Assembly (NCBI RefSeq): GCF_001552555.1
Contig: NZ_BCRK01000039.1
Span: forward strand, 1 to 38,527
Origin: Nocardiopsis trehalosi NBRC 14201
GTDB lineage: Bacteria; Actinomycetota; Actinomycetes; Streptosporangiales; Streptosporangiaceae
Length of the DNA: 38,527 bases
Reading direction: 5' to 3'
Shown here: positions 1 through 38,527 of the stretch, piece by piece
Layout of the letters: the number at the start of each line of letters is the position of its first letter
Position numbering within the stretch: the first letter of the stretch is position 1
Position numbers and translations under genes: made by a program
The notes under the pieces: generated by a model
Database searches by the model: none
Told to the model about the DNA's origin: nothing
The model's input: only the letters and a program-made list of their open reading frames with translations

Positions 1-34
1 GGCGGGCGCCCGCCGCACCGAATAGAGCCGGGTC

Positions 35-1252
35 TCACGCCGTCGGGACCACGACCCCCCGGGGCAGGTCCAGCCACTCCGCCATGTCCCGCAGTTCGGC
101 CGTCAGCTCCTCGGCGGTCTCGGGCGGGGCAGACTCCTCGATGGTGGTCCGCTGCACCAGCAGGCGCCCGCCGGCCCGGTCGGCCTTCAGGTCGACGCGC
201 GCCACCAGCCGGTCGCCCAGCAGGAACGGCAGCACGTAGTAGCCGTGCACCCGCTTCGCGGCGGGCACGTAGATCTCCAGCCGGTAGCGGAATCCGAACA
301 GCGCCTCCGTGCGCGTGCGCTCCCACACCAGCGAGTCGAACGGGCTCAGCAGCGCCCGCGCCTCCACTCGGCGCGGAACCCGGGCGTCGCGGTGCAGGTA
401 CGCCGGCCGGTCCCACCCCTTCACGGACACCGGCACCAGTTCGCCGCTGTCGACCAGGTCGGCGATGGCCGTCCGCGCCTCGGCCGGGCGCAGCCGGAAG
501 TAGTCGCGCAGGCAGAGTTCCGTGCCGATGCCGTGGGCCCGCGCCGCGATCGCCACCAGTTCGCGCCGGGCGTCGTCGGGATCGGGCGTGGGCGCGGCGG
601 CGACCTCGGGTGGCAGCACGCGCTCGGTCAGGTCGTAGCGGCGCTCGAACTGGGCGGTGCGGCCGTCGGTCGTGATCTCGCCCGACCAGAACAGGAACTC
701 CAGCGCCTTCTTCACCAGCGACCAGTTCCACCCCCAGTGGTCCTTGGTGCGCGGGGTGTCGTGCTCGATGGCCGCCTCGATCTCGCGGGTGGTGGCGGGG
801 CCGCGCCGCTCGACCTCGGCGCGCACCAGGGCGACCAGGTCGGGCTGCTCGTCCGCGATCGCCCGCATCGCTCCCCACGCGTCGTTGCGGGCGCGCTCCA
901 TGCGCCACCGGAGCAGGCGGTGGGTCGCGGGCGGGATGAGGCTCGCCTCGTGTGCCCAGTACTCGACCAGCCGGCCGCCGCGCCGGGTGGCCGCCCGGTC
1001 GAGCAGGGCGGTGTCGTAGGCGCCCAACCGGGAGAACAGCGGGAGGTACTGGCTGCGCGACAGCACGTTCACGCTGTCGATCTGGATGATGCCGATCCGG
1101 TCGATGACCCGCTGGAGGTGGCGCGCGGTGGCCCGGGCGGAGGGGCGCCGGTCGGCGAAACCCTGCGCTGCCAGGGCGATCCGGCGCGCCTGCGCCGGGG
1201 TCAGCACGGCGTCGCGGCGGGGGTGGGGAGGCGGCGGGGCGGATTCGTACAT
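35..1252 (-). CDS. YcaQ/AlkX-type winged-helix DNA glycosylase
   Basis: A 405-residue protein of the HTH_42 (YcaQ/AlkZ) family. Known members excise bulky or crosslinked alkylated bases and protect DNA against crosslinking agents. The sequence shows the family's catalytic region as QID at residues 57-59, i.e. the Q-hydrophobic-D form of E. coli YcaQ rather than the QxQ form of the azinomycin-resistance enzyme AlkZ. The C-terminal part has the typical stretch [20 protein letters not shown] followed by DLKADR. I chose the ATG at 1250-1252 because similarity begins just after it; the frame stays open to 1618, and no good ribosome site is seen at either start. It is a housekeeping-type repair enzyme standing alone, facing away from the rest of the window. 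Confidence 0.85.
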
Positions 1253-2470
1253 GAGTTCTGACGATAGTGCGGGGGTGGGACACCGGGCAAAACCCGCCCG
1301 CCCGTCCCGCTCGCCCCGCACCCCGGCCACTTCCGCCCGCCCGCCCGCGCACACGTGGGCGGCCCCCCACCCCGCCCGCGTCGGGTGGCAGATGACCTGC
1401 TTCTCCCCGTCGACCATGCATCGCCGAGGTCGGTGAGGCGGGCGGTCGGATTCCCCGAGGAGCGCGTCCGTCCGCCTGCCGACGAACCACTGCTCGCCGT
1501 CGCGTGCGGCCCGCGTCGGCGCTTCTCGCCGCCGTTCAGCACGGACCCGTCCTCGGTCGGGAGGACCGTCCACGCCGTGGAGGGGCCAGGCGGTGAGGCA
1601 GACGTCTTCGCGTGCCATCTGCCGGTACCTGTAGCGCGCGTGGGGGCCGCTGAACTCGAAAGGGCCCTAGCGCTCCGGTGCCATGCCCGGTCGGTCGGGG
1701 CTTCGCATGTCAGGAGGACGTTCACATGGTCGATGCCGCCGCGCGTTCCGTTCGGGAGCGAGGGCGCCCCGCGACCGGCGGACCGCCGGCCGGGGCGGCC
1801 GGACGAGGTGACGCGGCGCTACATCGAGGGGCCGCCGCGTTCGGAGCGCTCGGGCCAGGACTTCCGTCCGGCCGTCAGGGAGGAGTGGAGCGACATCGGT
1901 TGCCACCTGCTCGCCGACGAGGACGGGGCCGCCTACGGCGGGCGCGGGGCCGGACCAGGGGGGCGCGCACGCCGCACCACGGACCACGGACCCACGGGCC
2001 ACGGACCACCCAGGGAATCGGTGGGCCTGCCACATCGGCCTCGACGGTAGGGCGGCCACGGCGAGGCGCACGATCGTCGCTCCGCACGACGTGGCGCGCC
2101 ACCGCTCGGGCCGCGCCCTCGCCCGCAAGGGCCACCGCGACATCGACAGGACGTCGTGAGCACGCCGTGCCCCGGCACGGACGACTCCACCCGCTCGGTG
2201 CGGATGGGTTCTGTGCGGCCCGGGGCAGGCCGTACGTGCAGCTCGGGTCCGGGGCCGCGCAGGCCGCTCGATCGGCGCGGCCGCCACGGCGGAGCGCACG
2301 ACTGCGCGGTGCCCCGGGCACCCGCGCGTCGGCGTTCGAGGCCGGGAGGGCGCCCGCGACCGAGCGGGGCCCGGGTGGGCGCCCGCCCCGGGCCGGGACG
2401 GGCGGTGCCCACAAGGCGGACGTCCGGGAGGGAGCGGGCCCCGGCGTGGGCCGGGGCGCCCCGGCGGCGG
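1253..2470. other. 1.2-kb stretch without an intact gene
   Basis: No intact gene is supported here. Coding-like codon use appears in pieces: on the minus strand from about 1618 down to 1372 (a frame opening [15 protein letters not shown] that runs into the glycosylase frame), and on the plus strand from 1733 to 2159 in two successive frames (listed separately). A perfect AGGAGG lies at 1712-1717. The remainder from 2160 to 2470 looks non-coding. The picture fits decayed genes. Confidence 0.4.
1733..2159 (+). pseudogene. Frameshifted hypothetical gene remnant
   Basis: Frame 2 from the ATG at 1733 carries codon use typical of this genome (nearly all G/C third positions) through residues such as DEVTRRYIEGPP and EEWSDIGCHLLADEDG until about 1940. 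From about 2010 the same quality of signal continues in the next frame (GNRWACHIGLDG, then TIVAPHDVARHRSGRALARK) to a TGA at 2157-2159. Removing one G from the six-G run near 1958-1964 would join the two into one frame of about 141 residues. AGGAGG at 1712-1717 is 8 nt before another ATG at 1726, which is out of frame with both. I do not recognise the protein. It may be a pseudogene or a sequencing indel. Confidence 0.35.
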
Positions 2471-5400
2471 TCAGCCGCCGTAGTTCTCCCGGATCCACTC
2501 CTCCCAGGCCTCGCGGATCTCCTCCTCGGTGAGCTCGTCCTGCTGCTCCGGCGCGGGAGCGGTCTCCTCCGCCGGAGGGGCCTCCTCCGGCTGGTCGGGC
2601 GGCGGCGAGGACGGCGGGGGCGGCGGCGCGACCGTGTCGGCCGGAATCTGCGCCGAGTCCTGCGGCTCGGTGGTCTCCCGGGGGGACGGCGAGGCCGGGA
2701 TCGCGGGTTCCTCGGCCGACGGGGACGGGTCCTCCACCACCGACGAGTTCAGGTCCTCGGCCTCCGCCGGTCCCCTGTCGAGCATCGACGGGACGACCGC
2801 CGTCGCGCCGAGGCCCAGCGCGCACACCACGATCGCGCCCGCCGCCGCGAGCACCATCCGCTGCCGTCGGCGGCCGCGCGGCGCCGACGGCTCGGCGCCG
2901 GGACCGGGCACGATCTCCGCGCCGCCCGGGATGACGGGGCCGTCCCGTCCGTCCCCGCCGGACGCGGCGGTGGGCGGGGCGACGGGCTCGGGGCCGACGG
3001 CGGCCATGGTGGCGGTCGCGTCCCCTGGGACACCGGCGAAGGAGCCGGGGGTGTCGGGGCGCGGGCCGCTGAAGGGATTCGCGGAGGAGCCGGGGGCGTC
3101 GGCGCCCGGCGCGGCAGCGGCCGGCGGGGAGGGTGGCAGGGCGGACGGCACGGCGTCCATGGTCATGGTGGCGCCGCCTCCGGCGGAGGCGCCCCACGGG
3201 GCGGCGGCCGGGTCGGCGTCCGCCGCCACCGGGGCGCCCCCGGTCGCGGCGGGGGAGGTGCCGTCCCCGGAGTCCTCCACGGTGCCCGCACCGTGGAGGC
3301 CGGCGGGGGCCGGGTCGGCGGCGAGCCGCTCGGCGACGAACGCGGCGAAGCTGTCGGAGGCGTCGTCCCGGAACGCGGCAGCGGAGACGCCCGGCGCGAC
3401 GCCGTCGTGCGCCGGGTCGCGGCCCTCCCAGCCGGGGACGCCGTCCCGCGTGGGGGAGGGCGCGTCCTGCGGTGCACCGTTCCACCACGCGGTGGCCGCC
3501 GACGCCGGTGACCCGTCCGGGGCCGGGTCGGCGCTCGCCGGGAACGGGTCGGTGGAGGCCGCCACCGTCGCCCCGGGGCCGCCGTCGGCGGCGGGGGAGT
3601 CCGCCTGACCGGGGGCAGGGACGCCACCGGAGAGATCCGGGTCGTCCTGCGGCACCGCGCCGCCCGTGTGAGCGGAGTCCGCCATCCCGCTGTTCCTCTC
3701 GTTCGTGTCGGTCGATGCGGAGAGGGCGGGGCCCGCTGCTGCGGCCGCGCCGGCCCCCTCGGGTTCGGGAATCCCGGGCCGGCCCCCGGAGCCGCCCGGC
3801 GCCGGGCGCGACTGCGGGCGCGTCCAGGCGTTCCAGTGGTCGTCGGCGGTGGGGGTGGCGCGGGGGGAGTCGACGGCGGCTTGCGGGCCGCCGTCCGGGG
3901 CCGTGCCGCGGGACGTCCAGGCGCTCCAGCGGCCACCGTCGGCGTGCGGCGCAGCGGGCGCCTCGGCCCGGACGGCCGGTTCGGCGGACGGCACCCCGCC
4001 GTCCGGCGCGTCGCCGGCCGGTGCACCGGTCTCGGGCGCGTCGCCGAAGGCTGCGGGCGTCTGCCACGCGGGGGCGGTGGCGAAGGCGTCCCACGCCGCC
4101 TCATCGACGGCCGGACGCTCGGAGCGCCTGGAAGATGCGTCCTCCCGCTCGGCGGCGGGCCGTGCGCCCGCGCCCGACGCCCGACGGCGGGTGGCGAAGG
4201 CGTCCCAGCGGCCGACGGCGGGGCTCGGCGGAGGCGCGGGCGCCTCGGCCGCCGGGGCGGGAGCATCGGCCTCGGCTGCGGGCCGGGGACTCGTCGCGAA
4301 GGCATCCCACGCGGCAGCAGGCGCGGCGGCGCCCGCCGAGGGGAACGGGCCGTCCGGTGCGGAGGCCAGGACGGAGCCGTCCGGCCGATCGGCCGGGGCA
4401 TCCGCCGGAACGGGGGCGGCGGACGCGGCGCGGGCGTCGGCCTCGCCGACGGCGCGGAACGGCTCGGTCACGGGGTCCTGCGCTGCGGCGGTCGAAGGCG
4501 ACCGCTCCCCCTCTGCGGAACCGTATGTCCCCGGTGCGGCGGGGCTCCGGCCGGTGCGGAGGGACGGCAGGGCCGGGAAGGGGTCGGTCAGCAGGTCGCC
4601 GCCCTTGGCGGCGCGGCCGCGCGTGGGGGAGGCGGCCACCGGCCCGGCGGAGTGCGTCGGAGTGGGGTTCGCAGGATCGGCGGGGCCGTGCGCCGGGGCG
4701 GTCGGCCCCGCATCGATCGGTGAGGGGGACGCAGCGGGGAAAGGGTCGGTCAGCGGGTCGCCACCGGTGCGGGTGGGGTGCGGCGATACGGCACCGGGTT
4801 TCGGGGCGGTGTTCGCGGGAGCGGTCGGGACAGGGTGCAAAGGGCCGGCCGCGTGGGCCGAGGCGGCCGGGCGCGCATGGGCGGGGGAGGGGGACAGAGT
4901 GGGGAAGGGGTCGGTCAGCGGGTCGCCGCCGATGGGAGTGGGGCGCTGTGGTGCGCCGGCCACTGGTGCGGCGGAGTGCGTCGGGGCGGGATGAGCAGGA
5001 CCAGCGGGGTCGTGCGCGACCGCCGGTGTGGCGGAGGACTTCGGTACGGTGCTCGCGGTCGTGGCCGGGGTGTGCGCCGGGGCCGTGTCCCCTGAGTCGG
5101 CCGGGCCGTGTGTCCGTGCGCTCGGGGCGGCCGCCGTCGGGGCCACGGGGGACGGGTCGGTCAGCGGGTCGCCGCCGGTGGCGGCGTGGCGGCCGCCGGG
5201 TGCCGTCGTCCCGGAGCGGGCCGCGCTGAAGAACCCGGAGAAATCGACGTCATGGCCGTCCGCGCGGGTGCCGGGGGCGTCAGGACCCGTGCGCCACGGG
5301 ACCGGCGGGGCGGGCGGGACCGGCGGGGCGGACGTCGGCGGTGGCGCCGGAACGCCGCCGGTGGCGGGGAACGGTTCCGTCGTCGGTCCGAGGGGGGCCG

Positions 5401-5938
5401 CGTGGTGGGCGCCGTTGTCGAGCGGGGTGGCCCGGTGGGCGCCGCTCTCCCGGGGCGGCGCGGGGGCGGACGGGTCGGTGGCCGTGCCCGTGGAGGCCGG
5501 TGCGGACGCGGCGTCCCCCGTCGGCGCGGCGGGTCCGGGGGACCGGCCGGTGGAGGCCGCCCCGGGGACGGCGAAGGGCTCGGTCGCCGGGTCGTCGGCG
5601 CGGTGCGGCGCGGGGGCCCGGTCGGTGGTGGAGGGGGTGTGGGGTGAGGTCATGCGAGCGTGGCGTCCCTTGGCCGCCGGAACGGCGGTGGTCGCGGATC
5701 GCGCGGCGCCGGGCGCGGTCGGGTCGTCGGCGGGGGAGGCCGTCGCGGCCGTGCCCGCGGAGGCGGGGTCCGGAGCGGTTGCGGTCGTGGCACGGGTACG
5801 TGCGTGGCGCCCCCGAGACGGGACGGGCGCGCGTGCGGTGGAGTCGGCCCGCTGCGGTGTCGGGGCGGGGGCGTGCGGCATCGTCGCGTCCGGGCCGTCG
5901 TTCGTGGGGTCGCCGTCGGACGGGGCGGTGGGAGGCAC
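2471..5938 (-). CDS. Giant disordered repeat protein with C-terminal membrane anchor
   Basis: A protein of 1,155 residues from a GTG at 5936-5938, chosen because AAGGAG sits 6 nt upstream. Residues 1 to about 1020 are Pro/Ala/Thr/Gly/Asp-rich and should be disordered. They contain recurring short motifs: GRHA (residues 43-46, 91-94, 249-252); at least seven copies of a [D/T]PxT[D/E]PF-like motif, four inside GGDPLTDP or GGDLLTDP contexts; and then aromatic motifs WDAFAT (three copies), WSAWT and WNAWT. A basic stretch GRRRQR precedes one membrane helix (about 1028-1049), so the N-terminal kilo-residue should be cytoplasmic and the last ~105 residues outside. The tail is Pro/Glu-rich and ends in an amphipathic-looking helix and ENYGG. 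I recognise no domain. It lies 313 nt downstream of the Flp-like gene on the same strand, apparently with its own promoter. Confidence 0.75.
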   Translation of the reverse strand: MPPTAPSDGDPTNDGPDATMPHAPAPTPQRADSTARAPVPSRGRHARTRATTATAPDPASAGTAATASPADDPTAPGAARSATTAVPAAKGRHARMTSPHTPSTTDRAPAPHRADDPATEPFAVPGAASTGRSPGPAAPTGDAASAPASTGTATDPSAPAPPRESGAHRATPLDNGAHHAAPLGPTTEPFPATGGVPAPPPTSAPPVPPAPPVPWRTGPDAPGTRADGHDVDFSGFFSAARSGTTAPGGRHAATGGDPLTDPSPVAPTAAAPSARTHGPADSGDTAPAHTPATTASTVPKSSATPAVAHDPAGPAHPAPTHSAAPVAGAPQRPTPIGGDPLTDPFPTLSPSPAHARPAASAHAAGPLHPVPTAPANTAPKPGAVSPHPTRTGGDPLTDPFPAASPSPIDAGPTAPAHGPADPANPTPTHSAGPVAASPTRGRAAKGGDLLTDPFPALPSLRTGRSPAAPGTYGSAEGERSPSTAAAQDPVTEPFRAVGEADARAASAAPVPADAPADRPDGSVLASAPDGPFPSAGAAAPAAAWDAFATSPRPAAEADAPAPAAEAPAPPPSPAVGRWDAFATRRRASGAGARPAAEREDASSRRSERPAVDEAAWDAFATAPAWQTPAAFGDAPETGAPAGDAPDGGVPSAEPAVRAEAPAAPHADGGRWSAWTSRGTAPDGGPQAAVDSPRATPTADDHWNAWTRPQSRPAPGGSGGRPGIPEPEGAGAAAAAGPALSASTDTNERNSGMADSAHTGGAVPQDDPDLSGGVPAPGQADSPAADGGPGATVAASTDPFPASADPAPDGSPASAATAWWNGAPQDAPSPTRDGVPGWEGRDPAHDGVAPGVSAAAFRDDASDSFAAFVAERLAADPAPAGLHGAGTVEDSGDGTSPAATGGAPVAADADPAAAPWGASAGGGATMTMDAVPSALPPSPPAAAAPGADAPGSSANPFSGPRPDTPGSFAGVPGDATATMAAVGPEPVAPPTAASGGDGRDGPVIPGGAEIVPGPGAEPSAPRGRRRQRMVLAAAGAIVVCALGLGATAVVPSMLDRGPAEAEDLNSSVVEDPSPSAEEPAIPASPSPRETTEPQDSAQIPADTVAPPPPPSSPPPDQPEEAPPAEETAPAPEQQDELTEEEIREAWEEWIRENYGG

Positions 5939-6047
5939 GGGGGTCTCCTTGAGCAGGAGGTGTACGGATGCGTGGCGCCCACGGGGGTCTCCCGGTGGGG
6001 TGGGCGCGCGGGGCGCGCCGGGCGCATGGCGCAGCGTGATCCACGAA

Positions 6048-6077
6048 ATACTAATGGTGGGCGATTGCCGCGAACAA
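6048..6077 (-). promoter_or_regulatory. Candidate promoter of the giant disordered protein gene
   Basis: On the minus strand TTGTTC (6072-6077) and TAGTAT (6048-6053) are separated by 18 nt, a reasonable housekeeping-sigma match in an unusually A/T-richer patch. Transcription would begin near 6040, giving a leader of about 100 nt. The rest of the 313-nt gap from 5939 to 6251 holds the ribosome site and the palindrome listed next. Confidence 0.4.
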
Positions 6078-6168
6078 CCCTTTCGCCCCTTTGTCACACC
6101 AGGGCCAGAGGTCCCGAACTCCCCTTCCGCCCCGCCGATTCCCGATGATCGTGACGTCAAAGGGGGTA

Positions 6169-6182
6169 TGGGAACGCTTCCA
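6169..6182. promoter_or_regulatory. LacI-type operator-like palindrome
   Basis: TGGGAACGCTTCCA matches 12 of 14 positions of the CebR/CelR operator consensus known from actinomycetes (TGGGAGCGCTCCCA). It lies between the Flp-like gene and the giant disordered protein gene, upstream of the latter's candidate promoter. No cellulose or sugar gene is adjacent, so the match may be chance or a site for another LacI-family regulator. Confidence 0.25.
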
Positions 6183-6251
6183 CGCTCCGATCACGGCAAG
6201 ATCAACGAGGCGGGGCGGTTTCCGGGCAGGCGGAGTCGCCCCTGGCGGCGG

Positions 6252-7424
6252 CTAGGGGCCGGTGACCGACGTGGGCGTTCCATCCTCCCCGCCGGTGATG
6301 GTGAACCCCCGCGCGAGGCCGGTCCGGTGCATGTCGTGCAGCTCCTCGCGGCCGACCTCCGTGCCCACACCGAGGGGGCCGTCGCCCGAGTCGCCCCACA
6401 GGGCGTCTCCGTCCCTGCTCGGCCCGAATCCGTACTCCGTCTCGATGTTGAGGCCGCTCTCCACCTCATAGGTCCACTCGCCGCCGGGCTCCTGGGGCGG
6501 GACGACGCGGGCCGTGCCGTGCACGTTGTACTGCCAGTCCCCCAGGGTGTCGCGCCAGATCGGGTCCTCGTAGGCGAACCCGGTGCCGTCCTCGCCGGGG
6601 CCGAAGGTCCGCCACGGGGCGTTCACCGGGAAGGTGACGGAGTCGCCCAGTTCGTCGCGGGGGATTCTCTTGGCCTCGGCGATCGCCTGGCGCCCGATCT
6701 CGTGCTGCGCCGCGGTGACCGCCTCCTGGAACTCCGGTACGTCCTCCAGCAGGCGGTCGGTGTCGATCGCCATGGTCCGGCCATCGCCGTCCAGGTAGCG
6801 GCGCAACGCCTCGGCGGCGATGTCGTTCGGCCGCGGCGCCTCGTCGTCGACCCACTCCCGGACATCGTCGTGGGCGCCCTCGATCTCGTGCTCCAGGCAC
6901 AGGGTCCAGAAGTCGCACCCGGAGACGTCGCCCAGGTCGGCACCGGCGTGTTCGCGGTCGGCGGTCTCGGCGACCGACTCCTCCGGATACCCGTTGGGCA
7001 GGAACATGGCGCTCTCCAGTGGCACGGTGGGCGAGCACAACGGTGCGCACAGCGCCGTATCGGTGGGCAGGGTGTCCCACTCGGGCCGGATTTCGGGGTC
7101 GACGGCGGGGTCGACGGCGGGCGCCGGTGCGTCCGCCTCGCCGGTCGGACGGTCCGGGGCGTCCGACCCGGTCGGCGCGCCGGCGGACGCGGGGCCGGTG
7201 CCGTCGGCGTCCGCGCACGCGTCGTCGGCGGGGACCGCGCACACCGCGTCGCCGATCAGCCCGGAGACGCGCTCGGGCACCCCGGTGGAGGCGACCACCG
7301 TCCCGGCGACCGCGGCGACCAGCAGGATGACCGCGCCGTACTCCGCCGTCCCCGCACCGAGGTCGGCGGACCGCCGCAGGGCGTACGGGGCGGTCGGACG
7401 CGGCGCACGGAGAAAGCGGGACAC
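6252..7424 (-). CDS. Flp-pilin-like signal fused to a large exported domain
   Basis: A 390-residue protein from a GTG at 7422-7424, with GGAG 5 nt upstream. After a basic leader the sequence reads DLG then AGTAEYGAVILLVAAVAG. This is a textbook class III (Flp/Tad) prepilin site: cleavage after Gly23, Glu28 at +5, Tyr29 at +6, then a hydrophobic helix to about residue 46. Unlike real Flp pilins, which are about 50-80 residues, it continues with an Asp/Pro/Ala linker and about 280 residues of apparently folded domain with six Cys (CAVPADDAC, CAPLC, CDFWTLC). The C-terminal part contains DWQYNVHGTARV, then NIETEYGFGPSRDG, and HRTGLARGFTITG near the end. I do not recognise this domain. No Tad assembly gene or prepilin peptidase is in the window. 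It may be a minor pilin, a pilin-tethered effector or simply a membrane-anchored exported protein. Confidence 0.75.
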   Translation of the reverse strand: MSRFLRAPRPTAPYALRRSADLGAGTAEYGAVILLVAAVAGTVVASTGVPERVSGLIGDAVCAVPADDACADADGTGPASAGAPTGSDAPDRPTGEADAPAPAVDPAVDPEIRPEWDTLPTDTALCAPLCSPTVPLESAMFLPNGYPEESVAETADREHAGADLGDVSGCDFWTLCLEHEIEGAHDDVREWVDDEAPRPNDIAAEALRRYLDGDGRTMAIDTDRLLEDVPEFQEAVTAAQHEIGRQAIAEAKRIPRDELGDSVTFPVNAPWRTFGPGEDGTGFAYEDPIWRDTLGDWQYNVHGTARVVPPQEPGGEWTYEVESGLNIETEYGFGPSRDGDALWGDSGDGPLGVGTEVGREELHDMHRTGLARGFTITGGEDGTPTSVTGP

Positions 7425-7458
7425 GGCGGCTCCAGGGAAGGGGAGGAAGATCGCTGGG

Positions 7459-7464
7459 AGCCTA
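7459..7464 (-). promoter_or_regulatory. Candidate -10 element of the Flp-like gene
   Basis: TAGGCT on the minus strand lies 34 nt before the GTG start, leaving room for a leader of about 28 nt that contains the ribosome site. No clear -35 is visible. Confidence 0.35.
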
Positions 7465-7631
7465 GGGCCGGCGCCGTTCCGGCGTCGTGAGCCCTGGGGC
7501 CCCACCTCGGGCCCGCATGCCCGGCCGTGGGCCTATCCCGGGCCCGGCACACCCGGACCCCGTTCGGGCCGGCGGCGCGGACCCGGGCCCCAGCGCGGCG
7601 GCGCCGGGACCGTGTGGTGACGGGCCCCGCG

Positions 7632-7691
7632 CCGCCCGGCAACGCGCCCGCGGGTACCGAAGTGCTCCCGCATCGGCCCGTTGCCGGGCGG
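7632..7691 (-). terminator. Candidate terminator of the MocR gene
   Basis: A perfect 13-bp inverted repeat, CCGCCCGGCAACG (7632-7644) against CGTTGCCGGGCGG (7679-7691), begins 29 nt after the MocR stop codon. The 34-nt interior can fold further (CCGA with TCGG). There is no U-tract, as is common in actinomycetes. The rest of the gap 7425-7719 shows nothing else. Confidence 0.45.
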
Positions 7692-7719
7692 TGTCGGCGC
7701 GGACCGGCGCCGGGCGCGG

Positions 7720-9129
7720 CTACGCCTGGCGGGTGAGGGCGTGGGCGATGGTGCGGGCGGCGGTGGGGAAGGCACCGGGGTCGGGGCCCGAGTAGTTCAA
7801 CCGGAGGTAGGCGCCGGCGGGTTCGGCGGGGAACCACTCGTCGCCGGGGGCGACCAGCACCCCGTCGGCCTCGCAGTCCCGCACCAGGGTCGGCAGGTCG
7901 GTGGTGTCGGGCAGGCGCGCCCACAGGTGCAATCCGCCCTGCGGCACGGCGTCGAGGCGGGCGGCGGGCGCGTGCTCGCGCAGCGCGGCGGCGAGCAGGT
8001 CCCGGCGGGCGGCCAGCTGCCGGCGCAGGCCGCGCAGGTGGGTGCGCCAGGCGGGCTGGGTGACGACGTCGAGCGCGGCGGCCTGGAGCACCCCGCTCAC
8101 GTACAGCGACTCGGCCCGCACGTCGCCGAGCAGCCGCTCCCGCACCGGGCCGCGCGCGACGACCCCGGCGACGCGGACCGCCGGGGACACGCTCTTGGTC
8201 AGCGACCGCAGGTAGACCACGTGCCCGCTGTCGTCGCGCGCGGCGATCGGCACCGGATCGGCGGTGATGCCGAAGTCGTGCGCCCAGTCGTCCTCGACCA
8301 GGAACGCGCCGTACTCCCGGACGACGCCGAGCACCCGCTCGGCGAGCCCGGCCGGCCATAGGGCGCCGGTGGGGTTGGCGAAGTTCGGCTGGGCGTAGAA
8401 CACGCGCGCCCCGGTCCGCTCGAAGGCCCGCGCGAGGTCGTCGGGGTCGGGCCCGCGCGGCCCGCTGGGGACGGGCTCCAGCCGCACCCCCGCCTGCGCG
8501 GCGGCGAGCATCACCCCCCAGTAGGTCGGCGACTCCACCAGCAGGGGGCGCCCCGCGCCGACGAGGGCCCGGCAGACCGCGCCGAGGCCGCTCTGGCTGC
8601 CGGGCAGGACGACCACGTCGCCCGGCGCGGGCGGGGCGACTCCGGTCGGCGTCGCGGCGCCGAGTTCGGCCGCGAACCACGCCTGGAGCTCCGGCAGCCC
8701 CGCCGTCGGCGGGCGGGCGACGGCCGGCCCGCCCCGGGACGCGCGGGCGAACGCGGCCCGGACCAGGCGCTCCGGCAGCAGCTCCCGGTCCGGGTAGCCC
8801 GAGTGCAGGGCGACGACGTCGTTCGGCGCGCTGCGCAGCGCGGCGGACGGCCGCGGCGCGCGGCTCGGCGCCGCACCGAGCGCCGCGGTCTGCCACCCGT
8901 GGTCGTGCGCGCGGGCGGTGCGGACCGCGCGGACGAAGGTGCCCACACCGGGCCGGGCCTCCACCGCCCCCTGGGCGGCCAGGGTGCGGAGCGCCTTCTG
9001 CACCGTGACCGGGCTCGCCCCGTACTCGGCGACCAGCGCCCGGGTCGACGGCAGGCGTGTGCCCGGCGCCGCGGTCGCGATCCATGCGCGGAGCCCGGCG
9101 ACGATACGCGCGCTGCTATCGTTGGTCAT
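7720..9129 (-). CDS. MocR-type transcriptional regulator (GntR HTH plus aminotransferase-like domain)
   Basis: A 469-residue MocR-subfamily regulator: a GntR winged helix (about residues 5-66) joined to a fold-type I aminotransferase-like domain that binds PLP and serves as the sensor. Visible marks are NPTG at 252-255 and the PLP-lysine motif SLTKS with Lys312. MocR proteins typically control a divergent neighbour, here the EamA exporter, often with PLP-dependent sensing of amines or amino acids. I chose the ATG at 9127-9129, which fits the start of the HTH domain. TACTCT ends 8 nt before it, so the mRNA may be leaderless. An in-frame ATG ten codons upstream (9157-9159) is an alternative. 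Confidence 0.9.
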   Translation of the reverse strand: MTNDSSARIVAGLRAWIATAAPGTRLPSTRALVAEYGASPVTVQKALRTLAAQGAVEARPGVGTFVRAVRTARAHDHGWQTAALGAAPSRAPRPSAALRSAPNDVVALHSGYPDRELLPERLVRAAFARASRGGPAVARPPTAGLPELQAWFAAELGAATPTGVAPPAPGDVVVLPGSQSGLGAVCRALVGAGRPLLVESPTYWGVMLAAAQAGVRLEPVPSGPRGPDPDDLARAFERTGARVFYAQPNFANPTGALWPAGLAERVLGVVREYGAFLVEDDWAHDFGITADPVPIAARDDSGHVVYLRSLTKSVSPAVRVAGVVARGPVRERLLGDVRAESLYVSGVLQAAALDVVTQPAWRTHLRGLRRQLAARRDLLAAALREHAPAARLDAVPQGGLHLWARLPDTTDLPTLVRDCEADGVLVAPGDEWFPAEPAGAYLRLNYSGPDPGAFPTAARTIAHALTRQA

Positions 9130-9174
9130 GTCGAACAAGAGTAGCGCTATCCATTCCATGGCGCCGGTGCTATC
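9115..9174. promoter_or_regulatory. Shared divergent promoter with three GCTATC repeats
   Basis: Direct repeats of GCTATC start at 9115, 9146 and 9169 (spacings 31 and 23). MocR proteins such as GabR and PdxR bind direct repeats, so these are candidate operator half-sites. TATCGT (9117-9122) is placed as a -10 for a leaderless start at 9128, and TACTCT on the minus strand for a start at 9129. The two ATGs overlap in one CATG at 9127-9130. A second CATG at 9157-9160 offers an alternative pair of overlapping starts. Confidence 0.4.
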
Positions 9175-10087
9175 CCCGTCCGCCCGGGCCGGCCTCGGGT
9201 GGGGCCTCGTCGGGATCGCGGCGTTCTCCCTCACCGTCCCGTTCACCCGGTCCGCCGTCGACGGCGGGGCCATGTCGCCGCTGTTCGTCGGCTGCGGCCG
9301 CGCGGTGGTCGCCGCCCTGCTCGCCGCCGCCGCGCTGGCGCTCACCCGGCAGCGCCCGCCGCGCGGCACCCAGTGGCTCCGCCTGGCCGTCGTCGCGGCC
9401 GGGGTGGTCGTCGGCTTCCCGGTGCTGACCTCCTTCGCGCTCACCACCGCCTCGGCCGGCCACAGCGCCGTCGTCATCGCGCTGCTGCCGGCCGCGACCG
9501 CGGTGGCCGCCGTGCTCCGCGCGCACGAGCGCCCCCCGCTCGCGTTCTGGGCGGCGGCCGCCGCCGGCGCCGCCGCGGCCGTCGGGTTCGCGTGGGCGCA
9601 GGGCGGCGGTCCCGGCGGGGCGCACTGGACCGACCTGCTGCTGCTCGGCGCCGTCGTGGCGGCCGCGGTCGGGTACGCGGAGGGCGGGCTCCTCGCCCGC
9701 GATCTGGGCGCCTGGCAGACCATCTCGTGGGCGCTGGTGCTGTCCGCCCCGCTGATGGCCGCCCTCACGGGCGCCGCGGTGCTCCGGCAGCCCCCGGGCG
9801 GCGGCCCGGCCGAGTGGGCCGCGTTCGCCTACCTGGGCGTGGTCAGCATGTTCCTCGGCTTCTTCGCCTGGTACCGGGGGCTCGCCATCGGGCCCATGGC
9901 GCGGGTCGGCCAGATCCAGCTCGTCCAGCCGGTGCTGACCATCGGCTGGGCGGCGCTGCTCCTGCGCGAACCCCTCACCTGGCCGACCGTCCTCGGCGGC
10001 GGCGCCGTGATCGCCTGCGCGGCCCTCGCCGTGCGCACCCGGCCGCGCCGCACCGGGGCCGCCGCACGCGGCGACCGGCCCCGCTGA
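9128..10087 (+). CDS. EamA/DMT-family transporter
   Basis: A 319-residue inner-membrane protein with about ten hydrophobic segments and the two-repeat layout of the drug/metabolite (EamA, RhaT-like) family. These usually export amino acids or related metabolites. The second repeat shows the typical region AYLGVVSMFLGFFAWYRGLA followed by QIQLVQPVLTI and LREPLTW. It is divergent from the MocR gene and is its probable target, so it may export an amine or amino acid that the regulator senses. I used the ATG at 9128; the ATG at 9158 is equally possible. No Shine-Dalgarno is visible at either. Confidence 0.88.
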   Translation: MSNKSSAIHSMAPVLSPSARAGLGWGLVGIAAFSLTVPFTRSAVDGGAMSPLFVGCGRAVVAALLAAAALALTRQRPPRGTQWLRLAVVAAGVVVGFPVLTSFALTTASAGHSAVVIALLPAATAVAAVLRAHERPPLAFWAAAAAGAAAAVGFAWAQGGGPGGAHWTDLLLLGAVVAAAVGYAEGGLLARDLGAWQTISWALVLSAPLMAALTGAAVLRQPPGGGPAEWAAFAYLGVVSMFLGFFAWYRGLAIGPMARVGQIQLVQPVLTIGWAALLLREPLTWPTVLGGGAVIACAALAVRTRPRRTGAAARGDRPR

Positions 10088-10160
10088 CGCCGCGTCGGCG
10101 CGGCGGGACCCGTCCCACTCCGGGCGCCGGGCGGTCCGCACCTGGTTACAGTGACGCCCC

Positions 10161-10592
10161 ATGGACACGTTTCAAACGTTCGCGACAGCCACTGCGGCCA
10201 TCGCCGCAGTCACCTTCGGCCCCGCCGGCATCGACAAGCTCGACAAGATCAAGGGGTTCATGGGCAACCTCGGCCGGCAGCTCAACTACCTGGTCATGGA
10301 GCACGCACGCGACAGGCGGGAGGCCGGTGACCGGGCCCTCCGGACGGAGCAGCAGATGCAGGACGCCCAGCTGACCGCGAACGCGATCAAGCGTGCCGTC
10401 GGCGGCGTCCAGCGGACCTCCGACGAGACCGCGCGGCGCCTGGACCGCATCGAGCGGACCCACTCCGTCGCCGAGGCGATGCGCGCCACCCGGACGCCCG
10501 CGCGCGGCGCCGGGAAGCACACGGTGCGCGCCCTCCACCGCCGCACCGCGCGGGAGGGCGCCCGCCCGAAGCGCGACGGGCGCCCCGCCTGA
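10161..10592 (+). CDS. Small coiled-coil protein of unknown function
   Basis: A 143-residue protein. Residues 1-25 are weakly hydrophobic (FATATAAIAAVTFGPAGI), followed by a long charged helix (about 40-115) with heptad-like spacing suited to a coiled coil, then a basic tail. It has no domain I recognise. TACAGT at 10147-10152 lies 8 nt before the ATG and no ribosome site is present, so translation is probably leaderless. It is convergent with the histidine kinase gene. Codon use is typical of the window. Confidence 0.7.
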   Translation: MDTFQTFATATAAIAAVTFGPAGIDKLDKIKGFMGNLGRQLNYLVMEHARDRREAGDRALRTEQQMQDAQLTANAIKRAVGGVQRTSDETARRLDRIERTHSVAEAMRATRTPARGAGKHTVRALHRRTAREGARPKRDGRPA

Positions 10593-10599
10593 CGCCGCG

Positions 10600-10619
10600 G
10601 CGGCCGGCCCCCCGGCCGC
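10600..10619. terminator. Bidirectional terminator hairpin
   Basis: GCGGCCGG and CCGGCCGC form a perfect 8-bp stem with a CCCC loop in the 31-nt gap between two converging genes. Confidence 0.5.
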
Positions 10620-10623
10620 GCGC

Positions 10624-12036
10624 TCACGCCGGGTCCCGGTCCTCCGGAGGGCGGGCCGGGATGCGGACGGTCACCGTGGTGCCCGCCCCGGGGGTGGAGG
10701 CGAGGTCGACGCGCCCGCCGTGCGCCGCCGCGATCGCGTGCACGATGGCCAGCCCCAGCCCGCTGCCGGCGCCGGGGGCGCGCGTGCCGCGGTAGAACCG
10801 GTCGAACGCCCGCCGCAGATCCTCCGGCGACATCCCCGGCCCGTCGTCCGCCACCTCCAGCACGGCGGTGTCGCCGTCGGCCGACAGCCGCACCCGCGCC
10901 GACACGCCCTCCGGGGTGTGCTCGCCGACGTTGGCCAGCAGGTTCGCCAGGATCTGCCGGACCCGCGCCTCGTCGGCCCGCACGGTCAGGCTCTCGGGCG
11001 CGTCGAGGGCGATCGGCCGCGCCGGGTCGACGGCGCGCGCGTCGGCCACCATCTCGCGGACGACCTCGGCGAGGTCGGTGGCGCCCAGCTGGAGCGACCC
11101 GTGCCGGTCCAGGCGGGCGAGTTCGAGGAGTTCGGCCACGAGCCGGCTCATGCGCTCGGCCTCGTTCTCGATGCGCCGCATCGCCCCGGGCAGCTCCTCG
11201 TCGGGGATGGCGCCCTGCCGGTACAGCTCCGCGTACCCGCGGATGGTGGTCAGCGGGGTGCGCAGCTCGTGGGAGGCGTCGGCGGCGAACGCGCGCACCC
11301 GCTCCTCCGACTCGCGCTGCGCGTCGAACGCGTCCTCGATGCGCCGCAGCATGGTGTTGATGGCCGACGCCAGCCGCCCCACCTCGCTGTGCGACTCCGA
11401 CCCCGGCATGCGCACCGACATGTCGGTGCCGACGCTGATCCGGTTGGCCGCGGTCGCCATGCGCCCCAGCGGTTCGAGCCCGCGCACGATGAGCCACCGC
11501 CCGGCCAGCGCCAGCCCGCCGAGCAGCAGCCCGGCGGTGATGGTCTGGGTGAGCACGAGCTGCCAGGTGTACTGCTCGCGGTCGACGGTCGGCACCCCGG
11601 TGACCATGATCCCCTCGGGGCGCATCCGCACGGTCGTGCGGTGCGGGGAGACGCCGTCGTCGCCGCCGTCGATCTCGAAGATCTCCCGGGTCCGCCCGTA
11701 CGCCTCCAGGGTGTCGGTGGGCAGCGCGGTGAGCCGGTCGAGGACGACGTCCTCGCGCTCGGTGTCGCCGTACACCTGGGTGACCTCGCCGGTGGCCGGG
11801 TCGATCACCACGACGAAGTACGGCGACGGGCTCGGCGCGTCGATGCCGACCGGCGGGGTGTCGTTGTCGAGCCGCACCATCGCCCGCTCCGCGGCGAGCA
11901 CGAGCTGGGCGTCGATGCGGTCGGTGATGAACGCGCGCAGGGTCAGGAACCCCACCACGCAGGTGACCAGCAGCCCGGCCCCGGTGACCGAGAGCAGGCC
12001 GACGAGGAGCCGCGACCGCAGCCGTCCGTGCAGCAT
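10624..12036 (-). CDS. Sensor histidine kinase (HAMP/HisKA/HATPase)
   Basis: A 470-residue membrane sensor kinase, partner of the response regulator whose stop lies 3 nt upstream of this ATG. Order: membrane helix about 8-36, extracytoplasmic domain about 40-155, second helix about 160-183, HAMP about 184-235, H-box ASHELRTPL with phospho-acceptor His256, N-box RQILANLLANVGEHTPEG about 360-377, G1 box DDGPGM about 398-402, G2 box GSGLGLAI about 424-431. It autophosphorylates and passes phosphate to the regulator. The layout resembles MprB/TrcS-type actinobacterial kinases. The signal cannot be read from the sequence. Confidence 0.93.
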   Translation of the reverse strand: MLHGRLRSRLLVGLLSVTGAGLLVTCVVGFLTLRAFITDRIDAQLVLAAERAMVRLDNDTPPVGIDAPSPSPYFVVVIDPATGEVTQVYGDTEREDVVLDRLTALPTDTLEAYGRTREIFEIDGGDDGVSPHRTTVRMRPEGIMVTGVPTVDREQYTWQLVLTQTITAGLLLGGLALAGRWLIVRGLEPLGRMATAANRISVGTDMSVRMPGSESHSEVGRLASAINTMLRRIEDAFDAQRESEERVRAFAADASHELRTPLTTIRGYAELYRQGAIPDEELPGAMRRIENEAERMSRLVAELLELARLDRHGSLQLGATDLAEVVREMVADARAVDPARPIALDAPESLTVRADEARVRQILANLLANVGEHTPEGVSARVRLSADGDTAVLEVADDGPGMSPEDLRRAFDRFYRGTRAPGAGSGLGLAIVHAIAAAHGGRVDLASTPGAGTTVTVRIPARPPEDRDPA

Positions 12037-12039
12037 CGG

Positions 12040-12768
12040 CTAGGCGGCGGGGTCGGGCACGCGCAGCGCGTACCCCACGCCCCGCTGCGTGTGGATCAGG
12101 GCGGGGCCCAGCGGGTCGAGCTTGCGCCGCAGGTAGCTGACGTAGGTCTCGACGATCTGCGACTGCCCCGCGTAGTCCCACCCCCACACGTTCTCCAGCA
12201 GCTGGGCGCGGGTGAGCACCTGCCCGGCGTTGCCCATGAGGTAGGCCAGCAGGCGGAACTCGGTGGGCGACAGCTCGATGGGCACCCCGGCGCGCCGCAC
12301 CGTCCAGGTGCGCTCGTTGAGTTCGAGGTCGGCGACGCGCAGCACGCCGTCGTCGCCCCGCCCGGTCTCGGGTGCCGGGTCGTCGCGGCGGGTGCGGCGC
12401 AGCAGCGCCCGGATGCGGGCGATCAGCGCCTCGACGGAGAACGGCTTGGTGACGTAGTCGTCGCCGCCCAGGGACAGGCCGGTGACGGTGTCGGAGGGGG
12501 TGTCGCGGGCGGTGAGGTAGATGACGGGGACGTCGTCGCCCGCGTCGCGCAGCCGCCGGCACACGTCGAAGCCGGTGACGTCGGGCAGCAGCACGTCGAG
12601 CAGGATGAGGTCGGGGTGGCGGTCGCGCGCCAGGTCCAGCCCCTCGCCTCCGGTCTCGGCGGTGGTGACGGTGAAGCCGTGGAACCGCAGCGCGGCCTGC
12701 ACCAGGTCGCGGATGTTGGGCTCGTCGTCGATCACGAGCACGTGCGGACGTGTCGCGGTCTCGGTCAT
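12040..12768 (-). CDS. OmpR-type response regulator
   Basis: A 242-residue regulator with an N-terminal receiver domain (acidic pocket Asp14/Asp15, phospho-acceptor Asp58 in LILLDVLLP, switch Thr in YLTA, Lys108 in VTKPF) and a C-terminal winged helix ending HTQRGVGYALR. It is the first gene of a two-gene operon with the kinase. An AGGTGAG ribosome site lies 5 nt before the ATG at 12766-12768. The targets are unknown. The divergent 586-nt gap to exonuclease III may hold its promoter. Confidence 0.95.
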   Translation of the reverse strand: MTETATRPHVLVIDDEPNIRDLVQAALRFHGFTVTTAETGGEGLDLARDRHPDLILLDVLLPDVTGFDVCRRLRDAGDDVPVIYLTARDTPSDTVTGLSLGGDDYVTKPFSVEALIARIRALLRRTRRDDPAPETGRGDDGVLRVADLELNERTWTVRRAGVPIELSPTEFRLLAYLMGNAGQVLTRAQLLENVWGWDYAGQSQIVETYVSYLRRKLDPLGPALIHTQRGVGYALRVPDPAA

Positions 12769-13255
12769 GTCTCACCTCGGTCGGACTCCCAGGGGGCGAT
12801 CTGGGCGCCTTCCATGATGCCGCAGGCCCGGCCCCCGCCGCGGCGGCGGGCGCGGCCCGGCGCCGCGCGCCGGGCCCGTTCCGGGGGGCGGCGGAGCGCG
12901 CCCGCCCACCGCCCCCGGGGACACCGGGACGCCCCGCGGCCCGGCGCGGCGGACGGTGCCGAACGGGGTCCGGACCGCCCCCACCCCGGATGCGGCCCGG
13001 ACGCGCACGCGGGCGGCGGCCCCCGCGCGGCGGCGGCCGGCCGCCCGAGAGCGACCCGGGGCCCACCCTGCCGGGCGCGGCTGGGACGATGCCGAGCGGC
13101 CGCTGGGAACTTGCTGAGTGCGGACATCCCGGGCGAGTCGGGCCCCCGGGGCGGGGCGGTCCGGCGCCGATCCCGGGGACGGGTGAACCGGACGGCGCCC
13201 CCGCCCGTCGGAGAGAGCGGGGCGCGAGCCCGGCCGGGCGCCGGGCGGACGCCGA

Positions 13256-13292
13256 GAGGTCTCGGTGCGGAGGACGGCCGCACCGAGACCTC
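13256..13292. repeat. Perfect 15-bp inverted repeat upstream of exonuclease III
   Basis: GAGGTCTCGGTGCGG (13256-13270) and CCGCACCGAGACCTC (13278-13292) pair perfectly across a 7-nt loop (AGGACGG). It lies in the 586-nt divergent gap 12769-13354, 62 nt before the exonuclease start and 487 nt from the response-regulator start. Neither gene ends here, so it is not an obvious terminator. The rest of the gap is extremely GC-rich and shows no gene. Confidence 0.6.
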
Positions 13293-13341
13293 GTCCGCGG
13301 GCGGCCCCGGCGGTGCGCCGCCGCGCCCCCGCCGGGGCCGC

Positions 13342-13347
13342 TAGCCT
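13342..13347 (+). promoter_or_regulatory. -10 element for leaderless exonuclease III
   Basis: TAGCCT followed by 7 nt and then the GTG start codon. No Shine-Dalgarno is present, which fits a leaderless mRNA. Confidence 0.45.
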
Positions 13348-13354
13348 GGCGGAT

Positions 13355-14173
13355 GTGCGAATTGCAACGTGGAACGTGAACAGCGTCCGGGCCCGCGTGG
13401 ACCGCATCGCGGCCTGGGTGGCGCGCAGCGATGTCGACGTCGTCGCCATCCAGGAAACGAAGTGCCGCGACGACCAGTTCCCCTGGGAGGCGTTCACCGG
13501 TCTCGGCTACGAGGTCGCCCACCACGGCCTGTCGCAGTGGAACGGGGTGGCCATCCTGTCGCGGGTCGGCCTCGAAGGGGTCCGGGTGGGCTTCCCCGAG
13601 CAGCCCGGGTGGGGCGACCCCGAGGCCGCCGAGGCGCGCGCCATCGGCGCCGTGTGCGGCGGCGTCGAGGTGTGGAGCCTGTACGTGCCCAACGGTCGCG
13701 AACTGGACGACCCGCACCTGGCCTACAAGCTGCGGTGGCTCGACCGGCTGCGCGCGTTCGGCGCCGACCGCCTGGCCGCCGACCCCGGCGCGCAGCTTGC
13801 CTTCTGCGGCGATTTCAACGTGGCGCCGCAGGACGACGACGTGTGGGACATGGCGGCCTTCGAGGGCAAGACCCACGTCTCCGCCGAGGAGCGCGCGGCG
13901 TTCGCCGGCGTGGTCGACGCCGGGTTCACCGACGTCGCCCGCGCCCACACCCCCGGCCCCGGCGTGTACACGTTCTGGGACTACAAGCAGCTGTCCTTCC
14001 CCAAGCGCAAGGGCATGCGGATCGACTTCGTGCTCGCCTCGCCCGCGCTGGCCGGCCGGGTGACCGGCGCCATGGTCGACCGCGAGGAGCGCAAGGGCAA
14101 GGGCGCCTCCGACCACGCCCCGGTGATCGTCGACCTCGACGGCGCCCCCGCGCCGGCCCCCGACGCCCCGTAG
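13355..14173 (+). CDS. xthA: Exodeoxyribonuclease III (AP endonuclease)
   Basis: A 272-residue enzyme of the exonuclease III/APE1 family, which cuts at abasic sites and degrades 3' ends in base-excision repair. Motifs in order: ATWNVNSVRAR at the N-terminus, the metal Glu in AIQETK, YVPNGRE, GDFNVAPQDDDVWD, DYKQLSFPKRKGMRIDFVL and the catalytic Asp-His in SDHAPV. The start is a GTG at 13355-13357, placing the conserved RIATWN at residue 2 as usual. The gene is probably leaderless and is followed by a strong hairpin terminator. Confidence 0.95.
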   Translation: MRIATWNVNSVRARVDRIAAWVARSDVDVVAIQETKCRDDQFPWEAFTGLGYEVAHHGLSQWNGVAILSRVGLEGVRVGFPEQPGWGDPEAAEARAIGAVCGGVEVWSLYVPNGRELDDPHLAYKLRWLDRLRAFGADRLAADPGAQLAFCGDFNVAPQDDDVWDMAAFEGKTHVSAEERAAFAGVVDAGFTDVARAHTPGPGVYTFWDYKQLSFPKRKGMRIDFVLASPALAGRVTGAMVDREERKGKGASDHAPVIVDLDGAPAPAPDAP

Positions 14174-14186
14174 CCGGCCCGCCGCC

Positions 14187-14219
14187 ACCGCCCGCCCGGC
14201 CCTCCGCCGGGCGGGCGGT
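14187..14219 (+). terminator. Terminator of exonuclease III gene
   Basis: ACCGCCCGCCCGG and CCGGGCGGGCGGT form a perfect 13-bp stem with a 7-nt loop, starting 13 nt after the stop codon. There is no U-tract. Confidence 0.65.
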
Positions 14220-14244
14220 CGGGGCCCGCCCGCGCCCACCTCGG

Positions 14245-14250
14245 TAATCT
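14245..14250 (+). promoter_or_regulatory. -10 element for leaderless ribokinase
   Basis: TAATCT lies 7 nt before the GTG start codon with no ribosome site between, the same layout as at exonuclease III. Confidence 0.5.
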
Positions 14251-14257
14251 CGGCACC

Positions 14258-15169
14258 GTGACTTCGACAACGGCGCCGCGCATCGCGGTATTCGGCAGCA
14301 TCAACATGGACCTCGTCGCCTATGTCGACGCCGCCCCGGCCAGCGGGGAGACCGTCGCCGGGACCGGCTTCGCGCAGGTGCCCGGCGGCAAGGGGGCCAA
14401 CCAGGCCGTGGCGGCCGCGCGGGCGGGCGGCGACGTCGTGTTCCTCGGCGCCGTGGGCGACGACGCGTTCGGCACCCAGCTCCGCACCAACCTGGTCGAC
14501 TCCGGGGTGGAGGTGTCGGGGCTGCGCACGGTGCCGGGGCCCAGCGGGGTGGCGCACATCGTGGTGGAGGGCAGCGGGGCGAACTCCATCATCATCGTCG
14601 CGGGCGCCAACGCCGCCATGACCGGTGTCGGCGACGCCGACCGCCGCCTGCTGGCGGGCAGCGCCGCGCTGCTGCTCCAGTTGGAGCTGCCCATGGAGGG
14701 GGTCGTGGCGGCCGCGCGGGCCGGCCGCGAGGCCGGGGTGCCGACCGTCCTCACCCCCGCCCCCGCCCGCGACCTGCCCGACGAGCTGGTCGAACTGGTC
14801 GACCTGATGGTGCCCAACCAGCACGAGGCCGCCGCGATCACCGGCGAGGCCGACCCGCGCACGGCGCTCGCCGCGCTGCTGCGCCGCGTGCCCGAGGCCA
14901 TCGTCACCCTGGGCGAGGACGGCTCGCTGTACGGGCGGCGCGGCGCCGACCCGCTGCACGTGCCCGCGCGGACCGTGCGGGCGGTCGACACCACGGCGGC
15001 GGGCGACACCTTCTGCGGCGCGTTCGCCGTGGCCCGCGCCGAGGGGCGGGCGCCGCAGGACGCGCTCCGGTTCGCGTCGGCCGCCTCGGCGCTGTCGGTG
15101 CAGCGGCGCGGCGCCAGCACCTCCATGCCGGAGCGCAGCGAGATCGAGGGCTTCGTCGCGCGCGGGTGA
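14258..15169 (+). CDS. rbsK: Ribokinase (PfkB family)
   Basis: A 303-residue PfkB-family sugar kinase. The N-terminal GSINMDLV and GGKGANQA (43-50) are the ribokinase-type substrate-binding motifs, and DTTAAGDTFCGAF with Asp250 as catalytic base is the ATP/anion-hole motif. VPNQHEAAAITG and IVTLGEDGSLY are also typical. It phosphorylates ribose or a close sugar at C5. No ribose transporter or rbsD is adjacent. The start is a GTG at 14258. A hairpin terminator follows, so the gene is monocistronic. Confidence 0.9.
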   Translation: MTSTTAPRIAVFGSINMDLVAYVDAAPASGETVAGTGFAQVPGGKGANQAVAAARAGGDVVFLGAVGDDAFGTQLRTNLVDSGVEVSGLRTVPGPSGVAHIVVEGSGANSIIIVAGANAAMTGVGDADRRLLAGSAALLLQLELPMEGVVAAARAGREAGVPTVLTPAPARDLPDELVELVDLMVPNQHEAAAITGEADPRTALAALLRRVPEAIVTLGEDGSLYGRRGADPLHVPARTVRAVDTTAAGDTFCGAFAVARAEGRAPQDALRFASAASALSVQRRGASTSMPERSEIEGFVARG

Positions 15170-15178
15170 CCGGGGGCG

Positions 15179-15205
15179 GGGCGCCCGTAGCAGAGGCGGG
15201 CGCCC
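15179..15205 (+). terminator. Terminator of ribokinase gene
   Basis: GGGCGCCCG and CGGGCGCCC form a perfect 9-bp stem with a 9-nt loop, starting 10 nt after the stop codon. Confidence 0.6.
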
Positions 15206-15241
15206 GACCCGGGGGTGGGCGAAGCGGACACGCCCGCCCAT

Positions 15242-15269
15242 TTGACACGTCGGGGGCGGGGGGTATGGG
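15242..15269 (+). promoter_or_regulatory. Candidate promoter with consensus -35
   Basis: TTGACA (15242-15247) is a perfect -35. TATGGG follows after 16 nt. Transcription would start near 15276, giving a leader of about 85 nt for the next gene. Confidence 0.45.
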
Positions 15270-15360
15270 GTAAGCGGTCACGGTCCAGCGGGCCGGGCGG
15301 CACCGGCGCGCGGTCCCGCCCGCGCGACCCCTCCCACCCCCCGAAGAGAACGCGACTCCT

Positions 15361-15972
15361 GTGATGCCTGACGATCCCTCCGACGACGAGCCGCGCGTGC
15401 GGCGGGGCGGCCCCGGGGCCGAGGACGCCGGCGGCGCGCCGGCGGACGGCGACGGGCCGTCCCGGGTCGAGCGCCGCAACGAGGAGCGCCGGCGGCGCCG
15501 GGCCCGGCTGACGCTGATCGCTGTGGCCTGCGCGGGGGCGGTCGCGGCGGTCGCGGTCGTGGTCGCCTCCCTGGGCCGGGGCGAGGAGGCGCCGTTCCAG
15601 GCGGCGCCGCGCCCCGATGTCCCCTCGGTGGAGTCGGCGGCCCCGGAGGCGTCGGAGTCCGCGCGCCCGCCCTCCCCGTCGCCCAGCCCGGTGGCGGCGC
15701 CGTCGGCGTCGCCCTCGCCCTCGGCCGCGGTGCCGTCGCCCTCGCCGTCCCCGCGCGCCGAGGAGCCCGACGAGCAGCCCGCCGACGCCGAGCCGGAGCG
15801 GCCCGACCCCGAGCCCGCCGACCCGGAGCCGCAGGACCCGCCGCCCGGAGGCGGGCAGCCCGACCCCGGGCCGACGACCGTCCCGCCGTCGCCCGAACCG
15901 CCGGAGACCGACGACCCGGAGGAGCCCGAGGACCCCGGCGGCGGCTGCTCGCCGTGGTGGCCCTGGTGCTGA
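15361..15972 (+). CDS. Single-pass membrane protein with Pro-rich exported tail ending CSPWWPWC
   Basis: A 203-residue protein (GTG at 15361; the ATG at 15364 is the next codon and equally plausible). Layout: an acidic N-terminus, a basic block ERRRRRARL, one membrane helix (about 57-75), then about 125 residues of Ser/Pro/Glu/Asp-rich low-complexity sequence, ending GGGCSPWWPWC. The positive-inside rule puts the tail outside. The last eight residues hold two Cys and three Trp, suggesting a small disulfide or surface-binding knob. No domain is recognised. It shares its architecture with the next gene and with the C-terminal end of the giant protein at 2471-5938. Confidence 0.7.
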   Translation: MMPDDPSDDEPRVRRGGPGAEDAGGAPADGDGPSRVERRNEERRRRRARLTLIAVACAGAVAAVAVVVASLGRGEEAPFQAAPRPDVPSVESAAPEASESARPPSPSPSPVAAPSASPSPSAAVPSPSPSPRAEEPDEQPADAEPERPDPEPADPEPQDPPPGGGQPDPGPTTVPPSPEPPETDDPEEPEDPGGGCSPWWPWC

Positions 15973-16366
15973 CCGCCCGCTGAGCGCCGGGCGCCGCTGA
16001 GCGCCGGGCCCGCGCTGACCGGTTCCGGCCAGCCCCCGGAGGACCGGCGGTGCGCCCGCCCGCGGCCGCGGGCGGCGCCCCACCACGGCGGAACCGCTGC
16101 ACGGAAGGGACTTCCGGGCCCACCGGGGTGTCGTATGCGTCACACGCCGCAGTCCGGAATGCCTGCCGTTAAGGCTTTACGGACGAAAGACCGATCGGCG
16201 GTGGGGTGTCAGTGAACGGCGGGTTATCTACAGTTCGGTGCTAGACGTGTCCGCCGCGACCCCACGAGCGCGGCGCGGCCCGCCCGTCCGACGGCTCGGC
16301 CCGCCCGCACCGCCTCCCCCCGGTGCCGCGCGGCCGGGCGACCCCACCGAGTAGTCAGCGATCCCC
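15973..16366. other. 394-nt gap with a lower-GC segment
   Basis: No gene is seen. From about 16119 to 16255 the GC content falls well below the surroundings. This segment holds a near-palindrome GTTAAGGCTTTAC (11 of 13 positions symmetric) and TGCTAGACG, a possible extended -10 for the downstream membrane-protein gene. I could not match it to a known riboswitch. Confidence 0.4.
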
Positions 16367-16933
16367 ATGAGCGGTGAGCAGCGGCGGCCGGAAGGCCAGA
16401 CCCGGAGCGCGCGGCGCAGGCAGGAGCGCCTGCGCAAACGCAGGCGCACCATCGTGATGGGCACGGTCCTGTCCGTGCTCGTCATCGCCGGCGGCGTCAC
16501 CCTGGTCGGCATGAGCCTGGCCGGCAGCGGGGCGGACGTCCAGGTCGACGAACCGCCGCCCGCCGACTACGGGGCGACGTCGACCGGCCCCACCGGCGGG
16601 CCCTCGCCCAGCCCGGAGGGCGCGGCCACCGGCGGCGCCGAGACCCGGCCGAGCGCGACCCCGGGCGGTACCGGGGCCGGGGCCGACGGCGGCTCCGGCG
16701 CGCAGGAGTCCGGCGACGAGCCAGGGGGACGCCCCGACGGCGGCGACGACGAGGACGGCGGCGACGGGCGCCCCGACCGCCCCGACCGGCCCGACCGCCC
16801 GGACCGGCCCGACGACCCGGACCCCACCGAGTCGGAGGACCCCGAACCCCCGACGCCCAGCGAGCCGCCCGACCCCTCCCCGAGCGACGACGGCCGGCCG
16901 CCCGGCGGCCCGCGCGGCCAGACCCCGTCCTGA
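16367..16933 (+). CDS. Single-pass membrane protein with Pro/Asp-rich exported tail
   Basis: A 188-residue protein. It has a strongly basic N-terminus (about 1-27, rich in Arg and Lys), one membrane helix (TIVMGTVLSVLVIAGGVTLV and following residues) and then a Gly/Pro/Asp/Ser-rich tail containing a run of RPDRPD repeats. The tail should be extracytoplasmic. There is no recognisable domain and no strong ribosome site before the ATG. It has the same design as the gene at 15361 and may be a paralogue that has diverged in its disordered part. Confidence 0.7.
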   Translation: MSGEQRRPEGQTRSARRRQERLRKRRRTIVMGTVLSVLVIAGGVTLVGMSLAGSGADVQVDEPPPADYGATSTGPTGGPSPSPEGAATGGAETRPSATPGGTGAGADGGSGAQESGDEPGGRPDGGDDEDGGDGRPDRPDRPDRPDRPDDPDPTESEDPEPPTPSEPPDPSPSDDGRPPGGPRGQTPS

Positions 16934-16997
16934 CGCCCCCGCGTCCGCCGGGACCCCCGGGAGCGCCGGAAGCGCCGGGGGCGCCCCCGGAAACGCG

Positions 16998-17027
16998 GCG
17001 GGGGCGCCCCCGAAGGGACGCCCCCGC
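16998..17027. terminator. Bidirectional terminator
   Basis: GCGGGGGCGCCCC and GGGACGCCCCCGC pair over 13 positions with one mismatch and a CGAA loop, between two converging genes. A second GGGGGCGCCCCC palindrome lies just upstream. Confidence 0.6.
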
Positions 17028-17041
17028 ACCGCGCGGTCGGC

Positions 17042-18775
17042 CTACATCTGCTCGGGCGCGCGCACGCCCAGCACGCCGAGCCCCCGCACCAGGACGTTCA
17101 GCGTCGCCGCGGTCAGCGCCAGCCGCGACGCGCGGACCGCGTCGTCGTCGGCCTTGAGCACCGGGCACTGCTCGTAGAACGAGGTGAACGCCTGCGCCAG
17201 GTCGAACAGGTAGGCGCACAGCCGGTGCGGTTCCAGCGTCTCGCCGACCTTGGCCACGGTCGGGCCGAACCCCAGCAGGGTCAGCGCCAGCGCCCGCTCG
17301 GCGGGCTCGGTGACCGCGATCGGCCCGGTGGCGTCCTCGGGGGCCAGCCCGCCCTTGCGGAAGATCGACCGGATGCGCGCGGTGGCGTACTGGAGGTAGG
17401 GGCCGGTGTTGCCGTTGAGCGCCAGCATGCGGTCGAAGTCGAACACGTACTCGGTGTCGTGCGCCACCGACAGGTCGGCGTACTTCACGGCGCCGATGCC
17501 GACCTCGCGGGCGATCGCGGCGCGCGTGGCGTCGTCCAGGTCGGGCCGGTTCTCGGCGACGACCTTGGTGGCGCGCTCGACCGCCTCGTCCAGCAGCGCC
17601 ATCAGCCGGATGGACCGCCCGCTGCGGGTGCGCAGGATCTTGCCGTCCTCGCCGAGGACGTTGCCGATCTGCACGTGCACGGTCTCGACGTCCTCGGGCA
17701 GCCAGCCCGCCCGGCGCGCGGTCTCCCACACCATGCGGAAGTGCATGGCCTGCGGGGCGCCCACCACGTACACGATGCGGTCGGCGTGCAGCTCCTCGAC
17801 CCGGCGCCGGACGGTGGCGAGGTCGGTCGTGCCGTAGTTGTAGCCGCCGTCGCTCTTGCGGATGATCAGCGGGACGGGCTTGCCCTCGCGGCCGGTGAAG
17901 CCGTCGAGGAACACGCACAGCGCGCCCTCGCTGACCTCGGCGATGCCCTTCGCGCTCAGCTCGTCGCAGATGCCGGCGAGCGCGTCGTTGTAGGTGCTCT
18001 CGCCGGCGAGGTCGGCGTCGGTGAGCGTGACGTCGAGCGTGGCGTAGACCCGGTTGAAGTAGACCTTCGACAGGTCGACCAGTTCGCGCCAGTGCCGCAG
18101 CGTGTCGGGGTCGCCGGCCTGGAGGGCGACCACCCGGCGGCGGGCGCGGCCCGCGAAGTCCTCCGAGGCGTCGAACTTCTCGCGCGCCGCCTGGTAGAAC
18201 GCGTTCGGGTCGGTCTTGACGAGGTCGGCTTCGGGGGAGTCGGCCCCCACCTCCAGCAGGTGCTCGATGAGCATGCCGAACGGGGTGCCCCAGTCACCGA
18301 TGTGGTTCTGCCGGATGACGTTGTGCCCCAGGAACTCCAGGGTGCGCGCCAGCGCGTCGCCGACCACGGTCGTGCGCAGGTGGCCGACGTGCATCTCCTT
18401 GGCGACGTTGGGCGCCGAGTAGTCGATGGGGATGTTCTGCCGGGGCGGCTCGGGCGTCCCGAGCCGGGGGTCGGCCAGCACGTCCTGCGCCCGGTCGGCG
18501 ATCCAGTCGTCGCGCAGGGTCAGGTTGATGAACCCGGGGCCGCTGATGCCGACCTCGCGGCAGACGTCGTCCACCTCCAGGCGCGCGACGACGTCGGCGG
18601 CGACGTCGCGCGGCTTTCGGCCGAGCCGCTTGGCCAGCGCCAGAGCGGCGTTGGCCTGGTAGTCGGCGAACTGGGAGGGGCGGATGACGGGGTCGGTCGC
18701 GGCGTATTCGGCACCGAGGGCGGCGCCGAGCGCGGACTGGACCCGTTGCGTGAGGACTTCCTGCGGGTCGGCCAT
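17042..18775 (-). CDS. argS: Arginyl-tRNA synthetase
   Basis: A 577-residue class I aminoacyl-tRNA synthetase that charges tRNA-Arg. It has the N-terminal Add1-type domain, the HIGH-class motif as HVGH (129-132) within APNVAKEMHVGHLRTT, the SDGGYNYGTTDLA region, and in place of KMSKS the loop around GKILRTRSG, as in other bacterial ArgRS. It ends with a DALR anticodon-binding domain. TAGGCT lies 6 nt before the ATG, so the mRNA is probably leaderless. The downstream hairpin isolates it from the converging membrane-protein gene. Confidence 0.97.
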   Translation of the reverse strand: MADPQEVLTQRVQSALGAALGAEYAATDPVIRPSQFADYQANAALALAKRLGRKPRDVAADVVARLEVDDVCREVGISGPGFINLTLRDDWIADRAQDVLADPRLGTPEPPRQNIPIDYSAPNVAKEMHVGHLRTTVVGDALARTLEFLGHNVIRQNHIGDWGTPFGMLIEHLLEVGADSPEADLVKTDPNAFYQAAREKFDASEDFAGRARRRVVALQAGDPDTLRHWRELVDLSKVYFNRVYATLDVTLTDADLAGESTYNDALAGICDELSAKGIAEVSEGALCVFLDGFTGREGKPVPLIIRKSDGGYNYGTTDLATVRRRVEELHADRIVYVVGAPQAMHFRMVWETARRAGWLPEDVETVHVQIGNVLGEDGKILRTRSGRSIRLMALLDEAVERATKVVAENRPDLDDATRAAIAREVGIGAVKYADLSVAHDTEYVFDFDRMLALNGNTGPYLQYATARIRSIFRKGGLAPEDATGPIAVTEPAERALALTLLGFGPTVAKVGETLEPHRLCAYLFDLAQAFTSFYEQCPVLKADDDAVRASRLALTAATLNVLVRGLGVLGVRAPEQM

Positions 18776-18781
18776 GCGCTC

Positions 18782-18787
18782 AGCCTA
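18782..18787 (-). promoter_or_regulatory. -10 element for leaderless argS
   Basis: TAGGCT on the minus strand, 6 nt before the ATG, with no Shine-Dalgarno between them. Confidence 0.45.
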
Positions 18788-19031
18788 CCGACACCGCCCC
18801 ACCGGCACCGCCTGAGCTGCGCGGACGCCGGGCGGCGCCCGCCCGGAGGCGGGGCGGCGGGTGGGGCGGCCGGGGCGCGTGCGCCTCAGGGGGAACGTCC
18901 GGTGGGCGGACCCGGGGCGCGGCGGGCCGCTCGCCTCGGACCGTGGGCGGAGGGAGCGGACCGGACGCCGGCCCGATGTGCCGGGGCGGGCGGATGCGCG
19001 AGCGTGTGCGGACCCGACCGAGGAGGCGCCC

Positions 19032-20531
19032 ATGCCCCGCCCGCCCGTACGGCTTTTCCACTCGCGTAGACCCGGTGCGACGGCCGCCCTGCCGCTCGCG
19101 GTCACCACCGCCCTCACCACCGTCCTCGTCCCGCTCGCGGCGACGGCGGCCGCCGCCGAGGAGCCGTCCGCCGCAGCGGGCGGCCGACTCGACTGGGGCG
19201 ACTGCCCCGAGGGCGACTACGGGGCCGGCATGGAGTGCGCCGAGCTCCGCGTCCCCGTCGACCACGCCGACCCGCGCGGCCGGCACATCACGCTGACCCT
19301 CGGCCGGCTCCCGCACACCGAAGAGGGCCGCGCCGAGGGTTCGGTGCTGGTCAACCCCGGAGGGCCCATGGGATTCGGCATCGAGTACCTCGGCACCCTC
19401 GGCGCGCCCTTCGCCGGGCTGCGCGAGCACATGGACGTCGTCACCTGGGACCTGCGCGGCGACCCCGGCGGGTTCGGCGGGTTCAGCACCCCGATCGACT
19501 GCGAATGGGACTACGTGCGCAGCCCCGCGCTCCCCGCCGACCAGGCGGCGTTCGACGACCTGGCGGCCGCCAACCGGGAGACCGCCGACGCCTGCCGCGC
19601 CGCCGACCCCGAGCTGTTCGACCACATGGGCTCCGCCGACCACGCCCGCGACCTGGAGGCCGTCCGCCGGGCGCTGGGGGAGCGGCGGCTCAACCTGCAC
19701 ATGACCTCCTACGGCGGCACCATCGGGCAGACCTACGCCCGCCTGTTCCCGGAGCGGGTGCGCACCCTCTACCTGGACGGGGTCGCCGACCACACCGAGG
19801 CGGGCGACGCGGTCTACGAGGGCTTCGCCGCCGACGGCGACGAGGCGTTCGGGCGGTTCACCGACTGGTGCGCCGAGGACGCGTCGTGCGCGCTGCACGG
19901 GCGGGACGTGCCCGCGCTGTGGCGGGAGCTGATCGACGCCGCCGACAGCGAACCCATCCCCGCGCCCGTCGCGGACGTCGACTACACCGGGCGCGACATC
20001 CAGCACGCGGCCGTGGGCGTCCTGTTCCGCTCCACCCCCGGGCCGGAGTGGGCGGGCGTCGCCCAGGCCATCGCGGACGGGCTGGAGGGGGACGCCTCCG
20101 GCTTCGTCACCGACCCCGAACGCCCGTTCGCCGGATTCCCCATGCCCGGGGTCGTGGAGTGCCTGGACTGGGAGTACCCCGCCGACCACGCCGAGGCCGC
20201 GGCGACCGCCGAACGGATCGAGGAGGCCGCCCCGCTGACCGGCGGCCGGCTCCAGATGTACGGCAACATCCTGTCCTGCGCCGGCTGGCCGACCCCGGTC
20301 AGCAACCCGCCCGGTCCGCTCCCCGCTGAGGTGCCGCCGATGCTCGGGGCGGGCAGCTGGTCCGACGGCGGGTCGACGGCGCGCGCCGTCGACGCGGTCG
20401 AGGGCGGCGTCACCATCCGCCGCGACGGCCCCGGCCACGGCCTCTACTGGATGGGCGACGCCTGCGTCATCGCCCACGCCGACCACTACCTCCGCACCAC
20501 CGAACTCCCCCCGGCCGACACCATCTGCTGA
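19032..20531 (+). CDS. Secreted alpha/beta-hydrolase (tripeptidyl aminopeptidase-like)
   Basis: A 499-residue exported hydrolase of the actinomycete SlpD/tripeptidyl-aminopeptidase group. AGGAGG stands 5 nt before the ATG. A signal peptide spans about 1-42 (basic start, hydrophobic core, cleavage near ATAAAAEE). Then come DWGDCPEG, the oxyanion motif NPGGP (109-113), the nucleophile region LHMTSYGGT with Ser226, Asp445 in SWSDGG, and His469 in GPGHG, with the C-terminal TAP-like end YLRTTELPPADTIC. The nucleophile elbow is MTSYG instead of the usual GxSYG. At least eight Cys suggest disulfides. Likely an exopeptidase or proline-type peptidase; the substrate is not known. Confidence 0.88.
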   Translation: MPRPPVRLFHSRRPGATAALPLAVTTALTTVLVPLAATAAAAEEPSAAAGGRLDWGDCPEGDYGAGMECAELRVPVDHADPRGRHITLTLGRLPHTEEGRAEGSVLVNPGGPMGFGIEYLGTLGAPFAGLREHMDVVTWDLRGDPGGFGGFSTPIDCEWDYVRSPALPADQAAFDDLAAANRETADACRAADPELFDHMGSADHARDLEAVRRALGERRLNLHMTSYGGTIGQTYARLFPERVRTLYLDGVADHTEAGDAVYEGFAADGDEAFGRFTDWCAEDASCALHGRDVPALWRELIDAADSEPIPAPVADVDYTGRDIQHAAVGVLFRSTPGPEWAGVAQAIADGLEGDASGFVTDPERPFAGFPMPGVVECLDWEYPADHAEAAATAERIEEAAPLTGGRLQMYGNILSCAGWPTPVSNPPGPLPAEVPPMLGAGSWSDGGSTARAVDAVEGGVTIRRDGPGHGLYWMGDACVIAHADHYLRTTELPPADTIC

Positions 20532-20628
20532 CCCGGCCCCCGCCCCGGCACCACCCCGGCGCCGGGGCCACTCGGCGGCCGCCACGGCGCCGCATCCCCA
20601 GCGGGCCGCCACCCCCTCCCCACGGCGG

Positions 20629-20661
20629 CCCGCTGCGGGGGCGGGGCGCCCCCGCAGCGGG
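20629..20661 (+). terminator. Terminator of secreted hydrolase gene
   Basis: CCCGCTGCGGGGGCG and CGCCCCCGCAGCGGG form a perfect 15-bp stem with a GGG loop, about 100 nt after the stop codon. The stem can be lengthened outward past a one-base bulge. Confidence 0.6.
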
Positions 20662-20663
20662 GC

Positions 20664-20752
20664 CGCCTCGGGGCCGTCCCGGCGTGATGCGCCGGCGTTC
20701 CGCCCGTCCCGTCGTCCTCCGGGGGCGTCCACATTGGAGCGATGGACCGCCA
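20664..20752 (+). repeat. Upstream copy of duplicated promoter/start segment
   Basis: The 70 bases 20664-20733 are identical to 20856-20925, and the match continues past the start codon with a few mismatches to about 20752. The copy includes CACATT, six bases and an ATG (20742) that opens a 45-codon frame (MDRHPLPPGGG, stop 20877-20879) resembling the first residues of the downstream gene. Confidence 0.85.
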
Positions 20753-20855
20753 CCCCCTTCCGCCGGGTGGCGGTAGGGGCGCCCCAACGCGGCCCGCTTC
20801 CGGCCTGCCGTGGGGTCGCGCCGCCGTCCGTGTGCCGCGCCGCACCAGCGCGTCC

Positions 20856-20944
20856 CGCCTCGGGGCCGTCCCGGCGTGATGCGCCGGCGTTCCGCCCGTC
20901 CCGTCGTCCTCCGGGGGCGTCCACAATGGGGCGATGGACCGCGA
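20856..20944 (+). repeat. Downstream copy of duplicated promoter/start segment
   Basis: Second copy, offset by exactly 192 bp. It contains CACAAT, six bases and the ATG at 20934 of the real gene. The -10-like hexamer and spacing suggest a leaderless promoter, present in both copies. The whole gap 20532-20933 holds the terminator, both copies and an unremarkable 80-nt middle. Confidence 0.85.
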
Positions 20945-22283
20945 ACCCCCTCCCGCCGGGCGGCCGGTTCGGCGCGTGCTCGCCGTCGTCGCCGCCCTGC
21001 TGGTCACGGCCTGCGTGTGCGTGCCCTCGATCCGGTCGTTCACGCCGCCGCCCGTCGGCCGGGACGGCCGGGCCGTCGCCGCCGACGCGCTGCCCCGCCT
21101 GGCGTTCCTGCGGGCCGAGCTGGACTCCGGCGCGGGCGAGCGGATGCAGCTGCTGTTCCCCGAGGGCTACGCCTTCCTGCACGCCCTGTACGGGCTGAGC
21201 CGGGTCAACACCGCCGTCCTCGACCCCGGCCAGCGCGCCGCCTCCCTGGAAGAGGCGCGGTGGGCGCTGGAGCGGCTGGAGTCCCCGGCGGGCACCGCCC
21301 CGTTCCCGGCCGAGGCCGCGCCCGCGTACGGCGTCTACCACGCCGGATGGTCGGCCTGGCTGCGCGGCCGCGTCGTGGAACTCGCCGGCGGGCCCGCCGC
21401 CGCCCCCGAGGAGGCCGCCGCGCTCGCCCGCGACGCCGCCGAACTCGACGCCGCCTTCACCGACGCGCTGCGCTCGGGCACCCCCTACCTCACCGCCTAC
21501 CCCGGCCTGGCGTGGCCGGTCGACAGCGTGGTCGGCGCCGCCGTCCTGCGCCTGTCCGACCGGGTGCACGGCACCTCCGACCACACCGCGACGCTCGACC
21601 GGTGGTCCGACGCCGTCCGCGACCGCCTCGACCCCGCCACCGGCCTCATCCCGCACAGCGTCGACCCGCTCACCGGCGCCCCGCTGGAGGGCGCCCGGGG
21701 CAGTTCCCAGGCGCTCCTGCTGCGCTTCCTGGCCGAGGTCGACCCGGAGTGGGCGGCCGCCGACTACGCGGTGTTCCTCGACCGCTTCGGCTCCACCGCC
21801 GCCCCGCTTCCCGGCATCCGGGAGCACCCGCGCGGCGACGACTCCCCGGGCGACGTCGACTCCGGGCCGCTGGTGTTCGGCCTGTCCGCGTCGGCGAGCA
21901 CGGTCGCGCTCGGCGACGCGGTGCTGTTCGGGGACGCGGCGGCGGCCGCCGCCCTCACCGGGTTCGCCGAGGCCACCGGGACCGCCGTGGAGACCGGCGG
22001 GCAGCGGCGCTACCTGGGCGGAATGCTGCCGGTGGGCGACGCGTTCCTCGTCTGGTCGCTGACCGCGTCCGGTGAGCACGCCGCGCCCGGCCCGGTGGCG
22101 ACCGACCGGCTCGCGCGGTGGTGGCGGGTGCCGTGGTTCGCCGGGGTCGCGGTGGTCCTCGCCGCCGCCTGGTGGCCGGCCGCCCGCGCGTTCCGCCGCC
22201 GCCCCCGGCCGTCCCCGGCCGCCCCCGGGCCGTCCTCGCCGGGCACCCCCGGGTCGTCGCCGCCGGGCGCCGCGACCGGCTGA
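20934..22283 (+). CDS. Two-TM protein with large extracytoplasmic helical domain
   Basis: A 449-residue protein with an N-terminal membrane helix (about 14-34), about 345 mainly helical extracytoplasmic residues, a second helix near 385-405 and a basic, Pro/Ser-rich cytoplasmic tail. The outer domain contains GYAFLHALYGLSRVNTAVLD, PYLTAYPGLAWPVDSVVGAA and GSSQALLLRFLAEVDPEWA, a pattern that could be an (alpha/alpha) barrel-like fold. I recognise the type as a conserved actinobacterial hypothetical but cannot assign a function. Its start lies inside the second copy of the 192-bp-spaced duplication, and the mRNA is probably leaderless. Confidence 0.8.
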   Translation: MDREPPPAGRPVRRVLAVVAALLVTACVCVPSIRSFTPPPVGRDGRAVAADALPRLAFLRAELDSGAGERMQLLFPEGYAFLHALYGLSRVNTAVLDPGQRAASLEEARWALERLESPAGTAPFPAEAAPAYGVYHAGWSAWLRGRVVELAGGPAAAPEEAAALARDAAELDAAFTDALRSGTPYLTAYPGLAWPVDSVVGAAVLRLSDRVHGTSDHTATLDRWSDAVRDRLDPATGLIPHSVDPLTGAPLEGARGSSQALLLRFLAEVDPEWAAADYAVFLDRFGSTAAPLPGIREHPRGDDSPGDVDSGPLVFGLSASASTVALGDAVLFGDAAAAAALTGFAEATGTAVETGGQRRYLGGMLPVGDAFLVWSLTASGEHAAPGPVATDRLARWWRVPWFAGVAVVLAAAWWPAARAFRRRPRPSPAAPGPSSPGTPGSSPPGAATG

Positions 22284-22288
22284 CCGGT

Positions 22289-22305
22289 CGCCCCGCATCG
22301 GGGCG
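22289..22305. terminator. Terminator hairpin between converging genes
   Basis: CGCCCCG and CGGGGCG pair perfectly across a CAT loop, 6 nt after the stop codon of the upstream gene. Confidence 0.5.
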
Positions 22306-22393
22306 CGGCCCCGGCCGGCACCGGTACCACCTGGTCCGCCCACCGATGGCCGACGGCGGCCGCGTCCGCCTCCGGGCCCGCCCGTCGGCGCGG

Positions 22394-22948
22394 TCACGGC
22401 CGGGCGACGGAGCGCCGCCCGGTCCAGCCCGTGGCGGCCACGACCTCACCGGCGATGTCCGCGACGGCCCGGCCGTCCGTCGCCACCCGCACGGTGTCCG
22501 CAGGGACGCACCGGTCCAGGAGCCGCGCCTTGCGGGCGCTGCCCTCCAGCTCCCGCTCCAGTTCCGAACCGATCTCCCGGCGCGTCAACCGCTCGCGGGC
22601 GGTGGCGTCGGAGGCGGTGAGCAGGACCCGCACGATCCGGACGTCCGCCCCCATGGCGCGCTGGAACATGGCGGTCTCCTCGGGCAGCACGCTGAGCGTG
22701 TTCGTGTAGACGAGTCGGCGGTACCCGCGCCGGGCGGTGTTGGCCCACACGGCGGCGAGGTTGGCCGCGGTGATCTCCGAGCGGTCGGGGTCCCCCTCCG
22801 GGGCCGGGTGCACCTGCCCCATGAAGTCGCCGTCGATGACCGCGTGGGGGACCGACGCGGCCCGCAGCAGCGCCGAGACCTCCCACCCCGCCGTCGTCTT
22901 GCCGACCCCGGCCCGCCCGCCGATCAGTAGCACCTCAGCGTGATCCAT
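22394..22948 (-). CDS. P-loop kinase-like ATP-binding protein
   Basis: A 184-residue cytoplasmic protein with a Walker A motif GGRAGVGKTT (residues 10-19), HAVIDGDFMG as the likely second substrate/metal region, TNTLSVLPEE, and a lid-like Arg-rich region around RERLTRREIGSELE. The size and order resemble small-molecule or nucleotide kinases (AAA_33/adenylylsulfate-kinase-like). The substrate cannot be read. The start at 22946-22948 was chosen because the Walker A follows directly; no ribosome site is visible. It converges with the two-TM protein gene and lies downstream of plsX. Confidence 0.75.
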   Translation of the reverse strand: MDHAEVLLIGGRAGVGKTTAGWEVSALLRAASVPHAVIDGDFMGQVHPAPEGDPDRSEITAANLAAVWANTARRGYRRLVYTNTLSVLPEETAMFQRAMGADVRIVRVLLTASDATARERLTRREIGSELERELEGSARKARLLDRCVPADTVRVATDGRAVADIAGEVVAATGWTGRRSVARP

Positions 22949-23075
22949 GGGGGCAGCGTGCCAGTCCGCGTCCGCCGTCCGCGATCCGTTTTCGAGCGGC
23001 CCCGCGGCCACGGCCGCGCGGGAGCGGGGGCCGCCCGGGGATGGCGGCGGCGCGGGCGTCAGCGGGGGAGCGGGG

Positions 23076-24164
23076 TCACTCCTCGCTCTGGCTGAGGCGG
23101 TGCAGCCACGTGGACGAGCGGTTCGTGGCCGTGACCCGGCGCCGCACCTCGTCGACGATCCGGCCGCCCGCCAGCTCGTGGGCGAGCAGGCACGCCTGCT
23201 CGACCGCGTGGGCGCGGCTCGCACCGTGCGCGATGACCACCGTCCCGTTGAGGCCGAGCAGCACCGCCCCGCCGTAGGTGTCGCTGTCGAACCGGGCGCG
23301 CAGCTCGCGCAGCGGCCGCCGCTGCAGCAGCGCGCCCGCCTTCGCCAGCGGGCCGGCGGTGAGTGCCTCGCCCACCGCGTCGAAGGCGAACCGCACGGCG
23401 CCCTCGACCGACTTCAGCGCGACGTTGCCGGTGAACCCGTCGGTGACCACCACGTCCACCTCGCCCGCGAGCAGGTCGTGCCCCTCGATGTTGCCCCGGA
23501 AGTCGATCGCGGGCGGGCCCGAGGCGGTCGCGCTGAGCAGTTCGGCGGCCTTGCGCGCCAGCCGGTTGCCCTTGCCGGGCTCCGCGCCGATGGTGAGGAT
23601 GCCCACCCGGGGGGCGGCGATGCCGTGCGCCGTCTGCGCGTAGGCGGCCCCCAGGTGGGCGAACTGCACCAGCATCTCCGGCTTCGCGTCGGCGTTGGCG
23701 CCCGCGTCCAGCAGGATCGTCGGCCGGGGCAGCGTGGGCAGCGCCACGGCGAGCGCCGCCCGCAGCACACCGGGCTGGGTGCGCAGCCGCACGGTGGACG
23801 TGGCCACCACGCCGCCGGTCGACCCCGCCGACACCAGCGCCGCCGCGTCGCCCTGCCGGATCAGCTTGCACGCGACCGCCACGCTGGAACGGGGCCGCCG
23901 CCAGCTCGTCAGCGCCCCCTCGTGCATGGCCAGCGCGTCCTCGGCGTGGACGACGGGCACCAGGCCGATGGCGTCCTCCTCGCGCAGCAGCGACGCCAGT
24001 TCCGGCAGCCGCCCGACGAGGACGAGACGCAGCCCGTGCTCGCGCACGGCCCGCACCGCCCCCCGCACGATCTCGCGCGGCGCGTGGTCGCCGCCCATGG
24101 CGTCGACCGCGATCACCGGCGACCCGGCCGGCGCCGGCCGATCCGCAATGGGTGCGCCACTCAC
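23076..24164 (-). CDS. plsX: Phosphate acyltransferase PlsX
   Basis: A 362-residue PlsX. It converts acyl-ACP and phosphate to acyl-phosphate, the donor for PlsY in phosphatidic acid synthesis, at the inner face of the membrane. Family motifs: VIAVDAMGGDHAP near the N-terminus, LVSAGSTGG, LLDAGANADAKPE, GILTIGAEPGKGN, DFRGNIEGHD, VVVTDGFTGNVALKS and the C-terminal GGAVLLGLNGTVVIAHGAS. The start is a GTG at 24162-24164 with GAGGGG 8 nt upstream. No rpmF, fab or acpP gene adjoins it, unlike the classical arrangement. Confidence 0.95.
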   Translation of the reverse strand: MSGAPIADRPAPAGSPVIAVDAMGGDHAPREIVRGAVRAVREHGLRLVLVGRLPELASLLREEDAIGLVPVVHAEDALAMHEGALTSWRRPRSSVAVACKLIRQGDAAALVSAGSTGGVVATSTVRLRTQPGVLRAALAVALPTLPRPTILLDAGANADAKPEMLVQFAHLGAAYAQTAHGIAAPRVGILTIGAEPGKGNRLARKAAELLSATASGPPAIDFRGNIEGHDLLAGEVDVVVTDGFTGNVALKSVEGAVRFAFDAVGEALTAGPLAKAGALLQRRPLRELRARFDSDTYGGAVLLGLNGTVVIAHGASRAHAVEQACLLAHELAGGRIVDEVRRRVTATNRSSTWLHRLSQSEE

Positions 24165-24414
24165 CAGGGAATCCCCTCATTCTGTGCCGGGGCCGCGCGG
24201 GCGGGCGCGCCGCGCGGTCCGGGCCGGCCGCGCCGCCGTGCCCTCCGGGCGTCCGACGCGGCCGGTCCGCGCCGGTGGCCGCGCCGCGCGCGTCGTCTCA
24301 CCGCCAGGCTATGCCGCCCCCGGCGGCGGCCCCGCCACCGCCCTCGGCGCGGGCGGGCCGCCCCGCCCGGAGGCCCGAACGGGGCGGCCGGTGGAGACGG
24401 GGGAGGGCGCGGCG

Positions 24415-24443
24415 TTGCAGGTCACCGACATACAACCCACAAT
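24415..24443 (+). promoter_or_regulatory. Candidate promoter of the KamA-family gene
   Basis: TTGCAG (24415-24420), 17 nt, CACAAT (24438-24443), in the only A/T-richer patch of the 465-nt divergent gap 24165-24629. Transcription would start near 24450, giving a leader of about 180 nt, long enough to hold regulation. I saw nothing else definite in the gap; the plsX promoter must also lie here. Confidence 0.45.
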
Positions 24444-24629
24444 CAGTAGAAACCGGGCGCGTTCGGACTGTCGGCGCCCCGGTCGGGCCGGGGGCGCCCC
24501 GGCCCGCGCCACAACCGCATCCGTACACGTCAGCGGGCGGACCGACGGTGCCACGAGCGCCGCGCCGCCCGATCAGGGCTGCCCTGCTCCCCCCGCCGGG
24601 CGGCCCGTGAACCTCCCGAGAGGAGACGC

Positions 24630-26012
24630 GTGAGCTTGACGCACGACGCGGCACCGTCCCCGTCCCCGTCCCTGCCCACCAGCGCCGGACGCCGGTTCCG
24701 TGCCTACACCACCAAGCACCTGGACGAGCTGACGGCCCGGGCCGGGCTCGGCGCCGACGAGCGGCTCGCGGTCCGCGCGGTGGCCACCGTGCTGCCGTTC
24801 CGGGTCAACGGGTACGTCATCGACGAGCTGATCGACTGGGACGCGGCCCCGGACGACCCGATCTACCGGCTCGTCTTCCCCCAGGCCGACATGCTGCCGC
24901 GCGCGGACGTCGCGCGGATCGCCGACCTGCTGCGCGCCGACGCGCCCCGCAAGGAACTGAACGCCGCCGCCAACGAGGTGCGGGCGCGGCTCAACCCGCA
25001 CCCGGCGGGCCAGATGGACCTCAACGTCCCCCGGATCGGCGCCGACGACCCGCTCGAGGGCATGCAGCACAAGTACGCCGAGACGGTCCTGTTCTTCCCC
25101 AAACAGGGTCAGACCTGCCACGCCTACTGCACCTACTGCTTCCGCTGGGCCCAGTTCGTCGGCGAACCCGACCTCAAGTTCGCCTCCGACGACATCGAGC
25201 ACCTCGTCCGCTACCTGCGCGCCCACCCCGAGGTGACCAGCGTCCTGCTGACCGGCGGGGACCCGATGATCATGGGCGAGGGGGTCATCTCCCGCTACAT
25301 CGAGCCCCTCCTCGAGGTCGACACGCTGGAGTCCATCCGCATCGGGACCAAGTCGCTGGCCTACTGGCCGCAGCGCTTCACCTCCGACCCCGACGCCGAC
25401 GACACCCTGCGCCTGTTCGAGCGGGTCGTCGACTCGGGCAAGAACCTCGCGTTCATGGCCCACTTCTCCCACCCGAACGAGATGGCGCCCGAGCTCGTGC
25501 AGCGGGCCGTGCGCCGCATCCAGGGCACCGGCGCGGTCATCCGCACCCAGGCCCCGCTGATCCGCACGATCAACGACGACCCCGCCACGTGGGAGAGCAT
25601 GTGGCGCACCCACGTCCGGCACGGCATGGTGCCGTACTACATGTTCGTCGAGCGCGACACCGGGCCGCAGGACTACTTCGCGGTCCCGCTCGCCCGCGCC
25701 TACGAGGTGTTCCGCGACGCCTACAGCCGGGTCTCCGGGCTCGCCCGCACGGTGCGCGGGCCGTCCATGTCGGCCACCCCCGGCAAGGTGTGCGTCAACG
25801 GCGTCACCGAGATCGCGGGCGAGAAGGTGTTCGTCCTCAGCTTCATCCAGGCGCGCGACCCCGAACTCGTCGGAATCCCCTTCTTCGCCAAGTACGACGA
25901 GAAGGCCGCGTGGCTGTTCGACCTGGAGCCCGCTCTCGGTGCCACCCGCTTCCCCTACGAGGAGCAGCCCCCCGCCGACCCGTCCCCCCTGGTCGACTCG
26001 GCCCACCTCTGA
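24630..26012 (+). CDS. KamA-family radical SAM protein (aminomutase-like)
   Basis: A 460-residue radical SAM, PLP-dependent enzyme of the lysine 2,3-aminomutase family. GAGAGGAG precedes the GTG start by 4 nt. The cluster motif is CHAYCTYC (Cys163, Cys167, Cys170), the SAM motif TGGDP is at 208-212, Arg172 matches the carboxylate-binding Arg134 of clostridial KAM, and Lys386 in SATPGK matches the PLP lysine. Asp343 may match substrate Asp293, but the position of the second substrate Asp (Asp330, seven residues before the lysine) is Ser379. The region RIGTKSLAYWPQRF also differs from true KAM. Its substrate may therefore not be lysine. No EpmA partner is nearby. Confidence 0.85.
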   Translation: MSLTHDAAPSPSPSLPTSAGRRFRAYTTKHLDELTARAGLGADERLAVRAVATVLPFRVNGYVIDELIDWDAAPDDPIYRLVFPQADMLPRADVARIADLLRADAPRKELNAAANEVRARLNPHPAGQMDLNVPRIGADDPLEGMQHKYAETVLFFPKQGQTCHAYCTYCFRWAQFVGEPDLKFASDDIEHLVRYLRAHPEVTSVLLTGGDPMIMGEGVISRYIEPLLEVDTLESIRIGTKSLAYWPQRFTSDPDADDTLRLFERVVDSGKNLAFMAHFSHPNEMAPELVQRAVRRIQGTGAVIRTQAPLIRTINDDPATWESMWRTHVRHGMVPYYMFVERDTGPQDYFAVPLARAYEVFRDAYSRVSGLARTVRGPSMSATPGKVCVNGVTEIAGEKVFVLSFIQARDPELVGIPFFAKYDEKAAWLFDLEPALGATRFPYEEQPPADPSPLVDSAHL

Positions 26013-26421
26013 CCGCTTCCCCCGCCCCCCCCGGCCCGGCCCACCCGGCCCGGGGGGCCCACCGCGCGGGACGCCGTCCCCCGCTGCGGTGCCCGTCGGC
26101 GTCCGCCGCGTCGCCGCCCGGCCGCCGTGCCGCCCCGCGGGCGTCGGCGGCCGTCCCGCCGTCGGCCCCGCCCCGGCGACGCGTGTCCCACCACCGTCCG
26201 GCCGCCCCGGCCGTCGAAGTCGTCGCTGCGTCCACCCTTTTCGCGCCCCCGGTCGGCGCCGCCGTGCCCAATCCCCGCCCTGCTCGGGCGGGGTGGCCGC
26301 GCGCTTTTCCATTCCGCGACTTCCGAGGTCGCGCCTCGCATTACCTCACACGTCATCGACGCGGGATGCCACTCCTTGCCAGAGTTGCCCCATCGGACGC
26401 AGACATGAGGAAGAGGCCGAA
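26013..26421. other. 409-nt gap without a gene
   Basis: C-rich sequence up to about 26215, then a lower-GC promoter-like stretch before the next gene. CGCGAC and GTCGCG flank TTCCGAG near 26317-26335 as a short inverted repeat. No clear terminator or gene is seen. Confidence 0.4.
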
Positions 26422-26862
26422 ATGACGAACTCCACCGCCACCCTGGACGCCCGCACCACCACCCCCGGCGGCATCGCGGGACTGCTCGCCAACACCCGGG
26501 CGGCGCTCACCGTCGACGCCCTCGTCACCGGCGGCAACGGGCTCGCCTACCTGGCTCTGAGCGGTGTCCTCGGCGGCCTGCTCGGCGCCTCCACCGGCGT
26601 CCTGCTCGGAGTGGGGGCGTTCCTCGCCGCCTACGGGATCGCCGTCGGCGCCCTCGCGCTGCGCCCCGTCGCGCCGACGGGCGGGGTGGTGGCCGTCATC
26701 GTCGCCAACCTCTCCTGGACCGCCGCGAGCCTGGCCGTCGCCGTCCTCCCGGTCCTGCCCCTCACCGGCATCGGCCGCACCTGGGTGGTCCTCCAGGCGA
26801 TCACCGTCGGCGCCTTCGCCGCCTGGCAGATCGCCGCCCTGCGCGCCCGGCGCGGCCGCTGA
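26422..26862 (+). CDS. Four-TM conserved membrane protein
   Basis: A 146-residue integral membrane protein with four hydrophobic segments (about 30-48, 52-78, 84-108, 113-136) and short loops. The first segment begins VDALVTGGNGLAYLAL, and the last ends in the basic sequence ALRARRGR. It resembles small actinobacterial membrane proteins often annotated only as hypothetical, so I assign no function. AGAGG stands 6 nt before the ATG. Confidence 0.75.
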   Translation: MTNSTATLDARTTTPGGIAGLLANTRAALTVDALVTGGNGLAYLALSGVLGGLLGASTGVLLGVGAFLAAYGIAVGALALRPVAPTGGVVAVIVANLSWTAASLAVAVLPVLPLTGIGRTWVVLQAITVGAFAAWQIAALRARRGR

Positions 26863-27036
26863 CCGCCGAACCGCCACGGGCGGCCGCCCCTCACCGGGGG
26901 CGGTCGCCCACCGCTGTGCGGGGCGCCCCGCCGCCGCGCGTAAGGCGCGGCCGATCCGGCCGCGCGGCCGGATCGGGACATCGGGCGCGGGACCCGAACC
27001 CACCGCCGCCGGGCCGCGTCGGAGTCGCAGCGGGGG

Positions 27037-27042
27037 CATAAT
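27037..27042 (+). promoter_or_regulatory. Candidate -10 element CATAAT
   Basis: A good -10 match in an otherwise G/C-only stretch, giving a leader of about 65 nt for the next gene. Confidence 0.4.
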
Positions 27043-27113
27043 CGAGCCCGCGGCGACGCGCGCGACCGTGCGGCGCGCTCCCGCACGACGGCGCGCGGAA
27101 CGGGGAGACGCCC

Positions 27114-27914
27114 ATGGGCCAGTGGTTCGGCAGCTATGTGGTGGACGCGGACCGCCTCCCGCTGTTCAGCTTCTTCGTGGCGTTCGTCGCCGGGTTCCTC
27201 TTCATCCGGCTCAGCGTCCGGCTGATCCGCGCCCGGGTCCGCTGGTGGCCCGGCAACGTCCGCCCCGGCGGCCTGCACATCCACCACGTGGTGTTCGGGG
27301 TCGCGTTCATGCTGCTGGGCGGCGTCTCCGCGCTCCTCATCAGCGACCGCGCGGGCACCCCGATCGCGGTGGCCGCCGCGCTGTTCGGGCTCGGCGCGGC
27401 GCTCGTCCTGGACGAGTTCGCGCTCATCCTGCACCTGCGCGACGTCTACTGGACCGAGCAGGGGCGCACCTCCGTCGACGCCGTGTTCGTGGCGATCGCC
27501 CTCACCGGGCTGCTGCTCACCGGGTTCCGGCCCGTCGGCTGGGGGCTGCTGGAAGGGCCGGCCGGGCCGCTCGCCTGGACGGTGCTGCTCGCCCTGGCCC
27601 TGGTCAACCTCGCGGGGGCCGTGGTCAGCGTGCTGAAAGGCAAGATCTGGACCGGGCTCGCCGGGGTGTTCGTCCCCGCGATCTCCGTGGTGGCCGCCTT
27701 CCGGCTGGCCGTGCCGGGGTCGCCGTGGGCGCGCTGGCGCTACGCCGAGGGGTCGGCCAAGCTCCACCAGGCCGCCCTCCGCGACCAGCGGGTCCGCCGC
27801 CCCCTCATCCGGGCCAAGATCCGCTTCCAGGAGGCCATCGCCGGCCGCCACGACCTCGACGCCCCCACCCCCACCCCGGCACCGGCCCCCGCCCTGCCGC
27901 GCGCGGCCCGCTGA
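27114..27914 (+). CDS. Polytopic membrane protein with HIHH and DEFAL motifs
   Basis: A 266-residue protein with about six hydrophobic segments. GGGGAG lies upstream of the ATG. A His cluster (HIHH, 55-58) ends the first cytoplasmic loop, and a charged signature LVLDEFALILHLRDVYW followed by EQGRTSVDAV (about 98-124) lies between segments. His and Asp/Glu at membrane boundaries suggest metal or ion binding, but this is inference. The C-terminal 60 residues are soluble and basic. It is a conserved actinobacterial hypothetical type. Confidence 0.78.
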   Translation: MGQWFGSYVVDADRLPLFSFFVAFVAGFLFIRLSVRLIRARVRWWPGNVRPGGLHIHHVVFGVAFMLLGGVSALLISDRAGTPIAVAAALFGLGAALVLDEFALILHLRDVYWTEQGRTSVDAVFVAIALTGLLLTGFRPVGWGLLEGPAGPLAWTVLLALALVNLAGAVVSVLKGKIWTGLAGVFVPAISVVAAFRLAVPGSPWARWRYAEGSAKLHQAALRDQRVRRPLIRAKIRFQEAIAGRHDLDAPTPTPAPAPALPRAAR

Positions 27915-28179
27915 GCCGACCCCGGCACCGCCGCCACCCCCCACCGGCTGGTCCGTTTCGTTGTAGCCCGCGCGCATCGGGTCCGCCGCCCCCTCGGAGA
28001 CCGGCCGATAGCGCCCCGGGACGACTGATCGCCAGCGACCGGCGACCACCACGCCCCGCCCCCGCGCTCGCCGCGCCCTCCCCACCCCGGCCGCGCGACC
28101 AGGTACGGGGCGTCCGCCACCCGCGCCCGCTCGGGGCGCCCCGGGTGGGCGGTGGACCCTCGCATAGAGTGGGCGGGCT

Positions 28180-29217
28180 ATGGCATGGCACAGCACAGGA
28201 CGGCACCCGCGCGGGCTCACCATCGGCATCGACATCGGGGGCACCAAGGTCGCGGCGGGCGTGGTCACCCCGGCCGGCCGCGTGCTCGCCCGGCGGCGCA
28301 CCGAGACCCCCGACCGGAGCAAGAGCCCCACGGTGGTCGAGGACACCATCGTCGGCCTCGTCACCGCCCTGCGCGCCGAGTACCCGGTCACGGCGGTCGG
28401 CGTCGCGGCCGCCGGGTTCGTCGACGAGCACCGGGCGAGCGTGCTGTTCGCCCCCCACCTGGCGTGGCGGCGCGAACCGCTCCGCGACGCGCTCAAGGCC
28501 CGCCTCGGGCTGCCGGTCGTGGTCGAGAACGACGCCAACGCGTCGGCGTGGGCCGAGGTGTGCGTGGGAGCGGGGCGCGGCTCGGCCAACGTGGTCGTCG
28601 TCAACCTCGGCACGGGCATCGGCGGGGCGATCGTCCTCGACGGCCGCCTGCACCGGGGCCGGTACGGCATCGCCGGGGAGTTCGGGCACATGACGATCGT
28701 CCCGGGCGGGCACCGCTGCGAGTGCGGCAACCGGGGGTGCTGGGAGCAGTACGCCAGCGGCAACGCCGTCACCCGCGACGCGCGCGAACTCGCGGCGGCC
28801 GACTCGCCGGTGGCCCGCACCCTCCTCCAGGCGGTCGGCGGCGACCCGGCGCTGATCACCGGCCCGCTCGTCAGCGGGCTGGCGGCCGGCGGCGACCGCG
28901 CCTGCGTGGAACTGCTGGAGGACGCCGGCACCTGGCTGGGGGTGGGCCTGGCCAACCTCGCGGCCGCGTTCGACCCCGAGCTGTTCATCATCGGCGGCGG
29001 GGTGTCGGAGTGCGGCGACCTGCTCCTCGGTCCGGCGCGGACGGCGTTCCGCCGCAACCTCACCGGCCGCGGCTACCGCCCGGAGGCGCGCATCGCCGCC
29101 GCCCGGCTCGGCAACGAGGCGGGCATGATCGGCGCCGCCGACCTCGCCCGCGACGCCCTCCCCCGAGGCCGCACCGGCCGCCGCCAACCCCGCCTCCCCA
29201 CCCCCCGCCCCCGCTGA
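28180..29217 (+). CDS. glk: ROK-family glucokinase
   Basis: A 345-residue ATP-dependent sugar kinase, most like actinobacterial glucokinase GlkA, which in Streptomyces also mediates glucose repression. Motifs: phosphate-binding GIDIGGTKVAAG (16-27), catalytic Asp118 in ENDANASAWAE, GTGIGGAIVLDG, and the ROK zinc site with His170 and CECGNRGC (Cys180, 182, 187). A basic Arg/Pro tail follows the fold. TAGAGT lies 9 nt before the ATG, consistent with a very short or absent leader. It converges with the methyltransferase gene. Confidence 0.92.
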   Translation: MAWHSTGRHPRGLTIGIDIGGTKVAAGVVTPAGRVLARRRTETPDRSKSPTVVEDTIVGLVTALRAEYPVTAVGVAAAGFVDEHRASVLFAPHLAWRREPLRDALKARLGLPVVVENDANASAWAEVCVGAGRGSANVVVVNLGTGIGGAIVLDGRLHRGRYGIAGEFGHMTIVPGGHRCECGNRGCWEQYASGNAVTRDARELAAADSPVARTLLQAVGGDPALITGPLVSGLAAGGDRACVELLEDAGTWLGVGLANLAAAFDPELFIIGGGVSECGDLLLGPARTAFRRNLTGRGYRPEARIAAARLGNEAGMIGAADLARDALPRGRTGRRQPRLPTPRPR

Positions 29218-29269
29218 CCGCACCCCGTAGCCCTGGTCGGAGATCGGGCCAGAGGGAGAGGCTGCGTGG

Positions 29270-30430
29270 TCAGGGCACCGGGTGGTCGGGGGTGTCGAGC
29301 CAGGTGTGGCGGCCGGTGGGGGTGATGGTGACGCCGAACCGCTCCCGGTCCGGGCGGCGGTTCCGCAGCCACCAGGCGTAGGCGGCCTCGACCTCGTCGA
29401 ACAGGCGGCGGTCGCCGTGCTGCTCGACCGCCGCCCCCTCGGCGCCGGGGACGTGGTCGACCGACGCCCACGCGCCGCTGCCGTCGTAGAGCCACAGGGT
29501 GAACTCGCCCGAACCGTCGGCGGCGTGGAAGTCGACCTGCGCCAGGCCGGGGACGAGGACGCCCACGGCGAACCGGGCGGGGGAGTCCATCCGCAGCAGG
29601 TCGCGCGGGTCGACGCCGGTCACCGAACGCCGCACCGGGGCGGAGGTGTCGACGTAGGAGCGCCATCCGCCGGTGGGTCCGCGCTGGCTCCGCAGCCACA
29701 TGAACCCCGCGCGGGAGAGGACGGGGCCCTGGGCGGTCCCGTCCACCCCCACCTCCAGGCGGAGCAGGCCGGTGCTGGCGTACGGCGTGCCCCAGGGCAG
29801 CAGCACCACCCCGCCCGGCCGGGTCTGCCGCACCCACGCGTAGGGGACCGCCCCCGCGGCGGCCGTGGCGATCACGCGGTCGAACGGGGCGTGGGCGGCC
29901 GCCCCCTGGGCGCCGTCGCCGGTGAGCACCGGAACGGGCAGGCCCGCGTCGGCCAGCCGGCGCCGCGCGTGGCGGGCGAGCCCCGGGTCGACCTCGACCG
30001 ATACCACGTTCTCCGCGCCCAGGCGCGCGGCCAGCAGCGCCGCGTTGTAGCCGGTACCGGTCCCCACTTCGAGGACCCGCGTGCCCTCGCGCGGGTCGAG
30101 CGCGCGCAGCATGCCCAGGACGAGGGACGGCTGGGAGGCGGAACTCGTCACGTACCGCCCGCGCCCGTCCGCGCCCTTCGGTGCGCCGTCGTCCACCTGG
30201 GTCGCCACCGCCACGTCGGAGTAGACGGCCTCCGCCCAGTAGGGGTCGCCGCGCCCGACCGGCCGCAGCCACGCCGGGTCGTCGGCGTCGGGCGTCCAGA
30301 TGACGTCCGGGACGAATCGGCCGCGGTCGACCGCCGCGAACGCGGCCGCCCAGTCCGCGCCGAGCACCCCGCGCGCACGGAGCAGCCCGGCCAACCGGGC
30401 CGGGCCGCTCTCCGGGCGGGGTGGGGTCAC
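29270..30430 (-). CDS. RiPP-associated PIMT-like O-methyltransferase
   Basis: A 386-residue SAM methyltransferase homologous to protein-L-isoaspartate O-methyltransferase but with a long C-terminal extension. The PIMT substrate loop appears as TSSASQPSLVLGML (about 95-108), motif I as VLEVGTGTGYN (119-129), then VVSVEVDP, APFDRVIATAAA and RPGGVVLLPWGT. The C-terminal 150 residues end RFGVTITPTGRHTWLDTPDH, the type of C-terminal block I recall from PIMT homologues in lanthipeptide, lasso, graspetide and imiditide clusters, which methylate an Asp that then closes to an aspartimide. The GTG start at 30428-30430 overlaps the stop of the 44-codon peptide gene (GTGA), implying coupled translation. 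Confidence 0.85.
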   Translation of the reverse strand: MTPPRPESGPARLAGLLRARGVLGADWAAAFAAVDRGRFVPDVIWTPDADDPAWLRPVGRGDPYWAEAVYSDVAVATQVDDGAPKGADGRGRYVTSSASQPSLVLGMLRALDPREGTRVLEVGTGTGYNAALLAARLGAENVVSVEVDPGLARHARRRLADAGLPVPVLTGDGAQGAAAHAPFDRVIATAAAGAVPYAWVRQTRPGGVVLLPWGTPYASTGLLRLEVGVDGTAQGPVLSRAGFMWLRSQRGPTGGWRSYVDTSAPVRRSVTGVDPRDLLRMDSPARFAVGVLVPGLAQVDFHAADGSGEFTLWLYDGSGAWASVDHVPGAEGAAVEQHGDRRLFDEVEAAYAWWLRNRRPDRERFGVTITPTGRHTWLDTPDHPVP

Positions 30431-30561
30431 GTGCCGTCCGGTGCGTCGGGCCCGGTCTTCTCGCCCCCGCCGCCGTGGCCGGCGCCGGACTGGCCGTCCC
30501 ACTCCGAGGGCGTGCCCTTGCCCTGGTCCTCGCCCTTGTCCTGGTCCCCGTGGCGCCCCAT
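30427..30561 (-). CDS. 44-residue candidate imiditide-type RiPP precursor
   Basis: A short gene directly before the methyltransferase: ATG at 30559-30561, GGGAGG 5 nt upstream, TGA at 30427-30429 overlapping the methyltransferase GTG. The peptide is hydrophilic, with no Cys and few hydrophobic residues. It starts MGRHGDQDKGEDQGKG and contains a single Trp in the block TPSEWDGQSGAGHGG. Asp-Gly pairs, the preferred context for aspartimide formation, occur at Asp22-Gly23 (next to Trp21) and Asp42-Gly43. Precursor plus PIMT homologue alone is the defining minimal architecture of imiditides. Codon use is that of a real gene. The assignment as substrate is inference from overlap and family. Confidence 0.7.
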   Translation of the reverse strand: MGRHGDQDKGEDQGKGTPSEWDGQSGAGHGGGGEKTGPDAPDGT

Positions 30562-30599
30562 GGGCCCCTCCCGTCCACTCGTCCGACGATGGCGGCCCG

Positions 30600-30628
30600 A
30601 ACGTATCGACCCGGATGCGCTCTGTCAT
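30600..30628 (-). promoter_or_regulatory. Promoter of the peptide/methyltransferase operon
   Basis: On the minus strand ATGACA (30623-30628), 17 nt, TACGTT (30600-30605). Transcription would begin near 30593, giving a leader of about 30 nt ending in the ribosome site, separate from the GntR gene 125 nt upstream. Confidence 0.5.
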
Positions 30629-30686
30629 CACCGCAGGCCGGAAGTGGCCAATGGGGCCCGGCCATGGTGATGGGTCCGCCGGGGCG

Positions 30687-31430
30687 TCAGGTGGTGAGGG
30701 TGAGTTCGAAGGTGTAGTGGGAGGCGCGGTAGACGTGGGTGGCGGACTCGACGACGCGGCCGGTGTCGTCGTAGACCGTGCGGTCCATGGTGAGCAGCGG
30801 GGCGCCGCGCGGGTCGCCGAGGGCGCGGGACTCGGCGGCGGTCGCGGCGCGGGCGCCGATGCTCTGCGACGCGACCTTGAGGACCACCCCCGACGCGCGC
30901 AGCAGCCGGTACAGGCCGTGCTCGGTGAGCGCCGCCGCCGACAGGTCGACCAGTGAGCGGGGCAGGGTGTTGCGCATCAGCGCCAGCGGCTCGTCGCCCG
31001 CGTAGCGCAGGCGCTCCAGCAGGTAGACCTCGTCGCCCGGGGCGATCTCCAGGTCCGCGGCGACCGTGTCGGACGCGGGCTCGACCCGGAACCCCAGCAC
31101 CTCGGTGCGCGGCCGCCGCCCCGTGTGCTCCAGGTCGTCGTAGAGGCTCGACAGCTCCACCGGCCGCCGCACCCGGGGCGTCACGACCTGCGTGCCGACC
31201 CCGCGCCGGCGCACCAGCAGCCCCCGGTCGACCAGGTAGGCGATGGCCCGGCGCACAGTGGGCCGCGACAGCCCCAGCCGGTCGGCGAGCAGGACCTCGT
31301 TCTCCAGCCGGGTGCCCGCGGGCAGCGCGCCGTCGCTGATGTGCCGCTCCAGCTCCTGCGCGACCTGGAAGTACAGCGGGACCGGGCTCGTCCGGTCGAC
31401 CGCGAGCGGCGGCAGCGGCGGGGTGGTCAC
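30687..31430 (-). CDS. GntR/HutC-family regulator, probable repressor of inositol catabolism
   Basis: A 247-residue regulator: a GntR winged helix (about 12-75; RLENEVLLADRLGLSRPTVR is the recognition region) and a UTRA effector domain (about 95-240; ending HVYRASHYTFELTL). GGAGG lies 7 nt before the GTG at 31428-31430. It is divergent from iolG, with palindromes in between. In other actinobacteria, GntR-type IolR proteins repress iol genes and respond to inositol or an intermediate. The effector here is inferred, not seen. Confidence 0.88.
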   Translation of the reverse strand: MTTPPLPPLAVDRTSPVPLYFQVAQELERHISDGALPAGTRLENEVLLADRLGLSRPTVRRAIAYLVDRGLLVRRRGVGTQVVTPRVRRPVELSSLYDDLEHTGRRPRTEVLGFRVEPASDTVAADLEIAPGDEVYLLERLRYAGDEPLALMRNTLPRSLVDLSAAALTEHGLYRLLRASGVVLKVASQSIGARAATAAESRALGDPRGAPLLTMDRTVYDDTGRVVESATHVYRASHYTFELTLTT

Positions 31431-31458
31431 GGGACGTCCTCCCTGGAGTGGGGCCCTC

Positions 31459-31496
31459 ATTGTACGAGCGATGTGCGCAGATGCGGACGTACGCAT
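31459..31496 (-). promoter_or_regulatory. Regulator promoter overlapped by palindromic operator
   Basis: On the minus strand TACAAT (31459-31464) is a strong -10, with a weak -35 (TCCGCA, 31482-31487) 17 nt upstream. ATGCGGACGTACGCAT (31481-31496), symmetric in 14 of 16 positions, covers this -35, suggesting autorepression. Confidence 0.55.
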
Positions 31497-31510
31497 GTAA
31501 GGACAAAGTA

Positions 31511-31544
31511 TTGACACGGCGTTCGGCGCCGACGTACAAACGTC
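31511..31544 (+). promoter_or_regulatory. iol operon promoter with operator over the -10
   Basis: A perfect TTGACA (31511-31516), 18 nt, TACAAA (31535-31540). The palindrome GACGTACAAACGTC (31531-31544) covers the -10. Its GACGTAC is also found in the first operator at 31486-31492, 45 nt away, so one GntR protein could bind both and shut off both directions. The leader to iolG is about 48 nt with GGAGG at 31584. Confidence 0.6.
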
Positions 31545-31594
31545 AGCAGGCAGGTGACCCACGCCACAGCAGCCACGCCACGCGGAGGACGCCC

Positions 31595-32620
31595 ATGCGG
31601 ATCGGTCTCGTCGGCACCGGCAGGATCGGCGCCTCCCACGCCGCCGCCATCGCGGCCCGCCCCGAGGTCACCGAACTCCTCCTCGCCGACGCCGATCCCG
31701 CGCGTGCCCGCGCGACCGCCGCCGCCATCGGCGCCCGCGCCGTGCCCACCCCCGACGCCCTGCTGGCGCCCGGCGCGGTCGACGGCCTGGTGATCGCCGC
31801 CGCCACGGCCGCCCACCCCGCACTCATCCGGGCGGGGGTGCGCGCGGGCGTCCCGGTGTTCTGCGAGAAGCCCGTGGCGCAGTCCGTCGCCGAGACCGCG
31901 GCGGTCCTGCGCGACGTCGAGCGGGCGGCCGTCCCCGTGCACATCGGGTTCATGCGCCGGTTCGACCCGGGGTACCGGCGGGCCCGCCGGGCGCTGCGCG
32001 ACGGCGAGGTCGGCGTCCTGCACCGCGTGCACGCCGTCACCGGCGACGCGGCACCGCCGCCGCCCGAGTACGTCGCCACCTCCGGCGGGATCTTCCGCGA
32101 CTGCCACGTCCACGACTTCGACGCCCTGCGCTGGGTCACCGGCCGCGAGATCACCGAGGTCACGGCGTTCGGCGCCAACCGGGGCGCGCCGCACTTCGCG
32201 GCCGTCGGCGACGTCGACACCACCGCCGCCGTCCTCCGGCTGGACGACGGCACCCTGGTCACCCTCCAGGGCTCGCGCTACAACGGCGCCGGCTACGACG
32301 TGCGCATGGAGCTGGCCGGCACCCGGGGCACGTTCGCGGTCGGCCTGGCCGACCGGGCCCCGCTCACCTCCGCCGAACCGGGCACCGGCTTCCCCGCCGG
32401 CGACCCGTGGCCCGGGTTCTGGCCCCGGTTCGCCTCCGCCTACGCCGCCGAGATCGACGCGTTCCTGCGGGTGGTCGCGGGCGCCGACGACGACCCGCAC
32501 ACCGAGGGCGCGTGCACCGTGGCCGACGCCCTGGAGGCGGTGCTCGCCGCCGACGCGGCCGACCGCTCGATGCGCGAGGCCCGCCCGGTCCGCGTGGCCG
32601 AGGTGCGCCCCCCGGGTTGA
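31595..32620 (+). CDS. iolG: Inositol 2-dehydrogenase (Gfo/Idh/MocA family)
   Basis: A 341-residue NAD-dependent dehydrogenase that oxidises myo-inositol to scyllo-inosose, the first catabolic step. It has the Rossmann motif GLVGTGRIG (4-12), catalytic Lys92 in EKP, and Asp169/His173 in RDCHVHD, matching the Lys-Asp-His set of B. subtilis IolG. GGAGG lies 6 nt before the ATG at 31595. It is the first gene of the operon and is separated from iolC by an unusual C-rich 263-nt spacer. Confidence 0.9.
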   Translation: MRIGLVGTGRIGASHAAAIAARPEVTELLLADADPARARATAAAIGARAVPTPDALLAPGAVDGLVIAAATAAHPALIRAGVRAGVPVFCEKPVAQSVAETAAVLRDVERAAVPVHIGFMRRFDPGYRRARRALRDGEVGVLHRVHAVTGDAAPPPPEYVATSGGIFRDCHVHDFDALRWVTGREITEVTAFGANRGAPHFAAVGDVDTTAAVLRLDDGTLVTLQGSRYNGAGYDVRMELAGTRGTFAVGLADRAPLTSAEPGTGFPAGDPWPGFWPRFASAYAAEIDAFLRVVAGADDDPHTEGACTVADALEAVLAADAADRSMREARPVRVAEVRPPG

Positions 32621-32883
32621 CCCCGTGTGCAGCGGGCGCCGGCACCGCGTCCCGCCGCAGGCCCCTTCCGTTCCCGTCCTCTGATCTCCGGCCCCCGATC
32701 CGCCCCGTCCCGCCCAGTCCGCCCACCGGCCCCCCGACCCGGCCCTCGTTCTCCTCCGGCCTCCCGACCGCTCCGGTTCCGCCCCGTCCGCTCCGCCTCC
32801 GCCCGTTCACCGCCGCCGTCTCCGATCCGCTCCGGCCCCTGCTCCCGTCCGACCGTCGTTCCGCCCCACCGACGGAGGTTCGT
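32621..32883 (+). promoter_or_regulatory. C-rich, G-poor spacer between iolG and iolC (possible Rho site)
   Basis: In the sense strand this spacer is strikingly C-rich; for example 32701-32760 has 37 C against 13 G. It is unstructured by eye, has no gene, and ends with the iolC ribosome site (GGAGG 32874-32878). C-rich, G-poor RNA is the hallmark of Rho utilisation sites, so it may attenuate expression of the distal genes. This is inference. Confidence 0.4.
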
Positions 32884-33888
32884 GTGACCGCCACCGCCCC
32901 CCGGCCCCCCGGAGGACCGCCCCCCGACCCCCCGTTCGACGTGCTGACCATGGGCCGCGTGGGGGTCGACGTCTACCCGCGGCAGAGCGGGGTCGGCCTC
33001 GACCGGGTCGACTCCTTCGGCAAGTTCCTCGGCGGCAGCCCCACCAACGTCGCCGTCGCCGCCGCGCGCTACGGGCTGCGCGCCGCCGTGGTCACCCGCA
33101 CCGGCGACGACCCGTTCGGCCGGTTCGTCCACCGGGCGCTGCGCGGGTTCGGCGTCGACGACCGGTTCGTCACCGCGGTCCCCGGCCTGCCCACCCCGGT
33201 GACGTTCTGCGAGCTGTTCCCGCCCGACGACTTCCCCCTGTACTTCCACGGCCGCCTCCCCACCGCCCCCGACCTCCAGGTCGGCGCCGACGAACTGGAC
33301 CTCGACGCGGTGCGCGCCGCCCGCGTGTTCTGGGCCACCGGCACCGGCCTGTGCCAGGAGCCGAGCCGGGCGGCGACCCTCGCCGCGCTGGCGGCGCGCG
33401 CGGGCGGCCCCGGCATCACCGTGCTCGACCTGGACTACCGCCCGATGTTCTGGAAGTCCCGCGACGAGGCCCGCCGCCGCGTCCGCGAGGCGCTGCCCTA
33501 CGCCACCGTCGCCGTGGGCAACCGCGACGAATGGGCGACCGCCGTCGGCACCGGCGACCCCGAGGCCGCCGCAGCGGCCGGCCGGGCGCTCGGCCTCGAC
33601 CTGGCCGTGGTCAAGCGGGGCCCCGACGGCGTGCTCGCGGTCGACGGCTCCGGGCGGCCGGTCGCCGTTCCCCCCGTCCCCGTGGAGGTCGTCAACGGGC
33701 TCGGCGCCGGCGACGCGTTCGGCGGCGCCCTCTGCCGGGGCCTGCTGGCGGGCTGGGACACCGCGCGCACCCTGCGGTTCGCCAACGCCGCCGGGGCGCT
33801 GGTCGCCGGCCGCCTGGCGTGCGCCGACGCCATGCCCACCGCCGCCGAGGTCGAGGCCGCGCTGAACGGGGCGGGCCGTGTCGGCTGA
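32884..33888 (+). CDS. iolC: 5-dehydro-2-deoxygluconokinase
   Basis: A 334-residue PfkB-family kinase that phosphorylates 2-deoxy-5-keto-gluconate at C6. Motifs: VLTMGRVGVDVYP, GGSPTNVAVAAARYG (50-64) and the catalytic NGLGAGDAFGG with Asp277. The sequence MGRVGVDVYPxQ and FGKFLGGSPTN is characteristic of IolC rather than ribokinase. The start is a GTG at 32884 with GGAGG 5 nt upstream. It overlaps the aldolase gene by 11 nt. Confidence 0.92.
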   Translation: MTATAPRPPGGPPPDPPFDVLTMGRVGVDVYPRQSGVGLDRVDSFGKFLGGSPTNVAVAAARYGLRAAVVTRTGDDPFGRFVHRALRGFGVDDRFVTAVPGLPTPVTFCELFPPDDFPLYFHGRLPTAPDLQVGADELDLDAVRAARVFWATGTGLCQEPSRAATLAALAARAGGPGITVLDLDYRPMFWKSRDEARRRVREALPYATVAVGNRDEWATAVGTGDPEAAAAAGRALGLDLAVVKRGPDGVLAVDGSGRPVAVPPVPVEVVNGLGAGDAFGGALCRGLLAGWDTARTLRFANAAGALVAGRLACADAMPTAAEVEAALNGAGRVG

Positions 33889-34753
33889 CCGCGTGCGCGA
33901 ACTGACCGCCATCCGCCTGCACCACCCCGGCGCGATCGCCGAGGCCGCCGCCCGCCGGGTGCGCCCGGCCGCGCCGGTGGGACCCTCCGGGCGGGCCGTG
34001 GTGATCGCCGCCGACCACCCGGCGCGCGGCGCCCTGCGCGCCGGCGGCCGCCCCATGGCCATGGCCGACCGCGCCGACCTGCTCGACCGCGTGTGCACCG
34101 CCCTGGCCCGCCCCGGCGTCACCGGGGTGCTCGGCACCGCCGACGTCCTGGAGGACCTGCTGCTGCTGGGCGCGCTCGACGGCAAGACGGTGTTCGGGTC
34201 GATGAACCGGGGCGGCCTCACCGGCGCCGCGTGGGAGATCGACGACCGGTTCACCGGCTACGACGCGGCCGCCGTCACCCGCATGGGCTTCGACGGCGGG
34301 AAGATGCTGCTGCGCCTGGACTACGCCGACGACCGCACCGCCCCCACCCTGGAGGCGTGCGCCCGCGCGGTGCGCGAGCTGAACGCCGCCCGCGCCGTCG
34401 CCCTGGTCGAACCGTTCGTCACCCGCCGCGTCGACGGCGCGGTGCGCACCGACCTGTCGGCCGAGGCCGTCGCGACGTCGGTCGCCGTCGCCTCCGGGCT
34501 CGGCGGCACCTCCGCCTACACCTGGCTGAAGGTGCCGGCGGTCGCCGGGATGGACCGGGTGGCGGCCGCCACGACCCTGCCGATGCTGCTGCTGGGCGGC
34601 GACACCGCCGCCGACCCCGACGCCGCCCTCGCCCTGTGGGCCGAGGCGCTGCGCCTGCCGAACGTCACCGGGCTGGCCGTGGGCCGGTCCCTGCTGTATC
34701 CGGCCGACGACGACGTCGCGGCCGCCGTCGACACCGCTGTGGGGCTGCTGTGA
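33878..34753 (+). CDS. Cgl0159-type aldolase (2-deoxy-5-keto-gluconate-6-phosphate aldolase, IolJ role)
   Basis: A 291-residue (beta/alpha)8 protein of the Cgl0159/DeoC-like family that accompanies iolC in actinobacteria. By position it should split 2-deoxy-5-keto-gluconate-6-phosphate to dihydroxyacetone phosphate and malonate semialdehyde. Visible marks: VVIAADHPARGAL, RGGLTGAAWEIDDRFTGYDA, FDGGKMLLRLDY, VEPF, and YTWLKVPAV with a lysine suited to Schiff-base chemistry. The GTG start overlaps iolC by 11 nt. The exact reaction is inferred from context. Confidence 0.82.
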   Translation: MSADRVRELTAIRLHHPGAIAEAAARRVRPAAPVGPSGRAVVIAADHPARGALRAGGRPMAMADRADLLDRVCTALARPGVTGVLGTADVLEDLLLLGALDGKTVFGSMNRGGLTGAAWEIDDRFTGYDAAAVTRMGFDGGKMLLRLDYADDRTAPTLEACARAVRELNAARAVALVEPFVTRRVDGAVRTDLSAEAVATSVAVASGLGGTSAYTWLKVPAVAGMDRVAAATTLPMLLLGGDTAADPDAALALWAEALRLPNVTGLAVGRSLLYPADDDVAAAVDTAVGLL

Positions 34754-35649
34754 CCGGACCGCCGAACCTCCACCTGCCCGCGGGCACCACCGCCGCCGGG
34801 CCGTTCTCCACCGTCGTCACCCCCGAGTCCGCCGGGTGGGCCTACTCCGGGCTGCGGGTGCTGGACCTGCCGCCCGGCGGCGCCGCCGAGATCGCCACCG
34901 GCGACGCCGAGACCCTGGTCCTGCCGCTGTCCGGCGCCTGCGCGGTGGCCTGCGACGGCGCGGACTTCGTGCTGGAGGGCCGCGCCGGGGTGTTCACCCG
35001 GGTCACCGACTTCGCCTACCTGCCGCGCGACGCCCGCGCCCGGATCACCAGCGCCGGGGGCGGCCGGTTCGCGCTGCCGTCGGCGCGCTGCGAGCGGCGG
35101 CTGGCCCCCCGCTACGGCCCGGCCGAGGAGGTGCCGGTGGAGGTGCGCGGCGCGGGCCGGTGCACCCGCCAGGTCACCAACTTCTGCACCCCCGAGGCGT
35201 TCCCCGCCGACCGGCTCATCGCCTGCGAGGTGCTGACCCCCGGCGGGAACTGGTCGTCCTACCCGCCGCACAAGCACGACGAGGCGGGCGACGGCGAGTG
35301 CGCCCTGGAGGAGATCTACTACTTCGAGGTGGCGCCCGCCCCCGGCGGCGGGCCCGGCGTCGCCTACCAGCGCGTCTACGGCACCGCCGACCGCCCGGTC
35401 GACCTCACCGCCGAGGTGCGCGGCGGCGACACCGTCCTCATCCCGCACGGCTGGCACGGCCCGTCGATGGCCGCCCCCGGCTACGACCTCTACTACCTCA
35501 ACGTCATGGCCGGCCCCGGCCCCGAGCGCGCCTGGCGCATCCGCGACGACCCCGCCCACGCGTGGGTCCGCGCCACCTGGGCCGGCGAGCCCCCCGACCC
35601 CCGCCTGCCGCTGACCGGCCCCGCCGGCGCCACCGGGGCGGTCCGGTGA
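34750..35649 (+). CDS. iolB: 5-deoxy-glucuronate isomerase
   Basis: A 299-residue bicupin that isomerises 5-deoxy-glucuronate to 2-deoxy-5-keto-gluconate. The metal site appears as SYPPHKHDEAGDGECALEEI (two His and a Glu), then IPHGWHGPSMAAPGYDLYYL near the C-terminus, both typical of IolB. The GTG start overlaps the aldolase stop by 4 nt (GTGA), and the stop overlaps iolD in the same way, so translation of the three genes is coupled. Confidence 0.93.
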   Translation: MTGPPNLHLPAGTTAAGPFSTVVTPESAGWAYSGLRVLDLPPGGAAEIATGDAETLVLPLSGACAVACDGADFVLEGRAGVFTRVTDFAYLPRDARARITSAGGGRFALPSARCERRLAPRYGPAEEVPVEVRGAGRCTRQVTNFCTPEAFPADRLIACEVLTPGGNWSSYPPHKHDEAGDGECALEEIYYFEVAPAPGGGPGVAYQRVYGTADRPVDLTAEVRGGDTVLIPHGWHGPSMAAPGYDLYYLNVMAGPGPERAWRIRDDPAHAWVRATWAGEPPDPRLPLTGPAGATGAVR

Positions 35650-37535
35650 GCGCCCCCGCCGGGACCGTCCGGCTCACCACCGCCCAGGCGCTGGTGCGGT
35701 TCCTCGCCGCCCAGTACACCGAGCGCGACGGCACCGAGCAGCGCCTCGTGCCCGCCGTGTGGGGCATCTTCGGGCACGGCAACGCGGCCGGGCTCGGCCA
35801 GGCCCTCTGGCAGGCCGCCACCACCGGCGACGCCGACCTGCCCTACCACCTGGCCCGCAATGAGCAGGCCATGGTGCACACCGCGGCCGCGTTCGCCAAG
35901 GCCCGCGACCGGTTGCAGACCTTCGCCTGCACCGCCTCCACCGGGCCCGGCTCCACCAACATGGTCACCGGCGCCGCCCTGGCCACCACCAACCGGCTGC
36001 CGGTGCTGCTGCTGCCGGGCGACATGTTCGCCTCCCGCGCCCCCGACCCCGCCCTCCAGCAGCTGGAGGACCCGCGCGCGGGCGACGCCACGGTCAACGA
36101 CACCCTGCGCCCGGTGTCGCGCTTCTTCGACCGGGTCACCCGCCCCGAGCAGCTCGTGCCCGCCGCCCTCGCCGCGATGCGGGTCCTCACCGACCCCGCC
36201 GACACCGGGGCGGTCACCCTCTGCCTGCCGCAGGACGTCCAGGCCGAGGCGTACGACTGGCCCGCCGCGTTCCTGCGCCGCCGGGTGTGGCACGTCGACC
36301 GGGCCCACCCCGACCCGGCCGCCGTCGCCCGCGCCGCCGACGTGCTCCGCGCCTCCCGCCGCCCCCTGCTGGTGGCGGGCGGCGGCGCGGTGTACGCGGG
36401 GGCCGCCGCCGAACTGCGCGCGTTCGCCGACGCCACCGGCGTCCCCGTCGCCGACACCCACGCCGGCAAGGGCGTGCTGCCGTGGGACCACCCGTGCGCC
36501 GTCGGCGGCATCGGGGCCACCGGCGCCGCGAGCGCCAACGCGCTGGCCCGCGAGGCCGACGCCGTCCTGGGGGTGGGCACCCGCTACAGCGACTTCACCA
36601 CCGCCAGCCGCACCCTGTTCGCCCACCCCGGGGTGGCGTTCGTCAACCTCAACACCGCCCGGTTCGACGCCGCCAAGCACGCCGGGGTGCAGCTCGTGGC
36701 CGACGCCCGCGCCGGGCTGGCCGCGCTGCGCGCCGAACTCGGCGGCTGGCGGGCCGACCCCGCCCACACCCGGCGGGCCCGCGAGCTGACCGCGGCCTGG
36801 CTGCGCGACGCCGACGCCTGCCGCGCCGCCGACCACGGCCCGCCGCCGGCCCAGACCGCGCTCCTCGGCGCCCTCAACGACGTGCTGGACGACCGCGACG
36901 TCATCGTCAACGCCGCCGGGTCCATGCCCGGCGACCTGCAGAAACTGTGGCGGGCGCGCGACCCCAAGGCGTACCACGTCGAGTACGCGTACTCGTGCAT
37001 GGGCTACGAGGTCGCCGCGGGCATCGGGGTGCGCATGGCCGCCCCCGACCGCGAGGTCGTGGTCCTCGTCGGCGACGGCTCCTACCTGATGATGGCCCAG
37101 GAGATCGCGACCATGGTCGCGGAGCGGCTCAAGGTGGTCGTGGTGGTGGTCGACAACGGCGGGTTCGCCTCCATCGGCTCGCTGTCGGCGTCGGTGGGCG
37201 CCGGCCGCCTCGGCACCGAGTACCGCTACCGCGACCCCGCCACCGGACTGCTCGACGGCGACCCGCTGCCCGTCGACCTCGCCGCCAACGCCGCCAGCCT
37301 GGGCGCCCGCGTGCTCCGCGCCCGCACGGTGGCCGAGTTCCGCGACGCGGTCGCCGCCGCCCGCGCCGCCGACACCACCACCGTCGTGCACGTCACCGCC
37401 GACCCGCGCGCCCCCGGCCCGCCGTCGTCGGCCTGGTGGGACGTCCCGGTGGCCGAGACCGCCGCCGACCCCGCCACCCGCGCGGCCGCCGCCGCCTACA
37501 CCACCGCCCGCCGGGGCCGCCGCCACCACCTGTGA
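35646..37535 (+). CDS. iolD: 3D-(3,5/4)-trihydroxycyclohexane-1,2-dione hydrolase
   Basis: A 629-residue thiamine-diphosphate enzyme that opens the ring of diketo-deoxy-inositol to 5-deoxy-glucuronate. The activating Glu is in YHLARNEQAMVHTA, the substrate-side loop is CTASTGPGSTNMVTGAALAT, and the ThDP-magnesium motif runs from VGDGSYLMM to DNGGFASIGSL. The length agrees with IolD of other bacteria. The GTG at 35646 overlaps the iolB stop by 4 nt. Confidence 0.95.
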   Translation: MSAPAGTVRLTTAQALVRFLAAQYTERDGTEQRLVPAVWGIFGHGNAAGLGQALWQAATTGDADLPYHLARNEQAMVHTAAAFAKARDRLQTFACTASTGPGSTNMVTGAALATTNRLPVLLLPGDMFASRAPDPALQQLEDPRAGDATVNDTLRPVSRFFDRVTRPEQLVPAALAAMRVLTDPADTGAVTLCLPQDVQAEAYDWPAAFLRRRVWHVDRAHPDPAAVARAADVLRASRRPLLVAGGGAVYAGAAAELRAFADATGVPVADTHAGKGVLPWDHPCAVGGIGATGAASANALAREADAVLGVGTRYSDFTTASRTLFAHPGVAFVNLNTARFDAAKHAGVQLVADARAGLAALRAELGGWRADPAHTRRARELTAAWLRDADACRAADHGPPPAQTALLGALNDVLDDRDVIVNAAGSMPGDLQKLWRARDPKAYHVEYAYSCMGYEVAAGIGVRMAAPDREVVVLVGDGSYLMMAQEIATMVAERLKVVVVVVDNGGFASIGSLSASVGAGRLGTEYRYRDPATGLLDGDPLPVDLAANAASLGARVLRARTVAEFRDAVAAARAADTTTVVHVTADPRAPGPPSSAWWDVPVAETAADPATRAAAAAYTTARRGRRHHL

Positions 37536-37592
37536 CCCGCCGCCGACCCGCCACCCCGGACCGCCGCCCGCCCACCAGCGAAGGACGACGCC

Positions 37593-38510
37593 ATGACCGA
37601 CGACACCCTGGTCCTCGGCTCCGCCCCCGACTCCTGGGGGGTGTGGTTCGCCGACGACGACCGCCAGACCCCGTGGGACCGGTTCCTGGACGAACTCGCC
37701 GCCGCCGGGTACGGCTGGCTGGAACTCGGTCCCTACGGCTACCTGCCCACCGACCCCGACCGGCTCGCCGACGAGGTCGGCCGGCGCGGCCTGCGGGTCT
37801 CCGGCGGCACCGTCTTCGGGGCGCTGCACCGCGCCGACGCCTGGGACACCACCCTGGCCACCGCCCGCCGGGTCGCCGAGCTGACGGCCGCCGTCGGCGC
37901 CCACCACCTCGTGTTCATCCCCCCGCTGTACCGCGACGAGCGCACCGGCGCCTTCCTCGAACCCCCCGATCTCGACGCCGACGGGTGGCGCACGCTGCTG
38001 CGCGGCGCCGACGAGCTGGGCCGCGTCCTCCTCGGCGAGTACGGGGTCCGGCTCTGCCTGCACTCCCACGCCGACACCCACGTGCAGACCCAGCCCGAGA
38101 TCGAGCGCCTCCTCGACGGCACCGACCCCGCCCTGGTGTCGCTCTGCCTCGACACCGGCCACGTCGCCTACGGGGGCGGCGACGCGGTCGACCTCATCCA
38201 CCGCTACACCGACCGCGTCGGCTACGTGCACATCAAGCAGATGGACCCCGCCGTCCTGCGCCGGGTGGCCGCCGAGGGCCTGTCCTTCGGCGAGGCCGTC
38301 CGGCTGGGGGTGTGCGTCGAGCCGCCCGCCGGGGAGCCCGCCCCCGCCGCCGTGGTCGACGCACTCAAGGCCGTCGGCGCCCGCCTGTTCGTCATCGTCG
38401 AGCAGGACCTCTACCCGTGCGACCCCGACGTCCCGCTGCCCATCGCCGTGCGCACCCGCGACTACCTGCGCGGGTGCGGCCTCGGCGCCCGCCATCAGCA
38501 GGCCCCCTGA
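37593..38510 (+). CDS. iolE: Inosose dehydratase
   Basis: A 305-residue TIM-barrel metal enzyme of the sugar-isomerase/epimerase (AP endonuclease 2-like) family that removes water from scyllo-inosose. It begins LGSAPDSWGVWF, a typical IolE start, and contains LELGPYGYLP, LCLHSHADTHVQT and LCLDTGHVAYGG as metal/substrate motifs and VHIKQMDPAV. AAGGA lies 8 nt before the ATG; the gap to iolD is 57 nt. It is the last complete gene before the poly-C end. Confidence 0.92.
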   Translation: MTDDTLVLGSAPDSWGVWFADDDRQTPWDRFLDELAAAGYGWLELGPYGYLPTDPDRLADEVGRRGLRVSGGTVFGALHRADAWDTTLATARRVAELTAAVGAHHLVFIPPLYRDERTGAFLEPPDLDADGWRTLLRGADELGRVLLGEYGVRLCLHSHADTHVQTQPEIERLLDGTDPALVSLCLDTGHVAYGGGDAVDLIHRYTDRVGYVHIKQMDPAVLRRVAAEGLSFGEAVRLGVCVEPPAGEPAPAAVVDALKAVGARLFVIVEQDLYPCDPDVPLPIAVRTRDYLRGCGLGARHQQAP

Positions 38511-38527
38511 CCCCCCCCCCCCCCCCC
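38511..38527. repeat. Terminal poly-C tract
   Basis: Seventeen C residues run from directly after the iolE stop codon to the window end. The true length is unknown. It may be a contig-end artefact or a real homopolymer. Confidence 0.9.

Follow-up and report, generated by a model that had tools for sequence, protein, structure and literature searches.

We analysed a stretch of 38,527 nucleotides, referred to here as the window, which forms positions 1 to 38,527 of contig NZ_BCRK01000039.1 in the draft genome of Nocardiopsis trehalosi NBRC 14201 (6.38 Mb, 368 contigs; GCF_001552555.1). Between a hydrolase gene and a gene for a predicted membrane-anchored protein lie two direct copies of one segment, each apparently containing a promoter and a start codon. 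The features of this locus are as follows.

18861-20531, plus strand: gene for an alpha/beta hydrolase with a TAP-like C-terminal domain (PF00561, PF08386)
20624-20667, plus strand: predicted GC-rich hairpin just before copy 1 (-49.4 kcal/mol, z -5.17), without a T tract
20663-20761, plus strand: copy 1 (distal), with putative promoter region, -10-like hexamer CACATT, 6-nt spacer, ATG at 20742 and first codons
20742-20879, plus strand: 45-codon open reading frame from the copy-1 ATG to a TGA (20877-20879) within copy 2, a putative 5' gene fragment
20746-20774, plus strand: perfect 10-bp inverted repeat (20746-20755 with 20765-20774), directly after the copy-1 ATG
20855-20953, plus strand: copy 2 (proximal, putatively native), with putative promoter region, -10-like hexamer CACAAT, 6-nt spacer and ATG at 20934
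20934-22283, plus strand: gene for a putative membrane-anchored protein of 449 aa with a predicted linalool dehydratase-isomerase-like fold

The copies are 99 nt long and 95% identical at an offset of 192, and they share an exact core of 71 nt; 30 dinucleotide shuffles of 20532-21046 gave exact repeats of at most 16 nt. An earlier note on this DNA had reported about 70 identical bases and some further near-identical ones, including the -10-like hexamer and the ATG, and this description holds. The span that it gave, 20664-20944, falls slightly short of 20663-20953 at both ends, with likeness probably continuing to about 20785/20978. Five positions differ between copy 1 and copy 2 (20734 T/A, 20738 A/G, 20751 C/G, 20753 C/A and 20758 T/C), and all of them fall within the final 28 of the 99 positions, at or 3' of the -10 hexamer (P = 0.0014 under random placement).

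A search of the 6.38-Mb draft genome with the 99 nt, in which the best 40 of 114 first-look candidates were scored, returned no third copy, and the next-best match among these had an E value of 0.0065. An interspersed element was ruled out, since only two strong places appeared among the best 40 of 114 candidates scored. The 449-aa protein matches its own genome once, leaving no second copy of the gene as a source for copy 1, and no plasmid appeared among the near matches to 20534-22283. The draft state of the genome, in 368 contigs, leaves some room for an assembler having copied a single promoter. The copies differ, however, at five sites in 99 nt and have different flanks on both sides, which argues against a false join, since that would be expected to give identical copies; we regard an assembly artefact as extremely unlikely.

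We then considered how far the likeness extends beyond the 99 nt. The claim of downstream likeness rests on anchored extension with linear gap costs, compared with other window positions, several other forms of the test being weaker or negative. By this measure the likeness, with small indels, reaches about 20785/20978 and was equalled at 181 of 25,624 window positions; extensions from two starts within the 99 nt were equalled at 55 of 25,620 and 25 of 25,616. From 20786 onward, 4264 of 25,640 window positions extended as well, and the likeness there was not significant. Anchored extension with affine gap costs was equalled by one of 200 shuffles when started from 20751 and, not significantly, by 22 of 200 when started after the 99 nt. 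Free alignment of the downstream flank was not significant either (1106 and 409 of 2000 shuffles as good). The upstream flank showed no likeness by anchored extension (123 of 200 as good) or by free alignment (393 and 1912 of 2000). Likeness within the copied unit is thus supported to about 20785 and not across 20786-20854, which bears on whether the unit equals the 192-bp spacing; the unit could instead be about 123 nt followed by an unrelated spacer.

When the two 192-nt units were aligned, the columns up to 20733 held 71 matches and no differences, while 20734-20785 held 39 matches, 10 mismatches and 4 gaps (Fisher p 2.2e-6 for this contrast), and the remainder past 20785 held 33 matches, 35 mismatches and 4 gaps. 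As far as these alignments tell, the pair is a mosaic and is not uniformly young in appearance. The suggestion that the duplication is recent therefore becomes uncertain, favoured by the 71 identical nucleotides and opposed by the 10 mismatches and 4 gaps in the next 53 columns. The unchanged block may be of recent origin, may have been homogenised by gene conversion or may be under constraint; alternatively, a shorter duplication may have occurred and the downstream likeness may be partly due to chance.

Comparison with related genomes suggested that the repeat is peculiar to this lineage among those sampled. Among the named relatives, the gene is carried by species of Nocardiopsis, Thermobifida, Allosalinactinospora, Actinorugispora and Murinocardiopsis. 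We kept 18 distinct orthologs, leaving out repeat loci of the same records (L010, L011, L013, L014, L051, L054 and L056), fragments (L016-L018 and L059) and a partial match at a contig edge (L050). In 17 orthologous loci, 400 nt or more of upstream sequence was available, and not one of them had a comparable repeat between -400 and +150. The best ungapped repeat score in these 17, from a simple short repeat, was 24, versus 84 here; the eighteenth ortholog, L015, has 117 nt upstream, too short to show a repeat at this offset. The 71-nt block was not recognisable upstream of 11 orthologs, with local scores of 15-26 (95% of 300 null scores were 28 or lower). Searching the DNA of 60 relatives with 20640-20960, at most 12 candidates being scored per genome, gave short weak matches, none at the orthologous gene. 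Among the papers listed in searches on duplicated promoters, on leaderless promoters in tandem and on small duplications of this type, we recognised nothing as this case, and a search for work that joins Nocardiopsis with leaderless promoters and transcription start sites found no paper.

The orthologs also suggest which copy serves the gene. Of the 18 distinct orthologs, 13 carry the pattern NANNNT upstream of a candidate start at a spacing of 6 or 7 nt, a count in which several candidate starts per gene were permitted at every spacing and in which three matches (L041, L055 and L057) use a start other than the one nearest to the alignment estimate. It is missing at these spacings in the other five, and at any other non-overlapping pair of adjacent spacings from 0 to 59 nt it occurs in at most 4 of 18. 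Examples of the ortholog hexamers are GACAAT (L039), CACAAT (L041), TAGCAT (L042, L043 and L047) and TAGGAT (L015). The full TANNNT was found at 6 nt in two and at 7 nt in four of the 18, and both window copies have C in place of its first T. At the fifth base of the hexamer, copy 1 has T and copy 2 has A; the base is A in ten of the 13 orthologs, C in three and T in none. A scan of 20500-21050 with the sigma-70 consensus predicted no promoter.

This layout resembles one described for leaderless genes. In Actinobacteria, TANNNT-type -10 boxes lie about 12 nt before leaderless starts (PMC3160421, 2011); in Mycobacterium tuberculosis, where leaderless genes make up 26% of those with a primary start site, TANNNT boxes lie 7-12 nt upstream of transcription starts (PMC3898074, 2013). 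The present locus is like the actinobacterial leaderless genes with TANNNT in that a -10-like hexamer ends 6-7 nt before the start, as it does in 13 of 18 orthologs; it is unlike them in that the window hexamers begin with C rather than T and the arrangement is doubled. Because the hexamer-to-start arrangement recurs in these orthologs and fits the documented leaderless layout, copy 2 (CACAAT, 6 nt, ATG) most likely represents the native promoter and start of the gene.

Copy 1, with its likeness to the gene's start continuing past the 99 nt, is a piece of that start. Positions +8 to +18 after its ATG form an 11-mer identical, in register, to that of the closest ortholog, L039, from which copy 2 differs at three positions. 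Among the 38,516 11-mers of the window, this was the sole exact in-register match to any of 11 ortholog starts. With L039 as a single outgroup, the two promoter mismatches (20734 and 20738) appear derived in copy 1, whereas at 20751, 20753 and 20758 it is copy 1 that agrees with L039 and the live gene that does not. Accordingly, the view that copy 1 is simply decaying would be true of its promoter part only.

Taken together, these observations make it quite probable that the locus arose by a partial tandem duplication of the promoter and the 5' end of the gene, leaving a distal leaderless promoter that is probably vestigial. The absence of a third copy (best 40 of 114 candidates scored), the lack of a comparable repeat in any of the 17 loci and the arrangement in 13 of 18 orthologs all agree with the tandem duplication proposed in the earlier note. 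Partial tandem duplications that copy the 5' end of a gene are a known general class. The present case is like that class in having adjacent direct copies with promoter and start, the distal one truncated and frameshifted, and unlike it in being a mosaic, identical over the upstream 71 nt and diverged downstream. The duplication, with a unit of up to about 192 bp and not seen in the sampled relatives, would have copied the native leaderless promoter and the first coding part once, directly upstream. The proximal promoter (CACAAT) would then make a leaderless mRNA for the membrane protein, and some transcription may still begin at 20742, from the distal copy (CACATT). An RNA from there would begin with the frameshifted gene fragment, pass the 10-bp hairpin and enter the gene with a long 5' region. 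The distal promoter copy is probably vestigial or marginal.

A different reading would have both copies in use as a selected tandem double promoter, with the duplication raising or conditioning expression and the 71-nt block kept for its control sites. Consistent with this, the block has no differences, whereas 14 of the next 53 columns differ (Fisher p 2.2e-6, as above), and the distal hexamer retains A and T at its second and sixth positions with the same 6-nt spacing. The block is, however, unrecognisable upstream of the 11 orthologs compared, and the distal -10 has changed away from the state in L039. In the genome, a palindrome within the block has no exact occurrence outside the two copies; with up to two mismatches it gave 35 matches versus 25 for a reversed-pattern control, showing no sign of a regulon. 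We find such a double promoter unlikely. On the same genome-wide count (35 versus 25, at up to two mismatches), an operator pair or regulon was rejected. Quite improbable, in our estimate, is a more elaborate scheme in which two kinds of mRNA, a leaderless proximal one and a distal one with a structured, frameshifted 5' region, tune translation while conversion keeps the control region identical.

We also assessed whether the upstream reading frame could act as a leader. A 45-codon frame does open at the copy-1 ATG and end inside the second copy, at the TGA 20877-20879, as had been noted. The accompanying remark that the offset keeps the frame stands insofar as 192 is 3 x 64 and the two ATGs share a frame; a TGA separates them, 54 nt before the real ATG, so the upstream frame cannot fuse to the gene. 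Its GC content by codon position (0.82/0.80/0.84) differs from that of the gene (0.79/0.62/0.98), and on this measure the frame is not coding-like; no Pfam match was found at E values up to 0.1.

The 10-bp inverted repeat directly after the copy-1 ATG could, if it forms in RNA, attenuate a distal transcript. This hairpin was not predicted at the matching place in copy 2, and 9 of 200 shuffles of 20742-20800 folded as well as the native sequence. The stronger hairpin at 20624-20667 probably forms the end of the transcript of the upstream hydrolase gene. A T-tailed terminator was looked for in 20500-21050 and not found, and no Rfam family matched 20400-21100 at E values up to 1.

These results bear on the idea of a decoy leader peptide or attenuator, in which the distal ATG is translated and passage into the gene is governed by the 45-codon product or by the 10-bp hairpin. 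The frame shared with the gene and the perfect hairpin at 20746-20774 speak for it. The frame without the codon-position GC pattern of coding DNA, which counts against the decoy leader peptide raised in the earlier note, the lack of any Pfam, Rfam or T-tailed terminator match within the limits given above, the folding of 9 of 200 shuffles as well, and the missing ORF-bearing repeat in 17 of 17 testable orthologous loci speak against it. We consider this mechanism very unlikely.

Equally doubtful is that the repeat is not a promoter at all, or that it encodes a minus-strand peptide (open reading frame 20486-21043) in which about 31 residues are repeated. In favour of such a peptide, the minus-strand frame runs across both copies without a stop, and the offset is divisible by three. 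Its codon-position GC content, however, is 0.75/0.78/0.88, versus 0.77/0.58/0.96 and 0.79/0.62/0.98 in the plus-strand genes; it also overlaps both of these genes, and it had no NCBIfam match at E values up to 0.1. A repeated minus-strand peptide was set aside on its codon-position GC content.

Leaderless promoters are so compact that some 120-190 bp of duplicated DNA can carry a whole expression signal, the promoter along with the start codon. This would offer actinobacteria a simple route to a second start site or a short open reading frame. Unless both sites are used, the case is a single-locus curiosity. It looks like a small duplication of a common sort and not like a novel regulatory system.

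The gene behind the repeat encodes what is, on a predicted structure, a member of an uncharacterised family of membrane-anchored proteins with a fold like that of linalool dehydratase-isomerase (Ldi). Its 449 residues begin with a hydrophobic N-terminal helix. The match to the Ldi family PF18566 (E 0.011, 15.7 bits) lies below the gathering cut-off of 26.1, and the profile match to linalool dehydratase-isomerase in the PDB is weak (E 0.0058). The predicted structure (mean pLDDT 81.3) clearly matched Ldi entries in Foldseek (PDB 5i3t, 6tft and others) with E values down to 2e-8 and TM scores of 0.53-0.57 by query length across 27 Ldi chains. The structure alignment comprised 10 sequences, L047 being left out for an unreadable residue in its translation. 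The window protein thus resembles Ldi in its predicted helical barrel and, weakly, in sequence, and differs from it in the hydrophobic N-terminal helix and in a Pfam score under the cut-off. The Ldi cysteines C171 and C180, named as mutated in PDB titles, have no counterpart; the only cysteines, 27 and 29, both lie within the N-terminal helix, so the protein is to be read as membrane-anchored with this fold and not necessarily as that enzyme.

The gene neighbourhood also seems to have been rearranged. In 9 of the 18 orthologous loci, plsX, the gene and argS follow one another in this order, all co-oriented. Two others (L042 and L043) have argS only, with a contig end close upstream, and the remaining seven have neither plsX nor argS within the 1.5-3 kb examined (shorter at contig ends). 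In the window, the plus strand carries the gene and the hydrolase gene, the minus strand plsX and argS, and an AAA-domain gene stands between the gene for the 449-aa protein and plsX. In this lineage the block of hydrolase and gene, within 17042-24164, seems to have become inverted with respect to plsX and argS. The repeat sits inside this block and not at its edge.

Two further observations were made in the window. The AAA-domain open reading frame between the gene and plsX (22394-23224) is P-loop kinase-like, and its best NCBIfam match, to a garosamine/gentamicin-resistance ATP-binding family, is weak, at 22.1 bits against a cut-off of 170. At 4531-5191, direct repeats of about 45-138 nt that have diverged from one another lie clustered; several of them are spaced at about 162-165 nt, and they possibly correspond to a repetitive protein region.

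Follow-up and report, generated by a model that had tools for sequence, protein, structure and literature searches.

A peptide gene and its partner methyltransferase in Nocardiopsis trehalosi form a conserved pair predicted to be a type I pamtide (imiditide) unit

The window analyzed here, a stretch of 38,527 nucleotides from Nocardiopsis trehalosi NBRC 14201, contains a methyltransferase gene of the PIMT type and, directly upstream of it, an open reading frame for only 44 residues. The locus raises the question of whether the small frame is a gene, whether it forms a unit with the methyltransferase and, if so, which residue of the peptide is modified. A first-pass annotation had proposed that the two have the architecture of imiditides, a peptide class described in 2023; to our knowledge, type I imiditides have two characterized members and no function is known for the class. 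By published definition, imiditides, or type I pamtides, comprise a precursor of approximately 45 amino acids rich in Gly, Pro and Asp and a peptide L-aspartyl O-methyltransferase (PAMT) with a C-terminal domain, with no other class-defining enzyme (PMC10787088, PMC13001092), and the architecture found here agrees with that definition.

The precursor peptide gene was located at positions 30427 to 30561 of the minus strand, with an ATG start, a TGA stop and a 44-amino-acid translation (MGRHGDQDKGEDQGKGTPSEWDGQSGAGHGGGGEKTGPDAPDGT). A ribosome-binding-site-like sequence, GGGAGGGG, lies just 5' of the ATG (30565 to 30572, minus strand). The end of the frame and the GTG start of the methyltransferase gene share four nucleotides, GTGA (30427 to 30430, minus strand), and the same 4-nt overlap was found in the nearest orthologue, L012, which suggests translational coupling of the peptide and the methyltransferase. 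The gene, its ribosome site and the overlap were thus as the first-pass annotation had them. Its claim that the gene has its own promoter was not borne out, since a scan for the sigma-70 consensus found no promoter and only about 125 nt separate the peptide frame from a GntR gene that precedes it in the same direction; a terminator consensus scan found none either. The peptide is rich in Gly and Asp, with two Pro and no Cys, and in length and composition it resembles type I precursors as published (PMC10787088).

A profile from which the window peptide had been left out gave the 44-mer 55.6 bits, compared to 12.7 bits for the best of 10,000 residue shuffles. The pN/pS ratio of the frame was 0.40 to 0.50 relative to the three nearest orthologues, indicating constraint at the codon level. 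When the 299 genomes of the family were searched with a profile of 24 precursors, 54 places were found at E <= 1e-3, and in 50 of these the next gene downstream is a methyltransferase of this PAMT family. The four without an adjoining methyltransferase are L208, L215, L220 and L223; the C-terminal end of an enzyme survives as a remnant at L215, and at L223 there is a frame that resembles the enzyme N-terminus and then breaks off. The peptide almost never occurs apart from the enzyme. Conversely, most of the 72 methyltransferase loci in the same bacterial family are preceded by a related peptide gene of 26 to 47 amino acids; among the others, the peptide is degenerate at L033, L038, L065 and L067. 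Many homologous enzymes of named actinomycetes, for the most part Streptomyces and Actinomadura, likewise have similar Gly/Pro/Asp-rich small frames in front of them. The conservation upstream of orthologous methyltransferases, on which the first-pass annotation had staked its reading, was therefore found. These findings (the profile score against shuffles, the codon-level constraint and the conservation beside the enzyme across genera) show that the small frame is a genuine gene and not a chance one, and that peptide and methyltransferase are a real, conserved two-gene unit.

Several loci were seen in states of decay. At L033, L038 and L067 the precursor remnants beside the methyltransferases keep N- or C-terminal ends and the central Asp-Gly part is gone. 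At L017 (G007:C1:48321-48434) a precursor homologue is cut by an in-frame TAG after MGHRKEGEPD, and the adjoining methyltransferase is intact. L223 and G007:C41:15706-16994 carry near-identical precursor copies approximately 2 kb apart in one genome, with the enzyme broken and intact, respectively, a pattern that suggests local duplication and decay.

The similarity matrices of precursors and enzymes were closely correlated over 58 pairs (Mantel r = 0.86, a value inflated by shared descent; none of 5000 permutations reached it, the maximum being 0.16). Cleaner evidence of co-evolution is given by the host genome, which holds three pairs, one in the window and one each on contigs C30 and C31: each host peptide and its enzyme best match the same foreign pair lineage, a different one for each pair, and not their own paralogue. 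The other two pairs are also of imiditide type; the C30 pair lies at G000:C30:34888-36179 (L010, L202) and the C31 pair at approximately G000:C31 8600-9812 (L011); their precursors are MAGKHGDPDKPTDANPGSDRDGQRPGAGHGSGEPMPEQGGDGTRPGQ and MGKHDDPSRWDGQKDAPPPPPTPDDGGSGGGRHERDDEG, respectively.

The methyltransferase (29270 to 30430, minus strand; 386 aa, GTG start) was assigned as a PIMT-type PAMT from its matches to PF01135 (PCMT, 101 bits) and TIGR04188 and from an AlphaFold2 model. The model, for which an alignment of 24 sequences was the input, is confident (pLDDT 92). Among solved structures, the Thermotoga maritima PIMT 1dl5 came closest (Z 26.5, rmsd 6.5 Å, 309 residues aligned, 22% identity), and this alignment covers model residues 9 to 383, the extra C-terminal domain included; the high rmsd points to a different arrangement of the domains in the modeled enzyme than in 1dl5. 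The C-terminal domain of the RiPP type (29273 to 29647, minus strand; approximately residues 262-386), which the first-pass annotation had recognized, was confirmed by the alignment of homologues, the AlphaFold2 model and the 1dl5 alignment. In the alignment of 24 methyltransferase homologues, the SAM-binding motif EVGTGTG (residues 121-127; 30050 to 30070, minus strand) has E121, G123, T124 and G127 invariant. Near the C-terminus of PAMTs a WXXXGXP motif has been described (PMC13001092), and its counterpart here is W354-LRNRR-P360 (29351 to 29371, minus strand), in which the Gly is replaced by Arg; W354 is invariant and P360 at least 90% conserved, and near relatives also vary at the motif Gly. 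The PF01135 match and the PIMT fold would also fit a housekeeping protein-repair PIMT lying beside a spurious frame, but the conservation of the small frame largely refutes this explanation, and together with the C-terminal extension and the several lineage-specific copies per genome, unlike a repair enzyme, it makes the explanation extremely improbable.

The Pfam scan of 20 open reading frames in the window identified inositol-type catabolic genes, a GntR regulator, a ROK protein, a radical-SAM aminomutase-like protein and housekeeping genes. Among these 20 frames there was no lanthipeptide (LanB/LanC), lasso or ATP-grasp enzyme, and no protease or ABC transporter, as the first-pass annotation had also observed. 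The best NCBIfam model of the methyltransferase is TIGR04188, the methyltransferase of ATP-grasp peptide maturases, which matches it nearly end to end (residues 13-375) and which could mean that the enzyme tailors a graspetide and that the small frame beside it is incidental. This reading was rejected because the score of 311 bits falls below the curated cut-off of 380, no ATP-grasp enzyme is encoded by the scanned window frames and TIGR04187, the graspetide ATP-grasp family, was not found in the host genome; since the small frame is in addition conserved, constrained and co-varying with the enzyme, we regard the reading as largely refuted and very improbable. In the surroundings of the three nearest orthologues, nothing besides the pair matches the window within approximately 9 kb. 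With no neighbor common to the three, the pair has no linked protease or transporter, and by its gene content it behaves as a self-contained cassette. Elsewhere, a frame resembling that of a cysimiditide (type II pamtide), MGKHGGVDRSMCGGTGTVTVNHDGRQETRPCSGCRGTGKV, was observed beside another PAMT homologue (L232; G000:C74, 2595-2717), with one of the four expected cysteines apparently missing.

The first-pass annotation had pointed to two Asp-Gly sites, and both are present in the 44-mer, at Asp22 and Asp42. Asp22 with Gly23, and also Asp12, were each at least 90% conserved among 24 relatives. Asp42 was not, and it was rejected as the modified site because the three nearest orthologues have no Asp-Gly there. 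The Asp22 codon (30496 to 30498, minus strand), in the context W-D-G-Q, is the predicted site of methylation and aspartimide formation. When all 54 places were read, every one of the 48 intact pairs had Asp at the position of Asp22, compared to a loss in three of six damaged loci (Fisher p = 8e-4, on small numbers). The replacing residue was Asn in L208, which has no enzyme, Gly in L215, which has the enzyme remnant, and Asn in L022/L230, where the peptide frame has no start codon; these three loci belong to three different genera. L208 itself (G107, approximately 2078-2194) is an orphan precursor very like that of the window, with EWNGRSG at the predicted site and no methyltransferase nearby. 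The retention of this Asp in intact pairs and its loss in damaged loci support Asp22 as the functional site, and on these comparisons it is most likely the modified residue. That the residue has been lost in nature from loci with a broken partner gene provides independent evolutionary evidence for the enzyme acting there.

Because Asp12 (codon 30526 to 30528, minus strand) is highly conserved too, conservation does not by itself single out one residue, which leaves room for a different assignment, in which the peptide is the substrate, Asp12 or several Asp are modified and Asp22-Gly is needed for recognition. Some sites other than Asp-Gly have been published; NmaA, for example, is modified at Asp-His (PMC13001092). 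Against this assignment, it is the residue at position 22 that damaged loci lose, and the L208 orphan still has Asp at the Asp12 position (GEDQG) while position 22 is Asn. Moreover, Gly is found at position 23 in nearly all relatives and is favorable for succinimide formation, whereas the residue after Asp12 varies freely. This assignment is accordingly unlikely, and Asp12 may serve as an additional site or contribute to recognition.

Taken together, the two genes very probably constitute a type I pamtide (imiditide) biosynthetic unit, in which the modification is predicted from homology. In the proposed mechanism, the 4-nt overlap would couple translation so that the 44-aa precursor is made together with its dedicated methyltransferase. 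The enzyme would then use SAM to methylate one Asp side chain, most likely that of Asp22, as homology and site conservation suggest. The methyl ester would lose methanol and close on its own to an aspartimide, and hydrolysis of this would yield isoaspartate or aspartate, by homology to SpaM and NmaM, for which the sequence of Asp methylation, aspartimide and isoAsp/Asp is established chemistry (PMC10787088, PMC13001092). With no cyclase, protease or transporter associated, the modified linear peptide may itself be the product.

The same gene content could also be read to mean that the peptide works inside the cell as a small protein, for instance in regulation or as a stress factor, and that the methyltransferase switches it between Asp and isoAsp states outside any pathway for a secreted product. 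This would fit with a neighborhood that has no transporter or protease and in which only the pair is common to the three nearest orthologues within approximately 9 kb, with a peptide that has no obvious leader/core cleavage site and with the occurrence of several pairs per genome. However, published imiditides are also usually without a linked exporter, and nothing positive points to an intracellular role, so that this remains a minority possibility beside the imiditide unit. Because about 1,414 type I clusters have been published (PMC13001092), the predicted imiditide unit adds a new member to a known class, or at most a sub-lineage within it, and is not a new kind of system. The first-pass annotation, which named NmaA/NmaM as founding example, was essentially right about the class, which by that count is known from many more clusters than this one example.

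Compared to known systems, the Thermotoga maritima PIMT likewise has a C-terminal domain, but at 22% identity it is a protein-repair enzyme that is not linked to a precursor. The group 13 graspetides with a PAMT (fuscimiditide, SsfA/SsfM) have a homologous methyltransferase (TIGR04188); in contrast to them, the window and, by TIGR04187, the genome have no ATP-grasp enzyme, and the window precursor is not a graspetide precursor. The type II pamtides or cysimiditides (FcaA-FcaM) likewise pair a precursor with a PAMT as primary enzyme and have an Asp-Gly site, but the window precursor has neither cysteines nor their two CXXCXGXG zinc motifs. The closest resemblance is to the type I pamtides SpaA-SpaM of Streptomyces sparsogenes and NmaA-NmaM of Nonomuraea maritima, which likewise consist of two genes in an actinomycete host with no cyclase, a linear Gly/Asp-rich precursor of approximately 45 aa with at least one conserved Asp and a PAMT with a C-terminal domain. 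The window pair differs from them in that its Asp lies in WDGQ followed by an invariant HG, and in that its enzyme has WXXXRXP (WLRNRRP) where type I pamtide enzymes have WXXXGXP. It also differs in charge: the published precursors are positive, whereas the window precursor is acidic, with few prolines and a net charge of -5, and the values for most relatives here lie between -7 and +2. A review describes imiditides as strongly positive and attributes their recognition to a negatively charged loop in the enzyme (PMC13001092), although a strongly positive precursor is a reported trend for known members and does not define the class. No correlation was found between precursor charge and that of the enzyme C-terminal domain (rho -0.10, p 0.47); a correlation with enzyme residues 1-95 (rho -0.46, p 3e-4) is uncorrected and ignores relatedness, and no claim is made from it. 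A further reading, less likely than not, is that the pair belongs to an acidic-precursor imiditide sub-lineage (WDGQxGPxHGGGGEKTG), in which the substrate would be recognized otherwise than by the negative loop and positive peptide of NmaM and the unprocessed peptide would act as such. With two genes, one predicted site and acidic precursors in this sub-lineage, the pair offers a compact case in which the generality of the electrostatic recognition rule can be tested.
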